DNA from: a sulfur-oxidizing endosymbiont of Gigantopelta aegis
GTDB taxonomy: Bacteria; Pseudomonadota; Gammaproteobacteria; GRL18
Reading direction: 5' to 3'
Assembly (NCBI RefSeq): GCF_016097415.1
Contig: NZ_JAEHGE010000001.1
Span: 397,001-461,000, forward strand
Length of the DNA: 64,000 bases
Below the pieces are notes generated by a model. That model had not been told where the DNA came from and ran no database searches. It saw nothing but the letters and a program-made list of their open reading frames with translations. This document shows positions 1 through 64,000 of this stretch, piece by piece; within the stretch, counting starts at the first letter, position 1, and each line of letters begins with the position of its first letter. The translations under genes were made by a program, and so were the position numbers.

Positions 1-2
1 AT

Positions 3-98
3 ATCAAACGTATTCGACAAAAATTGATACAAATCGACAAACACTTTGATTGTATCGAAACGATTTATGGCGCTGGTTATCGGTGGCGTTGCCATTAA
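3..98 (+). CDS. OmpR-family response regulator, C-terminal end only
   Basis: The reading frame is open from the window edge and stops at 96-98. It encodes the last 31 residues of a winged-helix DNA-binding domain, ending in IETIYGAGYRWRCH; the GAGYRW hairpin is typical of OmpR/PhoB regulators. The rest lies upstream of the window. The sensor kinase begins inside this 3' end, so the two form a regulator-kinase operon. The regulator end and the kinase both resemble the pair attached to the proteobacterial dedicated sortase system (pdsR/pdsS). That subfamily assignment is inference, because the receiver domain is not visible. Confidence 0.8.
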   Translation: MKRIRQKLIQIDKHFDCIETIYGAGYRWRCH

Positions 99-1742
99 CA
101 TATCGCATAAGCTCCAGCAGCCACAAAAGCCTTATAAAAACAGGTTTCGATTAATAGGTCTACGGGGCAAGCTATTACTAGCAACCATTGCCCTATTTAT
201 CTTGCCCATTGCCGGACTGAGCTACTTAAAAGAATTGGAACTATTTTTAAAAAACAATCATGCTGAATCCACCTTAGTCAATGCCAAAACCATTGCCTCA
301 GTGTTTAGAAACAATGCATCTCTCGTGCGTCTTAACCGACTCACTGAGTCATCCAGTCCTGCGATTTATTGTCATTCCTTACAGAATAAAAAAATCATCG
401 ATGGTTTTGCCGGTGATTGGTTTACTTTGCAAAATCGCCAGCAATATTTTTACCCTATTCAGCAGACCAATACAGAAGATGCTTTAGCCCACAAGCTGTC
501 ATTACTCTGTGTTAATGATGATCAATATTATTATTTCTTATTGAGCGTCGATAAATCTTCACTGGAAGAAAATAAAAGCTTTGGCCAGATAGGTTTTATC
601 GCAAGCAAAGCCACCGATATGATTCGCTTTGACTTCCTGAATTATGCCCGTCAAATACAGAGCTATGAATTCAAGTTACAGACACCGGGTTGGGTCAAGG
701 CTCAGGCAATCACCCCCGTACAAAAAAATTCTCTCAGTCCACAAATCACAGCTCAGTGGCAAGCAAACAATCAGGGCTTTAGTTTAGAGTTCAAAGTGCC
801 TATAAATGGCATTAATTCACAATTAGCATTTCAATTTCAGCAGCTTACGCCACAAAACATTATCAAGCCACTGATCTCAAGCGCTCATAGTAGTACTATT
901 AATTCATTCTCAACCATTCAAATACTTAATCCTATTGTCACTAATGATCGACTCAACACCTTAAAATTACAACATCTGACGCCTCCCAATACCCGCCTCT
1001 GGCTACTCAATAAGCAACATTATATTAATGCAAAAAGCACTTCGGAAATGCTCAAGAAGGACAGGACGAACAAAGACAATAAAAAAATTACTGAGTCTGA
1101 GTCAAATAACACCTTCTCTCTGCTTGCCTTATACCGGCGCTTATATCTCATCGTAATGAACTACCCACAACAACAATCAATTTATGGCCGCAATCAGGCA
1201 AAAATAGACAATCCCTTTGTGCAATTAAACCTACAGGGGAAGTCATCTACCGACTGGTTAGACAATCCTCATAGTGACAAAATGCTCCTCTCAGTCACAA
1301 CGCCAGTATATGACTATGATAATCGTGTCATTGGCAGTCTGGTACTGGAACAAAACAATGACACCCTCTTAGCCTTACAGGATCAAACCTTTGAGCGAAT
1401 TTTATACCTCACTCTGCTGGTGTTTTTTACTATTACTTTGACCTTGTTCTTTATTTCCAGTCGCTTATTGAAGCGCATTATTAATTTACGCAACGATACT
1501 AATCTTGCCCTGTCCAATGACGGACATATTTCCAACCAGCTTTATCGCAATGATAATGATGAAATAGGTGATTTAGCACGTAGTTTTTCTACTTTATTGT
1601 CTCGCATTGAACAAAATAATGAATATTTACGTTCTCTATCCAGCAAGTTATCCCATGAATTAAGAACTCCTCTCACCATTATTAAATCATCACTGGAAAA
1701 TATGGATAGGCAGTCGCTAAACACAGACAATAGTAAATACAC
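67..1742 (+). pseudogene. Sensor histidine kinase, 5' part, split by an IS21-family element
   Basis: This encodes the first 558 or so residues of a membrane histidine kinase. Visible are a membrane segment near residues 36-54, a periplasmic sensor region of about 390 residues with an IDGFAGDW motif, a second membrane segment near 445-465, a HAMP linker and the start of the HisKA domain with SHELRTPL (phospho-acceptor His near residue 530). The ATG at 67 is the first in frame and overlaps the regulator's end; an in-frame TTG lies at 46. The gene breaks after KYT and resumes at 6279 in the same frame. Rejoining across the 7-bp duplication gives about 756 residues. The architecture recalls the kinase of the proteobacterial dedicated sortase system (inferred). 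Confidence 0.8.
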
Positions 1743-1835
1743 TGTCAGGGGTCTCCTGAAAGTGTCCTAATCTTGGCCATTTGAAAATGTCATTTCTTCT
1801 TCTGCTTTTTCTTCCCAATTTTTAAAAAAATCTTT

Positions 1836-2877
1836 CTTGATTACCCACAAAGCTCCGCCATATTTCGATAATTATACTATAATTATACTATAATTAAAGT
1901 ATAGATTATGTGTGGAGTAGAATGATGTCAAAAAATAAAATTCAGTTTCAAGAAGGTTATAGTTTATTTGAGCTTTTTAATGATTATGGCACTGACAAAC
2001 AGTGCCGACAAGCCTTATTTAAATGGAAATTTCCTGATGGATTTGTTTGCCCAGAGTGTGGCAATAAGACTTATTGCACTCTAGAACATCGCCATCTTTA
2101 TCAGTGCCACCATTGTCATCATCAGACATCAGCAACCTGTGGGACAATATTTGATAGTACCAAACTGCCTTTATCTAAGTGGTTTTTAGCGATTCATCTT
2201 ATGACTCAATTGAAGACAGCGGTTTCAGCATTAGAATTAAAGAGACAGCTTAAGGTAAGCTACAATACAGCCTGGAGTATGAAACAAAAGATCATGCAGG
2301 TTATGAAAGAACGTGATGACAGTAAACCTTTATCAGGCATCATTCAAATTGATGATGCCTACTGGGGTGGTGAGCACAGAGGCGGCTCCAGAGGTCGTGG
2401 TTCAGAAAATAAAACACCGTTCGTTGCAGCCGTTTCTACTAATGAAGATGGACACCCGATTGCAATGAATTTAAATGTGCTTAAAGGGTTTAAATCCAGT
2501 GAAATAAAACGATGGGCACAAACTCATTTAACACCTGGAAGTACTGTTTACTCAGATGGGTTAAATTGTTTTCCTGCGGTTAAAGAAGCTGACTGTAAGC
2601 ATGTTCCAATCGTCACGGGTGGTGGTGCGGCAAGTGTTGATAAAATTGAGTTTATCTGGGTTAACACTATGATAGGTAATATTAAAAACTCTATGAAGGG
2701 AAGCTATCATTCCATTAACTCAAAACATTTACCTCGGTATCTTGCTGAATTTTGTTATCGGTTTAATAGACGCTTTAACTTAAAAGACATGATGCCAAGG
2801 TTTTTATGCGTGGCGATGAAAACGCCACCTATGAATGGAAAGCTCCTAAAAATGGCGGAGCTTTATGGGTAATCAAG
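1836..2877 (+). mobile_element. IS1595-family insertion sequence nested in the IS21 element
   Basis: It has 26-bp terminal inverted repeats starting CTTGATTACCCA (1836-1861 and 2852-2877) with one mismatch. An exact 8-bp direct repeat, aaatcttt, flanks it at 1828-1835 and 2878-2885; 8-bp duplications are known for IS1595. The stop codon of the transposase lies inside the right repeat. It sits just inside the left end of the IS21 element, upstream of its first passenger gene, so it arrived after the IS21 insertion. At 1042 bp with an intact transposase it looks complete. Confidence 0.9.
1922..2872 (+). CDS. IS1595-family (ISXO2-like) transposase
   Basis: About 316 residues. A zinc ribbon is at the N-terminus (CPECGNKTYC, then CHHC), followed by a DDE-type catalytic domain with IIQIDDAYWGG, a YSDG block and a C-terminal RYLAEFCYRFNRR motif. 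This is the standard ISXO2-like layout. Two ATGs (1922 and 1925) follow a purine-rich GTGGAGTAGA; a GTG lies in frame at 1910. The frame is undamaged, unlike the surrounding IS21 genes, which suggests the most recent insertion at this locus. It catalyses cut or copy and paste movement of its own element. Confidence 0.9.
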   Translation: MMSKNKIQFQEGYSLFELFNDYGTDKQCRQALFKWKFPDGFVCPECGNKTYCTLEHRHLYQCHHCHHQTSATCGTIFDSTKLPLSKWFLAIHLMTQLKTAVSALELKRQLKVSYNTAWSMKQKIMQVMKERDDSKPLSGIIQIDDAYWGGEHRGGSRGRGSENKTPFVAAVSTNEDGHPIAMNLNVLKGFKSSEIKRWAQTHLTPGSTVYSDGLNCFPAVKEADCKHVPIVTGGGAASVDKIEFIWVNTMIGNIKNSMKGSYHSINSKHLPRYLAEFCYRFNRRFNLKDMMPRFLCVAMKTPPMNGKLLKMAELYG

Positions 2878-2981
2878 AAATCTTTTGTTCTACTTGGATT
2901 TTCTTCTGTCTTCTTCCGTTCTTTTCTTTGCTGTACTTTTTCTTGCTTTTCCTCAACTATCTCAGGTAGAGGAAATACTCA

Positions 2982-3458
2982 ATGCCACGTTCAGGAACTT
3001 GCAAGTGCTTGCACTGCCACACTTTTTTCAAACCCAACCCCCGCTCTAAAGGTCGTCAGAAATTCTGCTCAGCACCTGAGTGTCGACAAGCCAGTAAGGC
3101 CGCCAGTCAAAAAAAATGGCTGCAAAAACCTCAAAATAAAAACTACTTCTGTGGCACTGTCAATGTCCAGCGTGTTCAGCAATGGCGTTCCCAAAATCCA
3201 AAATACTGGAAAATTGTACAACAATCATTGGATAACCCATTACCGTTACAAGATACCTTAATCACGCAAGCGATTGATATAAAAGAGAAAACAGACGATC
3301 TTAACGCCAATGCGTTACAAGAGATCTTAAAGTCCCAACCCACTGTTTTAATAGGATTAATTGCACATCTTATCGGTAGTACGTTACAAGATGACATAGT
3401 CGAGAGTGGTCTGAAACTGCGAGAATTAGGCGAGGATCTTTACTCAACACTCACCTAA
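2982..3458 (+). CDS. IS21-associated passenger protein with Cys-rich N-terminus
   Basis: 158 residues. The N-terminus MPRSGTCKCLHCHTFF followed by QKFCSAPECR contains four to five cysteines spaced like a zinc-binding knuckle, then basic KAASQKKW and a WRSQNPKYW segment. Proteins of this type are often found just upstream of istA in some IS21-family elements, and I recognise the family only by that association. Its function is unknown. It is followed after 15 bp by a second passenger gene and then istA, all in one direction, consistent with a single transcript. The frame is intact. Confidence 0.7.
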   Translation: MPRSGTCKCLHCHTFFKPNPRSKGRQKFCSAPECRQASKAASQKKWLQKPQNKNYFCGTVNVQRVQQWRSQNPKYWKIVQQSLDNPLPLQDTLITQAIDIKEKTDDLNANALQEILKSQPTVLIGLIAHLIGSTLQDDIVESGLKLRELGEDLYSTLT

Positions 3459-3473
3459 AACATGGAGAAAACA

Positions 3474-3872
3474 ATGACCGAGCATCCTATGCCCAATCCA
3501 GGGCAATTACGTCAAATCCCCTCTCAGTTCAGTTGGATCGATCACCGCCTGGTTCGTGATGGCCACTTTGAGTCTTGCTCTTGTGAATCAATGGCATTTT
3601 ATTTATTTTTACTTACCGTTGCCGATCAAAATGGGCTGAGTTATTACTCACAACCGAGCTTAATGAAACAGTTGAATATAGGGACATTAAAGTTCACTCA
3701 GGCACGAACAGAACTCATTCAGGCCAAACTAATCACTTATAAACATCCTTTGTATCAAGTCCTATCTTTATCCCCATCAGCCAAATCTGACCCCGTTAGA
3801 CAAACCTCATCTTCACCTGTCCACATAAAACAAATACTCAAACAATTAAATGCTGGAGGCCATCATGATTGA
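3474..3872 (+). CDS. IS21-associated passenger protein, putative helix-turn-helix
   Basis: About 132 residues. The start at 3474 is chosen because GGAG lies 6 bases upstream; an ATG at 3462 would place this Shine-Dalgarno inside the gene. The protein has HRLVRDGHFESCSCESMAFYLFL, then a helical stretch (YYSQPSLMKQLNIGTLKFTQARTEL, shown here only in outline) that resembles a replication-initiator or winged-helix DNA-binding fold. It overlaps the istA start by 8 bp. Similar small proteins accompany istA in some IS21 elements; function is unknown. The HTH call is inference from pattern only. Confidence 0.6.
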   Translation: MTEHPMPNPGQLRQIPSQFSWIDHRLVRDGHFESCSCESMAFYLFLLTVADQNGLSYYSQPSLMKQLNIGTLKFTQARTELIQAKLITYKHPLYQVLSLSPSAKSDPVRQTSSSPVHIKQILKQLNAGGHHD

Positions 3873-5337
3873 TTATGAAGCCTGGTGCCGTATGAAACAG
3901 TATCAACAGGATAAGCTGAACGTAGGTCAGATTGCACAAAGATGGATCAGATCACCGCACAGTAGAGAGCTGGCTACAGGAAAAACATTATCGACCACGG
4001 AAACCGGCAGCACAAAACAGCAAACTCGATCCCTATAAGGATGATATTGTCAGTTTGCTGGAAAAGCATGCTTATACGGCGACTCAGCTCTTTCAACGAG
4101 TACAGGAGGAGGGTTATGACGGGAGCTACTCTGTGGTCAAACGTTATGTTCATCAGGTTCGACCCAAACGAAAGCCCGCTTTTTAACCTTAGCCTTTGCA
4201 CCAGGTGAAGCTGCTCAGGTTGACTGGGGCCTGTACAAAACCATTCAAGTGGGTGAAACCACTCGCAAGCTGAACTTCTTTGTGATGGTGTTATGCCATT
4301 CCAGAATGATGTACGTAGAATTCACTTTATCACAAAGCATGGAACACTTTCTGGCCTGTCATCAACATGCTTTTGAGTTCTTTGGTGCCGTGCCGGAAAA
4401 AGTCATGATTGATAATTTGAAGACGGGCGTTCTCTCTCGCCCTGCAGGAGAAGATATTGTTTTTAACCCTAAATACTTAGACTTTGCACATCATTATGGT
4501 TTTAGAATTAAAGCCTGTGGCGTTCGTAAGGGCAATGAAAAAGGTCGGGTTGAAAACGGGGTGGGTTATGTCAAAAAAAAAACTTCCTCAATGGCCTGGA
4601 GTTGACTCAGTTTGAGATCTTGAATCCAGCCATTAAAATCTGGATGGCTGACATTGCTAATGTGCGCATCCATGGCGAAACCCGAAAAAAGCCAGTGGAT
4701 TGTTTGCCTGAAGATGTGCAGGCCATGCGCTCTTTGCCCATTAACCGATATGACATTGCACGGATTGAAACCGTCCGCTCGACCAAACTGTTTCGCATCA
4801 GTCTGGATTCTAACCGCTATTCAGTGCCCGCAGAATATGCCAGCCAGTCACTGACCTTAAAAATCTATCCCGAGCGACTTTGTGTTTATGATCAGGAAAA
4901 ACTCATTGCCCGACACATTCGCAGCTTTGAGCGCCATCGTGATTTTGAAGATCCGGACCATCCCAAAGAATTGCTAGCCCAGCGCAGACGTTCAGAAGAT
5001 CAAAAACTGTTTCAACGCTTTATTGCACTGTCACCTCGTGCCAGTGATTACTATCAAAAGCTGGCTCAGAAGCGTTTAAACCCTAAAGTTCATGTGCGAA
5101 AGATTGTTGGCCTCAGTGAAATCTATGGCATTGAAGCCACTGAACGAGCCATGCTGGATGCCTTTGTCTTTGAAGCCTTCAGTAGTGAGTATGTGGCCAA
5201 TTTATTGGAACAGCGACTCAACAAATTACCCGAAGCAGGTGCTTTGCATTTAACCCGCAGTGAAGACTTACTCGACATTACGTTAGAAAAACCCGACATC
5301 AATATTTATCAACCTAAAGAAATCAAAGGAACAACTT
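3865..5337 (+). pseudogene. istA: istA transposase of the IS21 element, frameshifted
   Basis: GGAGG lies 6 bases before the ATG at 3865. The IstA sequence can be followed through three reading-frame breaks: near 3940 (after VGQIAQ), at a T5 run near 4181 (KPAF then LTLAFAPGE), and at an A10 run at 4573-4582 (GYVKK then NFLNGLEL). Conserved IstA blocks are present, including AQVDWG, MIDNLK, NEKGRVENGVGYV and NVRIHGETRKKPVD, so the DDE core once existed. From 4602 the frame is open and runs directly into the istB region, forming a fusion. As it stands no full-length IstA can be made without recoding. Confidence 0.85.
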
Positions 5338-6167
5338 ATGACTCAACCATCCAGTTTGAAACAAAACAATCAAACAAAAAGAAGAAAAGTGAAGCCATTC
5401 AAATGATGCTTGATATGCCCACTGATAAAGAAGTCGAAAGACTACTTGAACAGTTGAAATACTTTAAGTTGCCTGGTATTGCCGAGCATTATGAAGAGAC
5501 GGCTTTAAAGGCTAATAAAGACAGTTGGTCTCATGTTAATTACCTGACTCAGTTAATTGAGTTGGAAGATAATAGGCGACAGGAAAGAGCAATTGAACGT
5601 AAAGTGAAAACGGCTCGATTCCCATTTGTGAAAACACTACAGCAGTTCAGTTGGAACTGGCCAAAGAAAATTAATCAACTGCAGATCAAGGATCTCTTTC
5701 GGCTACAGTTTTTAAAGCAACACACTAATATTATTTTACTGGGTGGCGTTGGCTTAGAAAAAACGCATCTGGCCACCGCCTTAGGTCATCATGCCTGTCT
5801 CAATGGAAAACGGGTCTTGTTTACAAATACGGTGGATGCCATTAACTCACTCATTGTGGCACAGAAATCGGGTCGTTTGAAACTGGAAATGCGCAAATAC
5901 ATTAAACCTGAAATCCTCATTTTAGATGAACTGGGCTACTTACCCATTGATAAGAATGGAGCCGATATGCTGTTTCAAATCATCTCTGGTCGTTATGAAG
6001 TGGGCTCAACGGTGATCACCACCAATCGTGCCTTTAAGGACTGGCCAGAGATCTTTAACAATGACAGCACATTGACCTCAGCATTGCTGGATAGATTACT
6101 GCATCATGCTCAGACAGTGGTTATTGAAGGAAAAAGCTATCGTATGAAAGATCAGATTGAAAGTTAA
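5338..6167 (+). pseudogene. istB: istB ATPase helper of the IS21 element, damaged
   Basis: The likely ancestral start is ATG 5338, preceded by AAAGGA. That frame is shifted in the A-rich stretch near 5370-5395, so IstB now continues in the istA frame; a secondary in-frame ATG is at 5403. The AAA+ core is clear: ILDELGYLP (Walker B), TTNRAFKDW, and the C-terminal LLDRLLHHAQTVVIEGKSYR. The Walker A reads GGVGLEKTHLA where the family has GxxGxGKT, so the glycine before the lysine is replaced by glutamate. Loss of that glycine is expected to impair ATP binding. In IS21, IstB assists target selection by IstA. Confidence 0.85.
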
Positions 6168-6278
6168 AGGGAAGTCATTCAAATCCCAGATCATGACTTG
6201 ATCTGGGAGTCATTGAGGTGATCTGGCCGAAACAATTTCAAATGGCCAACTCTTTACAAATTCACGAGACCGCTGTCA

Positions 6279-6859
6279 AATACACTGAACGAGCTCAGGA
6301 AGGTTGCACGCGTCTGAATAATCTGCTCAATAGAATGAGTGAGGCTAGTCGTCTGGAACAATCCATCGACGCTATGGGAAAAGAAAAAATTGAAATGGTG
6401 GGCTTTATCCGCCACTACATTGACGCCCAAAAAGCCACCCATCCTGATATCAATTTTCAATTTCAAACTGACTTAAAGGTGCTATACAATATCATATCAC
6501 CTGAATTAATCGCTCAGTTATTCGATAAATTATTCAGTAATGCCATCAGTTTTCATAAAACCGGAACGCCCATTATTCTTAGTCTACATGAAGCAAAAAA
6601 TCAGCAGTCCGGTGAGAACAAGCACACCGTTCAGATAGAGCTGAGCAATTATGGTGCGATGATCGATGACGATAAATTAGAGTCCATTTTCACCTCATTA
6701 ACCAGCTATAGAAATCATCGTTCAATGCAAGACCATTTGGGTTTAGGTTTATATATTGCCAGCCTGATTAGCCAGTTCCATCAAGGGCGTTTGACTGCAC
6801 TCAATAACAAAAGGGAGCAAACCATGCATTTTATTTTCAGCTTGCCAATAAACAAGTAA
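6279..6859 (+). pseudogene. Sensor histidine kinase, 3' part
   Basis: This continues the kinase broken at 1742. In frame after KYT come ERAQEGCTRLNNLLNRMSEASR, the second half of the HisKA dimerisation hairpin, then an HATPase_c domain with LFDKLFSNAISF (N box) and LGLGLYIASLI (G2 box). A canonical DxGxG motif is not seen (YGAMIDDDKLESIF occupies that place), which is also weak in related sortase-system kinases. An ATG-less stretch precedes it, so separate translation would need an internal start in the IS21 end (6218 TTG/GTG type). Without excision of the element the kinase is most likely inactive. Confidence 0.85.
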
Positions 6860-7032
6860 AACATCCAAGTGAATCACAGTTCTTCAATTAATATCTAATC
6901 AGGCCAGCTATTTGCCCCTGTGGACGTGCATTTATTGCAAAGTTCTACTATAAGAAAGGTGAGGCATTTTTTTATTATCTATAAAACACAGTAGCTGAAA
7001 CCCCCTATTTTTTTAAAATATGGTTTTTAAAT

Positions 7033-8250
7033 ATGGTTCTTAAATATATGGTTCTTAACTTTCTTAAATTTTTTTTACCATTTCAGCATCTCAATCATCA
7101 TCAATTAATTGAATTAGGCAATTTAATACAAATAAAAAAAATCTCAGCCAATGAAACCTTTATTCAACTCTTTAGCGATACGCCACTACAATATTTTCTC
7201 ATAGACGGTACTGTTGAAGTCGGTGATGAGTCCAGCACACAATGGCTGATCCATGCCCGCAGTGAAAATGCTAAAAACCCACTGTCTCGTTATCGACCCA
7301 GCCGTTATAGTGTTAAGTCTGTCAGTGAGATTAAAGTAGTCATCGTTGATATTGATACCGTTTTACAATTCATCAACAAAGCGGCTCAAGAAAATGGTAC
7401 TGAAAAAATCAAAGACCATTATTTGTATAAGCAATTATTAAAAGATCTCTCTAATGATCGTTTACAATTACCCAGCGTACCGGATGTCGCATTAAAAATT
7501 CGTCAATCACTCTATGATGAAAAAAGTAATTTCAAGCATATTGCCAATATCATTGCATCTGACCCAGCGATTACCACAAAAATTATAAAAACAGCCAATA
7601 GCGCCCTCTACCGCTCAATCAAAAAAATTGATGATTGCCAGATGGCCGTCACTCGACTAGGAACGAAAGTAACTTCACAATTAGTCACGTCGTTCAGCAT
7701 GAAAGAACTGTTTACCACCAAGAATAAAACTTTGAAAAAGAAAATGATGGCTATCTGGAATCACAGTCGGGAAGTAGCTGCTTTAAGTTTTGTATTAGCC
7801 AAAATCACCCCCGGCTTTAATCCCGAACATGCCCTATTAGCAGGCTTATTACATGACATTGGTGCCATTCCAATTATCACTTATGCAGACAAACACCCTG
7901 ACATACTCACTGATAAAACAGATTTTGACCTATTGATAGAGCAATTAAAAGGTGAAGTGGGCGCTGCCATATTAACTAAATGGAATTTTTCTGAAGATTT
8001 AGTGACCACAGCCAGAGAGGCGGAATACTGGCTACGACAACCCGGAGAAAAACCTGAATATTGCGATATCATCATTGTGGCTCAATTACATGCCTTAGTA
8101 GGCAAACCCACATCATCCGCATACCCCAAACTCAATGAAGTCCCTGCATTTACCAAATTGGCACTCGGCCAACTCACCCCTGAACTCAGTATCAAAGTGC
8201 TTGAGCAAGCCAAAGAACAGGTTGAGGAAACAATTAACCTCTTGGCTTGA
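7033..8250 (+). CDS. HDOD-domain protein with N-terminal cyclic-nucleotide-binding-like domain
   Basis: 405 residues. The first 110 or so (PFQHLNHHQLIELG, FLIDGTVEVGD) have the layout of a cNMP-binding-like beta roll. From about residue 145 (LPSVPDVALKIRQSL) to 340 there is an HDOD domain with SDPAITTKIIKTANSALY and LLAGLLHDIGAIPI. HDOD proteins are HD-GYP relatives that usually lack phosphodiesterase activity and act in signalling. The start is uncertain: ATGs at 7033 and 7051 lie in a short repeated AAATATGGTTCTT stretch. It stands alone, 173 bp after the broken kinase, and is a cytoplasmic signalling protein of unknown input. Confidence 0.8.
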   Translation: MVLKYMVLNFLKFFLPFQHLNHHQLIELGNLIQIKKISANETFIQLFSDTPLQYFLIDGTVEVGDESSTQWLIHARSENAKNPLSRYRPSRYSVKSVSEIKVVIVDIDTVLQFINKAAQENGTEKIKDHYLYKQLLKDLSNDRLQLPSVPDVALKIRQSLYDEKSNFKHIANIIASDPAITTKIIKTANSALYRSIKKIDDCQMAVTRLGTKVTSQLVTSFSMKELFTTKNKTLKKKMMAIWNHSREVAALSFVLAKITPGFNPEHALLAGLLHDIGAIPIITYADKHPDILTDKTDFDLLIEQLKGEVGAAILTKWNFSEDLVTTAREAEYWLRQPGEKPEYCDIIIVAQLHALVGKPTSSAYPKLNEVPAFTKLALGQLTPELSIKVLEQAKEQVEETINLLA

Positions 8251-8415
8251 ATACGAGTAACAAATGATTGATGAGCTTTCATGCATTTATGACTTGAATT
8301 CAGGTGTTTTTACAGGATTTCGAATAAAAATTAGATTTATTTCAAATGCTTGCTATATTTATCTAAAAGATAATAATATTGTTACTTGATAACAAAACAA
8401 AGGGATTATAACCAC

Positions 8416-9912
8416 ATGCTTAAACACACCTACCGCTTTAGTTTGCAAAGCGTACTCTTTTTCTTAATCTTGGTATTGCCATTTTCTTTTGTTATCGCTT
8501 CAGGCGGTATTGGGACAACAGCCGATCTCACCAGTTCTACTTATGGCATTATTGCCATTATTGTCTTTGTACTCGCTTATAGTCTGGTGATCGGAGAGGA
8601 ATTTCTACATTTAAGAAAATCCAAACCGGTATTAATCGCAGCGGGTATTATCTGGGTACTCGTCGGCATGGCCTATAATAGTATTGGCGAACCCCATACT
8701 GCCGGCATTGCTGTTAAGCACAACATTGAAGAGTATGCTGAGTTACTCCTCTTTTTACTGGCTGCAATGACCTATATTAATGCCCTGGAAGAGAGAAATG
8801 TCTTTGATGCCTTACGTGCCTGGCTGGTTTCTAAGGGCTTTTCTTTAAAAACAGTTTTCTGGATCACCGGATTTTTAGCCTTCATCATTTCTCCAATAGC
8901 TGACAACCTGACTACAGCTCTATTAATGGCTGCGGTTGCCATGGCTGTAGGTGCTGGCAATAAAACTTTCATCGTTCTTGCCTGTATTAATATTGTTGTG
9001 GCCGCCAATGCTGGTGGTGCATTCAGTCCCTTTGGTGATATTACGACATTGATGGTATGGCAAAAAGGCATCGTGCAATTTGATCAATTCTTTGCCCTGC
9101 TAATCCCCTCTCTGGTTAATTGGCTGATTCCTGCTTTTATCATGTCTTTTTCTGTGCCAAAAGGTAAACCAGCCCCCATTGAATCTGAGGTCATTGTTAA
9201 ACGTGGCGGTTATTTTATGATTGGTTTATTTCTTTTTACCATCATAATGGCTGTCAGCTTCCACAACTTCCTGCACTTACCTCCCGTGCTCGGCATGATG
9301 ACAGGTCTTGGTTTGCTTAAACTGTTTGCTTTTTACCTGAAAAAACGTGAGTTAAGTGAATCACTGGAAAACTCAGACATGTCTGATTCAGCATTACATG
9401 CCGATGATCAGCCACCAGCAAATTATGATATTTTCAATATATTAGCACGTGCCGAGTGGGACACCTTGATGTTTTTCTATGGTGTCATCCTCTGCGTCGG
9501 TGGTTTAGGAACGCTGGGCTATCTGGCGATGATTTCAGAAATGATGTATTCCGGCACCGGCATTATGGGCACTGGCACCACCGGTGCAAACATTATTGTT
9601 GGAGTCTTATCAGCCATTGTTGATAACATCCCCGTCATGTTCGCAGTACTGACTATGAATCCCGATATGTCTCTGGGGCAATGGTTATTAGTCACCTTAA
9701 CGGCTGGTGTCGGTGGCTCATTGCTATCCATCGGTTCTGCAGCAGGTGTTGCTCTAATGGGTCAGGCTCGTGGTGTCTATACTTTCTTTGCCCACATGAA
9801 ATGGTCTTGGGCCATTGCTTTAGGCTATGCCGCCAGTATTTGGGTGCATCTATGGCTCAACGCAGATTTGATGACGACAGGGATTAGTGCGGCTAAGGCT
9901 TATGTTAAATAA
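8416..9912 (+). CDS. nhaD: Na+/H+ antiporter NhaD
   Basis: About 498 residues, an integral inner-membrane protein with an N-terminal hydrophobic leader (LQSVLFFLILVLPFSFVIAS) and about a dozen membrane segments. Motifs typical of NhaD and the wider ion-transporter superfamily are visible: SPIADNLTTALLMAAVAMAVG, NAGGAFSPFGDITTLMVW, and SAIVDNIPVMFAVLTM. It exchanges external protons for internal sodium and is typical of marine or alkaliphilic gammaproteobacteria. The ATG at 8416 is chosen over the upstream in-frame TTG (8386) because AAAGGGA lies about 11 bases before it. It converges with the S49 peptidase gene across a repeat-rich spacer. Confidence 0.92.
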   Translation: MLKHTYRFSLQSVLFFLILVLPFSFVIASGGIGTTADLTSSTYGIIAIIVFVLAYSLVIGEEFLHLRKSKPVLIAAGIIWVLVGMAYNSIGEPHTAGIAVKHNIEEYAELLLFLLAAMTYINALEERNVFDALRAWLVSKGFSLKTVFWITGFLAFIISPIADNLTTALLMAAVAMAVGAGNKTFIVLACINIVVAANAGGAFSPFGDITTLMVWQKGIVQFDQFFALLIPSLVNWLIPAFIMSFSVPKGKPAPIESEVIVKRGGYFMIGLFLFTIIMAVSFHNFLHLPPVLGMMTGLGLLKLFAFYLKKRELSESLENSDMSDSALHADDQPPANYDIFNILARAEWDTLMFFYGVILCVGGLGTLGYLAMISEMMYSGTGIMGTGTTGANIIVGVLSAIVDNIPVMFAVLTMNPDMSLGQWLLVTLTAGVGGSLLSIGSAAGVALMGQARGVYTFFAHMKWSWAIALGYAASIWVHLWLNADLMTTGISAAKAYVK

Positions 9913-9940
9913 AGGTTAAGTAATGCTGAATTTTAAATGC

Positions 9941-10005
9941 TTAATGTTGAATGCTTAATGATTACATTCAACATTAATCATTCAACATTAATCATTCAAC
10001 ATTAA
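9941..10005. repeat. Three direct copies plus one inverted copy of CATTCAACATTAA
   Basis: CATTCAACATTAA occurs at 9965, 9979 and 9993 with a 14-bp period, and its reverse complement TTAATGTTGAATG is at 9941. The inverted pair can fold into a stem between the convergent nhaD and S49 peptidase genes, so it may work as a bidirectional transcription stop, although a clean T-tract is lacking. Confidence 0.7.
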
Positions 10006-10022
10006 AAATTTAATATTAACTT

Positions 10023-11015
10023 CTAGCGTAATTGTGGGGTGATATTGAAGCCGCTGATTTCTGCCATTTTGGTCGCTATTGATGCGCCCATTTTTTTGGC
10101 AAAACGGTCAATGAAGGCTTCTGAAACGGTGAAGTCTTTTATCTTTTCTGCACCAATAACTTCCCGTGCCACATAGCTACTGCTACCGAGTTTATCAACC
10201 AAGCCTAATTCGATGGACTGTTCACCGGTCCAGACATAGCCACTGAATAAGAGTGGATCATCTTTAAGCTTATCACCACGGCCTTTCTTAACCACATCAA
10301 TAAATTGCTTATGTATATTAGTCAACATGGATTTTGCATGATCGATGTCAGCATCCATAGGCTTAGTGAATGGGTCAAGAAAGCCTTTGTGCTCACCAGC
10401 GGTATACAAACGACGGGTAACACCGACCTTATCAATGGCATTTTCAAAGCCGAAGCTATTCATAAGTACACCGATTGAACCTACCATACTGCCCTTGTCT
10501 GCATAAATTTCATCTGCGGCAGCAGCAATATAATAACCACCCGATGCACACACATCGACAATAACGGCATAGACTTTAATATCTGGATGTAATTTTTTTA
10601 GACGATAAATTTCATCATTAATATAGCCTGACTGAACGGGGCTACCACCGGGGGTATTCATACGTAAAATAACCCCTTTGGTTTTTTTATCATCAAAGGC
10701 ATCGCGTAAGGCGGTGATAATATAGTCAGCACTGGCCTTAGAATCCGCAGAGATAACGCCCTCGACATTAATGACCGCAGTATGCTTATCACCACTTTTA
10801 TCTAATGAAGCGGGATCAAAGGGTGCATAAACCAAAACGGCTAAAGTCACAATATAGGTCAAAAAAGCGAGTTTAAAGAAAATTCCCCAGCGTCGAGTGG
10901 TTCTTCTTTCTTTGAGCGCCGCAAGCGCAAGATCTTCAACCAGTTTTTTTTCCCAACCGGCTTTAGTCGTCATTTTGTCATAATCATCATTAAGTCGAAT
11001 TTCATCTTTATCCAT
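10023..11015 (-). CDS. sppA: S49-family signal peptide peptidase (SppA/SohB type)
   Basis: 330 residues. A cytoplasmic N-terminus of about 45 residues leads to a membrane anchor (FFKLAFLTYIVTLAVLVY, about 48-66), then the serine protease fold. The catalytic serine lies in DVCASGGYYIAAAAD and the general-base lysine in TAGEHKGFLDPF, matching the Ser-Lys dyad of the short SppA class. It degrades cleaved signal peptides or misfolded membrane proteins at the inner membrane. It is followed upstream by a HAD phosphatase and rluC in the same direction, an order common in gammaproteobacteria. Confidence 0.9.
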   Translation of the reverse strand: MDKDEIRLNDDYDKMTTKAGWEKKLVEDLALAALKERRTTRRWGIFFKLAFLTYIVTLAVLVYAPFDPASLDKSGDKHTAVINVEGVISADSKASADYIITALRDAFDDKKTKGVILRMNTPGGSPVQSGYINDEIYRLKKLHPDIKVYAVIVDVCASGGYYIAAAADEIYADKGSMVGSIGVLMNSFGFENAIDKVGVTRRLYTAGEHKGFLDPFTKPMDADIDHAKSMLTNIHKQFIDVVKKGRGDKLKDDPLLFSGYVWTGEQSIELGLVDKLGSSSYVAREVIGAEKIKDFTVSEAFIDRFAKKMGASIATKMAEISGFNITPQLR

Positions 11016-11054
11016 TATTATTTCCTGAATGAATGCATGGTTAATTTTTAATTT

Positions 11055-11720
11055 TTAATGTTTAAGCGCACAGGCCAATAGACAGTCGGATAGCTCAGTG
11101 ATGCTATCAACACAGAATAAGGGCTTATGTTTTAATATTGTTTCTTTGTCATGGACGCCATAGCTAACGGCTAAAGTGTCCATGCCAAGTGTATTTGCCA
11201 TCAATAAATCGTATTCCGTGTCCCCCACCATAATAGCATCTTCTGCTTCGACACCGAATTCATCTAATAATTCTTCTAACATCTGAGGATGGGGTTTTGA
11301 ACGGGTTTCATCCGCACAACGACTACCATGAAAGAGTTCATTTAGGCCCGATTCTAATAGCACAGGTTCAAGACCTCTGCGCGCCTTGCCGGTGGCAATG
11401 GCTAACATAAAGCCTTTGTCTCGCAACTGCTCAAGCATTAGTCTAACATCAGCAAACAAGCCGGAAGGTGTGTCATTAGCCGTCAGAAAGTGATAACGAT
11501 ATCGATCAGCAAAGTGGGTGATTTGTGCTTCATCTAAATCAGCATAAAGGCGGGCAATGGCCTCACGTAAACCCAGACCAATGATATGTTTTAACTCATC
11601 ATCTGATAAGGCAATGAGTTTTAAATCTTCAGCAGCACAGCGTAAACAGGCCACAATTCTAGCCTGAGAGTCCATTAGGGTGCCATCCCAGTCAAAAATA
11701 ATCAGTTTGTATGCAGGCAT
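11055..11720 (-). CDS. HAD-superfamily hydrolase, phosphoglycolate-phosphatase-like
   Basis: 221 residues. Motif I is IIFDWDGTLMDS (nucleophile and acid/base Asp pair), motif II lies near LAIATGKARRGL, the motif III lysine is in RSKPHPQML, and motif IV is DAIMVGDTEYDLLMA. An alpha-helical cap follows motif I, as in Gph-type subfamily I enzymes. Substrate cannot be read from the sequence; phosphoglycolate or pyrophosphate are possible. It sits between rluC and the S49 peptidase gene, as in many gammaproteobacteria, and probably shares their transcript. Confidence 0.88.
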   Translation of the reverse strand: MPAYKLIIFDWDGTLMDSQARIVACLRCAAEDLKLIALSDDELKHIIGLGLREAIARLYADLDEAQITHFADRYRYHFLTANDTPSGLFADVRLMLEQLRDKGFMLAIATGKARRGLEPVLLESGLNELFHGSRCADETRSKPHPQMLEELLDEFGVEAEDAIMVGDTEYDLLMANTLGMDTLAVSYGVHDKETILKHKPLFCVDSITELSDCLLACALKH

Positions 11721-11803
11721 TATTGTTGTTTTTATTCCGCTTTAATAGACAATATTGAGAAAGGCACTTATTTTACCCTGCTTTAGGAAAATTGTCTGAT
11801 TTT

Positions 11804-12760
11804 TTACTTCTGACGTTTTAAAATCTGTAAAAAGTTTGCTAAATCATCACTTAATGGGGCTTTTATGGTGATATTTTCACCTGTATCTGGATGTTCAAAG
11901 CTAATTTGTGCTGAATGCAGGAATAATCGTTTCAATCCCCTATCTTTGAGGCGTTGGTTACAGGCATAGTTGCCATATTTATTATCACCGGCCACATTAT
12001 GTCCTAAAAACTTAGCATGTACGCGTATTTGATGGGTTCGTCCTGTGACAATCTTAATTTCAACCAGACTGGTATCATTAAAACGCTCTTTGACGGTAAA
12101 GAAGCTGGTTGATTCTTTACCTTTTTTATCAACACGCACAAAACGCTCACCAGACTTGAGCTCTTCACGCAATAAAGGCGCGGTGACTTTTTCTCGTTTA
12201 AATGTTGCTTTGCCACAAAGCAACGACAAATAACGCTTATCGGTTTTTCTTTGCCGTAATAAGTCCTGCACAAAAACCAAGGCTTGACGTTTTTTGGCAA
12301 CCAATAAGCAACCGGAGGTATCTTTATCCAAGCGATGAATCAGCTCAAGAAATTTAGCATCAGGTTTTAGCGCACGAATTGCCTCAATAATGCCATAACT
12401 GATGCCACTTCCCCCATGCACCGCCACGCCACTGGGTTTATTGATGGCCAATAAACTATCATCTTCATAAATAATGGAATTTTCAATTAATGTTAATAAG
12501 GAACGGCCCGGTGCGGGCAATTGTTTCTTTTCTGCTAATTTAACAGGAGGTATTCGTACACTATCGCCGAATTGAAGCTTATACGTTTGTTTTATTCGGC
12601 CTTTATTGACCCGCACTTCACCCTTGCGAATGATCTTATAAATATGCCCCTTGGGCACACCTTTTAGTTGATTTAACAAAAAGTTATCAATTCTTTGCCC
12701 GGCATTTTGGGCATCAATTTCGATAAATTTAACAGAATGATTAATTATTTTAGGATTCAT
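11804..12760 (-). CDS. rluC: 23S rRNA pseudouridine synthase RluC
   Basis: 318 residues. An S4 RNA-binding domain is at the N-terminus (GQRIDNFLLNQLKGVPKGHIYKIIRKGEVRVN, outlined by its basic helices), followed by the RluA-family catalytic core with LELIHRLDKDTSGCLL, which holds the catalytic Asp in HRLDKDTSG. The C-terminal GRTHQIRVHAKFLGHNVAGD block is also standard. RluC converts U955, U2504 and U2580 of 23S rRNA in E. coli. It is divergent from RNase E with a long spacer, a conserved gammaproteobacterial arrangement. Confidence 0.92.
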   Translation of the reverse strand: MNPKIINHSVKFIEIDAQNAGQRIDNFLLNQLKGVPKGHIYKIIRKGEVRVNKGRIKQTYKLQFGDSVRIPPVKLAEKKQLPAPGRSLLTLIENSIIYEDDSLLAINKPSGVAVHGGSGISYGIIEAIRALKPDAKFLELIHRLDKDTSGCLLVAKKRQALVFVQDLLRQRKTDKRYLSLLCGKATFKREKVTAPLLREELKSGERFVRVDKKGKESTSFFTVKERFNDTSLVEIKIVTGRTHQIRVHAKFLGHNVAGDNKYGNYACNQRLKDRGLKRLFLHSAQISFEHPDTGENITIKAPLSDDLANFLQILKRQK

Positions 12761-13681
12761 GCCATATTTCTGTGATTTTACGTTGATGGAATTGGTTGCA
12801 ACTGTTATATTAAATTCGTTTAAAATTATTAACTACAGATTAGCGTCGGAAACTTCCAAATTATTTCCAAACTATACTGTTAACAGTAAGTATTCACACC
12901 TAGCTTTGGTTTATTTGTCATCACAGCTCAGCGTCAGTACATATTATGTATAATTTTACGATGAATAAAAATTAATATCGACAAATACTCAGCATGACCC
13001 ATTTTAATAACTTTGCTTCAGTGATGGTTCTGTGATTATTGTAAATGAAATGCCACTTTAACTAAGTGGCATTTGCAATCGCTTAAGATTGCATTCAATT
13101 GGTTCTTACAAGGCCAATTAAACAAACAACGTTTAACAAATTTATTACAATAGTCCGAGAAATAGTCCTGGCAATATAAAGTTTTAAAAAATGTAACTCA
13201 TGAAAAATGAATAATTTAACTCCTGTATAAAGTTTACCGGAAAAGTGACAACATATTTTATCCACTTGTTTTAGGCAAATTATTTAGCTTAAGCTATAAC
13301 ACTTCCATCAAAACAATGTGGATTATATTTGAGTAATAACTCTTGTTCAATGAGCAGTAGGTATATTTTACCCGTATCCTTTGAATAGAGATTATAAAGC
13401 CCAAAACAAATTTGAATTACAATTGCATCTAGAATCAAAGTATTTTGAATCACAGTGTATAGGCATGCAAGTTAATAACATGCTAATAACAATAATGATA
13501 TAAACTATACCCATTATGTGATTTCTTACCTAGAATGGCATGATATCAAGCTGAAACCAGTGTTTAACACTTTCAGTTCAAAAATAAATAATTCAATTTA
13601 CTGTTGCTTTAATCCTGAACAATAAGCAATTCTGCTTTAAACTTTATATAGTCGAGCCTAAGAGAATTTGAGCATAACTAT
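12761..13681. other. Long spacer between rluC and rne, no supported gene
   Basis: About 920 bp of AT-rich DNA separate the divergent rluC and rne starts. Short open frames here lack coding character or a plausible ribosome site. The notable content is a cluster of three hairpins at 13048-13119 and about 560 bp of further sequence before rne. In E. coli the rne leader is long and structured and mediates autoregulation by RNase E. A similar role here is inference. Confidence 0.6.
13048..13119 (+). promoter_or_regulatory. Cluster of three adjacent hairpins upstream of rne
   Basis: Hairpin 1 has an 11-bp perfect stem (AAATGCCACTT with AAGTGGCATTT, 5-nt loop, 13048-13074). Hairpin 2 follows directly (GCAATC with GATTGC, 13075-13092). 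Hairpin 3 pairs AATTGG with CCAATT (13097-13119). The array lies about 560 bp before the rne start codon. It could be a transcription attenuator, a cis-regulatory leader element or a small RNA. Confidence 0.5.
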
Positions 13682-16600
13682 ATGAAAAGAATGTTATTTA
13701 ATGCAACTCAACCTGAAGAGTTGCGCGTTGCACTAGTCGATGGCCAGCACCTGTTTAATCTGGATATCGAAACCACCCAAAGAACCCAGAAAAAAGCCAA
13801 TATTTACAAAGCCAGAATTACCCGAGTCGAACCAAGCCTGGAAGCAGCCTTTGTTGACTATGGCTCTGAACGTCATGGTTTTCTTCCCCTAAAAGACATC
13901 TCCCGTCAATACTTTAGAAAACCCGTTGAACGTGGCAAGCGTGCAAATATCGCTGAACTACTTCAAGAAGGCATGGAAGTAGTTGTTCAAGTAGATAAAG
14001 AAGAACGTGGTAACAAAGGCGCTGCGCTGACCACCTTTATTAGTTTGCCCGGTCGTTACCTAGTCTTAATGCCCAACAACCCAAAGGCTGGTGGAATTTC
14101 ACGCCGCATTGAGGGTGAAGAACGTTCTGAACTGAAAGATATCTTGAGTCAGCTAACAGTGCCTGAGTCCATGGGCTTGATTGTTCGCACTGCTGGCATC
14201 GGCAAGAGCATCGAAGAACTACAACTGGATCTGGATTACTTATTACACCTCTGGACAGCCATTGATAATGCCTCTGCTGAACGCAAAGCGCCTTTTCTGA
14301 TTTATCAGGAAAGCAATATCGTCATTCGTGCTATTCGTGACTATCTACGTTCTGACATTACCGAAATCATTATTGACGATGAAAATACCTATAAAGAGGC
14401 CTATGACTTCATGCAGCGCGTTATGCCGCAAAATTTACATAAGGTTAAGCTCTATAGTGACAACATCCCTCTATTTTCACGCTATCAGATAGAAAGCCAG
14501 ATCGAGACTGCATTTCAACGTGAAGTTCATCTACCTTCTGGTGGTGCTATTGTTATTGATCACACCGAAGCCTTGATTTCCATTGATATTAACTCCGCAA
14601 GAGCAACACGCGGCAGTGATATTGAAGAAACCGCTCTGAATACCAATCTCGAAGCGGCCGACGAAGTCGCACGACAATTACGATTACGTGACCTAGGTGG
14701 CCTTGTGGTCATCGATTTCATTGATATGTCGCCAGCGAAAAATCAACGTGCGGTAGAAAATCGCATGAAAGATGCACTAAAACTGGATCGTGCCCGAGTA
14801 CAAGTCGGCCGTATTTCCCGTTTCGGTCTATTAGAAATGTCACGCCAACGTCTAAAGCCATCCCTAGGTGAGTCCAGCCAAATCACCTGCCCTCGTTGTA
14901 GTGGTCATGGCACCATTCGTGGTATCGACTCTATGGGTCTATCTGTACTGCGTATTCTTGAAGAAGAATCAACTAAAGACAATACTGGACGTATACTGGC
15001 ACAATTACCGGTCAATGTTGCTACCTTCTTATTAAATGATAAGCGCGATATTATTAGTGAAATAGAAAGTCGTCAAAATATTACCATCACACTGATTCCA
15101 AATGAAAGTCTGGTCACACCGCATTACCGTATCGAACGTATACGTAATGATGAGAATATGACCGACAAGTATCAGGTTAATAGCTATAACTTTAACCGTA
15201 TCCTAGATGATGATGAGGCCAATGGCCTAATTGCTGAACCGGCAAAATTTGAAGAACCTGCGGTCAAGGCACCAACAGCCTTGCAACCACAAAAGGTGAA
15301 GCAACCACTGACACTTGTTAGACGTATCTGGACGACATTATTTAATCGTTCTGATGCTGACGAATCAGATGTATCTCAAGCTCAGCCTGCTCAAAACAGC
15401 AATCGCCCTGCTCAAGATCGCTCTAAGGAAAGAACATCACAATCCAATCGCAAACAGGATAGTCGTAAAAAGAATGATAATCGTGGTGACAAACGCAAAA
15501 AACCACAAAAACAAAACAATAAACGCGATGATTATAAAAATAATCAACGAAACAATAATAACAATAATAGAAATACGAAGCCTGCCGTGCAAACGAAAGA
15601 CATCGCCGCTCAACATAGCGCTCAAAACATACAGAGTGAATCACCTGCACTGTTTTCCACCAGCGATGAAAAAGACACTGCAAACGATTCAGCGGCTAAT
15701 CAAAACAGCAAAAAATCAAGTAGCCAAAATAAAAATCGTAGAAAGAATACCAATCAAAATAAAAAGCCTTCTCCAACAAAGACTCAGACTGAAAATGCTG
15801 CTGTTGAAAGTACCAATACGCCTGTCTCCAGCGAAGACAGTGTAAACACTCAAACGAGTTCTGATAATTCCGGCATACCTGAGCAAAAAGTTGAGAATAA
15901 AGTTGAACAAAAAGTTGAACAAACAGCCACTGAATCATCCGCACAGGCTGATAATACGGAAACAACCAATGAAGCAATAGATACAACTAAAACTCAAAGC
16001 ACTAAGAAGAAATCACTTCGTGGACCAGGCTCACGTCGTACCGGTCGTAGAACCACCAGCACCAGAAAAAAAGCAATAAAAAAAGACACGCCTAATGCCA
16101 CTGACACAAATTCAGCACCTGTAGATGCTGGGCTTGGTAGTGAGAGCAAAGAGCCTTTAGCGGGACATATAGAGTCTTCAACTGCAAATAAAGAGTCCTC
16201 AACTGGAAATAAAGAGCCTTCAGCGGATAGTAAAAAGCCTTCATCAGATGCTAAAAAACCAACCCCAATAAAGGAAGAAACAGCAAGCAAACCCGAATCA
16301 GCAGTACCTTCGGAAACCAGCTCTGACTCAGTAGATAATAAGCCTGCAACCAGTGCCGGTACTAAATCACTTGTTGCAGATAAACCATCCACAGTCAAAA
16401 AAGCACCAGCAAAGAAAAAAGCGCGGAGAAAATCAACTGTCAAGAAAAAAGCGGTGAGTACGGCTAAAAGTAAACAAAGCAAAGAAGAAAGCACTACTGA
16501 TGCTAAGCCAGTCGCAGTTGAGAAAGAAAAAACTGAAAAAGCACCGGCGCCTGTAGTAAAAGAGCAAGCAACACCTGAAGCAAAGACAAGCTTAACCCCA

Positions 16601-16735
16601 GAAGAGACGACCAAGCCCAAAAAAGCATCTGGGCGCCGTAGCCGTCGCTCTCGCACAACAACCAGCTCTGTCGGCAATACACCTTCCGGCTCAGCAAAAA
16701 TGGTTGATAAACGTGATGGTCGAAGCTCGAAATAA
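13682..16735 (+). CDS. rne: Ribonuclease E
   Basis: 1017 residues, close to E. coli Rne in size. The N-terminus [21 protein letters not shown] leads into an S1 RNA-binding domain (about 39-120). The catalytic domain carries the metal-binding aspartates in [12 protein letters not shown] and [10 protein letters not shown], and the zinc-link CPRCSGHG near residue 404. Beyond about residue 520 the protein is disordered: an [11 protein letters not shown] segment (about 545) may be a membrane-targeting helix, then N/R/Q/K-rich RNA-binding stretches and Ser/Thr/Glu/Lys repeats, ending in [13 protein letters not shown]. The tail would scaffold a degradosome. The gene governs mRNA decay and rRNA processing, and its long leader suggests autoregulation. 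Confidence 0.95.
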
Positions 16736-16851
16736 ATCTCCGTTAGTGTCCAGCCGTTTATTTTGCTTTTAGCTTTCCCCTTCTTTAGAAGGGGGATTAA
16801 AGAAATGAGCAAAGCATTTTAGCAGCGTCTTTGTATAACGACTCAGCATTT

Positions 16852-17346
16852 TTAAGCCAAATGATGTGCTTTAATATCTTCTAATAAGCCTTTACTTGCC
16901 ATATCAACCATTTCAAAAACATTAGCAAATCCTTTTATGCCACCATAATAGGGATCGGGTACTTCATCCAATGGATGAGCAGGGGCAAATTTAAGAAACA
17001 ACATTACTTTATCTAAATACTCACTCGGACAGTCTTGCTCAAGCATGGCATAATTATCACTATCCATAGCAAGAATATAATCATAGTATTCAAAGTCAGA
17101 CGTTTTCACTTTACGCGCCCGAATATAACTTAAATCAACCTCATGTTGTAGAGCAGTTTCTTGCGCCCTTTTATCCGCTTGTTCACCGACATGATAAGCA
17201 TGTGTACCAGCCGACTCGATCTCAATCTGATCACTCAGATGTTCATTATTAACCATGGATTCAAATACACCATGTGCCGTTGGTGAGCGACATATATTCC
17301 CCATGCAGACGAATAGGACTTTAATTTTATTTCTGTTTTTCAACAA
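16852..17346 (-). CDS. Low-molecular-weight protein-tyrosine phosphatase
   Basis: 164 residues. The phosphate-binding loop CMGNICRS (C-x5-R-S) near residues 14-21 and the general-acid motif DPYYGG near the C-terminus define the family. These small cytosolic enzymes dephosphorylate tyrosine kinases of polysaccharide export or act on other phosphoproteins; no kinase is adjacent. The start is a TTG at 17346 (the next codon is also TTG), so the exact N-terminus is uncertain. It converges with rne from the other side. Confidence 0.92.
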   Translation of the reverse strand: MLKNRNKIKVLFVCMGNICRSPTAHGVFESMVNNEHLSDQIEIESAGTHAYHVGEQADKRAQETALQHEVDLSYIRARKVKTSDFEYYDYILAMDSDNYAMLEQDCPSEYLDKVMLFLKFAPAHPLDEVPDPYYGGIKGFANVFEMVDMASKGLLEDIKAHHLA

Positions 17347-17494
17347 TATAAACCTCTTTTAAACACGCTATAGCGATTGAGCCAAAAGCTCATTTTAGCT
17401 CTTTCGAGACAATAATATCAATGGAGGTCATTAAATGGCAGTCATCAATCATATTCTAGGTATTATCTGGTAACTTCTCAATAAGTCTGTGCAT

Positions 17495-18437
17495 TTAAAC
17501 AGCACAAACTTTACCTTTCAGCAACTCAGGCAGATATGGGATCAAATTTCTCTTGCTGATCCGGTCATTAATAAAATCCCAGAATGAAATTCCTTGTTTC
17601 AAACAAGTTTTCTTTAAACTGACAAAGGTATCTCTGCAAAGTTGCCCATCCTTTGAGCGTGTACTACCACTAATTTTACGCTTAATAACATATTCTCGAA
17701 TATCATTTTCACTCAAATTATTATGAAGAGGAATATCAGGCCGTTCCAATACCAGCAGTAATTCTGTTTTATTTCTTGCCAATCGTTTCAGTGCCTGATT
17801 CAACGTTTCAAAGCTTGTTTTAGTCCGGCACAATTCATCAAAATGTTCAGCAATCGCTGACTTCAACGGATCATCTGGCTCAAGTTTATATTGTTTGAGA
17901 TCATAAAATAGTTCCCAAATCTGAGTATGTACCCAGTTCAGTTCTTTATCATGTCGCTCATTGAGTGGTAGTATCCGCTGAAACACTCTGTCTGCATGTA
18001 TCCAACATAATGCGTGCAACAAAATATCAAATTGTCCTGCATCATCACTCACAATCACCAAATCACTTGGAAAGCCACTGTTAATTAATGCCCCCAGTAA
18101 AGCGCCTTCTGTGGCAATGCGAACATGCCGTTGTGTTATGATACTATTGTTCTGCAGATAGTATTTCCAGGCTTCTTCATTATCAAAGCAAGTCTGATGA
18201 CTTTGTTCAATAACGCTCAATGGCTTGTGAGGTAATTTTTCTGCTCTCATATAATCAAGTGCTGCATCGTTGAGCGTATAATCAACAGCAGCACCTCGTA
18301 ACAATTGTAGAAAATTAATCCGGCTCTTATATCGAGTACTTGAAAACCAGGCAAAGGTTTCATTGCCAACGTGAGTACAATAACCATTCTTTCCATCATG
18401 ACGACTACCCGTATCATCAACATGGATATAAGTACTA
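17495..18437 (-). pseudogene. IS66-like transposase, C-terminal portion cut by IS3 copy 1
   Basis: On the minus strand an open frame enters from the IS3 junction at 18437 (STYIHVDDTGSRHDGKNGYCTH) and continues to a stop at 17495. It contains DIPLHNNLSENDIREYVIKRK and DTFVSLKKTCLKQGISFWDF, which resemble the C-terminal NNxxEND region of IS66-type DDE transposases. The N-terminus is missing. No terminal repeats of this element could be defined on the left side. The family label is moderately sure. It is one of the two flanks joined by IS3 copy 1, the other being pilQ. Confidence 0.7.
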
Positions 18438-18503
18438 TAATGTGGCTATACTTAACCGGACACACAACTTAAAATAACTAAAAGATAAAAAGTGTGACCT
18501 AAA

Positions 18504-18824
18504 ATGAATGATCAAACAAAAAAACCGAATAAAAGCTATACATCAGAATTTAAAGAATCAGCTGTCAAATTAGCTAATGAGACGGATCAACCCGTTTCTC
18601 AGACTGCCAGGGAGCTAGGTGTTAATGTAAATACTCTACATACCTGGATCAGTAAATATTCCAAACCGGTGAAGACGGTAGCCAATAGAAGTGATGAACA
18701 CATTTATGATGAAGTAAAACGTCTGAAAAAAGAATTGGCAAAAGTGATTCAGGAGCGTGATTTATTAAAAAGGCCACAGCGTACTTTGCAAGGGAAACTT
18801 TGTGAAGTACGCATGGATAACTGA
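18504..18824 (+). CDS. IS3-family OrfA (helix-turn-helix)
   Basis: 106 residues. A helix-turn-helix ([31 protein letters not shown]) is followed by a basic heptad-repeat region, as in OrfA of IS3 relatives; it binds the element's ends. The last 17 residues ([17 protein letters not shown]) are out of the expected frame: the family sequence [10 protein letters not shown] is encoded one frame over after the A-run at 18767-18771. It overlaps orfB by 23 bp. An AAAAAAG slippage-type heptamer lies at 18726-18732. Confidence 0.85.
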
Positions 18825-19665
18825 TCAGGCTAAAGATTACCCGGTAACGATTCTGTGCCGTTTTATGGATGTTTCCCGTAGTTGCTATTATGATTGGGTT
18901 AGCTCTCCTAAAACGGATAGAGAGAAAGAAAATGAAGCGCTTACTGAGCAGCTAAAAAACTGTTTGAAGACAGTCGCAAGACTTATGGAACCCGTCGTCT
19001 TAAAAAGAAAACTGGCTGAAAAAGGCGTTCATATAAGCCGCCGGAGAATTGGTCGATTAATGAAAAAAGCCGGTTTGTTTTGTAAAACGAAGAGACGCTT
19101 TAAAGCGACGACTAATTCCAAGCATAATAAGCGTATATCTCCAAATTTACTGGAAAGAGAGTTTACTGTCTCTCAACCTGATCGCTACTATGTGGGTGAT
19201 ATTACCTATATTGCCACCAAGGAAGGCTGGTTATATTTAGCGGTTGTCATTGACTTATTCTCTAGGCAAATTGTTGGCTGGTCGATGGATGAGCGAATGA
19301 AAGCCAAGCTAGTCAATGATGCTTTACTGATGGCCATATGGAAGCGTAAACCAATGGATGGATTGCTTTGGCATACTGACCGAGGTAGCCAATATGCCTC
19401 TGATAGTCATAGAAAAATATTGTCGGATCATAACATAATTCAGTCTATGAGCCGCAAAGGAAATTGCTGGGACAATGCTGTATCAGAGAGCTTCTTTCAT
19501 AGTTTGAAAACTGAATTGACGCACCATTGTCGATTCAAAACCAGAGTAGAAGCAAAGCAGGCAATATTTGAATATATTGAGGTATTTTATAATCGGGAGC
19601 GACTTCATTCGGCTAATGATTATTTGTCACCAGTCGATTATGAAATACAGCAGGAAATAGCTTAA
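18802..19665 (+). CDS. IS3-family OrfB (DDE transposase catalytic subunit)
   Basis: 287 residues with an rve integrase core: the catalytic Asp residues lie in [14 protein letters not shown] and [11 protein letters not shown], and the Glu in [13 protein letters not shown]. An HTH_21 block ([17 protein letters not shown]) precedes it. Between about residues 53 and 68 the frame reads [12 protein letters not shown], whereas the neighbouring frame of the same DNA encodes the family motif [14 protein letters not shown]. The ORF is therefore kept open by two compensating A-run changes and its product has a scrambled segment. OrfB is normally made fused to OrfA by frameshifting. Confidence 0.85.
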
Positions 19666-19956
19666 ATCGATTGATTGAAGAGGGGTAAAAGGCGACATAA
19701 ATGCCGCCCATTACCGTTGACGGCCATCGGCTCCTCAGCCTGTGCCGTGAAGATATTGTAACAGGATCATTACCGTTGTGAAAATACCTTGGGTGAATGG
19801 AACGGCTCTATCGTTCCAGAGGGCAAAGCCCTTTCTCTTCATCTGTTTAAAGTTAACATGAGAAACTAAAATGATAGGAAATACAAAATGACAAAAATCA
19901 CTTGAAACAGCCAAAAAAATATTTAGAAAACTGTCCGGAAAAGTGTTGACACATCA
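19666..19956 (+). other. Non-coding 3' tail of the IS3 element
   Basis: After the orfB stop, 291 bp remain before the right end, long for an IS3 element. It holds stems GGAACG/CGTTCC (19799-19817) and AGGGC/GCCCT (19820-19832), a GGCT/AGCC stem and a repeated CATTACCGTT. The tail is essentially identical in copies 1, 3 and 4 and partly kept in copy 2, so it moves with the element. It may be a terminator, a small RNA or end-binding sites. Confidence 0.6.
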
Positions 19957-20679
19957 GGTAAAGGTATTTCCTGCCTGATAGCCCAGTTGTTCAAATTCAC
20001 CCTTAGTATCAATCATCATTTTGATGTTTTTTCCAGAAGTAAAAGTATCAATAAAAGACACTGGCGTATTAAAATCATTCACATCTAAACGACGCTCTAA
20101 ATCACCGGGCAAACCCACATTATTAATTTCTACAATGAGTTTATTCAGTTCTTGTTTTAAGTTCACATTTTTAGGTTGCTCAGCAAAAGTGATAATAATA
20201 TTACCCTCGCCGTCTTCACCTAAACGGAAATCAATATCTCTGATGCTATTTCGACCTAAAGATGCCGTTGAATGAGCAACATTTGCTTTGTCCAGAACAA
20301 TAACAACGCGATTACCATCAACTTCAGTAGAGTAGGTTGTTAAAGCAACCATATTTAATACCACACGCGTTCGACCTCCCGCAGCCACGGCATTGATACT
20401 GCGGGCTAAGCCAATGCCGATTGTTTGGCGCTTATTTTTCAAAGCCACTCCCGTATCGGGAAAATCCAGAGCAATTCGAGCCGGAGAATCAATCGTAAAA
20501 GAGCCTGGTGCTGAGGCGCTTTCACTAAATTGTAAAATCACTTGTACCTTATCGCCCGGTATGGAGGCAAAGGAAATATCTTCGAGCATATTAGCGGCAT
20601 GCACAGCGCCCATCAGGCTGATGGATAGACTCCACAAGACAGCCAATAAAAACCGTTTGAAAATTATTTTACTGTTCAT
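19957..20679 (-). pseudogene. pilQ: pilQ, 5' third only; secretin domain lost at IS3 copy 1
   Basis: The signal peptide (FLLAVLWSLSISLMGAVHA) leads to AMIN-type domains (LEDISFASIPGDKVQVILQF; RDIDFRLGEDGEGNIIITF) that bind peptidoglycan. The frame ends at residue 241 (GYQAGNTFT) where the IS supplies a TGA stop. Full PilQ is about 700 residues, so the N0, N1 and secretin domains are missing. PilQ is the outer-membrane pore of type IV pili; as drawn it cannot assemble. It is the last gene of the pilMNOPQ operon here; aroK and aroB, usual neighbours downstream, are not found beyond the IS. Confidence 0.9.
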
Positions 20680-20778
20680 AATATTCTCTCTAATATTTCC
20701 CGGATTACTTATATGAAAATCACTTTTATTAGTAACTATTTTTTGTTTTAAAAACTTTATCCTAGAATAATTTTGATA

Positions 20779-21291
20779 TTACTCTTTCAACGCAATGGAT
20801 GCTTTACGCTCTTCCCACCCGCCTTTACCGTCTGACACCAGCTCCAGCAACAAAACATACTCTTCATTAATGGCTGTTACCCGACCATAATTTTTGCCCA
20901 TATAATGGCCAATTGAAACTCTATGCAATAAGCCATCAGGATCTTTAATCAAAATCCATTCCGACTCTTTTTGTGCCAAAGTGCCCACCATTCTCAAACT
21001 ATCCAGTGAAAAATCTTCCAGAGGCTCTCTTGGACGAGCCTCATCTGGGCGTGGTCCTCTATAGGGACCACTAAAGACTTCAATATCAACTACTGGTTTA
21101 AATGGGTCTCGAATATCCCTAGCATTATAAGCATACGGAGGATGCGTTATAAATTCTGGCAAGTGTTTTACTTTCCCCTTATAGGTTGCTTTGGTTTTTT
21201 GCACATAGCCTTGTAAGTCGCTCATGTCATTGTTGACACAGCCCGACAGTATCATTAACGATGATATGATTAGCAATATTTTTTTCATCAA
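20779..21291 (-). CDS. pilP: Type IV pilus inner-membrane lipoprotein PilP
   Basis: 170 residues with a lipoprotein signal (LLIISSLMILSGC, lipidated Cys 18) and the PilP beta-domain: RDPFKPV, LRMVGTLAQKESEWILIKDPDG and HRVSIGHYMGKNYGRVTAI. It links the PilNO inner-membrane complex to the secretin PilQ. It lies 60 bp after pilO and 99 bp before pilQ in the pilMNOPQ order. Confidence 0.95.
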   Translation of the reverse strand: MMKKILLIISSLMILSGCVNNDMSDLQGYVQKTKATYKGKVKHLPEFITHPPYAYNARDIRDPFKPVVDIEVFSGPYRGPRPDEARPREPLEDFSLDSLRMVGTLAQKESEWILIKDPDGLLHRVSIGHYMGKNYGRVTAINEEYVLLLELVSDGKGGWEERKASIALKE

Positions 21292-21351
21292 ATAAATCTC
21301 AATTATTTTCTTTAACTACTGATAAATTGATTAGTTCGTTATCAATAAACA

Positions 21352-21996
21352 TTAGCGTCTACGTTTTCTCTTACTTTTCTTTTTCGTCGATGAAATTTCA
21401 TCTTGATCAAGATAACGATAAGTCTTAGCCACTAAAGTGATGGTGAGCTTTTTATCTGCCTCATCAAGCACGCTATCTTTTTTAGTCTTTATAGGTACCA
21501 TAGACACATTATGAATAGTCACAATTCGAGGTAATGCAGCAATACCGGTGGCAAAACCACCAAAGTCATGGAATGTCCCAGTCACTTTAATATTCACTGG
21601 TAACTCAGCATAGAACTCTTTTCTACTTTCGCCTGAAGGCTTAAACAAGCTAAATTCAAGATTATTACTCAGACCCGTTTGAGAAATTTCCACTAACAAA
21701 TCGGCCACTTCGGTTTTTTGTGGTAATTGCTTTAAAATAGAATCAAAGCGTTTTTCCATTTCAACCATTTGTAATTTATAAGCTTCAAGATTTGCTGCTT
21801 TACCCTGCTTTGCTTTAAATTCTTTCTTTAGCGGTTGTTCTTTACTTTCAACTTTTTCAAGTTCAAGCATCGTATCCTGAGTGAAATAATAAAAACCACC
21901 ACCTAAGACCAAAGCAAAAACGATAAAAGTTGCTATCAGCCTTACACCAAGCGGCCAACTGCCAATATTTTCAAAATCCAGTTCATTTATATTCAT
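21352..21996 (-). CDS. pilO: Type IV pilus alignment protein PilO
   Basis: 214 residues: a short cytoplasmic start (MNINELDFENIGSWPLGVR), one membrane segment (LIATFIVFALVLGGGFYYF), a coiled coil and a periplasmic ferredoxin-like domain (LPVNIKVTGTFHDFGGFATGIAALPRIV in outline). The C-terminus is very basic (KKKSKRKRRR), which is unusual but short. It dimerises with PilN and forms the alignment complex in the inner membrane. It starts 5 bp after pilN. Confidence 0.95.
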   Translation of the reverse strand: MNINELDFENIGSWPLGVRLIATFIVFALVLGGGFYYFTQDTMLELEKVESKEQPLKKEFKAKQGKAANLEAYKLQMVEMEKRFDSILKQLPQKTEVADLLVEISQTGLSNNLEFSLFKPSGESRKEFYAELPVNIKVTGTFHDFGGFATGIAALPRIVTIHNVSMVPIKTKKDSVLDEADKKLTITLVAKTYRYLDQDEISSTKKKSKRKRRR

Positions 21997-22001
21997 TATG
22001 C

Positions 22002-22588
22002 TTAACCCTTAGCCTTTTTTGCTTTATTAGCTTTTTTCTTTTCAGGATTGGCTTGTTGCGATGTCAAAGTAAACTGACTATAACCTTCAGCATTTTTACC
22101 TTTTTTCTTACTCTGAATCACTTTCAATTTAGGATTTTTTAACCACTCTGCACGTTCTATATTACGCATATAAGCAGAAACACGGGCATTAGATTGGGCA
22201 ACACCATCAAACGTCAGTTGCTTTTTCTTTTGGTTAAACTTATTTAAATGTACACCTTCTGGCAGCACTTTTACCATTTCATCCAGCATATGAACACTAT
22301 CAGAGCGGTTTCCCTGTAGCTCTTGAATTACATTCATACGTGATAATAAATCTGATTTCTTTTTCTCCAGCGCCTTAATTTCAGCAATGGCTTTTTCAAC
22401 TTTTTTGATTTCTGATTTAAGATAGCCATTACGTGCAGATTGATAATCAATCATCGCCCCCAATTGCATTTGCACGGCAAAAACAACCGCCACACCGGCA
22501 ATGCCAGCCGCAGCCAACATCCCATAAAACTGTTGTTCAATTTGTTTGCGTCGTTCTTCACGCCAGTTGAGTAAATTAATTCTAGCCA

Positions 22589-22589
<1 letters not shown>
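22002..22589 (-). CDS. pilN: Type IV pilus assembly protein PilN
   Basis: 195 residues. The conserved cytoplasmic N-terminus MARINLLNWREERRK, which docks into PilM, is followed by a membrane segment (FYGMLAAAGIAGVAVVFAVQ), a coiled coil and a periplasmic domain with LPEGVHLNKFNQKKKQL. A lysine-rich tail (NPEKKKANKAKKAKG) ends it. Its ATG overlaps the pilM stop by one base, indicating translational coupling. Confidence 0.95.
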
Positions 22590-23740
<1,151 letters not shown>

Positions 23741-23746
23741 TTACCA

Positions 23747-23779
23747 TTTTCAATAACTTTTCAATAACTTTTCAATAAC
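23747..23779. repeat. Three tandem copies of TTTTCAATAAC
   Basis: Three exact 11-bp units run head to tail in the pilM upstream region. They are too short for a CRISPR and have no spacers. The next repeat in this spacer also has an 11-bp unit, roughly one helical turn. Confidence 0.85.
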
Positions 23780-23918
23780 TTACAAGACAATCATAATATA
23801 TTAGATTGATTTTGCAAGTTTATCCTGAAAATTGCAAATAATTTACCGATATATCACTGATTCTTTACAAACTTAGACTACAAATGATAAATAAACAAAG
23901 TTCTAGTTCATCTTTTAG

Positions 23919-23984
23919 TAAAAAAGTCATAAAAAAGTCATAAAAAAGTCATAAAAAAGTCATAAAAAAGTCATAAAAAAGTCA
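23919..23984. repeat. Six tandem copies of TAAAAAAGTCA
   Basis: Six exact 11-bp units lie in the 623-bp spacer between pilM and ponA. Phased A6 tracts about one helical turn apart would curve the DNA strongly. The copy number may vary between strains. The rest of the spacer is AT-rich with no supported gene. Confidence 0.9.
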
Positions 23985-24282
23985 ATTATTTTTGTTATTT
24001 GTCGAATTTGTCTATTTTAGGGTCTATTACGATTGCCTGACAACTATCTTTCATCCTTCTTTCACATCATAGGAAGATGACTCTATTTATAAGAATTCAT
24101 CCTATCATTTTAATAGCTTTTTGTTTTTCTTCAATCGCTTAGATGATACTCGTATGATAGTACATTAATTTATAGAATCAAGTCGCTTATTGATTTATTT
24201 TTTAAAAACGAGTGTGATATCACAAAAAAAGCTCTATAATTAAGTATATTACGTGATCATATTAACACCAACTTGAGCAATT

Positions 24283-26736
24283 ATGCGCCGTCTATACCAA
24301 CTTTTTCTGACTCTCCTCACACTTTTTCTAACCGTTGCCGTTATTTCTGTGATTACAATCACATCGGCTTATCTCTACCTTGAGCCCAAACTACCTGAAA
24401 TTGATGTTCTCAGAGATGTGCAATTACAAGTCCCATTGCGCGTCTACTCTTCTGACAATAAATTAATGGCTGAGTTTGGAGAAAAGAAACGTGAGCCCGT
24501 TACCTTTGAAGAGCTGCCCGAGCAATTAATACAGGCCGTTATTTCCGCTGAAGATGAAAACTTTTTTCATCATCCCGGCGTAGACTATAAAGGCATTCTT
24601 CGTGCAGTGGTTCATCTGATAAAAACGGGGCAAAAAGGCCAGGGTGGCAGTACCATTACCATGCAGGTTGCCCGTAACTTTTTCCTCACCCGCGATAAAA
24701 CCTACATTCGTAAAATCAATGAGATCTTTTTATCACTAAAGATTGAAAAAGAGCTGTCAAAACAGGAAATTATGGCACTCTATATGAATAAAATTTATCT
24801 AGGGCATCGTTCTTATGGTGTGGCTGCCGCTGCTAAGGTCTATTATGGCAAGCCATTAAGTGAACTCTCTTTAGAGCAATATGCCATGATTGCCGGACTA
24901 CCCAAGGCCCCATCCCGATATAATCCTGTGACCAATTCCAGTCGCGCAACCATTCGCCGCAACTATGTGCTGGGACGGATGTTACAACTTAATTATATCA
25001 GTCAGGAGCGCCATTCTCAGGCAATTACCACCATTGATGACGCATCAATACACAGTGCTAACATTGAAATCAAATCACCTTATGTGGCCGAAATGGTGCG
25101 TGCGCACATGATAGAAAAATACGGTAGCAACGCTTATACCACCGGCTTTAATGTCTATACCAGCGTCTCCAGCAAACTGCAAAAAGCAGCCAACAATGCA
25201 TTGCGTTCAGCACTCATGAGTTATGAACACCGCCATGGTTATAAAGGTGTGTTAGGACACTTCGATCTGCAAGCCGATACACCGATGTTGGAACAGGTCG
25301 AGTTACTTAATGACTTTAAACCCGTTGGCCACTTGAAACCCGCTTTAGTCATTGCCATTGCTGAGCACCCCGCTGAAGAAATAAGCAAAGATAAAAAAAG
25401 CAAGAAAAAGAAAAATAACGACAATAGACAATTTGCCCAATTGTTATTAAAAGATGGTAGTAGCGCAGAATTAGACTGGAAACACATCAAGTGGGCAAAA
25501 AAATACATTAATGACCGCCGCATGGGGAAAAAACTGAAGAAAATTGAAGATGTCATTAATATTGGTGATGTTATCTATATCGAACGCTATAAAAACGGTG
25601 ACTATGTGCTGGCACAAATTCCCGAGGCAGCAGGCGCACTGGTTTCTTTAAATCCACAAAATGGAGCCATCAATGCCTTGACCGGTGGCTTTGATTACTA
25701 CCATAGTAAGTTTAACCGTGTGATTCAAGCTAAGCGCCAGCCAGGCTCAAATTTTAAGCCATTCATTTATTCAGCGGCTTTAAACAAGGGCTATACCACT
25801 GCCACTCTAATCAATGATGCACCGGTAGTGTTTAAAGATAATTATCTCGAAGGTTTTTGGCGTCCCGATAATTATAGTGGCAAATTTTTTGGCCCCACCC
25901 GTTTACGCAAGGGACTGATCAAATCAAGAAACCTAGTTTCCATTCGTATCCTGCGTGACATTGGTATTAAATACGCCATTGACTACGTACAACGCTTTGG
26001 TTTTACCGAAGATGAGCTACCTAAAAACCTGTCTCTGGCATTGGGTAGTGCGACTTTAACACCCATGCAAATTGCCCATGGTTATGCGATTTTGGCCAAT
26101 GGCGGTTTTGATGTTAAACCCTGGTTTATTGAGCGCATTGAAAATCCACAACATGAAGTGATTTTTTCTCAGCAATACACCCGTGTTTGTAGCAATGACT
26201 ATCCTCAAGAAAGCTGTCCCGATGATGAAAGCCTACGTGCCCCCCGCGTCGCAGAAGCAGATAATATTTTTCTCATGACGACTATTTTGCGTGATGTTAT
26301 TAAGCGTGGTACCGGTAGAAAGGCCATGAAACTGGGGCGTAAAGACTTAGCAGGAAAAACAGGCACGACCAATGATCAATTAGATGCCTGGTTCTCCGGC
26401 TTTAATCGCCAAGTGATGGCCACTAGCTGGGTTGGTTTTGACACACCACGCTCTTTAGGACGTCTGGAGTTTGGTGGTACGGCTTCACTGCCTATGTGGA
26501 TGAGTTTTATGAAGGTGGCATTAAAAGATGTACCAGAACAACCATTGGTCCCACCAGAGAACATTGTGACGGTGAAAATTGATTCCGAAACAGGTTTATT
26601 GGCTTCAGCTAACTCTAAAGCCACACAATATGAATATTTTATTGATGGCACAGAGCCACAGCGTTCCGGTACTGAGAGTGGTGCAGCAAACGTACCCGGT
26701 GGAGGAAATGAAGCAGCTAACGAGGAACTATTCTAA
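24283..26736 (+). CDS. mrcA: Penicillin-binding protein 1A (bifunctional transglycosylase/transpeptidase)
   Basis: 817 residues. An N-terminal membrane anchor (about 8-30) is followed by the GT51 glycosyltransferase domain with SAEDENFFHHPGVDYKGI (catalytic Glu) and GGSTITMQVARNFF. An OB-like inserted region carries a lysine-rich loop (SKDKKSKKKKNNDN). The transpeptidase domain has the active serine in RQPGSNFKPFIY (about 487), an SRN-type motif KSRNLVS and the KTGTTND motif near 692. It polymerises and cross-links peptidoglycan. Divergence from pilMNOPQ is the usual gammaproteobacterial order. Confidence 0.95.
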   Translation: MRRLYQLFLTLLTLFLTVAVISVITITSAYLYLEPKLPEIDVLRDVQLQVPLRVYSSDNKLMAEFGEKKREPVTFEELPEQLIQAVISAEDENFFHHPGVDYKGILRAVVHLIKTGQKGQGGSTITMQVARNFFLTRDKTYIRKINEIFLSLKIEKELSKQEIMALYMNKIYLGHRSYGVAAAAKVYYGKPLSELSLEQYAMIAGLPKAPSRYNPVTNSSRATIRRNYVLGRMLQLNYISQERHSQAITTIDDASIHSANIEIKSPYVAEMVRAHMIEKYGSNAYTTGFNVYTSVSSKLQKAANNALRSALMSYEHRHGYKGVLGHFDLQADTPMLEQVELLNDFKPVGHLKPALVIAIAEHPAEEISKDKKSKKKKNNDNRQFAQLLLKDGSSAELDWKHIKWAKKYINDRRMGKKLKKIEDVINIGDVIYIERYKNGDYVLAQIPEAAGALVSLNPQNGAINALTGGFDYYHSKFNRVIQAKRQPGSNFKPFIYSAALNKGYTTATLINDAPVVFKDNYLEGFWRPDNYSGKFFGPTRLRKGLIKSRNLVSIRILRDIGIKYAIDYVQRFGFTEDELPKNLSLALGSATLTPMQIAHGYAILANGGFDVKPWFIERIENPQHEVIFSQQYTRVCSNDYPQESCPDDESLRAPRVAEADNIFLMTTILRDVIKRGTGRKAMKLGRKDLAGKTGTTNDQLDAWFSGFNRQVMATSWVGFDTPRSLGRLEFGGTASLPMWMSFMKVALKDVPEQPLVPPENIVTVKIDSETGLLASANSKATQYEYFIDGTEPQRSGTESGAANVPGGGNEAANEELF

Positions 26737-26765
26737 TAAAAAAGTCTAGTGGAAATAAAGCCTCA

Positions 26766-27362
26766 ATGCGGCAACAACAAAGCCTGGCATTTGAAGCCGC
26801 TCGCTTAATGACCGAAGAAGGGTTCGACAGCCTCCCAAAAGCAAAAAGAAAAGCGGCTAAAAAATTAGGCTTGGAAAACCCGAAAGACTGGCCAGACGAT
26901 AGCTTAATTTTAAGCGAACTCAGCCTGCAACGGTCCTTGTTCCAATCAAACCATCATCAAGTGCTATACGACTTGCGGGAAACTGCACTCAAGGCAATGC
27001 AACTTTTCGCAACGTTCAAACCTCGTCTGATGGGTGCATTGGTTTCAGGCTATGCCAGTGAACAGACAAGCATTGATATTCTCCTCACAGCCAACACTGC
27101 TGAAGAGATTGCACTAGAATTGATGCAACAGCAAATTCCCTATCAAATTCAGGAACACAGCTTACACTATGAACGTAGTTCTACAGCGAAAAAAAACCCG
27201 ATAATGATACCCGTCTATCAATTTTATGCCGCACAACAACAGATTAAACTCATGGTATTGGAAGAGCAGCATCACAAAAAATCACCCTTTGATCCTGCTA
27301 CAGGACAAGCATTTGCAAAGCTCTCCATTGAACAACTAAAAAGATTACAGCTAAAGATTTAG
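26766..27362 (+). CDS. Conserved proteobacterial protein of unknown function, nucleotidyltransferase-like
   Basis: 198 residues. The N-terminal QSLAFEAARLMTEEGFDSLPKAKRKAAKKLG and the central RLMGALVSGYASEQTSIDILLTANTAEEI match a conserved family often found near cell-wall or malic-enzyme genes in gammaproteobacteria. The GxxSGxAxxxxxIDI pattern resembles a nucleotidyltransferase fold, but I see no complete catalytic triad. It starts 30 bp after ponA on the same strand. No function is assigned. Confidence 0.75.
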   Translation: MRQQQSLAFEAARLMTEEGFDSLPKAKRKAAKKLGLENPKDWPDDSLILSELSLQRSLFQSNHHQVLYDLRETALKAMQLFATFKPRLMGALVSGYASEQTSIDILLTANTAEEIALELMQQQIPYQIQEHSLHYERSSTAKKNPIMIPVYQFYAAQQQIKLMVLEEQHHKKSPFDPATGQAFAKLSIEQLKRLQLKI

Positions 27363-27370
27363 TGGGGTAT

Positions 27371-27451
27371 CGTAGGGTGGGCTGCCCACGCAGACCTGGG
27401 ACTTATCCTCACATTTTCAGCGTGGGCAGATAAAGCCATGCCCACCCTACG
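27371..27451. repeat. Palindromic MITE-like repeat, copy A (left arm shortened)
   Basis: CGTAGGGTGGG (27371-27381) pairs with CCCACCCTACG (27441-27451), and CTGCCCACGC (27382-27391) pairs with GCGTGGGCAG (27420-27429). The right arm carries ATAAAGCCATG between these blocks, which the left arm lacks. The same palindrome occurs complete at 62769-62862. It lies between two convergent genes and could act as a terminator. Confidence 0.85.
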
Positions 27452-27454
27452 ATT

Positions 27455-28723
27455 TTAGTCTATCTTATAAGGCTTATAGGGCATTCTGGACACACCGCTA
27501 TCAATAGCAGCCTGAGCGACGGCTGGTGGTACGGTTACCATAAGACGTGGATCAAAAGGCTTAGGGATAATATAATCCGAACCAAATTCTAAACTATCCA
27601 TCCCATAGGCTTCTAAGACTTCATCCGGCACTGGCTGTCGGGCGAGATCAGCCAATGCATGAACGGCAGCAATTTCCATTTCGGTATTAATTGTAGAAGC
27701 CCGTACATCCAATGCGCCACGGAAGATAAAGGGGAAGCCCAACACATTATTGACCTGATTAGGAAAATCTGAACGCCCCGTGGCCATGATTAAATCATCC
27801 CGAACTGCCAATGCAACATCAGGATCAATTTCAGGATCAGGATTAGACAGAGCAAAAATAACCGGGCGTTCGGCCATACTGGCGACCATTTCAGCGGTCA
27901 CAAGATTTGGCCCAGAAACACCAATCAAGACATCCGCACCCTGCATGGCATCGGCCATGGTACGGTCATCAGTTTTGGAGGCAAATTCCTGCTTATAAAT
28001 ATTTAAGTCGTCACGCCCGCTATGAACAACCCCCTTGCGATCAACTAGGTTGATTTGTTGTTTATCAATACCCAGAGAAAGCAATAAACGCATAGAAGCA
28101 ATACCGGCTGAACCCGCACCAATACAGACAATTTTAATGCTCTGTAAGGATTTTTTCTGCACGGCTAAGGCGTTCAATAAGCCAGCAGCAATAATAATTG
28201 CCGTACCATGTTGATCATCATGAAAAACAGGAATATCCAAACGCGCTTTTAATTCTTTTTCAATTTCAAAGCATTGGGGTGCGGCAATATCTTCCAAATT
28301 AATACCACCAAAGGTGGGTGCGACATTAACCACAGTTTCGATAAAAGAGGCTTGCGATGGCGCAGTGACTTCCAGATCAAACACATCAATGCCAGCAAAT
28401 TTTTTGAATAACACACCCTTGCCTTCCATGACGGGCTTTCCTGCTAAAGCGCCCACATTCCCCAGACCTAAAACAGCCGTACCATCGGTGATGACGGCGA
28501 CTAAATTACCCTTGGAAGTGTATTCATAAGCTAATTCAGGATCTTTGGCAATTTCACGTACCGGCTCAGCAACGCCGGGGGTATAGGCTAAAGAAAGATC
28601 GTCCTGTTGCTCACAAGGCTTACTGGGGATGACACTAATTTTCCCCGGAAATGGCTTGGCATGATAGGCCAGTGCTTTTTCACGTAGAATTTCATGTTTG
28701 GTTTTTTTGCTATTATCAGACAT
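27455..28723 (-). CDS. maeB: Malic enzyme, short form without phosphotransacetylase domain
   Basis: 422 residues. The malic domain has [16 protein letters not shown] and [11 protein letters not shown]; the NAD(P)-binding domain has [18 protein letters not shown], and FHDDQHGTA is the metal- and substrate-site block. It oxidatively decarboxylates malate to pyruvate. It corresponds to the N-terminal 430 residues of MaeB; the C-terminal Pta-like regulatory domain of the 750-residue form is absent, as in many bacterial short forms. Cofactor choice cannot be settled from sequence reading alone. Confidence 0.92.
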
Positions 28724-28788
28724 TCTCTGTCCCCATATTTATTAGATACTTTAAAGAGTTATTAGATATTTTAAAAAATAGTTAGATA

Positions 28789-29598
28789 TTAAAGAGTACT
28801 TGGAATAATCAGATCGTGAGCAGTACGCACAGCGATAGACTGCCTACCTTTATAGGTACTCACCCAGCCTCTGACTCGAACGTATTTGCCCACTAAGTTT
28901 TTTAACTTCAGCCCTGGGAAATATTGCCTGTCTTTTTTGGCAATTCGGATAGCTAATTTTTTACTCAATTGTAAATAGATACTTTTTCTACTTTCACTAT
29001 AGGCTGTGATCCTGCCTTTTACAAAGCGCTGACCTTTGCTTTTTTTAGATAATTGACTGGCATTTTGCCATTGATTTTCCTGTAAACGCCAAATACCCTT
29101 CTGTGCATCACGTGCTTCTCTTTCCACACGACGATAACATTGAATTCGTGCATCATTAGGTGGCACGACAATACTATGCGCTAGGCCTTTAGCTAAGAGT
29201 AATTGCTCAATGCTTCGACCATCAGGCAAATTAATATAGGCTAATACACGTTTATAGTGATCTTTTTTATCTTTATCATACGTCAGGCCAATTTTTTTAT
29301 CTCGTCCTAACAATTCTACTAAGGCTTCACGAGCCTTTCTTGCATAGGGCTGAGAACGAGCACCACGACGACCAATTTCAGGAGTATTAATACCAATAAA
29401 GCGGATTTTTCTACCATCAGTCAAGTGTACTGTATCACCATCAACAATGCGTGACACTTTAGCCCAGTCATCAACCTGTGCTAATTGCTGCTGCGCTGAC
29501 AAGCAAGGGGAAGCAGCGCTGGCGACGTGAATCTGAGCCAGAAAAAAAACAAAAAAAAGACACCTCAGAAAACTGAGATGCCCTTTTTTTTGTGTCAC
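28789..29598 (-). CDS. Secreted thermonuclease (SNase-like) with C-terminal OB-like extension
   Basis: 269 residues. A signal peptide (LRCLFFVFFLAQIHVASA) is followed by the SNase domain: VDGDTVHLTDGRKIRFIGINTPEIG with the catalytic Arg/Asp, then ARKAREALVELL and ERREA-like REARDAQKGIW. About 100 further residues (FVKGRITAYSESRKSIYLQL ... GWVSTYKGRQSIAVR) look like an additional OB-type domain. The start is a GTG at 29598. Strikingly, the first 20 or so codons run through the rpmE terminator hairpin, so the signal peptide is encoded by terminator sequence. It is predicted to degrade nucleic acids in the periplasm or outside. Confidence 0.88.
   Translation of the reverse strand: MTQKKGHLSFLRCLFFVFFLAQIHVASAASPCLSAQQQLAQVDDWAKVSRIVDGDTVHLTDGRKIRFIGINTPEIGRRGARSQPYARKAREALVELLGRDKKIGLTYDKDKKDHYKRVLAYINLPDGRSIEQLLLAKGLAHSIVVPPNDARIQCYRRVEREARDAQKGIWRLQENQWQNASQLSKKSKGQRFVKGRITAYSESRKSIYLQLSKKLAIRIAKKDRQYFPGLKLKNLVGKYVRVRGWVSTYKGRQSIAVRTAHDLIIPSTL
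29551..29591 (-). terminator. rpmE terminator, overlapping the thermonuclease start
   Basis: On the minus strand, CATCTCAG pairs with CTGAGGTG around a TTTT loop (one G-T pair), flanked by A8 before and T8 after, a textbook intrinsic terminator just after rpmE. It lies within the first codons of the thermonuclease gene. Confidence 0.85.
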
Positions 29599-29618
29599 AT
29601 CAAAAATCGATGAAGTGC

Positions 29619-29828
29619 TTATTTCTTCATACCATACTTCTGACGGAACTTATCAACACGACCAGCAGTATCAACTAATTTTTGCTTACCGGTATAGAAT
29701 GGGTGACATTCTGAACAGACTTCGATAGACAGTGTATCTTTAGCCAGTGTTGAGCCTGTACTGAAACTATGGCCACAACTACAGGTGACTTGAACTTGTT
29801 CGTATTTTGGGTGGATATCTGCGCGCAT
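29619..29828 (-). CDS. rpmE: 50S ribosomal protein L31
   Basis: 69 residues from [16 protein letters not shown] to [10 protein letters not shown]. This is the zinc-type L31 with CSCG and CSECHPF (four Cys/His ligands). An in-frame upstream extension of 25 residues exists but is not expected in L31, so the ATG at 29828 is taken. It lies between rho and the thermonuclease on the same strand, with a strong terminator after it. Confidence 0.97.
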
Positions 29829-29951
29829 AATATTAAACCTTTTTAAGTGCTTTGAATGCCGCCACCAGAACTTATTTTTAAAATAGTCTGACACCGCAAT
29901 CATTAAGAACGGGCGATCATACGCCCCTTCCAGGATTTTTTCAAGAATTTC

Positions 29952-31208
29952 TTAGCGATTCATGGAATTAAAGAATTCTGCATTGGTTTTGGTATCACTC
30001 ATCTTATCCTGCATGAATTCCATCGCACTGATTTCATCCATAGGGTGCAAGATTTTACGTAAGATCCAAACTTTATGTAAGTCTTCAGGATTCATTAGTA
30101 GGTCTTCTTTACGCGTACCGGAACGATTTACACTGATGGCAGGATAAATGCGTTTCTCGGCCAACTTGCGGCTCAGATGCAATTCCATATTACCTGTGCC
30201 TTTAAATTCTTCGTAAATGACTTCATCCATTTTTGAGCCGGTATCGACTAAGGCTGTTGCTAAAATGGTCAAAGAACCACCTTCTTCAATATTTCGTGCC
30301 GCACCAAAGAAGCGCTTTGGACGTTGTAATGCATTGGCATCTACACCACCAGTCAAGACTTTGCCTGATGATGGTATGACGGTATTGTAGGCACGGGCGA
30401 GACGGGTAATGGAATCCAGCAAAATAACCACGTCTTTTTTATGTTCGACTAAGCGCTTGGCTTTCTCAATCACCATTTCTGCCACTTGTACGTGACGACT
30501 GGCGGGCTCATCAAAGGTTGAGGAAATGACTTCACCTTTTACTGAGCGTTCCATTTCTGTTACTTCTTCTGGACGCTCATCAATCAGCAACACCATTAAA
30601 AAACATTCTGGATGATTGGCTGCAATGGACTGAGCAATGTTTTGCATCATCATTGTCTTACCGGTTTTAGGTGGCGCAACAATTAAACCACGCTGACCTT
30701 TACCGGTAGGTGACATCAGGTCAATGACACGAGCCGTAAAATCTTCGGTACTGCCATTGCCCTGTTCCATGGTGAAGCGATCATTAGGGAACAAAGGCGT
30801 TAGGTTTTCAAACAGCACTTTATGACGTGAATGTTCGGGTTGGTCAAAGTTGATTTCATTCACTTTGAGTAAAGCAAAATAACGTTCGCCATCTTTAGGG
30901 GGGCGAATTTTACCTGAAACCGTATCACCTGTTCTTAGCCCAAAACGTCTGATTTGACTGGGTGAGACATAAATATCATCAGGGCCGGCCAAATAAGAAC
31001 AATCGGCTGAACGTAAAAAACCAAAGCCATCTTGCAGAATTTCTAATACGCCATCACCATAGATATCTTCTCCACTCTTAGCATGTGCTTTAAGAATGGC
31101 AAAAATAACATCTTGTTTTCTCGCTCGGGAGATATTGTCGATTTTAAGATCTTTGGCGGATTCGATTAGTTCTGAGGCGGGTTTTTTCTTTAATTCGGTG
31201 AGATTCAT
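29952..31208 (-). CDS. rho: Transcription termination factor Rho
   Basis: 418 residues, the standard length. The N-terminal Rho domain ([15 protein letters not shown]), the cold-shock-like RNA-binding domain ([22 protein letters not shown] in outline) and the hexameric ATPase with Walker [10 protein letters not shown], Walker [17 protein letters not shown] and the Q/R loops are all present. It ends transcription in an RNA- and ATP-dependent way. trxA lies upstream on the same strand, the common gammaproteobacterial order trxA-rho-rpmE. Confidence 0.97.
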
Positions 31209-31616
31209 GTTGACCTTTAGTGTTTCTGTCTATTGATAGTTAATTGATAGGCAATAATTGATATGATTTTAAAATTTGGATGAGTTGTTAATTCAGTTTC
31301 CGTTTAGGCTTGTGTGATTTTCTGGATTTGTCAGTCTAAGATTTTTTTGTCAAAAAAGCGGACTTACACAATCATTAATAAATCATTTTGTCATTATATT
31401 ATCAAATGGAGTATTGAAATTTTTTGTGAGGCTTATTACGAATGGGTAATATTTAACTTGTATAAAAATTGCTTATTAATACTTGTAGTAATATTTCTAT
31501 ATTGAAATTCTGACGAATTCTACCCTAAAAAAAATAGGATGTCCAGCAACTTATCTAATTTAATTGAAAATTATATAAATAAACTGCTGAAAAAAACCTT
31601 TAACAACTTAAATAGC
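31209..31616. other. AT-rich spacer between trxA and rho
   Basis: 408 bp without a supported gene. It should hold the rho promoter and leader. In E. coli the rho leader is used for autoregulation, but I see no clear structure to claim here beyond strong A/T richness. Confidence 0.5.
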
Positions 31617-31943
31617 TTAAATATTGCTATCGATAAAGGCTGTTAATTGTGACTTGGAAACAGCGCCAACTTTAGTCGCTTCAACCTGGCCATTTTTATA
31701 CATCATCAAAGTTGGGATGCCACGAATACCAAATTTAGGCGGGGTATTAGGATTATCATCAATATTGAGTTTAGCAACCTTCAAGCGGCCTTCATATTCA
31801 TCGGAGATTTCATCCAGAATTGGCGCTATCATTTTACAAGGTCCACACCAATCTGCCCAAAAATCAACCAATACCGGCAAATCATCCTGAAGTACTTCTT
31901 CATCAAAGGTATCATCGGATACGTAAACGATCTTATCGCTCAA
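31617..31943 (-). CDS. trxA: Thioredoxin 1
   Basis: 108 residues with the active site [13 protein letters not shown] and the cis-proline loop [12 protein letters not shown]. It reduces protein disulfides in the cytoplasm. The start is a TTG (31943) preceded by GGAG 9 bases away. It is divergent from rep, as in many relatives. Confidence 0.96.
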
Positions 31944-32211
31944 TTTAAATTCTCCAAATTTGTCTTATGCTGTGAAAAACGCAATATCGAACCGGGATAA
32001 ACACAGTTGATTCATTTTCGTCTTTCTTCTTATGACAAAGGATATAGTTCAATGTCTCAATATTCAAGCTTCTTTCGTAAATAATAAGCAAATAATCATT
32101 AATTTATTCACAGAACAAACAACTTGTAGTCTTAATTTGTTAAAATAGGCTTTTTATCTGCCCTGAGAATGGTCTTGCATTAATAATCTTCACCCACTCC
32201 GGAAATCTGCT

Positions 32212-34242
32212 TTGCCTGAATTGAATCGCCGCCAACAACAAGCTGTTGAACATATTGATAGTCCTCTTTTAGTATTAGCCGGTGCCGGTAGCGGCAAAAC
32301 CCGGGTGATCACCAATAAAATTGCCTATTTAATTCAGCAATGTGGTCATAAAGCCCATACCATTGCCTCGGTTACTTTTACTAATAAAGCCGCCCGTGAA
32401 ATGAAAGAACGGGTGTCGCAAATTATCCCTAAGTCACAGACACGAGGGCTTAGGGTTTCCACTTTTCACACCTTAGGCTTGAATATTATTAAGTCTGAGT
32501 TAAAACGCTTAGGCTTAAAAAGCGGCTTTTCTATTTTTGATACCCATGATAGCCATGCCTTGCTCAAAGATTTAATGCGCCAGCCCGATGCCAAGGGAAA
32601 AAGCCTCGATGAAGAAACCATCAAAGAACATTTTGAGAAAATAGCCAAACAAATCTCCAATTGGAAAAATGATTGTCTCACCCCTGAGCAATTAGCACAG
32701 GAAACCGCAAGCGATCCGGCATTTAGTTATCATGTGAAAATTTATGGCGAATACAATCACCATTTACGTACCTATAATGCAGTGGATTTTGATGATTTGA
32801 TCATGTTGCCCGTACTCGTATTCAGCAATCACCCTGAAGTACTGGAAAAATGGCGCAATCGCATTCGTTATTTGTTGGTTGATGAATATCAGGATACCAA
32901 TACCACGCAATATCAATTAGTGAAATTGCTAGTAGGGGATCGCACCTCGTTAACGGTTGTGGGCGATGATGATCAATCCATTTATTGCTGGCGCGGGGCA
33001 AAACCTGAAAATCTAGCCTTGTTGGAAAAAGATTTTCCACAATTGCGGGTGATTAAGTTAGAACAAAATTATCGCTCCACAAAAATTATTTTAAAAGCCG
33101 CTAATACCCTCATTGCTAATAATCCCCACGTGTTTGAAAAAGCCCTATGGAGTGAATTAGGCAATGGTGAGCCGATTCGAGTCATGCGCGTGGCGGATGA
33201 GCATAAAGAAGCGGTAAGAGTGGTTTCATCCCTCGTTGCCCATCATTTTCGCTTTAAAAAATCCTATGGTGATTATGCCATTTTATACCGTGGTAATCAT
33301 CAGTCACGCTTGTTTGAAAAACAACTCAGAGAGCAGCAAGTCCCTTATTTCATTAGTGGTGGCACTTCGTTTTTCTCGCACATCGAAATTCGTGACATCA
33401 TGTCTTATTTGCGCCTCATGGTAAATCCATCGGATGATAATGCTTTTTTACGCATCATTAATACCCCAAGGCGTAAAATCGGTAGTGCCACCATTGAAAA
33501 ACTCAGTCACTATTGCAATCAGTCCAATACCACTTTATTAGCCGCCTGCGACCATTTAGCTTTAAATGAGTACTTGCCTGACAATGCCATACAACGGCTC
33601 AGCGAGTTCGCCCATTGGATGGAGCGCTTGCAACGTCAGAGTGATTCTGACAAGCCCATTAAAGTGGTAGAACAACTCATTGTTGATATCGACTACGACA
33701 CCTGGCTGTTTGAAACTAGCAATACCGAAAAACAGGCCGAAAAACGCATTGAAAATGTCAATGAGCTAGTGGCCTGGATCAAACGCCTGCATGAAAATGA
33801 ACCCGAAAGCAGTTTAGGTGATCTGGTCTCCAAAATGCTCTTACTGGACATTATGGAGCGCAATGAAGACGATTCGGCCAATGATCAAGTCGCCCTCATG
33901 ACCATGCATGCCTCAAAGGGCTTAGAGTTTCCCTATGTCTATATTGTGGGCATGGAAGAAGAATTATTACCTCACCGCACCAGTATTGAAGAAGAAAATG
34001 TTGAGGAAGAGCGACGACTTTGTTATGTCGGTATTACCCGGGCACAAAAAGAGCTGACCTTTAGTTTGACCGCTAAGCGCAAGCAATATGGAGAAATGAT
34101 CGATAGTGAGCCTAGTCGTTTCTTAGATGAATTACCGCAAGAAGATCTGGAGTGGCTCGATGGCAAGCAACAACTTGAAGGAGAAGAGCGGAAAGAGTTC
34201 GGCAAAGCCAGTATGGCGGGGATTCGGGATATTTTGGGCTAA
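32212..34242 (+). CDS. rep: ATP-dependent DNA helicase Rep
   Basis: 676 residues, close to E. coli Rep (673). UvrD-family superfamily 1 motifs occur in order: Q motif LNRRQQQAV, motif I LAGAGSGKTRVI, II LLVDEYQDTNTTQY, III VVGDDDQSIYCWRGA, IV LEQNYRST, V MTMHASKGLEFPYV and VI EEERRLCYVGITRAQKEL. It unwinds DNA 3' to 5' and clears replication blocks. The start is a TTG at 32212, since no ATG precedes the Q motif. Confidence 0.95.
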   Translation: MPELNRRQQQAVEHIDSPLLVLAGAGSGKTRVITNKIAYLIQQCGHKAHTIASVTFTNKAAREMKERVSQIIPKSQTRGLRVSTFHTLGLNIIKSELKRLGLKSGFSIFDTHDSHALLKDLMRQPDAKGKSLDEETIKEHFEKIAKQISNWKNDCLTPEQLAQETASDPAFSYHVKIYGEYNHHLRTYNAVDFDDLIMLPVLVFSNHPEVLEKWRNRIRYLLVDEYQDTNTTQYQLVKLLVGDRTSLTVVGDDDQSIYCWRGAKPENLALLEKDFPQLRVIKLEQNYRSTKIILKAANTLIANNPHVFEKALWSELGNGEPIRVMRVADEHKEAVRVVSSLVAHHFRFKKSYGDYAILYRGNHQSRLFEKQLREQQVPYFISGGTSFFSHIEIRDIMSYLRLMVNPSDDNAFLRIINTPRRKIGSATIEKLSHYCNQSNTTLLAACDHLALNEYLPDNAIQRLSEFAHWMERLQRQSDSDKPIKVVEQLIVDIDYDTWLFETSNTEKQAEKRIENVNELVAWIKRLHENEPESSLGDLVSKMLLLDIMERNEDDSANDQVALMTMHASKGLEFPYVYIVGMEEELLPHRTSIEEENVEEERRLCYVGITRAQKELTFSLTAKRKQYGEMIDSEPSRFLDELPQEDLEWLDGKQQLEGEERKEFGKASMAGIRDILG

Positions 34243-34293
34243 TGAATACCTGGGGTTCGATTGAGGCACGAAGCGTACCATTGCAAGGCATAA

Positions 34294-34332
34294 AAAAAGC
34301 CGTTCTTCTTAAGATAAGAAGAACGGCTTTTT
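34294..34332. terminator. Bidirectional intrinsic terminator between rep and the porin gene
   Basis: A perfect 17-bp stem (AAAAAGCCGTTCTTCTT at 34294-34310 with its complement at 34316-34332) has a 5-nt loop AAGAT and A/T tails on both sides. It serves the convergent rep and TorF-like genes. Confidence 0.93.
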
Positions 34333-34361
34333 ATTGACTACTTGAATATTCGCTAAACGGT

Positions 34362-35759
34362 TTAGAAACCTTTAGAGAAACTCAGAACAAAGCGATCATC
34401 ACAATTGCCTTTGCTCGCAGCATAGCCATAAGCATCACATTCTTTATTGCTTAGGTCATTGCCGACATAGCTCACATCAACATTAATGCCACCAAAGTCA
34501 CGGTTCACACCTAGCTTATAGTCAACATAATCAAAATCTCTGCCACCCTTGACTTCATAAGCATCACCGAAGGATTTACCAACGCTTGCGCTTAAAGCTA
34601 GGCCCATAGGCATTTCATCGTAATCAAAGCCTGCATGAACATATTTTGATGAATCATGAGAACCAAACCAGCTTGGGCTATAAGCAAAACCGGCTGAGAA
34701 ATAGCTATATGAACCATTCAAATACCATTCAACGGGATCATCATGAGATGAAGTATCATTATAGTTATACTTGATTACACCCACATCATAAGAAAAATCA
34801 CCGATGTCATTGGCAAAACCAGCATAAGTATCAAACTCCAGATTAGTGTCACCAAAGGCAACATTAGAAGCCCAAACACCAATATAAGCACCGCTATCAT
34901 GGCTATAATCAAAACCGCCCTGAAGTGCGCCATCATTATCTGACTGTGAAATACCACGGAAATAATAATCCGTCACTAAGCTAACATTAGCAGTAATTGG
35001 CAAATCAGAACCTTCTGAAGACTTGCTTACATCATCAATTGACTTAGAAATGGTTAATACAAAACGGTCATCACAATTACCTTTGCTCGCCGCATAACCA
35101 TAAGCATCACACTCTTTATTACTTAAGTCATTACCAACATAGCTAACATCCCAGTTCAAACCATAAAAATCTTTGTTCAAACCAATTTTATAATCAACGT
35201 AATCATAATCTCGGCCACCCTTCACTTCATAAGCATCGCCAAATGACTTACCGACGCTCGCACTTAAAGCTAAGCCCATAGGCAATTCATCATAGTCAAA
35301 ACCTAAGTGAATATATTTAGATGAGTCATGCGAACCAAACCAACTTGGGCTATAAGCAAAACCAGCGGAGAAATAGCTATAAGAACCATTTAAATACCAT
35401 TCAACCGGATCATCATGAGAAGAAGTATCATTATAGTTATATTTGATAACACCAATATCATAACCAAAATCACCTACTTCATTGGCGAAACCAGCATAAG
35501 TGTCAAATTCAAGGTTGGTATCACCAAAGGCAACATTAGAAGCCCAGACACCCGCATAAACACCGCTATCATGTGACCAGTCAAATCCACCTTGAATGGC
35601 ACCGTCATTGTCTGACTGAGAAATACCACGGAAATAATAATCAGTGGTTAAAGCAACATTTGCAGAAACAGTACCAAAGCCTTCTGCACTTGCGATAAGA
35701 GGTGTTGCAACGATAGAAGCAACAGCCAGTGAAAGTAACGATTTTCTAATTGTGATCAT
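34362..35759 (-). CDS. TorF-family putative porin, tandemly duplicated
   Basis: 465 residues. A signal peptide (LLSLAVASIVATPLIASA) is followed by two near-identical units, about 29-244 and 248-465. Each begins with a VSANVALTTDYYFRGISQS-type strand and ends with NCDDRFVLxxSK. The family (TIGR02001-like, about 230 residues) normally has one unit per protein. The beta-strand pattern and aromatic-rich strands suggest an outer-membrane barrel or porin. Each unit has two cysteines (NKECDAYGYAASKGNCDD) that could form a disulfide. Fusion of two units may make a double barrel or one larger barrel (inference). Confidence 0.85.
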   Translation of the reverse strand: MITIRKSLLSLAVASIVATPLIASAEGFGTVSANVALTTDYYFRGISQSDNDGAIQGGFDWSHDSGVYAGVWASNVAFGDTNLEFDTYAGFANEVGDFGYDIGVIKYNYNDTSSHDDPVEWYLNGSYSYFSAGFAYSPSWFGSHDSSKYIHLGFDYDELPMGLALSASVGKSFGDAYEVKGGRDYDYVDYKIGLNKDFYGLNWDVSYVGNDLSNKECDAYGYAASKGNCDDRFVLTISKSIDDVSKSSEGSDLPITANVSLVTDYYFRGISQSDNDGALQGGFDYSHDSGAYIGVWASNVAFGDTNLEFDTYAGFANDIGDFSYDVGVIKYNYNDTSSHDDPVEWYLNGSYSYFSAGFAYSPSWFGSHDSSKYVHAGFDYDEMPMGLALSASVGKSFGDAYEVKGGRDFDYVDYKLGVNRDFGGINVDVSYVGNDLSNKECDAYGYAASKGNCDDRFVLSFSKGF

Positions 35760-36152
35760 AAGCTATCCAAAAAAATTATGTTGTGAAAAAACAACGAAAC
35801 TATGTAGATATTTAGCATCTTTCATGCCAAAAACAACATTTCAATGTATATCAATGAGTTGTAAAGCTTGAGTGTTTTACGGGGGTAATAAAACTGTCAC
35901 ATTTGCACCAAAACAAAACATGAAAGGGTGCAACCGCACCAGAATGTAACATTAGACTAAAATTAACGCTCGTTACATCATTTATTTACTTGGAATATAC
36001 AATTGATATGAACGACTTGCGTTTGGCAGTGGGTGGGTTTTGGCTTTCCGCCCCTTTAACTTTTTTAAACAGATAGTCGAGCACATGGCTGCACAATAGC
36101 AGCCCGTACTCACTCTCTATTCTTTAATTGATGAATATGTTAAAAAACGCTT
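35760..36152. other. Spacer between porin and cytochrome genes
   Basis: 393 bp separate the two minus-strand genes. A 22-codon open frame near 36008 has no support. The sequence directly upstream of the porin should hold its promoter; no operator or hairpin stands out. Confidence 0.4.
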
Positions 36153-36665
36153 TTACTTCATCATAAACTCAATAGCAGCCTGAACTTCAGCATTACTCAA
36201 ATCCGCATTACCACCACGAGCAGGCATTGCACCTTTACCTGTAATCGCTGATTTTACTAATCCTGTTAAATCACCATTCGCCTGTAAACGTGAATCCCAG
36301 GCTGCTTTATCACCAATTTTAGGTGAACCCAGTAAACCAACAGAGTGACAAGCAAAACAAGTGGCTGTAACAATCGCATTAGCATCAATACCACTGGTAT
36401 CAATATTTGACATATCATCTGATTCAGCAGCCTTTTCAGGTGCCACAGCAACAGATGCCTTTGCTTCAACAAGCGCAACGACTTCAATTGGCTTTAAGCG
36501 CTCAATCACTGCAGTACGATCCATTGCATTCGCCGTAGGTGTACCAAAGGAAGCAGCAAAAGAAGTTAAAATAATAAAAACCCATATAACAACTAAAGTG
36601 ATTGAACCTAATAACGGAAACAATAGAAAATAACTGGTTGCTTTTACTTCTTCACTACTACTCAT
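36153..36665 (-). CDS. Cytochrome c5-like membrane-anchored c-type cytochrome
   Basis: About 170 residues. An N-terminal membrane anchor (YFLLFPLLGSITLVVIWVFIIL) is followed by an Ala/Glu-rich linker and a class I cytochrome c domain with heme motif CFACH, GSPKIGDKAAWDSR and distal Met near KGAMPARGG. This is the c5 pattern. The ATG at 36665 follows AGGAG by about 8 bases; an in-frame TTG extension to 36806 is less likely. It carries electrons in the periplasm in respiration. Confidence 0.9.
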   Translation of the reverse strand: MSSSEEVKATSYFLLFPLLGSITLVVIWVFIILTSFAASFGTPTANAMDRTAVIERLKPIEVVALVEAKASVAVAPEKAAESDDMSNIDTSGIDANAIVTATCFACHSVGLLGSPKIGDKAAWDSRLQANGDLTGLVKSAITGKGAMPARGGNADLSNAEVQAAIEFMMK

Positions 36666-36881
36666 ATCGATACTCCTAGGACTATTAAGATTGGCACGTT
36701 TAAAATAAGTATCCATCGAAATACTTATTTTAAAAATATTGGAGTGCGTATTATACACTAAAACCCATATTGGGACTAGTCGATTTTTTGCAGTGAAAAC
36801 AGGCAAGCACCTCTTAAATTTAGTTTTTTCGATGAACCTTTTAAATTTTCCTTAATATAGTGTATAGTTTCGCATTCAAAT

Positions 36882-36958
36882 GCGCCTGTAGCTCAGCTGG
36901 ATAGAGTGCTGCCCTCCGGAGGCAGAGGCCGGACGTTCGAATCGTCTCAGGCGCACCA
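36882..36958 (+). tRNA. tRNA-Arg (anticodon CCG)
   Basis: A 77-nt cloverleaf: acceptor GCGCCTG/CAGGCGC with encoded ACCA, D arm GCTCAGCTGGATAGAGT, anticodon loop CTCCGGA within stem CTGCC/GGCAG, and T arm with GTTCGAAT. The anticodon CCG reads the CGG arginine codon. Confidence 0.96.
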
Positions 36959-36974
36959 TTTTCTTTCTCCATTG

Positions 36975-37937
36975 TTACTTTAACTGAGATTTCAATTTTT
37001 CTATCTCAAGTTGAGCTCGTTTTAGTTCGGCTTCAGCTCTTAACTTTTCATCAACAGCCTTATTCTTAGCCTCTTCAGCCTTATTCTTAGCCTCTTCAGC
37101 CTTTATCTTTTCATCAATAGCTTTATCCCTAGCACCAACAGCTTTATTTCTGTCATCAAAAGCCTTATCCCTGGCATCAACGGCCTTATTCTTGGCTTCT
37201 TTAGCTTGTTCTTTTTCTAGTCTGGCTAACTCTTTTTCTTCTTCCATTGTCATTTGATCACGCAGGTAGTTAATCCGTGCTCGATAACGATCGTATGCGC
37301 GTTCTTTTTCGGAAAACTGTTTTAAAATGGCCATGGCTTGCCCCATCTCTTTGGTTTGCATGTACTGTGGTAAATGGCCGTCATTCAACGCTTTGCCTTC
37401 TCGAAAAAAGCGTGTCCAGCGATCAAGATCGTTTTCGACCTGAGATTTATTCCATTTACACAACTCTATAATATGTATATTAGCATGTTCCGTTAATTTC
37501 AACTTATTTTTATCATCGTAAAAGCTAAAAGAACTGTGGAAACCAAGGAAATTTTGGAACACCACCTTATTGACTAACCAAATTGAAATCACAGGTTTTA
37601 ACTTAGTCCAAGAATCACCTTCTTTCAGTTGGCGGCTATAAATTTCTGCCCAGTTATGGAGCATTCGTTGCTTAAGACTATTTGAAACAAATAATTGAAT
37701 TTCTATTTGAAAAACATTTCCGGCATCATCATTTGCTTTGACATCAACAATGCTCATTTTATCCGTCATAAAATCCTTTTCATTATAGGGATTTATGATA
37801 GTTAAATTAGCAACGGGAGAATGTAATTCCCCCTCACAAACAGAATTAATGAAATTGAGTAATAAATTGATATGCTCATTAGAACCGAGAATGGCCTTAA
37901 AAACGCAATCCACCATGGGATCAACTGAATGCTTCAT
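36975..37937 (-). CDS. Rpn-family PD-(D/E)XK nuclease/putative transposase with repeat tail
   Basis: 320 residues. The N-terminal KHSVDPMVDCVFKAILGSNEH and the core MSIVDVKANDDAGNVFQIEIQL form the PD-(D/E)XK nuclease signature (Asp ... Glu-x-Gln). The last 100 residues are a coiled coil of 7-residue repeats (NKAxDxRDKA, KAEEAKNKAEEAKNKA) encoded by exact 21-bp tandem DNA repeats near 37061-37102. E. coli Rpn proteins promote recA-independent recombination, and some relatives limit phages with an intragenic C-terminal product. It abuts the tRNA-Arg gene. Confidence 0.85.
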   Translation of the reverse strand: MKHSVDPMVDCVFKAILGSNEHINLLLNFINSVCEGELHSPVANLTIINPYNEKDFMTDKMSIVDVKANDDAGNVFQIEIQLFVSNSLKQRMLHNWAEIYSRQLKEGDSWTKLKPVISIWLVNKVVFQNFLGFHSSFSFYDDKNKLKLTEHANIHIIELCKWNKSQVENDLDRWTRFFREGKALNDGHLPQYMQTKEMGQAMAILKQFSEKERAYDRYRARINYLRDQMTMEEEKELARLEKEQAKEAKNKAVDARDKAFDDRNKAVGARDKAIDEKIKAEEAKNKAEEAKNKAVDEKLRAEAELKRAQLEIEKLKSQLK

Positions 37938-38064
37938 AAAATATCCTTATTTTGATAATCGTACAACAAGATAAGAATAATGTATAAACGTACAAATATC
38001 AACTAGTATGATATTACTTTTTTATGAATTAAATCTGTGGAGCTATAGCCCGTAGAAGTAGTAT

Positions 38065-39027
38065 CTAGCGACTCAAGAAATCCTGATAGGCGTCTGCCAG
38101 GCCTGTTTTTAAATCAATTTTTGCCTGCCAGCCCATTTGGTTTAAGCGTGATACATCGAGCAATTTTCTAGGGGTGCCTTCGGGCTTACTCGCATCAAAG
38201 ACTAGTTGGCCTTCAAATCCGACCACGTCTTTGACTGTTTGTGCTAACTCAGCAATAGTGACATCTTCGCCCGTACCAACATTGATGTGGGACAACATGG
38301 GTTCAGTATTTGCTTGATACACTGAGGCATCCATTTGCATGATAAAAACACTGGCAGCCGCCATATCATCCACATTGAGAAATTCTCGCATCACCTTGCC
38401 CGTCCCCCACACTTCAACCGCATCAGCCTTGGCCTGCTTGGCTTCATGAAAACGTTTGATCATGGCGGGCACAACATGACTATTCATACCGTGATAATTA
38501 TCACCCGCCCCGTAGAGATTGGTCGGCATAACAGAACGATAATCGGTGCCATATTGGCGATTATAGGACTCACATAATTTGATACCAGCAATTTTTGCCA
38601 CTGCATAAGGCTCGTTGGTGGCTTCTAAAAGCCCCGTCAATAAGTCAGATTCGCTCATGGGTTGCTTGGCAAATTTAGGATATATGCAAGAGCTGCCTAA
38701 AAACAATAAATGTTTGATCCTGGCAGAATAAGCCTCATGTATGACATTGGCTTCTACCATCAAGTTGTCATAAATAAACTCAGCAGGATAGGTGTTATTA
38801 GCATGAATACCTCCCACTTTTGCTGCGGCCAAAACAATATAGTCTGGCTTTTCTGTCTGCATGAAGTCTCTTACGGCCTGCTGGTTGCAGAGATCTAACT
38901 CGGCATGTGTGCGACCTACAATATTTTCAATACCGAGGGCATGCAATTGACGGATAATGGCAGAACCTACCATGCCACGGTGTCCGGCAATATAGATATT
39001 TGAGTCTTTATTCAATACATTATTCAT
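38065..39027 (-). CDS. fcl: GDP-L-fucose synthase
   Basis: 320 residues of the short-chain dehydrogenase type: NADP-binding [10 protein letters not shown] near residue 14, catalytic Ser in LGSSCIYP and the YxxxK in [23 protein letters not shown] and the following [12 protein letters not shown] are typical of Fcl/WcaG. It converts GDP-4-keto-6-deoxymannose to GDP-L-fucose by epimerisation and reduction. It lies 20 bp after gmd in the same operon, so the cell makes a fucosylated or related surface glycan. Confidence 0.95.
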
Positions 39028-39047
39028 TGTTATTTATTCGTTATCAA

Positions 39048-40154
39048 TTATTCATTATAGTCAAAGGTTTTAAAGCCTTCTTTTTTACACAGCTCATCAC
39101 GTTGTGCGATGGACAGATCTTCGCGCACCATTTCAGCCACCATTTCTGCCAGCGTGATTTGTGGCACCCAGCCTAATTTCTCTTTCGCTTTCGTGGGATC
39201 GCCCAATAAGGTTTCCACTTCTGTCGGACGGAAGTAGCGTTCATCCACCTGTACCACCACCGTGCCTTCTTTTAATGCTGTATTCCCAGGCTCAACAATA
39301 ATACCTTTTTCATCAATACCTTTGCCTTCCCAACGCAACTTTATACCCAGCTCATCAGCCGCTGCATTCACAAAGTCACGCACTGAATATTGAACTCCCG
39401 TGGCAATACAAAAATCATCCGGCTCATCCTGCTGCAACATCAACCATTGCATTTCGACATAATCCTTGGCATGGCCCCAGTCACGCTTGGCATCTATATT
39501 ACCCAGATAAAGACAGTCTTGCAGTCCCAAGCTGATGCGGGCAATCGCACGAGTGATTTTACGGGTCACAAAGGTTTCACCGCGCAATTTAGACTCATGA
39601 TTAAACAAAATGCCATTACAGGCATACATGCCATAGGCTTCACGGTAATTGACCGTGATCCAATAGGCATACAACTTAGCTACCGCATAAGGGGAACGAG
39701 GATAAAATGGGGTGGTTTCTTTTTGCGGAACTTCTTGAACCAAGCCATATAATTCAGAAGTTGAGGCCTGATAATAACGCGTCTTTTTCTCTAAGCCTGA
39801 AATACGTATCGCTTCGAGAATACGCAAAGCGCCCAGTCCTACGGTATCTGCCGTATATTCTGGGCTTTCAAAGGATACCGCCACATGACTCTGCGCACCG
39901 AGGTTATAAATTTCATCAGGACGTACTTCCTGAATGATGCGCACTAAGTTCATCGAGTCACTTAGGTCACCATAATGCAAAATGAAATTGCGATTACTAA
40001 CATGTGGATCTTGGTACAAGTGATCGATTCTATCGGTGTTAAAAGAAGAGGCGCGACGCTTAATACCATGCACTTCATAGCCTTTTTCTAATAAAAACTC
40101 AGCCAAATAAGCGCCATCCTGACCTGTTACACCCGTAATTAGTGCTTTTTTCAT
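39048..40154 (-). CDS. gmd: GDP-mannose 4,6-dehydratase
   Basis: 368 residues. The NADP-binding [23 protein letters not shown], the [12 protein letters not shown] block, STSELYG and [10 protein letters not shown] (catalytic Tyr/Lys) are diagnostic of Gmd. It makes GDP-4-keto-6-deoxymannose, the substrate of the next gene, fcl. It is divergent from a WecA-type transferase gene, so the two operons may share an upstream control region. Confidence 0.95.
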
Positions 40155-40292
40155 CGTTATTTAAATCCTTAATATGGCAATTGAACAAGATTAGCTATTT
40201 ATTTACATCAAGCTCGTCTTTTATTGAGACTTATTATACACAAGTGGCTGCTATTAATTTCATTTTATTCACTACTCATTTATAATTCAGCA

Positions 40293-41342
40293 ATGTCTAT
40301 TCTAACATTTTTTTCACATATTATTTTTGCCGTCTCATTGTTTGTTATCTCTTTTGCTATCACTTGGTTCATGTGCCATAAGGTAGCGATTATGGATCAT
40401 CCTAATGAGCGCTCATCTCATCAAATTGCTGTACCGCGTGGCGGAGGCATCGCCATCGTCATTACTTTTTTTATTGGCATGCTGGTGATTTATTTTGTGG
40501 GGGATAATACCCATATCAAACAAGAGTATATGCAAGGCTTTATCATCTCCTCACTGCTCATCGCAGGCATCTCATTTTATGATGACATCAAGAGCAAATC
40601 CGCCCGCTTTAAACTGATTTCACAACTCATCGCAGTCTTATTAGTCTTATGGTTCGGCATTGTACTTGATGAGTTGGCATTTCCTATTGTGGGCTATGTT
40701 AAACTGGGCTGGATAGGCTACGTGCTCTCACTATTTTGGATCATAGGGCTCACCAATGCCTATAATTTTATGGATGGGCTGGATGGACTCATCAGTGGCA
40801 TTACTGTCATTGCCAGTTTGTTTTTTATGGCCATCAGCTACTATGGCGGCAGTCATTTCGTCTATATCAGCTGTTATACACTACTTGCCGGTTCACTCGG
40901 CTTTTTGATGCTCAATCGCTCCCCGGCAAAAATATTCATGGGTGACGTAGGGAGCACATTTATCGGTTTTACCTTTGCCACATTGGCCATTATTGCCGCA
41001 CGATATGATGAAGCCCATATTTCCTTTTTTGTTGTGCCCCTACTGCTATTCAACATTATCTATGATGTGATTTTCACCCTGATACGACGCAAGCTCAAGG
41101 GTGAAAAACTCACACAGGCACACCGTACTCACTTATACCAATTGATGAACCAAATAGGTTATAGCCATCTGGAAGTGTCATTAAGCCATTATTGCATGGC
41201 CTTCTTGCAAGGGATTGGAGCACTGTGGATGGTGCAATTACAGGGTTCCAATCGGATCTATATTTTTCTCCCGTTTCTTGCCTTACAAATTATTTATAGC
41301 GTATTAGTGATACGCAAGGCCAAAGAAAAAAATATTTTATAA
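40293..41342 (+). CDS. WecA/MraY-family undecaprenyl-phosphate sugar-phosphate transferase
   Basis: About 349 residues with ten or so membrane segments. The family-4 motifs are clear: DHPNERSSHQIAVPRGGG near the start, NAYNFMDGLDGLI, MGDVGSTFIGF, and the HRTHLYQLMNQIG block with a final YxxL-type segment. It transfers a sugar-1-phosphate to undecaprenyl phosphate at the inner membrane and starts O-antigen or capsule repeat assembly. ATG 40293 is preferred over an in-frame TTG at 40224. Divergence from gmd suggests a joint role in a fucose-containing polysaccharide (inference). Confidence 0.88.
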   Translation: MSILTFFSHIIFAVSLFVISFAITWFMCHKVAIMDHPNERSSHQIAVPRGGGIAIVITFFIGMLVIYFVGDNTHIKQEYMQGFIISSLLIAGISFYDDIKSKSARFKLISQLIAVLLVLWFGIVLDELAFPIVGYVKLGWIGYVLSLFWIIGLTNAYNFMDGLDGLISGITVIASLFFMAISYYGGSHFVYISCYTLLAGSLGFLMLNRSPAKIFMGDVGSTFIGFTFATLAIIAARYDEAHISFFVVPLLLFNIIYDVIFTLIRRKLKGEKLTQAHRTHLYQLMNQIGYSHLEVSLSHYCMAFLQGIGALWMVQLQGSNRIYIFLPFLALQIIYSVLVIRKAKEKNIL

Positions 41343-41660
41343 ACAATACCGGTGCACGCCAACAACAACTTCTGCTTCATGAATGGATATATGCATTTTT
41401 GGATTCTAACATATCATTTCATTTCAAATTTTGGGCCACTATACCCAATCAGCAATTCTCGCTGAGATGAACAATTGAGTTGTAGTGGTGCTTACCAAGC
41501 AGAAATAAAAAAACTTTTCGCAGTAACTTTAGCAAAATTAAAAAAATCGAATAAAAAGCTTGCATTTTGAGAAACAAGAGATCAAACCCTTGTTTTTCAA
41601 TTGGTTGAATGACTTCATGTTAAAAAATATTTCCCTTTTATATGCTTGGTACTGTGAATT

Positions 41661-41841
41661 TTGGCCTCTTTAAGTCAGCAAAAAAAACATTTAAGTTTTT
41701 CTGCCCTGAAACAGGCCATCTCACTGCACTTTCATGCAATCAAAGATAGCCGAGTACAAGGAAAGTGTGATTACAGTCAACATGATGTGCTTATGAGTGC
41801 TTTTGCCTGCATGTATTTTCAAGATCCCTCTTTAAGTGAAT
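41661..41841 (+). pseudogene. IS4-like transposase, fragment 1 of 3
   Basis: This is the N-terminus (SLSQQKKHLSFSALKQAIS ... DVLMSAFACMYFQDPSLSE). It starts at a TTG and breaks at codon SE-F where IS3 copy 2 has inserted with an aat duplication. The frame resumes at 43016 as FQKQMEEEQNQNNLRTLF. DALMSGFACMYFQDPSL is characteristic of a widespread DDE transposase family related to IS4. Confidence 0.8.
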
Positions 41842-43012
41842 TGATGTGTTCTGGAACGATAGAGCCGTTCCATTCACCCAAGGTATTTTCACAACGGTAA
41901 TGATCCTGTTACAATATCTTCACGGCACAGGCTGAGGAGCCGATGGCCGTCAACGGTAATGGGCGGCATTTATGTCGCCTTTTACCCCTCTTCAATCAAT
42001 CGATTTAAGCTATTTCCTGCTGTATTTCATAATCGACTGGTGACAAATAATCATTAGCCGAATGAAGTCGCTCCCGATTATAAAATACCTCAATATATTC
42101 AAATATTGCCTGCTTTGCTTCTACTCTGGTTTTGAATCGACAATGGTGCGTCAATTCAGTTTTCAAACTATGAAAGAAGCTCTCTGATACAGCATTGTCC
42201 CAGCAATTTCCTTTGCGGCTCATAGACTGAATTATGTTATGATCCGACAATATTTTTCTATGACTATCAGAGGCATATTGGCTACCTCGGTCAGTATGCC
42301 AAAGCAATCCATCCATTGGTTTACGCTTCCATATGGCCATCAGTAAAGCATCATTGACTAGCTTGGCTTTCATTCGCTCATCCATCGACCAGCCAACAAT
42401 TTGCCTAGAGAATAAGTCAATGACAACCGCTAAATATAACCAGCCTTCCTTGGTGGCAATATAGGTAATATCACCCACATAGTAGCGATCAGGTTGAGAG
42501 ACAGTAAACTCTCTTTCCAGTAAATTTGGAGATATACGCTTATTATGCTTGGAATTAGTCGTCGCTTTAAAGCGTCTCTTCGTTTTACAAAACAAACCGG
42601 CTTTTTTCATTAATCGACCAATTCTCCGGCGGCTTATATGAACGCCTTTTTCAGCCAGTTTTCTTTTAAGACGACGGGTTCCATAAGTCTTGCGACTGTC
42701 TTCAAACAGTTTTTTAGCTGCTCAGTAAGCGCTTCATTTTCTTTCTCTCTATCCGTTTTAGGAGAGCTAACCCAATCATAATAGCAACTACGGGAAACAT
42801 CCATAAAACGGCACAGAATCGTTACCGGGTAATCTTTAGCCTGATCAGTTATCCATGCGTACTTCACAAAGTTTCCCTTGCAAAGTACGCTGTGGCCTTT
42901 TTAATAAATCACGCTCCTGAATCACTTTTGCCAATTCCGGTTTTTTTCAGACGTTTTACTTCATCATAAATGTGTTCATCACTTCTATTGGCTACCGTCT
43001 TTGTCCACATTA
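41842..43012 (-). mobile_element. IS3-family element, copy 2, with internal deletions
   Basis: Minus-strand orientation. It is flanked by a 3-bp duplication, aat, at 41839-41841 and 43013-43015, the size expected for IS3. About 140 bp of the 3' tail and most of orfA are deleted relative to copy 3, including the sequence between ACCGTCTT near 43001 and the CCACATTA end. An extra CCGGTTTTT-like stretch lies in the orfA remnant near 42937. It is a dead remnant, but its insertion was real and clean. Confidence 0.85.
42005..42867 (-). pseudogene. orfB of IS3 copy 2, frameshifted
   Basis: It matches OrfB of copy 1 but with 4 instead of 5 A residues near 42665, so the first part stops after [13 protein letters not shown] and the catalytic part (from [14 protein letters not shown]) is in another frame. 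The DDE motifs are intact in the 3' part. In this copy the conserved [19 protein letters not shown] is continuous in the catalytic frame, and the break lies upstream at the A6 run. Confidence 0.85.
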
Positions 43013-43015
43013 AAT

Positions 43016-43528
43016 TTCAGAAACAGATGGAAGAGGAACAGAATCAAAATAATTTACGCACTCTTTTTAATGTTGAAAAAATTCCTAAAAATAGTCAACT
43101 AAGAGACATTTTGGATCTCATACCCTCTAAAACATTTGCACCTGCATTTAAAGATTTATTTGAACGACTCAGACGACATAAGCATCTTGAAGAGTATGCC
43201 ATATTACCCAACACATTGCTTTGTGTTATTGATGGCACGCAATATTATTCCTCTAAGCAAATCCATTGTGACTGTTGTCTTCATAAAGAATATAGAACGG
43301 GTGAAATAACCTACAGTCATGCTGTTTTACAAGGTGCCATTATGCACCCCGATAAAAAACAAGTGCTCCCTGTCATGCCTGAAGCAATACAAAATACGGA
43401 TGGTACAAAAAAAAACAGGATTGTGAAAGTAATGCAGCCAAACGTTTTATAGCCAATCTAAAAAAAGCACATCCAAGACAAGGATTTATGATTTGTGGTG
43501 ATGGTTTGATGTCACATCAACCTATGAT
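43016..43528 (+). pseudogene. IS4-like transposase, fragment 2 of 3
   Basis: It reads FQKQMEEEQNQNNLRTLF, then LLCVIDGTQYYSSKQIHCDCC (catalytic Asp region) and HAVLQGAIMHPDKKQV. At an A9 run (43397-43405) the frame slips: the conserved continuation QDCESNAAKRFIANLKKAH is one base out. One more A would restore it. The fragment ends at QPMI where IS3 copy 3 inserted; the next piece begins at 45039. Confidence 0.82.
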
Positions 43529-43819
43529 TGATGTGTCAACACTTTTCCGGACAGTTTTCTAAATATTTTTTTGGCTGTTTCAAGTGATTTTTGTCATTTT
43601 GTATTTCCTATCATTTTAGTTTCTCATGTTAACTTTAAACAGATGAAGAGAAAGGGCTTTGCCCTCTGGAACGATAGAGCCGTTCCATTCACCCAAGGTA
43701 TTTTCACAACGGTAATGATCCTGTTACAATATCTTCACGGCACAGGCTGAGGAGCCGATGGCCGTCAACGGTAATGGGCGGCATTTATGTCGCCTTTTAC
43801 CCCTCTTCAATCAATCGAT

Positions 43820-44682
43820 TTAAGCTATTTCCTGCTGTATTTCATAATCGACTGGTGACAAATAATCATTAGCCGAATGAAGTCGCTCCCGATTATAAAA
43901 TACCTCAATATATTCAAATATTGCCTGCTTTGCTTCTACTCTGGTTTTGAATCGACAATGGTGCGTCAATTCAGTTTTCAAACTATGAAAGAAGCTCTCT
44001 GATACAGCATTGTCCCAGCAATTTCCTTTGCGGCTCATAGACTGAATTATGTTATGATCCGACAATATTTTTCTATGACTATCAGAGGCATATTGGCTAC
44101 CTCGGTCAGTATGCCAAAGCAATCCATCCATTGGTTTACGCTTCCATATGGCCATCAGTAAAGCATCATTGACTAGCTTGGCTTTCATTCGCTCATCCAT
44201 CGACCAGCCAACAATTTGCCTAGAGAATAAGTCAATGACAACCGCTAAATATAACCAGCCTTCCTTGGTGGCAATATAGGTAATATCACCCACATAGTAG
44301 CGATCAGGTTGAGAGACAGTAAACTCTCTTTCCAGTAAATTTGGAGATATACGCTTATTATGCTTGGAATTAGTCGTCGCTTTAAAGCGTCTCTTCGTTT
44401 TACAAAACAAACCGGCTTTTTTCATTAATCGACCAATTCTCCGGCGGCTTATATGAACGCCTTTTTCAGCCAGTTTTCTTTTTAAGACGACGGGTTCCAT
44501 AAGTCTTGCGACTGTCTTCAAACAGTTTTTTAGCTGCTCAGTAAGCGCTTCATTTTCTTTCTCTCTATCCGTTTTAGGAGAGCTAACCCAATCATAATAG
44601 CAACTACGGAAACATCCATAAAACGGCACAGAATCGTTACCGGGTAATCTTTAGCCTGATCAGTTATCCATGCGTACTTCAC
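43820..44682 (-). pseudogene. orfB of IS3 copy 3, 5' frameshift
   Basis: Identical to OrfB of copy 1 from [14 protein letters not shown] onwards, including the scrambled [12 protein letters not shown] segment and the DDE residues. A single G is missing near 44609 (ACGGAAACATCC versus ACGGGAAACATCC), so the N-terminal 25 residues are out of frame; the longest open frame starts at 44629. Confidence 0.85.
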
Positions 44683-44980
44683 AAAGTTTCCCTTGCAAAG
44701 TACGCTGTGGCCTTTTTAATAAATCACGCTCCTGAATCACTTTTGCCAATTCTTTTTTCAGACGTTTTACTTCATCATAAATGTGTTCATCACTTCTATT
44801 GGCTACCGTCTTCACCGGTTTGGAATATTTACTGATCCAGGTATGTAGAGTATTTACATTAACACCTAGCTCCCTGGCAGTCTGAGAAACGGGTTGATCC
44901 GTCTCATTAGCTAATTTGACAGCTGATTCTTTAAATTCTGATGTATAGCTTTTATTCGGTTTTTTTGTTTGATCATTCAT
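44660..44980 (-). CDS. IS3-family OrfA, copy 3
   Basis: 106 residues, the same as OrfA of copy 1, with the HTH ([31 protein letters not shown]) and the same out-of-frame C-terminal 17 residues after the A5 run. It would bind element ends and partner with OrfB. Confidence 0.85.
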   Translation of the reverse strand: MNDQTKKPNKSYTSEFKESAVKLANETDQPVSQTARELGVNVNTLHTWISKYSKPVKTVANRSDEHIYDEVKRLKKELAKVIQERDLLKRPQRTLQGKLCEVRMDN

Positions 44981-45035
44981 TTTATTATCTTTTAGTTATT
45001 TTAAGTTGTGTGTCCGGTTAAGTATAGCCACATTA

Positions 45036-45675
45036 GATAGAAGATATAATTGAAGAAATGATGCATTATTTATTGGTTGCCAAACCTGGTGATCACACAT
45101 ATTTATTTGAATGGCTTGAAGCATTTTCTGAACTCCCATCAATGGACTGGATTGACGAAAAAGGGCACCAACATCATTATCGATGGAAAAATAATGTCCC
45201 TTTACATGGCGAAAAAAATGCCATTGAAGTTAACTTTTTTGAATATACCCTCACCAATACCGCAGGGAAAATTATCTACCGAAATAGCTGGGTCACCGAC
45301 ATAAAGATCAGTGAACATAATATTCAAACAATGACCCAGGCGGGTCGATGTCGTTGGAAAATAGAAAACGAATGTTTCAACACATTAAAGAACCAAGGCT
45401 ATCACATTGAGCATAATTATGGTCATGGGAAGAAGCACCTGAGCTTTAATATGTATCTGTTAACCTTGCTGGCTTTTTATTTCCATCAAATTTTTGAATT
45501 AACCGATGGGGCTTATCAAGCTTGTCGTAAAAAGTTTGGCTCTAAAAAATTAATGTGGGAAAAGTTCAGAGGGGTTATTACCTTTTTTGTGATGGACTCC
45601 TGGGAACATTTAATGGATTTTTTATTGTACAGAGACGATTATGAGGAGATGAGACCTGTAAAAATAAGAAAATAA
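45036..45675 (+). pseudogene. IS4-like transposase, fragment 3 of 3
   Basis: Resuming after IS3 copy 3, it reads IIEEMMHYLLVAKPGDHTYLFEWLEAF and ends with the catalytic Glu region GRCRWKIENECFNTLKNQGYHIEHNYGHG and LTLLAFYFHQIFEL. WKIENECFNTLKNQGYxxEH is the YREK-like block of IS4-type transposases. The three fragments together would make about 444 residues if the A9 slip in fragment 2 is repaired. Confidence 0.85.
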
Positions 45676-45886
45676 ACCTATTTTAGGGAAAATGCGTCGA
45701 TTAAACGCAGCATCTCCCGTGCCTGCTATTTAGAAAGAAAGAACAAAAAAAATTTTAAAAAGCATCAGGCAAACAAAAAATGCTGTTTTCAGCTTAATTC
45801 ATAAGAATAAGTTACTTCACCGAGTTTTGCTGATACCCAATGAATCGACTTAGCTTGCCAGTTTCTTTTTTGTTATACTCAAAAAC

Positions 45887-47461
45887 ATGAAAAAACTGCC
45901 CATTGCCATCACCACATTTGCTGATATTCGCGACCCCGAACAAAATTATCTCTATGTCGATAAAACAGCGACTGCTCTACGCTTAGCTGACCGTGGTAGA
46001 TATTATTTTCTCTCCCGTCCTCGGCGCTTTGGTAAGTCTTTATTTCTAGACACTCTGAGTGATTTATTCCAGGGAAATAAAGCCTTATTTGAAGGTCTGG
46101 CGGCTTATGAGCAATGGGATTGGTCTGTGAGCTATCCCGTGATTTCAATTTCTTTAAATTCTGGTGATTTCAGCAGTAAGCTTCAGATTCAAAAACGTAT
46201 TATCAACATTCTCAAAAACAACCTAAAATACCATCAAGTCGAATGTGACGACACTCAGGATATTCCCGGTTGCTTTTCTCAGACAATTCAAAGTATTTAT
46301 GAAAAACACCAACAGAAAGTAGTCATTTTAATCGATGAATACGACAAACCCATTCTGGACAACATCGCCAACCGAGAACAAGCAAAAGTCGCAAGAGAGG
46401 TATTAAAAACCTTCTATAGCGTCATCAAAGACAATGACCGCTATATTAAATTTGTCTTTATTGCCGGTGTCTCTAAATTCTCTAAAATGAACCTCTTTAG
46501 TGGCCTAAACAATCTGACTGACATTACCACCATGACCGATTATGCCGATATTTGCGGTTATACCCAGCATGATATCGAAACCACCTTTGCCGAGCATTTG
46601 CAGGATGTTGACTTAGACAAACTCAAGCAATGGTACAACGGCTATGATTATTTGGCAGGGGATGAAAAGCGGGTGTATAACCCTTATGATATTTTATTGT
46701 TTATCAACAATGGCTGTCACTATGAAAACTACTGGTGGGAAACCGGCAATCCCTCTTTTTTAATTGAGAAGCTTAAAGAACAGAATTATTACATTCCTAA
46801 TCTGGAAAACATTATTGTTTCCAAAGAAATTCTTAACACCTTTGATATCGAAAAAATTGACCTCGTCGCACTACTTTGGCAAACCGGCTACCTCACTTTC
46901 GCCAATAAGGTTTTAACCTATGATGAGGCCTATGATTATCAGCTCAAAGTGCCCAATCGAGAAATTCAGAAGTCTCTAAACCAGTTGTTTATTAACTACC
47001 TTACCGATCAGTCCCTGGAAGTTCGCCCCCAACAACAACAAATTTATCAGGCCATTAGTGATGACATCACACAACTAGAAAGCACGCTAAGCGCTCTTTT
47101 TGCCGCTATCCCCTACAACAACTACGCCAATAAAATCATTGAACGCTATGAAGGCTACTATGCCTCGGTAGTCTTTACCTATCTCATGTCCCTAGGCTTT
47201 CCCTGTGTCGCAGAAGATGTCACCCATAAAGGCAGAATTGACCTGACCATCAAACTACCCCATCGCATCGTCATCATTGAGTTTAAAGTGGATCAGCAAG
47301 AAACCGCACTCGCGCAAATCAAGACCAAGCGCTATTGGGAAAAATACCTTATAGAAGCTAAAACTCAGCAACAAGAAATTGTCTTGGTCGGGATTTGTTT
47401 TAGTAGTGCCAATAAAAATATTACAGAATTTGAAGTAGAACAGGTAGATATTTCAATATGA
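45887..47461 (+). CDS. AAA-ATPase-like / PD-(D/E)XK nuclease protein (DUF1703 type)
   Basis: 524 residues. The N-terminal ATPase_like domain has YLYVDKT, Walker A SRPRRFGKSLFLDTL, Walker B VVILIDEYDKPIL and the sensor FVFIAGVSKFSKMNLFSG. The C-terminal nuclease domain has YYASVVFTYLMSLGF and GRIDLTIKLPHRIVIIEFKVD (Asp ... Glu-x-Lys). Such proteins are abundant in some environmental bacteria and their role is unknown; a defence or mobile function is often guessed. It is convergent with a paralogue 5 bp away. Confidence 0.88.
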   Translation: MKKLPIAITTFADIRDPEQNYLYVDKTATALRLADRGRYYFLSRPRRFGKSLFLDTLSDLFQGNKALFEGLAAYEQWDWSVSYPVISISLNSGDFSSKLQIQKRIINILKNNLKYHQVECDDTQDIPGCFSQTIQSIYEKHQQKVVILIDEYDKPILDNIANREQAKVAREVLKTFYSVIKDNDRYIKFVFIAGVSKFSKMNLFSGLNNLTDITTMTDYADICGYTQHDIETTFAEHLQDVDLDKLKQWYNGYDYLAGDEKRVYNPYDILLFINNGCHYENYWWETGNPSFLIEKLKEQNYYIPNLENIIVSKEILNTFDIEKIDLVALLWQTGYLTFANKVLTYDEAYDYQLKVPNREIQKSLNQLFINYLTDQSLEVRPQQQQIYQAISDDITQLESTLSALFAAIPYNNYANKIIERYEGYYASVVFTYLMSLGFPCVAEDVTHKGRIDLTIKLPHRIVIIEFKVDQQETALAQIKTKRYWEKYLIEAKTQQQEIVLVGICFSSANKNITEFEVEQVDISI

Positions 47462-47466
47462 TGCCA

Positions 47467-49008
47467 TTAACACTGCAAACGCTCACACTCAAAGGTAGAA
47501 ATATTTCTTGCTTGCGTATCAAAGGTTATACCCAGCAGATAAATAGGCAGGTTTTCAGCTAAGTATTTCTCATGGTATTGCTTTTCTTTGATCTGCTCTA
47601 AGGCCGAAGTCCCGTCTGTTTTAAACTCACAAATATAGATGGCATTGTCCAGTTTTATAGTTAAATCAATTCTGCCCTTATTGGTGACATCTTCACCGAC
47701 GATATCAAAGCCTAAGGCTTTGATATAGGCATAAAAGAGACTGACATAGTAACCTTCATATTCATACATCTTGTTATTTGTGAACAGATTATAGGGGATG
47801 GATGCAAACAGTGCTTTTATGTTAACTTCCAGTTTAACTAAGTCTTCCTCTAAAAGAGCATACAGGATATTATCATTGACTTGTACTGAGTTTTGGATTT
47901 TACTCATAAAGTCCGCTATGCTACCCATCAGTGATATTTTCACCTCCTGATTAGGGATATCCAATTGGTAGCGTATGCCTTTTGGTGTCTCTTTCGTGTC
48001 TACGATAGTCAAATACCCCGTCTGCCACATCAACGTTTCAAGTTCAATATAATCGACATCAAAACTGTTTAACATTGTCTCATCTTTGATAATATTTTCT
48101 AAATTGGGCAAGAAATAGTTATTTTTTTCGATTATCTTTAAAAGAAAGCTGGGCGTTGCTGTTGAGAACCAGTAATTTCTAAATTCAAAATTGTTTGAGA
48201 TAAAAAGCAGAATATCAAAGGGATTGTAAACGCCTTCGCCTAAAAACTTGTAGCCGTTATACCAGGTCTTAATCTTCTCAAAATCTTGCCCTTCCAAATG
48301 CCGGGCAAAGGTTGTTTCTATATCATTTTGTGTATAGCCACAAATGGTGGCGTATTTGTAGTGTAGGGTAATATCTTGTATGTTATTTAAGCCACTAAAA
48401 AGGCTTACTTTTGAGAACTTGCTGACCCCGGTGATAAAGACGAATTTTATATATTCATCACTATTTTTTATCACACTATAAAAGTTTTTAAGCAGCTCTC
48501 TATTTTCTCGTGCTATTTCAGTTTGATCAATATTATCCAGTATGGGTTTGTCATATTCATCAACTAAAACAACTACTTTTTTATTGTACTTTATATATGC
48601 CTCTTCAATGAGGCGCTTAAAACAGCCCGCAGATGAAAAGTCTTTGGGGCACTCTATGCCTAAATGCCTTTCGTTTGTATCGAGAATTTCGTATATGGTT
48701 TGGTTAAGTTTTTCTCGATCTGAAAAATCACCACTTCCAAAAGAGATATGAATGATAGGATGTTTCTCAAATGTATAGCCATTTTCATCAATACTCAGCC
48801 CTTTAAATACTGCTTTGTTACCATCAAAAATGGTCTTTAGGGTATCAAGAAAAAGAGACTTGCCAAACCTTCTCGGGCGCGACAGAAAGTAGTACTGACC
48901 ATTTTCTATCAATTCTTGAGCGATATCAGTTTTATCGACATAAAGATAACCTTCATCCAGTATCGTTTTAAGTGTTGATATACCAATGGGCAATTTTTTA
49001 AGTTTCAT
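47467..49008 (-). CDS. AAA-ATPase-like / PD-(D/E)XK nuclease protein, paralogue
   Basis: 513 residues with the same domain order: Walker A SRPRRFGKSLFLDTL, Walker B VVVLVDEYDKPIL, FVFITGVSKFSKVSLFSG, and nuclease motif GRIDLTIKLDNAIYICEFKTD. It is clearly diverged from the neighbouring gene at 45887-47461, not a recent copy, and convergent with it. The pair plus a third broken copy at 49505 shows local expansion of the family. Confidence 0.88.
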   Translation of the reverse strand: MKLKKLPIGISTLKTILDEGYLYVDKTDIAQELIENGQYYFLSRPRRFGKSLFLDTLKTIFDGNKAVFKGLSIDENGYTFEKHPIIHISFGSGDFSDREKLNQTIYEILDTNERHLGIECPKDFSSAGCFKRLIEEAYIKYNKKVVVLVDEYDKPILDNIDQTEIARENRELLKNFYSVIKNSDEYIKFVFITGVSKFSKVSLFSGLNNIQDITLHYKYATICGYTQNDIETTFARHLEGQDFEKIKTWYNGYKFLGEGVYNPFDILLFISNNFEFRNYWFSTATPSFLLKIIEKNNYFLPNLENIIKDETMLNSFDVDYIELETLMWQTGYLTIVDTKETPKGIRYQLDIPNQEVKISLMGSIADFMSKIQNSVQVNDNILYALLEEDLVKLEVNIKALFASIPYNLFTNNKMYEYEGYYVSLFYAYIKALGFDIVGEDVTNKGRIDLTIKLDNAIYICEFKTDGTSALEQIKEKQYHEKYLAENLPIYLLGITFDTQARNISTFECERLQC

Positions 49009-49054
49009 TCGATTATTTTCAAGCTTTTTAAATTGGGAAAACGGATGGATATAA

Positions 49055-49291
49055 CTAAGGCTTTAAGCCTCTCTCTATTGATTTTCGTAACAGAGTATTA
49101 ATCAATGTTTGATAGGCTATATGTTGCTCAGCAGCATATTTTTTTAGGTAAATTAATACATCATTATCAATGCGCATCGTCGTTGGTACTTTTTTCGATG
49201 CATAAAAACGACCACGCACACCTTCACTAAAATCATAATGTTCATCTAACTCAAAATCATCATGTTTTGCTCTTTCTTCAATAGGTTTCAT
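49055..49291 (-). CDS. brnA: BrnA-type antitoxin
   Basis: About 78 residues. KPIEERAKHDDFELDEHYDFSEGVRGRF followed by the ribbon-helix-helix TTMRIDNDVLIYLKKYAAEQHIAYQTLINTLL is typical of BrnA. The ATG at 49291 gives the family length and overlaps the brnT stop by 14 bp. It would bind and repress the brnTA promoter and neutralise BrnT. It appears intact although its partner is truncated. Confidence 0.85.
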   Translation of the reverse strand: MKPIEERAKHDDFELDEHYDFSEGVRGRFYASKKVPTTMRIDNDVLIYLKKYAAEQHIAYQTLINTLLRKSIERGLKP

Positions 49292-49504
49292 AAGTTTGTA
49301 CCTCTTGTTTATTGGCTTCCCGAGCAGAAATAATCCGGATGATTTCCCGACCATCATCAGAAAAAAAAAGATTTGCAACCACCAGAATTTTTCTTGTTTT
49401 TGCAGCCCCTAATGTGATCCACTGTTCTTCACGATAATTAAACCTAAAATCTAACTGCGATATTTGTAAGGGATCATCAAACACCTCCCTCGCCTTCTCA
49501 AAGT
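49278..49504 (-). pseudogene. brnT: BrnT-type toxin, 5' end lost
   Basis: The reading frame holds DFEKAREVFDDPLQ, YREEQWITLGAAKTRKILVV and EIIRIISAREANKQEVQTYE, which match the C-terminal three quarters of BrnT ribonucleases. About 25 N-terminal residues (the usual EFEWDPxKAxxNLxKHGVSF region) and the promoter are replaced by an AAA-nuclease fragment at 49505. A GTG at 49484 could start a 68-residue shortened form. Loss of the toxin with a retained antitoxin would be tolerated. Confidence 0.8.
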
Positions 49505-49950
49505 CCCTAATCGGTAAATTCAGAAACCTCTAAAGCAGTTGTTTATTAACTATCTTACCGATCAGTCCCTGGAAGTTCGCCCCCAACAACAAATTTATCA
49601 GACCATTAGTGATGACATTACACAACTGGAAAGTACGCTAAGCGCCTTATTCGCCAGTATTCCCTACAACAATTACGCCCCGAAGGAAGTGCCCTTGGGG
49701 TACGCTAACAAAGTTATTGAGCGTTACGAAGGCTACTATGCCTCGGTAGTTTTCACCTATCTCATGTCCCTAGGCTTTCCCTGTGTCGCAGAAGATGTCA
49801 CCCATAAAGGCAGAATTGACCTAACCATCAAACTATCTCATAGAAGCCCAAACTCAGCAACAAGAAATTGTCCTGGTTGGGATTTGTTTTAGTAGTGCCG
49901 ATAAGAACATTACTGAGTTTGAAGTAGAAGAAGTCGGTGTAACAGAATAA
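49505..49950 (+). pseudogene. C-terminal fragment of an AAA-ATPase/PD-(D/E)XK gene
   Basis: It is highly similar to the last 160 codons of the gene at 45887: FINYLTDQSLEVRPQQQIYQTISDDITQLESTL, YYASVVFTYLMSLGFPCVAEDVTHKGRIDLTIKL. It lacks the segment carrying the Glu-x-Lys of the nuclease and shifts frame near 49850, ending QEIVLVGICFSSADKNITEFE. A 27-bp in-frame palindromic insert (49680-49706) is absent from the parent gene. Its left boundary truncates brnT. Confidence 0.88.
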
Positions 49951-49953
49951 CAA

Positions 49954-50391
49954 TCAATCTAAGGCGATTATTTTCAACCTTTTTATAGTTACTTCTCCAG
50001 CAGTTGCAATCGGATCTAACCTCATCACACGGCCTAAATTATTAACACCTATAAATGCATGGACAGTATTCTCACCTTTTTTGACTGGGAAGCGTAGTGA
50101 GTTTTTTTCTGAAAGAGCGCGCGTTTTCTGAGTCGATTCAGTATAATAAATCTGTAGTCTTGACTCAACAGAGGAGGTCATTTGTATATCTATTAGGTAT
50201 CGCGTATTTGCTTTAAATGATAGCAGTGGGAAATTAATCCGGGGATCATCACCTGCTGATTTCACAAACAAATCACCACTATCGTTCACTGAACGATGAA
50301 CAGTTCCTTTGATCGAAAGTTTATCCCAGTCATTTGCAAACAAAAAAGAGTTTGAATTTCCTTGTTCTGACGTAGAAGATGAGCCGATCAC
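49954..50391 (-). CDS. Putative C-terminal extracytoplasmic beta domain, probably continuing the next gene
   Basis: 145 residues. The sequence (PRINFPLLSFKANTRYLIDIQMTSS; VHAFIGVNNLGRVMRLDPIATAGEVTIKRLKI) looks like a beta-sandwich sensing or glycan-binding domain seen at the end of membrane proteins. The ATG at 50391 overlaps the stop of the upstream frame, and an A9 run (50395-50403) lies at the junction. One slip would fuse the two as ISFFFDVIGSSSTSEQ. A single 285-residue protein is the simplest ancestral form. Function is unrecognised. Confidence 0.6.
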   Translation of the reverse strand: MIGSSSTSEQGNSNSFLFANDWDKLSIKGTVHRSVNDSGDLFVKSAGDDPRINFPLLSFKANTRYLIDIQMTSSVESRLQIYYTESTQKTRALSEKNSLRFPVKKGENTVHAFIGVNNLGRVMRLDPIATAGEVTIKRLKIIALD

Positions 50392-50807
50392 ATCAAAAAA
50401 AAACTAATCCATAAAATCAGTGACAACAAAGAAAGCGCCAAAGTAAACCACATGACCTTTTGGTTTAAGTTGGTGACTTTTAACAAAAAACGTGTCACCG
50501 TCTCTAAATCATGTATTTTTTTAGGAATCGAAGCTGTTGGAACACCTTTAACGGGTATTGTCTTGGTGTTTTCGGCAATACGGCAGAGAGCCCCCGTTCC
50601 TTCAATTGCAGACTTGTATTTTTCCGCAATTTCTTTCGACAGGTTTCTTTTTAAGACTGTTTTCTCTTTTGAAAACAATTGTTTGACAAGTTCAGGATTA
50701 TTGTTAAAAAATTGCTCAAGATTCTTCTTAACAACGACATCACAGCCATCTTTAATTTTCCGTTCAAAAACTAAATTGTATGTTTTTTCTAGATCTTCAC
50801 TCAACAT
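50388..50807 (-). CDS. Membrane protein with N-terminal L7/L12-like module, probably frame-disrupted at its 3' end
   Basis: 139 residues. The first 80 (YNLVFERKIKDGCDVVVKKNLEQFF; SKEIAEKYKSAIEGTGALCRI) match a small alpha/beta module found at the start of several gammaproteobacterial membrane proteins, in which Lxx-LFxxK and a final GAxCxI recur. A single membrane segment (MWFTLALSLLSLILWISFF) ends the frame. A beta domain follows in the next frame. I do not recognise a functional assignment. Confidence 0.6.
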   Translation of the reverse strand: MLSEDLEKTYNLVFERKIKDGCDVVVKKNLEQFFNNNPELVKQLFSKEKTVLKRNLSKEIAEKYKSAIEGTGALCRIAENTKTIPVKGVPTASIPKKIHDLETVTRFLLKVTNLNQKVMWFTLALSLLSLILWISFFLM

Positions 50808-50882
50808 TCTATCTCAGCATTAATCATTCTTAAAAACATTCAATTATCACTGTCTATACAATACGGTGATAATGAAACTTTA

Positions 50883-51116
50883 ATGTGGCTCTATACATCA
50901 GAATTTAAAGAATCAGCTGTCAAATTAGCTAATGAGACGGATCAACCCGTTTCTCAGACTGCCAGGGAGCTAGGTGTTAATGTAAATACTCTACATACCT
51001 GGATCAGTAAATATTCCAAACCGGTGAAGACGGTAGCCAATAGAAGTGATGAACACATTTATGATGAAGTAAAACGTCTGAAAAAAAGAATTGGCAAAAG
51101 TGATTCAGGAGCGTGA
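50883..51116 (+). pseudogene. orfA of IS3 copy 4, no start and frameshifted
   Basis: It begins in the deleted 5' region and joins at [17 protein letters not shown]. An extra A (A7 instead of A6 in CTGAAAAAAAG near 51081) shifts the end to RIGKSDSGA. Confidence 0.85.
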
Positions 51117-51157
51117 TTTATTAAAAAGGCCACAGCGTACTTTGCAAGGGAAACTTT

Positions 51158-52008
51158 GTGAAGTACGCATGGATAACTGATCAGGCTAAAGATTACCCGG
51201 TAACGATTCTGTGCCGTTTTATGGATGTTTCCCGTAGTTGCTATTATGATTGGGTTAGCTCTCCTAAAACGGATAGAGAGAAAGAAAATGAAGCGCTTAC
51301 TGAGCAGCTAAAAAACTGTTTGAAGACAGTCGCAAGACTTATGGAACCCGTCGTCTTAAAAGAAAACTGGCTGAAAAAGGCGTTCATATAAGCCGCCGGA
51401 GAATTGGTCGATTAATGAAAAAAGCCGGTTTGTTTTGTAAAACGAAGAGACGCTTTAAAGCGACGACTAATTCCAAGCATAATAAGCGTATATCTCCAAA
51501 TTTACTGGAAAGAGAGTTTACTGTCTCTCAACCTGATCGCTACTATGTGGGTGATATTACCTATATTGCCACCAAGGAAGGCTGGTTATATTTAGCGGTT
51601 GTCATTGACTTATTCTCTAGGCAAATTGTTGGCTGGTCGATGGATGAGCGAATGAAAGCCAAGCTAGTCAATGATGCTTTACTGATGGCCATATGGAAGC
51701 GTAAACCAATGGATGGATTGCTTTGGCATACTGACCGAGGTAGCCAATATGCCTCTGATAGTCATAGAAAAATATTGTCGGATCATAACATAATTCAGTC
51801 TATGAGCCGCAAAGGAAATTGCTGGGACAATGCTGTATCAGAGAGCTTCTTTCATAGTTTGAAAACTGAATTGACGCACCATTGTCGATTCAAAACCAGA
51901 GTAGAAGCAAAGCAGGCAATATTTGAATATATTGAGGTATTTTATAATCGGGAGCGACTGCTAATGATTATTTGTCACCAGTCGATTATGAAATACAGCA
52001 GGAAATAG
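51158..52008 (+). pseudogene. orfB of IS3 copy 4, frameshifted with a 7-bp deletion
   Basis: Like copy 2 it has 4 A residues near 51358, so the first frame stops after [13 protein letters not shown]. The catalytic part (from 51415) has all DDE motifs but loses 7 bp near 51960 (CGACTGCTAATG versus CGACTTCATTCGGCTAATG), changing its C-terminus to [18 protein letters not shown]. Confidence 0.85.
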
Positions 52009-52304
52009 CTTAAATCGATTGATTGAAGAGGGGTAAAAGGCGACATAAATGCCGCCCATTACCGTTGACGGCCATCGGCTCCTCAGCCTGTGCCGTGAAG
52101 ATATTGTAACAGGATCATTACCGTTGTGAAAATACCTTGGGTGAATGGAACGGCTCTATCGTTCCAGAGGGCAAAGCCCTTTCTCTTCATCTGTTTAAAG
52201 TTAACATGAGAAACTAAAATGATAGGAAATACAAAATGACAAAAATCACTTGAAACAGCCAAAAAAATATTTAGAAAACTGTCCGGAAAAGTGTTGACAC
52301 ATCA

Positions 52305-53017
52305 ATGTCGGTTACAAAATCAATAAGCAAGATGGTTTCGTAGCCGGTCGTGCTGGACAAATCTATGAGTGTGCCGCCCTATTGGATCACAGTCTAAAAG
52401 AAAAAGGCATTCGTGATAAGTTTGAAATACATTTCTTTTCTTCTAATGTTGAACCCGGTGAAACGGGTAATATTACCGACCGTTTGCAAGAAAGAAACAT
52501 CATTCTTGACTATGGCTATGAGCCTGTAGAATTCATTGAAGGTGGCATGAAGGATGCGGATGGAAGCATTCGTAAGGCTGATTTAGTCATGTATTCACCT
52601 GGCATTACCGGTGCTAAATGGCTGGCCGATTCTTGTATTAGTGTTTCAAAAGGTGGTCATATTGATGTTGATAAGTATGGTCAGGTTAAAGGTCTGAGCA
52701 ACGTCTTTGCTGCAGGTGATTGTGCTAGTCATGAAGATCCACCACCCTGGGTGCCCCATCAGGCTCACATGGCACAACTTCGTTCTGAAGCCACGGCAAA
52801 GAATATTAATGCCGTCGTTGATGGTAAAGCAGCCAATACCACCTATCGTTATGAGCTTTCCTGCATTTTAAACATGGAAAATGATGGTATGTGGATGCAT
52901 ATGTCCAGTGATGGCAAGCCACCTTTCTGGAATTTATTTCCCCGTCGTTCAAAGAATCTCACCAAGTTAAAAGACTTATTTGAAAGGCTTTATTTGGTCT
53001 ATTTAAAGTTTATGTAA
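52305..53017 (+). pseudogene. NAD(P)/FAD-dependent oxidoreductase, N-terminus removed by IS3 copy 4
   Basis: An open frame enters from the IS end (NVGYKINKQDGFVAGRAGQ) and continues to a stop at 53017. GLSNVFAAGDCASHEDPPPWVPHQAHMAQLRSEATAKNI, seen here in outline, is the second FAD-binding motif and C-terminal region of type II NADH dehydrogenase / sulfide:quinone oxidoreductase-like enzymes. The N-terminal Rossmann FAD site is missing, so it cannot work alone. The exact enzyme is uncertain. A 238-residue piece remains. Confidence 0.82.
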
Positions 53018-53037
53018 GCCATACTAAGCTTTAAATT

Positions 53038-53120
53038 TGTAGGATGTGATGAGGTACGAAGCGCATCAAAAACGTTTGATTTAAGCCATTGATGCGGTTC
53101 GTACCTCACCACATCCTACA
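53038..53120. repeat. Long inverted repeat (REP/MITE-like) after the flavoprotein
   Basis: Arms of 31 bp, starting TGTAGGATGTGATGAGGTAC (53038-53068) and their complement (53090-53120), differ at two positions and enclose a 21-bp loop. It lies between convergent genes and may end transcription. A weak single-arm relative (GAGGCACGAAGCG) is near 34263. Confidence 0.85.
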
Positions 53121-53147
53121 TCTGACGTGTCAGGAGCTTGTCATGGT

Positions 53148-54044
53148 TTAATGACAATTAGGATCATGGGCGGGAAATTCATGTCCATGCTGTTCAACTT
53201 GAATGGTTGCATGTTCAACACTAAAGTTGTCATGCAGGTGTGATTGGATTTTAGCGAGAAATTGATTATCAATCTTCTCCGAAGAGACAACCAAATGTAC
53301 CGATAATGCTGTGATTGTGGTACTAATTGCCCAAACGTGTAAATCATGAAAATTATACACTTCATCAATATCTGATAAATACTGCTTAATGCCGGGCATA
53401 TCAATATTTTCCGGTACAGCATCAATGGAAAGATTGAATGAGTCGCGTAACAGTCCCCAGGTACCGATCAAAATAATCATCACGATGGCAATACTCATCA
53501 GAGGATCAATGATCAGCCAACCCGTTTGCCAGATAATTAAACCGGCTATAGCAACTCCCAATGAAATAGCTGCATCGGCTGCCATGTGCAAATAAGCGCC
53601 ACGGATATTAAGATCATGCCCCTGATCAGAGACAAATAATAAGGCGGTGATGGTATTGATCACCACACCAATTAAAGCCACTATGATAACGGTCGTTGTG
53701 GCTATGGGCTGTGGCTCATTAAAACGTCCTACGGCTTCCCAAACGATGCCACCCAGTGCAAGTAAAAGTACAATTGCACTGGCAACAGAGGCGATAACCG
53801 TCATTTTTCGATAGCCATAAGTCCTTTTTTCTGTAGTTGGCTTATTGGAAAAATAAAAAGCGCCCCAGGCCAACAACAAGCCTAATACATCACTGAGGTT
53901 ATGACCAGCATCAGCCAACAAAGCTAATGAACCAGCCAAAACCCCATAAATCGACTCAATAATAACAAAAATAATGTTTAAGCTAATGCCAATGGCAAAG
54001 GCCTTATTATAATTTTTACTACCATGTGAGTGATTATGTGCCAT
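53148..54044 (-). CDS. czcD: Cation diffusion facilitator (CzcD-type) transporter
   Basis: 298 residues, six membrane segments. The metal-binding HxxxD pairs are visible as LLADAGHNLSDVLGL in TM2 and HMAADAAIS in TM5. The C-terminal cytoplasmic domain has FHDLHVWAIS. A short N-terminal HNHSHG motif and a C-terminal HGHEFPAHDPNCH are metal-chelating. It exports Zn2+, Co2+ or Cd2+ from cytoplasm to periplasm by proton exchange. It starts 6 bp after czcA, so it is the last gene of the efflux operon. Confidence 0.93.
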   Translation of the reverse strand: MAHNHSHGSKNYNKAFAIGISLNIIFVIIESIYGVLAGSLALLADAGHNLSDVLGLLLAWGAFYFSNKPTTEKRTYGYRKMTVIASVASAIVLLLALGGIVWEAVGRFNEPQPIATTTVIIVALIGVVINTITALLFVSDQGHDLNIRGAYLHMAADAAISLGVAIAGLIIWQTGWLIIDPLMSIAIVMIILIGTWGLLRDSFNLSIDAVPENIDMPGIKQYLSDIDEVYNFHDLHVWAISTTITALSVHLVVSSEKIDNQFLAKIQSHLHDNFSVEHATIQVEQHGHEFPAHDPNCH

Positions 54045-54050
54045 TTGAAT

Positions 54051-57000
54051 TTAATCTTTCTTGTTAAATTTAGCTTTAGAAAAGAAGATGAATAGACATG
54101 GTACAACAAATAAAGTTAAAAATGTTGCACTAATGAGACCACCTTCAATGACGCTGGCTAAGGGCTTTTGAATTTCAGCACCAACACCTTTTGACATCAG
54201 TACTGGCACTAGACCTAATGCAGATGTTAAAGCGGTCATTAATACCGGCCTTAAACGTGATACCGCACCATCATATACCGCATTTTCCATGTCTTGACCA
54301 CTTTCAATCCGTTGGTTGATACTTTCGACCATCACCACACCATTCAACACGGCGACCCCAAACAAAGTAATAAAACCTACCGAGCTGGGTACCGACAAAT
54401 ATTGCCCCGTAAAGTACAGGGCAAATATACCGCCGATTAAAGCTAAAGGTACATTAACAAGAATCAATAATGCCTGACCAACTGAATTAAAAGCAAAATA
54501 AAGTAACAAAGCAATTAATGCGATAGAGATCGGCACTACAATCATTAAGCGACTTTGGGCACGTTGTTGGTTTTCATATTGACCACCAATGTCGATACTA
54601 TAGCCAACAGGTAATTCAACATTGTCAGCAATGGCTTGTTTAATATCATTAACCACACTGCCCATATCACGACCTTGCACATTGGACTGAATAACCACAC
54701 GACGTTGTACATCATCACGACGAATTTGTGGTGGACCCGATTCAATTTCAACCTTGGCTACATCAGACACACGCACCCAGGCACCATTGGCCGCCTGAAG
54801 TCGTAAATCTTTAATTGCCTGCGCAGAATTGCGGTATTGTTCTTTTAAGCGAACATAAATATTATAGCGCTCATTACCTTGAATAACCTGGCCTGCGGTT
54901 GCACCACCAACGCCATTTTCAACCAAGGACATGACTTGTGAGATGGACAAGCCAAAACGTGCTAAGGCTTTTCTATCAGGGCGAATAACCAATTGTGCTT
55001 CACCAGCAATTTGTTCCATCGCCACATCCACTGCGCCATCAATTTTTTTAACTTGTTCTTCAATTTCCTTGCCCTTGCTCGCAAGTACGGACAAATCTTT
55101 ACCAAAGAGTTTAATGGCTAATTGTGCTTTTACACCCGATAATAATTCATCAACACGGGTAGCAATCGGCTGTGAGAAATTGAATAACAAGCCGGGATGA
55201 ATTTCAAGTTTTCGTTCCATCAAATCTTGTAATTCAATACGATTGGATGCTGAAGTCCATTCTTCCACTGGTTTTAAACCAATATAAATTTCAATATTGT
55301 TAACCGGTTCAGGATCCCCGCCAATTTCAGCACGCCCGACACGACTTAATGTGTACGTGACTTCAGGGAAGCTCATCAATTCTAACTCAAGTTTTTTTGC
55401 GACATTGATTGATGTTTCCATACTGGCAGAAGGTGCTAGCGTGGTTCTTAAGTTGATTGTACCTTCCTCAAGTTCGGGTACAAATTCTGTACCGATATTG
55501 GGGACTGTTGAAGCGGCACCTAAAAATAATAGCACTGAAAAAATGACTACCACATAAGGTCTATTTAAAGCCGCTCTGAGACTTTTCTTATAGAGATATT
55601 CCAACGGCACTAGCACCGGACTTTGTCTGGGTTTAATCCCCCTTCTAAACAAATAAGTCGCTAATGCTGGCACCACTAATAAGGCTACAATTAATGCGCC
55701 TAGAATGGCCAACATAATACTTATCGCCATGGGCTGAAAGAGCTTAGCCTCAACGCCTTCAAACGAAAAAATGGGCGAGAAAACCACTAAAATAATCATC
55801 GCGGCAAAGAAAACCGGTCTGGCAACTTCTTTACCGGCTTGCTTGATACGCAAAGCAATACCATGCTCATCATGTTGTACATCATAAGGGTCTGAATCAT
55901 TCAAGGCTACATGATCAGAGACATCTTTATCATGCTGTCTATCCGGTTGACTGAGGTGTTTAAAGATATTTTCTACCATCACCACAGAGCCATCAACCAG
56001 CATACCAATGGCGACGGCTAAACCACCTAATGACATTAGGTTTGCTGATAGTCCGTACCATGACATAACCATTAATGCCATACCAATGGATAAGGGAATG
56101 GAGATAAGCACCAAAAATGTCGCGCGAATATTAACCAAAAATAAGGCTAAAATAATGATAATAAAAATAAATGCCATTAATAGTGCATCAACAACCGTTT
56201 GAACTGCTTTGGTTATTAAATCAGCCTGATCATAAAAACCATCAAAGGTCACACCTTCAGGCAAGGCTTGTTGAATGAGCTCAACACGCCCATTAATACC
56301 ATCAATCGTAGCTTTAGTATTTGAGCCCATACGTTTAAGGACAATACCAGAGACCACTTCACCCAGCGCTTCAATCTTGCCATCACTGGTACGTCGAGTC
56401 ATGGTAACTGCACCCTGACGAATTTCCTGACCAAATTCTACCTTGGCTAAATCCCCGACTTTAACAACAATGCCATCTTTTTCTAATACTGGAATATTAG
56501 CAATATCCGTTAGGCCTTTTGTACCACTACTGAGCCAACCCACACCACGGATAACAAGTTGTTCCTGCCCACGATCCATATACCAGCCACCAGAATTTTT
56601 ATTGCCTGCTTCAATTTTTTCTATCACGTCACTGATGGTTAAACCATAGGATAATAATTTAGACGGTTCAATATTCACCTGATACTGTTTTACTTCACCA
56701 CCAAATGAAAGCACATCGGTAACGCCATCTACCGGCATGAGCAATAATTTAACTACCCAATCATTTAAACTTCTTAAGGCCATCGAGTCATAACCTGAGT
56801 CAGGATCAGCCACCAGTAAGTATTGATAAACTTGTCCAAGGCCAGATGTATTAGGACCAATTTCAGGTGTACCCACTCCTTCTGGAATCATTTCTTTGGC
56901 TTGTTGTAAGCGTTCAAAAACAAGTTGACGTGCAAAATAAATATCAGTACCTTCTTTGAAGACAATCGTGATACCAGACAGGCCTGTTTTAGAAATTGAC

Positions 57001-57248
57001 CGTACCTCTTCTACGTCAGGCAAGGCATACATGACCGACTCAATAGGAAAGGTAATTAACTGTTCTACTTCTTCAGAAGCAAGTCCTGGCGCTTCTGTGT
57101 TGACTGCCACCTGAACATTGGTGACATCAGGAAAGGCATCAAGATTTAATTTTGGTATGACCAGATAACTGGCAAAGCCAAAGACTATCAATGCAATGAT
57201 AACCAGCAAGCGGTTACAAACTGACCAATCGATTAATCGATTAAACAT
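54051..57248 (-). CDS. czcA: Heavy-metal efflux RND pump (CzcA/HME family)
   Basis: About 1065 residues: two halves, each with TM1 (MFNRLIDWSVCNRLLVIIALIV), a large periplasmic loop and a TM bundle. AFPDVTNVQVAVNTEAPG, RSISKTGLSGITIVF and GVGGATAGQVIQGNERYNIY are HME-RND blocks. In TM4 the signature is SLGGLAVAIGMLVDGSVVMVEN near residue 409, not the DFGxxxDGA of classical CzcA, so the metal may differ from Zn/Co. A histidine/aspartate-rich loop (HLSQPDRQHDKD) is seen. ATG 57248 is taken, with GGAG 10 bases upstream. Confidence 0.93.
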   Translation of the reverse strand: MFNRLIDWSVCNRLLVIIALIVFGFASYLVIPKLNLDAFPDVTNVQVAVNTEAPGLASEEVEQLITFPIESVMYALPDVEEVRSISKTGLSGITIVFKEGTDIYFARQLVFERLQQAKEMIPEGVGTPEIGPNTSGLGQVYQYLLVADPDSGYDSMALRSLNDWVVKLLLMPVDGVTDVLSFGGEVKQYQVNIEPSKLLSYGLTISDVIEKIEAGNKNSGGWYMDRGQEQLVIRGVGWLSSGTKGLTDIANIPVLEKDGIVVKVGDLAKVEFGQEIRQGAVTMTRRTSDGKIEALGEVVSGIVLKRMGSNTKATIDGINGRVELIQQALPEGVTFDGFYDQADLITKAVQTVVDALLMAFIFIIIILALFLVNIRATFLVLISIPLSIGMALMVMSWYGLSANLMSLGGLAVAIGMLVDGSVVMVENIFKHLSQPDRQHDKDVSDHVALNDSDPYDVQHDEHGIALRIKQAGKEVARPVFFAAMIILVVFSPIFSFEGVEAKLFQPMAISIMLAILGALIVALLVVPALATYLFRRGIKPRQSPVLVPLEYLYKKSLRAALNRPYVVVIFSVLLFLGAASTVPNIGTEFVPELEEGTINLRTTLAPSASMETSINVAKKLELELMSFPEVTYTLSRVGRAEIGGDPEPVNNIEIYIGLKPVEEWTSASNRIELQDLMERKLEIHPGLLFNFSQPIATRVDELLSGVKAQLAIKLFGKDLSVLASKGKEIEEQVKKIDGAVDVAMEQIAGEAQLVIRPDRKALARFGLSISQVMSLVENGVGGATAGQVIQGNERYNIYVRLKEQYRNSAQAIKDLRLQAANGAWVRVSDVAKVEIESGPPQIRRDDVQRRVVIQSNVQGRDMGSVVNDIKQAIADNVELPVGYSIDIGGQYENQQRAQSRLMIVVPISIALIALLLYFAFNSVGQALLILVNVPLALIGGIFALYFTGQYLSVPSSVGFITLFGVAVLNGVVMVESINQRIESGQDMENAVYDGAVSRLRPVLMTALTSALGLVPVLMSKGVGAEIQKPLASVIEGGLISATFLTLFVVPCLFIFFSKAKFNKKD

Positions 57249-57339
57249 AATAAATTCTCCACACACTTTTTTCGTAAATTATGTGTATTTTGGGTTTCTT
57301 TAAAATTGAACTAAAAATAGCGTTAAATCTTTAATCGAA

Positions 57340-58665
57340 TTAATGGTTATGTGGATCAAATCCACCCTTGGCCATTTCGGAAGCGAGAAAAAAAGCCCCT
57401 TCAACAGCGACACGTTGTCCGGACTTTAAGCCCTTGATACGATGCATGCCATTAATGGTATTTTCTAATTCAACTTCATCTTGCTTAAAGACACCGGGTT
57501 CCTGTTCAATAAATACTGTCCAGTCACCATCTGAAGAACGCATTAGAGCGGTTTCAGGGAGTAATATCACATTTTCTTTCATCGGTATTTCTAAAAACAC
57601 CTGGGCAAATAAACCGGCGTGGAGTAAATGCTTGGTATTCTTTATTGATAGGCGAATTTTTCTAGTACGCGTTTGCTCATCAATCGCATGACTATCATGA
57701 ATGACTTTAGCGGTAAATGTTTTACCACCAACAATAACTCTAGCCTTGGTTCCAACCGCAATGCGCTGACCGATTTGTGGTGCTAACAGCGCTTCGACCC
57801 ACACATCATTTTCATCAACTAAACGCGCAATAGTTGAGCCAGATGCTAAGAACTGTCCTGACTGGAAATTATCTTCAAGGATTACGCCATCATGAGGTGC
57901 TATAACCGGGTATTCACCTGATTTGTAGCTATTTTTACCATTCATTAGGGCTGTAATAAGCTTATTGTTAAAACCATAGGCTTGTAATAGTGATTTGTTT
58001 TTCTCTAAATCAGCCTTAGCCGTAATAAAGCGTTTAGCACCAACAGTTTGTTTGCCTAAACTACGAACGCGTTGCCATTCTGATAAGGAGACTTTAAGTG
58101 CATTCTGTGCAGTCGCAATATCGAGGCTATAAAGAATGGCAATGATATCGCCCTTATTAACATGCTGTCCCAATACTACTTTGCGCTTAAGCACTTTTGA
58201 GTCAATTTGTGTCGTCAATAAGGTTGTATTGTAGAGGTCATTGACTATTTCTCCGGGCGCAGAAATAACTTGATTGACATTTTTTTGCAGCTTAACTGAT
58301 TTAACAACAATACCTGCCATCACCTGTTGCTCTGCAGACAATTTAACTAAGCTTGGCTCTTCTTCATCTCCATGCCCATGCCCATGACCATGTTCGTCTT
58401 TATCATCGTGCTCGTCTTTATCATCGTGCTCGTCTTTATCACCGTGCTCGTCTTTCTCTTCATGGCCATGCTCGTCTTTATCGTCATGCTCATCTTTATC
58501 ATTATGAGCGGCTTTAGTTTCATCACCATGTCCATGTTCTTCATGGTCATTATGAACATCATGGGTATTTGTTTCCGCAGTGACATAATTTAACGATGAG
58601 AATGCAATAATAATGCTTATCGCTAATAGATTTTTGGTCAATTTAGTGTGTTTATTTTTTAACAT
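57340..58665 (-). CDS. czcB: Periplasmic adaptor CzcB with an expanded Asp/Glu/His/Lys repeat region
   Basis: About 441 residues. A signal peptide (LLAISIIIAFSSLNYVTA) is followed by a strongly acidic and histidine-rich stretch (about residues 30-98) built from DKDEH and DDKDEH units encoded by near-tandem DNA repeats (58370-58520). The adaptor proper follows: LSAEQQVMAGIVV, lipoyl/beta-barrel parts with GQHVNKGDIIAILYS, coiled coil and GLFAQVFLEIPMKENVILLPETAL. It bridges the RND pump to CzcC. The repeat arm probably binds metal in the periplasm (inference). Confidence 0.92.
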   Translation of the reverse strand: MLKNKHTKLTKNLLAISIIIAFSSLNYVTAETNTHDVHNDHEEHGHGDETKAAHNDKDEHDDKDEHGHEEKDEHGDKDEHDDKDEHDDKDEHGHGHGHGDEEEPSLVKLSAEQQVMAGIVVKSVKLQKNVNQVISAPGEIVNDLYNTTLLTTQIDSKVLKRKVVLGQHVNKGDIIAILYSLDIATAQNALKVSLSEWQRVRSLGKQTVGAKRFITAKADLEKNKSLLQAYGFNNKLITALMNGKNSYKSGEYPVIAPHDGVILEDNFQSGQFLASGSTIARLVDENDVWVEALLAPQIGQRIAVGTKARVIVGGKTFTAKVIHDSHAIDEQTRTRKIRLSIKNTKHLLHAGLFAQVFLEIPMKENVILLPETALMRSSDGDWTVFIEQEPGVFKQDEVELENTINGMHRIKGLKSGQRVAVEGAFFLASEMAKGGFDPHNH

Positions 58666-58702
58666 AATTTTACTCAATTTATTCTATAGGAAAGATAGGT
58701 AT

Positions 58703-60007
58703 TTAAAGGCTATTGAGCCATTTTTTGACCTGGCTGGAAGCTAATAGCCACTCAACCCAAGCTTTATGCATTTCCCCATTTAATTCGATACTTGCAATCA
58801 GCGTATCAGTACGTTGACGCAAAGCAAACAAATAGTCAGAGGTGGATATATCACCACTTTTCCATTGTTTATTTAACAGTTTTTGGGTGTTTTTTAAGCG
58901 TGAGCCAGTTAATCTTTCCCAGCTTAAAACGCGTGTTTTTAAGGCCTTATAATTGATCAAACTTTGCTCGATATTATTTTTCAATAAGCGTTGTTGCTCT
59001 TTTAACTCAAGTTCTGTTTGATTAACCCTATGTAAGGCTGCACTGTATTCCGCAGAAAAGGTATTTCTCACATTCAAAGGTATTGATAACTCTAAAAGAA
59101 CAGTGTTTCTATTTCCATCACGCCCTGCTCCCAAGCCAATCGTAGGATTTACTTTCTTATTGAGTTGGGCGATTTTTGATTGAGAAACTGATTGCTCTAA
59201 TTGTTTTTTAGCCAATTGAACCCTAAGACCTGAATCAACCTTGCTGTCAATCTCTGCTTCAGGGACTTCATTAACCCAGATTGATGTCTTTGGGTGATAA
59301 TGAAGTGCCTTACTGTTCAGGCTTTGTTGTAAATTAGCCCGTGCTTTCCGATAGCGAATTTCAGTTAAACTGATTTGTTGTAAATTTTGTGATAATGAAA
59401 GATAGGCCATTTCTGCATCAATTTGACCCACATCGCCAGCAGCTTCACGCAGTCTCAGATCATTGGATAATTTAGTCAGTAGTTTTTCCTGATCTTTAGA
59501 AACAGCCAATAATTGTTCTGACATGGCATACTCAATATAGGCAGTCAAAGCCTCAGAGAGTTTTTCTTCTACCTGCAAAACTTTATCCAGCATCACCAAG
59601 TCATAATCTACCTGACCTAATTGTGCATTGGCAGAACGCTTATCAAACCAATCAATGGTTTGGGACAAAATCATGCCGTATTCATCATCTTTATTATCAG
59701 TATAAAAAGCACCTAATTCAGGGTTATATAGAGCTTGTTGTGATGCATTACGTTGTTCATCTGCAACCAAAGTCCCTGTTTCAATCGCTTGTATAGAAGG
59801 CAGGGATTGAACTTGCGTTAGGACCCACTTTGACCATTGAGAACTATTAGAGTTTTCATTTTGACTGGAATGACTCATAGATACTTTTGACATTTCAGCA
59901 GCGAGTGCTGTTTGAGCAAAAGGAAGTATTAATAAACCACTGATGCATAGAGTAGAAAGAGGTCTAGCAGTGTGGGTTAAAATAGATTGAAAAAAATTAT
60001 TTTTCAT
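58703..60007 (-). CDS. czcC: Outer-membrane efflux protein CzcC (TolC family)
   Basis: 434 residues. A signal peptide (LSTLCISGLLILPFAQTALA) is followed by two repeats of long amphipathic helices of the OEP family (NASQQALYNPELGAFY; GLGAGRDGNRNTVLLELSIPLNVRNTFSAEYSAA in outline). It forms the outer-membrane channel of the czcCBA pump. It is 25 bp upstream of czcB. Confidence 0.9.
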   Translation of the reverse strand: MKNNFFQSILTHTARPLSTLCISGLLILPFAQTALAAEMSKVSMSHSSQNENSNSSQWSKWVLTQVQSLPSIQAIETGTLVADEQRNASQQALYNPELGAFYTDNKDDEYGMILSQTIDWFDKRSANAQLGQVDYDLVMLDKVLQVEEKLSEALTAYIEYAMSEQLLAVSKDQEKLLTKLSNDLRLREAAGDVGQIDAEMAYLSLSQNLQQISLTEIRYRKARANLQQSLNSKALHYHPKTSIWVNEVPEAEIDSKVDSGLRVQLAKKQLEQSVSQSKIAQLNKKVNPTIGLGAGRDGNRNTVLLELSIPLNVRNTFSAEYSAALHRVNQTELELKEQQRLLKNNIEQSLINYKALKTRVLSWERLTGSRLKNTQKLLNKQWKSGDISTSDYLFALRQRTDTLIASIELNGEMHKAWVEWLLASSQVKKWLNSL

Positions 60008-60186
60008 AAATATCCTAATAAATAAGTTAAAAATATAAAATTATTTAATTAGTCTATTGAATATAGTTTATTGAATGACGTCACAACATATGAATTAAAA
60101 GTAATCCAAATATTATCATTCATTAATAAATTATGATGGGGTCGTCAGCAAAATATAGCAGACACAATAGACTAACAAGCTATGTG

Positions 60187-60687
60187 TTAAACCGCTATTG
60201 GAGGTCTTTTGGGGAATTTTAAGGTGATTGAATAATCACTTAAAATATAGCTAAAACGGGATTGAAAAGCAGTAAAGATAAGATGTATAGATGAAAGTGA
60301 TGTAAAAGTTAAGGCCGTCGTATGGCCATGACATTCATGGTGATGGTGATTGGCAGTAAAATCGTGAGAAGCCGCCTTGTATTTATTAGGTACATCAGAG
60401 TATTTATCAGGTGCATCAGAAGTTGATGAAGTCTTTGTCACGGTATGCGAATGATTATTATCAGACTGTTGATCATTTTTTTGATTATATTGACACTTGT
60501 GATTGATGCTTGAAAAAACATCATGAGCATCAATGTAGTGCTCAATAATATCAACCGTGGCATCGTGTTTGTTAGTAATATGTTTGCCAGCCATGTCATC
60601 GCTATTAGTAGCATGCAGATCAATGCCCGCCAAAACTGACTGGGTAAAGAATAACACTAACACAAAGATGATTGATTTTTTCAACAT
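60187..60687 (-). CDS. CzcI-like small periplasmic His-rich protein
   Basis: About 166 residues. A signal peptide (MLKKSIIFVLVLFFTQSVLA) is followed by Ser/Asp/His-rich sequence including SDNNHSHTVTKTS and NHHHHECHGHT, then the C-terminal FSYILSDYSITLKFPKRPPIA. CzcI family proteins head czcICBA operons and share a signal peptide, His-rich centre and terminal RPP; this ORF is in the same place. The ATG at 60687 is preferred over an upstream one at 60726. It may sense or store metal in the periplasm. Confidence 0.7.
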   Translation of the reverse strand: MLKKSIIFVLVLFFTQSVLAGIDLHATNSDDMAGKHITNKHDATVDIIEHYIDAHDVFSSINHKCQYNQKNDQQSDNNHSHTVTKTSSTSDAPDKYSDVPNKYKAASHDFTANHHHHECHGHTTALTFTSLSSIHLIFTAFQSRFSYILSDYSITLKFPKRPPIAV

Positions 60688-60814
60688 GTTGTGATTATAG
60701 ACAACTATAGTCATTATTGCGATCATTTTGCGAACAAATTTGCAAAATGCTTATATACGAAAGAATAAAAAAAGTGTACATTAGAATAAAGCCATGTACT
60801 AAGCAAGTATTTAC

Positions 60815-60845
60815 AATGTAACTGATATGTATTATCATTTACATT
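60815..60845. promoter_or_regulatory. Fur-box-like operator upstream of FTR1
   Basis: The core TGATATGTATTATCA (60823-60837) matches the Fur 7-1-7 consensus TGATAATnATTATCA at all but two positions and lies in a larger dyad with outer arms AATGTAA (60815-60821) and TTACATT (60839-60845). It is 25 bp before the FTR1 start codon, a usual place for iron-repressed promoters. Confidence 0.7.
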
Positions 60846-60869
60846 AAGATTAATTAAAGAGATTTAGAT

Positions 60870-62765
60870 ATGAAAGTGTTAATGCGCCCTATTACCCTGA
60901 TTGCTATTTTTTGTTTATTGATTTCAAAAGTAGCTTATTCTGACACTCAGCAACTATTACAACTGATTGATTATGTCGGTGTTGACTATGGAGCAGCAGT
61001 CACAGAAGGGCAAATTACTAATCCCGGTGAGTACGGCGAGATGATTGATTTCGCAACTGGGATAAGCCAACACGCTAATGACTTACCCGAACATGCAATT
61101 AAACCGTCAATCATAGAAGGTAGTCAACAATTAACACAACTGATCAAAGATAAAGAATCTGCAGTTAAAATTAAGCAATTAGGTGCAAAAATGCACCTAA
61201 ATATCATCAATGCTTATCAAATCACCGTCATTCCACGTAAAAAACCCAGTCTAAAACAAGCTAAACCGCTCTATGCTCAACATTGTGCCTCCTGTCATGG
61301 TGCAACAGGTATGGGTGATGGTGTCGCTGCAGCAGATATGTCTCCTCCTCCAATAGATTTTACTGATATAGAACGCTATCAACAACGCACTTTATACGGC
61401 CTTTATAGCACGATTACTCAGGGGGTACATGAGACTGCCATGCAGGGCTATAGTGAAAAATTAAATCCTCAAGAACGTTGGTCACTGGCTTTTTATGTCG
61501 GCAATATGGCCGCGCCAGCTGAGCCCGTAGAGATAGATAATAGTCCATTATTAGACATTGCTACATTAACCACATTGACACCTGAAAAAGCAAAGGCTGA
61601 TTATGGTGTTGAGGGTGAAAAAATAATGGCATTTTTACGCCATCATCCTGAAGTTTTTTACAATGATAAATCAGGATTGGCCTTTGCTCGTACCCGTCTT
61701 GATGATGCTCTGACGGCCTATAAAAACAATGAAACAAAAAAAGCCTATAAATACGCAGTAGAAGCCTATCTTGAAGGTTTTGAATTAGTCGAACAAAATA
61801 TTTCAGCCTTTGATAAATCCTTAAAACTCACCATTGAAGTCTCCATGACAGAATTACGTAATAAAATTCGTACCGGTGTTGATGTAGCAATCATAGAAAG
61901 TGATATTGAGCAAATTTATCAACACCTCGATATTGCAGATGAATTGCTAGGCAGCAGAAGCCTTTCAGGTGGCGCTGCCTTTGCCAGTGCATTTTTCATA
62001 CTACTTAGAGAAGGCTTAGAAGCCTTATTGATTGTCGCTGCACTTGCGGCTTTCTTGGTCAAAACCAAACGCAAAGATGGCCTAATATTCATCCACATTG
62101 GCTGGATCTCTGCCCTACTACTCGGCGGCCTTACCTGGTGGGCCTCTATGTCTTTGTTTAACATCTCTGGTGCATCAAGAGAGATCACTGAGGGTGTGGC
62201 TGCGATAGTGGCCATGATTATTTTATTGTATGTCGGCTTTTGGATGCATGACAAAAGTAGTGCCGCAAAATGGAAAACATTTATTGATGGCAATATGAAA
62301 AAAGCCCTCAGCTCCGGCACACTATGGACATTAACAGGACTATCCTTTATTGCTGTTTACCGTGAAGTTTTTGAAACAATTTTGTTTTATCAAGCGCTTT
62401 GGATGCAAACGAGCGTTGATGGTAAAAGTATGGCATTAAGTGGTGTATTGGCGGCAATTGCAGTGCTAGTATTAGCGGCATGGTTTATCATGCGCTATAG
62501 TGTTCGTCTACCCTTGCGCCAGTTCTTCTCAATTACCGGTGGACTGATGTTTGTCCTAGCCATAGTATTTGCCGGCAAAGGTATTGCTGCACTACAAGAA
62601 GCGGGATTGATTATTTCTAGTCCGGTTAATTTTATAAGAATTGATCTCTTAGGTATTTATCCAAACTTACAGGGCTTATTATTTCAGTTAGCGCTTATTA
62701 TTATTGCAGCTATCTTATGGAATAAAAAATCGGCCGGTATTCCTGCAGAAGAACAGGCCAGCTAG
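60870..62765 (+). CDS. Cytochrome c/FTR1-family iron permease
   Basis: 631 residues. A signal peptide (LIAIFCLLISKVAYS) precedes a cytochrome c domain with heme motif CASCHG near residue 140 and distal Met in MQGYSE. A helical linker leads to the C-terminal FTR1 permease of seven membrane segments with the REGLEALL and REVFETILF motifs (RExxE). The fused cytochrome may oxidise Fe(II) before permease entry, in place of the multicopper oxidase of yeast FTR1. It is preceded by a Fur-like operator and followed by a palindromic repeat and a MerR gene. Confidence 0.93.
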   Translation: MKVLMRPITLIAIFCLLISKVAYSDTQQLLQLIDYVGVDYGAAVTEGQITNPGEYGEMIDFATGISQHANDLPEHAIKPSIIEGSQQLTQLIKDKESAVKIKQLGAKMHLNIINAYQITVIPRKKPSLKQAKPLYAQHCASCHGATGMGDGVAAADMSPPPIDFTDIERYQQRTLYGLYSTITQGVHETAMQGYSEKLNPQERWSLAFYVGNMAAPAEPVEIDNSPLLDIATLTTLTPEKAKADYGVEGEKIMAFLRHHPEVFYNDKSGLAFARTRLDDALTAYKNNETKKAYKYAVEAYLEGFELVEQNISAFDKSLKLTIEVSMTELRNKIRTGVDVAIIESDIEQIYQHLDIADELLGSRSLSGGAAFASAFFILLREGLEALLIVAALAAFLVKTKRKDGLIFIHIGWISALLLGGLTWWASMSLFNISGASREITEGVAAIVAMIILLYVGFWMHDKSSAAKWKTFIDGNMKKALSSGTLWTLTGLSFIAVYREVFETILFYQALWMQTSVDGKSMALSGVLAAIAVLVLAAWFIMRYSVRLPLRQFFSITGGLMFVLAIVFAGKGIAALQEAGLIISSPVNFIRIDLLGIYPNLQGLLFQLALIIIAAILWNKKSAGIPAEEQAS

Positions 62766-62768
62766 AAT

Positions 62769-62862
62769 CGTAGGGTGGGTATGGCTTTATCTGCCCACGC
62801 TGAAAGTGTGCATAATGAGCTCCTGAGTCAGCGTGGGCAGATAAAGCCATGCCTACCCTACG
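62769..62862. repeat. Palindromic MITE-like repeat, copy B (complete)
   Basis: Arms of 35 bp (62769-62803 and 62828-62862) start CGTAGGGTGGGTATGGCTTT and pair with two mismatches around a 24-bp centre. The same sequence, with a shortened left arm, is at 27371-27451. It begins 4 bp after the FTR1 stop. Confidence 0.9.
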
Positions 62863-62894
62863 ATTACTTTATATAATTACGGATAGACGAGTTA

Positions 62895-63302
62895 ATGAAG
62901 CAAGCTTCAACACAAAATTGCATTGGTGATGTTTCACAACTATTAGGATTGAGTACTGATACTTTGCGTTATTATGAGAAGTCAGGCTTATTGCCTCGAA
63001 TTGCTAGAAATGATTCGGGGAGACGTATTTATGATGAGATGGACATTTCCAAGCTACGTTTTATTATTCGTGCTAAAAAGATGAATTTTAGCTTGGCAGA
63101 AATTTCTGACCTTTTAAAAATGCGTCAAAAACCTCAGCATGTTAAGGATGACATTCGTTTTTTAACCCGCCAAAAACTCACAGAAATAGAAAGTCATATT
63201 GACGAATTGAGCCATCTAAAAAATGAGCTGACGCTATTATTGAATTTATGCCAGAGTAGTGAGGATGGATGCCCCATTATTGATAAGTTGGATGAGCTTT
63301 GA
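62895..63302 (+). CDS. MerR-family metal-responsive transcriptional regulator
   Basis: 135 residues. The N-terminal winged helix (IGDVSQLLGLSTDTLRYYEKSGLLP) is standard for MerR, followed by the dimerisation helix. The C-terminal metal-binding loop CQSSEDGCPII has two cysteines eight positions apart, like ZntR/CadR-type sensors. The likely inducer is a divalent metal such as zinc, cadmium or lead. Placed next to the metal-efflux genes it is a candidate activator, though no 19-bp-spacer MerR promoter is clearly seen. Confidence 0.88.
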   Translation: MKQASTQNCIGDVSQLLGLSTDTLRYYEKSGLLPRIARNDSGRRIYDEMDISKLRFIIRAKKMNFSLAEISDLLKMRQKPQHVKDDIRFLTRQKLTEIESHIDELSHLKNELTLLLNLCQSSEDGCPIIDKLDEL

Positions 63303-63305
63303 CGT

Positions 63306-63992
63306 TTATTCTAGTTTTATTCTATCGATCATCTTTGACCATTGTTTAATGATATTCTTTTCATCCGGTTCGGTACTGGTATTATTTTTTAGCCACAAAC
63401 CTTCATCATTAAAGCTGAACATGTAACGTATATCGGGTCTATCTGATTTTTTTTCTATTTCCGGCCGCATATTATCCAGCACCAAGGGTTCTAGATTGTT
63501 ATTAGGATCATTTTTGGGGGCATTTTTGGGATAGTAGAACAAAACCATATGACCCTGATGATTTTCTAAAGTCACATAAGTAACACGTAATTGTTCTTCG
63601 GGAATATCCATGGCAAGCAGGGTGAAGTATTTAGCGATAGAAAAATCTTCACAATCACCTGAATTTTTAATTAAACTCTCAAGTGGTGTGGCCCAATAAT
63701 CTTTTGCATCCCAAATATCTCTGTCTTCCGCCCATTTCATTTTATTGAAAAAGTCATTGACCAGTTTGAGTTTTGTATCGGTATCCATACCCAGGCTATG
63801 AAAAATGAGTCTTTCCCATTCATTCAAACGCTGAGTGGTTTTTTTATCGTGAACAACATTGATTTGATGATTTGCCATTGCCAGTAAAAATTCATTTTTA
63901 CTGGCAAAGCTCTTGTGGCTAACGAAGAACAAGCTGACTATAAAAAAATGCAGTAGAACGGATAAGAATCGATTAATTATTTTTTTCATCAA
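63306..63992 (-). CDS. Transglutaminase-like cysteine peptidase, LapG type
   Basis: 228 residues. A signal sequence (FLSVLLHFFIVSLFFVSHKSFA) is followed by the BTLCP domain: NDFFNKMKWAEDRDIWDAKDYWATPLE, catalytic Cys in NSGDCEDFSIAKY, His in NHQGHMVLFYY and Asp in PLVLDNM. In Pseudomonas LapG cleaves the adhesin LapA under LapD control. No lapD or adhesin is in the window, so the target is unknown. It converges with the MerR gene. Confidence 0.88.
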   Translation of the reverse strand: MMKKIINRFLSVLLHFFIVSLFFVSHKSFASKNEFLLAMANHQINVVHDKKTTQRLNEWERLIFHSLGMDTDTKLKLVNDFFNKMKWAEDRDIWDAKDYWATPLESLIKNSGDCEDFSIAKYFTLLAMDIPEEQLRVTYVTLENHQGHMVLFYYPKNAPKNDPNNNLEPLVLDNMRPEIEKKSDRPDIRYMFSFNDEGLWLKNNTSTEPDEKNIIKQWSKMIDRIKLE

Positions 63993-64000
63993 TATACCAC

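Follow-up and report, generated by a model that had tools for sequence, protein, structure and literature searches.

In E. coli, the terminator of the frd operon is also the attenuator of ampC, the gene of an exported enzyme. The rpmE-nuclease pair described here resembles this system, but the frd-ampC hairpin lies in the ampC leader, outside its signal-peptide codons. The ampC promoter includes part of frdD, and the gene has an attenuator (accessible part of PMC11796351). Terminators inside reading frames are found in arfA and brfA, where an intrinsic terminator or stem-loop within the frame results in a terminated mRNA without a stop codon; according to the accessible part of PMC8012679, this terminator sits close to the 3' end, and the truncated product is functional. 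In contrast, the hairpin studied here sits in the first codons of the nuclease gene (codons 3 to 16 of 269), belongs to the upstream gene rpmE, and probably encodes an export signal, so the nuclease has neither the 3'-end terminator nor the working shortened protein of an arfA/brfA-type non-stop gene. The pyrBI attenuator also has its terminator within a translated leader, but that leader is a separate peptide under UTP regulation, whereas the rpmE-nuclease hairpin is part of a putative exported enzyme (for pyrBI, accessible part of PMC4824070). The same portion of that paper describes plasmid W48 of Li et al., a man-made E. coli construct in which an upstream gene is followed by a second ORF with a terminator 30 bp from its start. 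The terminator still functioned and was said to yield a non-stop mRNA; unlike the locus described here, W48 is synthetic, carries no export signal, and has no conservation. In that E. coli system, a ribosome at the stop codon repressed the terminator only within about 27 nt (PMC4824070, accessible part). Terminators inside reading frames (arfA, brfA, and the pyrBI leader) are already known; at the rpmE-nuclease locus, the probable terminator of one gene would supply the signal peptide of the gene after it. No account of such an arrangement was found among the best matches in a search of titles and abstract openings, whose coverage lies outside most subscription journals, and rpmE is absent from the main text of a paper on Pseudomonas 3' ends (PMC8297930).

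The locus lies in a 64-kb stretch of DNA, called the window here. Pfam profile matches give the minus-strand gene order rho, rpmE, thermonuclease, malic enzyme, with the following features (positions are those of the window):

29952..31208, minus strand: rho, upstream (PF07497, PF00006, PF07498)
29619..29828, minus strand: rpmE, 50S ribosomal protein L31 (PF01197, E 6e-33, residues 26-91; NF000612 and TIGR00105 above cut-off)
29599..29618, minus strand: 20-nt gap from the rpmE stop to the nuclease GTG, with no Shine-Dalgarno-like motif seen (locus L120 of the start survey)
28789..29598, minus strand: thermonuclease (SNase) ORF of 269 aa, GTG start at 29598-29596 (PF00565)
29551..29590, minus strand: predicted rpmE terminator hairpin, flanking A- and T-tracts included, with a GC-rich stem at 29559-29582 and T8 at 29551-29558
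29542..29550, minus strand: G and a second T8 run, which from the sequence lengthen both T-tract and hydrophobic core (V-F-F)
29515..29598, minus strand: putative signal peptide MTQKKGHLSFLRCLFFVFFLAQIHVASA, by translation; cleavage after ASA judged by eye, without a trained predictor
27455..28723, minus strand: malic enzyme, downstream (PF00390, PF03949)

The start of rpmE was set at M26 of the listed 94-aa ORF (29619-29903). The thermonuclease ORF belongs to the SNase family (PF00565, E 1.9e-20, 73.8 bits against a curated cut-off of 21), and its 84.8 bits are far under the NCBIfam equivalog cut-off of 250 bits. The PF00565 domain, at residues 64-171 (PDB matches span 46-170), is the catalytic domain shared with the staphylococcal-type thermonucleases; the window nuclease differs from these in about 98 more C-terminal residues outside PF00565. 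Two more SNase-like genes with 34-36% identity are present in the same genome, on small contigs (L002 and L003, at G000:C4:23086-23457 and G000:C5:33748-34116).

The terminator scan gives the hairpin at 29590-29551 an 18-pair stem, a 4-nt loop, and the tail GTTTTTTTTC. Its stem is the longest among the five terminator-like sites listed on both strands (shuffle mean, 2.0), and the 81-nt segment around it folds at -27.7 kcal/mol (z -5.26), a value that none of 200 shuffles equaled. By sequence criteria this is the architecture of an intrinsic terminator, a GC-rich stem-loop with a T-tract immediately after it. No known RNA family was recognized: curated Rfam families gave 0 matches at the gathering score in 27400-31300. 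The sequence-only reading had proposed that the first codons of the nuclease, from the GTG at 29598, run through the rpmE stem-loop and T8; ORF and terminator-scan coordinates agree on this, and the translation matches exactly its further claim that the T-rich tract encodes LFFVFFL. Within MTQKKGHLSFLRCLFFVFFLAQIHVASA, the A-tract is read as QKK, stem and loop as GHLSFLRC, and T8-G-T8 as LFFVFF, and hairpin and T8-G-T8 all fall within the first 19 nuclease codons. T8-G-T8 (29542-29558) also looks long enough for possible RNA polymerase slippage, which would shift the nuclease frame. The GTG at 29598 is the sole in-frame ATG, GTG, or TTG 5' of the hairpin, and the stretch from the hairpin to the mature domain has no canonical in-frame start. 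Downstream of 29551, where a promoter or start codon would uncouple the nuclease from the hairpin, the next in-frame start is a TTG at +116 past the rpmE stop, within the mature protein, and a scan of the minus strand from 29827 to 29024 for sigma-70-type consensus returned no promoter-like site.

The overlap recurs widely in Gammaproteobacteria and is not restricted to the window genome. We drew 370 gammaproteobacterial genomes evenly, of which 149 were matched by the nuclease profile search, and examined 146 of the 150 matched places (G010, G018, and both pieces of G138 were left out). The anchor motif DGD[TS] was present in 142 of these, and the 4 loci without it were set aside. In 129 anchored loci rpmE lies directly upstream on the same strand; among the other 13, L167 and L223 were judged on just 246 and 318 nt of upstream sequence. 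The loci behind these and the following class counts include the window's own genome and related genera; because the loci are related, the counts are not independent. The distance from the rpmE stop to the motif is 130-190 nt in 97/129 loci, which leaves little space for a terminator of its own between them. With two finders combined, a hairpin was detected in 115/129 loci (pattern finder, 94; fold-based finder, 104). In 101/129 loci an open nuclease frame crosses the hairpin from a start 5' of it, and 41 of these 101 have no later start that would leave a signal peptide. Together with 4 loci whose sole start lies inside the hairpin, the nuclease frame begins before or inside the hairpin in 105/129; in 3 more it is open without a prior start. 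The frame is closed at the hairpin in 7/129, including L244 and L253, where the hairpins are unclear as terminators, and L164, which was tallied as closed because the fold-based finder took another hairpin; the pattern finder ranked L164 among the overlaps. Neither finder detected a hairpin in 14/129 loci, but by eye four of these have an overlapping hairpin (L161, L189, L230, L252) and two a separate one (L226, L247). Pseudomonas turukhanskensis (L074) has the overlap (MGFSVLMKKASLVGAFFVSAICFGPAWA), as does Stutzerimonas stutzeri (L061, MKKASLVGAFFVSVFW), where the terminator AAAAAGGCGTCCCT..GTGGGCGCCTTTTT yields KKASLVGAFF. Relatives in which terminator and signal peptide are separate, the case that the sequence-only reading had named as speaking against it, do exist, but as a minority only: 5/14 loci of the genus, by judgement, and the 7/129 class loci with a closed frame.

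The sequence of the overlap appears to be constrained in both of its apparent functions. Across the hairpin and the 9 nt beyond it, 102/104 loci have an open nuclease frame, versus 65 and 88 for the other two frames; on to the DGD motif the nuclease frame stays open in 98/104, versus 39 and 44. The T-tract is read in three registers among these loci (56, 36, and 12), whether through slips or through separate origins. When 129 loci were recoded synonymously in 100 sets with each gene's own codons, hairpins of -12 kcal/mol or lower were present in 85/129 real loci but averaged only 17.4 loci per recoded set, with 25 as the highest count; at -7 kcal/mol or lower the numbers were 99/129 versus a mean of 45 and a maximum of 56. 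When 99 loci with an open hairpin were each compared with 200 recodings, no more than 5% of the recodings equaled the real hairpin in 68 loci, and none did in 18; across the 99, an average of 40% of the recodings still gave some hairpin of -7 or lower. The hairpin is constrained beyond what the peptide demands. Chance or artefact as the cause of the overlap is rejected by the class-wide sample together with the frame and synonymous tests. A genome-wide habit was likewise rejected. The scan for it covered 444 kb of the window's genome, made up of 19 stretches besides the window itself, and yielded 410 retained ORFs and 108 terminator-like sites, of which 33 fall within retained ORFs. A terminator-like site lies within 120 nt of the start in five ORFs, and by eye only the rpmE-nuclease pair combines an uninterrupted T8 with a same-strand upstream gene.

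The encoded peptides have the features expected of Sec-type signals by simple hydropathy and pattern tests, namely, a basic n-region, a hydrophobic core, and small residues ahead of the cleavage site. A net positive n-region is present in 88/96 loci, a hydrophobic core by a simple hydropathy test in 94/96, and an A-x-A-like pattern by a loose test in 96/96. The T-tract encodes LF or FF in 71/96 loci; the best hydrophobic 9-mer overlaps it in 62/96 and begins within 10 codons of it in 84/96. The layout is regular and runs from rpmE stop to start codon, stem, and T-tract. The nuclease start, picked by rule in the class loci, follows the rpmE stop by a median of 8 nt and precedes the stem by a median of 25 nt (22-29 nt in most loci), and the stem begins at least 27 nt past the rpmE stop in 87/104 loci, a spacing at which a ribosome on the stop codon left the terminator unrepressed in the E. 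coli system (PMC4824070, accessible part). The 92 starts comprise 51 ATG, 27 GTG, and 14 TTG codons. A Shine-Dalgarno-like motif precedes only 5 of them, versus 188/1840 random positions, and the same test is positive for 93/123 rpmE starts. Since its starts mostly lack a Shine-Dalgarno motif, translation of the nuclease probably falls to ribosomes coming straight from rpmE.

Within the genus, 14/16 genomes, the own genome counted, have the nuclease, and rpmE is upstream at 14/14 loci. Eight loci (L001, L004-L009, L015) share one reading register of the hairpin, for example as RHFSFLKCLFF, and in L014 the frame is open through it in a different register. In L005, a TAA closes the nuclease frame upstream, and its sole start, an ATG 73 nt past the rpmE stop, falls within the loop of the terminator; L007 and L004 have a loop start (ATG and TTG, respectively) besides upstream ones. 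The sole start also lies inside the terminator hairpin in L212, L234, and L241, and in these loci, as in L005, initiation would require an opened hairpin. The five loci labelled separate by judgement are L010 and L012, whose frame is closed by stops until past the terminator, and L011, L013, and L016, whose frame is open, yet the likelier starts lie 3' of the terminator. On a 27-row family tree the overlap/separate label needs 3 changes, and the separate arrangements look derived, as far as this weakly resolved tree goes. Tree and class sample suggest that the overlap is ancestral in the family, a suggestion and not a proof because of the weak resolution and because the outgroups were picked as overlapping. 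For covariation, we compared 16 hand-picked family hairpins, overlapping and separate, with 500 shuffles. Of the stem cells, 95.4% pair, versus a shuffled mean of 90.2%, and 21 cells are double-changed, versus a shuffled mean of 7.5; 0/500 shuffles were as high in either measure, and slid versions gave 0-3 double-changed cells. Two other measures were unexceptional (double-change pairs, matched by 35/500 shuffles; number of pair types, by 475/500). The proposal of the sequence-only reading that one stretch probably serves both as terminator and as signal-peptide code gains strong support from recurrence, frame, synonymous recoding, and covariation.

The reading that we favor, at a probability of about 0.72, is a read-through-limited, translationally coupled rpmE-nuclease bicistron in which A-tract, stem, and T-tract double as signal-peptide codons (e.g., KKA...GAFF). 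The hairpin would be the intrinsic terminator of rpmE and would also be translated, as the nuclease ORF would open a few nucleotides past the rpmE stop and cross hairpin and U-tract, with basic residues from the A-tract and the Phe/Leu core of the signal peptide from the T-tract. By analogy with the E. coli system (accessible part of PMC4824070), rpmE transcripts should mostly end at the hairpin: the majority of RNA polymerases would halt there and give rpmE mRNA, and a minority would read through. The exported nuclease would be encoded by those transcripts only and translated mainly by ribosomes fresh from finishing rpmE. The terminator would thereby hold nuclease output low and coupled to rpmE. 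A ribosome that initiates the nuclease ORF on a terminated mRNA would find no stop codon and need rescue. That nuclease expression depends on read-through, as had been proposed from the sequence alone, is suggested by the negative promoter scan and by starts near the rpmE stop without Shine-Dalgarno motifs; since the hairpin that would end rpmE also encodes the export signal, nuclease synthesis probably needs RNA polymerase to read through it. A more extended version is tentative: an old, class-wide overlap in which the rpmE terminator, with A-tract, stem, and T-tract that already spell a signal peptide (K-K-A...G-A-F-F), would have been captured as the export signal, with termination, re-initiation, and rescue jointly gating the exported enzyme and with an output that reads rpmE translation and transcription-translation coupling.

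The same spacing could fit a ribosome-controlled attenuator, a possible if doubtful arrangement that refines the read-through bicistron rather than excluding it. A ribosome that has completed rpmE and re-initiates at the nuclease start would mask the 5' arm with RNA polymerase still at the U-tract, block the hairpin, and let transcription continue, so that nuclease output would report rpmE translation with a pyrBI-like logic. The 22-29 nt from start codon to stem, the median of 8 nt from rpmE stop to nuclease start, and the translated terminator of the 105/129 loci are consistent with this, as is the repression of terminators by nearby ribosomes in E. coli; however, terminators placed up to 100 bp into a coding region were efficient in that system (both in the accessible part of PMC4824070). 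It is improbable that nuclease transcription starts at a separate promoter, inside rpmE or 3' of it, with the hairpin merely tolerated in the nuclease mRNA. The scans detect sigma-70-like consensus only, and a promoter of another type inside rpmE could escape them, but no site of the scanned type lies between 29827 and 29024 on the minus strand, a transcript starting 5' of the hairpin must still pass it, and the nuclease starts are without Shine-Dalgarno motifs.

We consider it slightly less probable still that the hairpin serves the stability or processing of the nuclease mRNA and not the termination of rpmE. Three loci not beside rpmE (L075, L094, L096) also have hairpin and T-tract in signal-peptide codons, but in the last 160 nt 5' of the motif a hairpin is present in only 8/35 nuclease-type loci without rpmE, many of them more distant SNases mostly from one earlier set, versus 87/129 with rpmE. 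Moreover, the stem is followed by a T-tract, and in 10/20 genomes without a nuclease match rpmE keeps a hairpin of -7 or lower within 150 nt, some of them weak. Finally, the GTG without a Shine-Dalgarno motif and the available TTG at +116 would fit an over-long ORF call, with a real protein that starts downstream and is not exported. This is very unlikely in view of the n-region, core, and A-x-A-like pattern of the encoded peptides (88, 94, and 96 of 96 loci), the frame and recoding tests, and L005, where the sole start is in the hairpin loop.

A single DNA segment is apparently under selection in two roles: it would stop transcription of a ribosomal-protein gene and would also encode an export signal. 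The route from terminator to signal peptide may be simple, with A-tracts giving Lys and T-tracts Phe or Leu. Such loci offer a natural, widespread test bed for the behavior of terminators in first codons and for the fate of ribosomes on the resulting non-stop mRNAs. They are also a warning that gene-start calling and terminator prediction may conflict at rpmE-nuclease-type loci.

A few loci depart from the common layout. L075, L094, and L096 (two Methylophaga records and one Piscirickettsiaceae MAG) encode a second SNase type, to which rpmE is not adjacent, with a conserved hairpin (-15.8 kcal/mol) and a T-rich stretch in signal-peptide codons about 160-140 nt before the DGD motif, read as IGLLMQANF or LVGLLLQANF; this overlap is perhaps an independent case. 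In L292 and L294, from two genomes without a nuclease match, what looks by eye like the start of malic enzyme (ALDYH...) comes shortly after the rpmE stop, which indicates that the nuclease slot can be empty. In L246 and L248, an extra domain with the pattern YRW.D..G..HYGDRPPP, tentatively DUF4124-like, stands between the putative terminator-encoded signal peptide and the nuclease domain.
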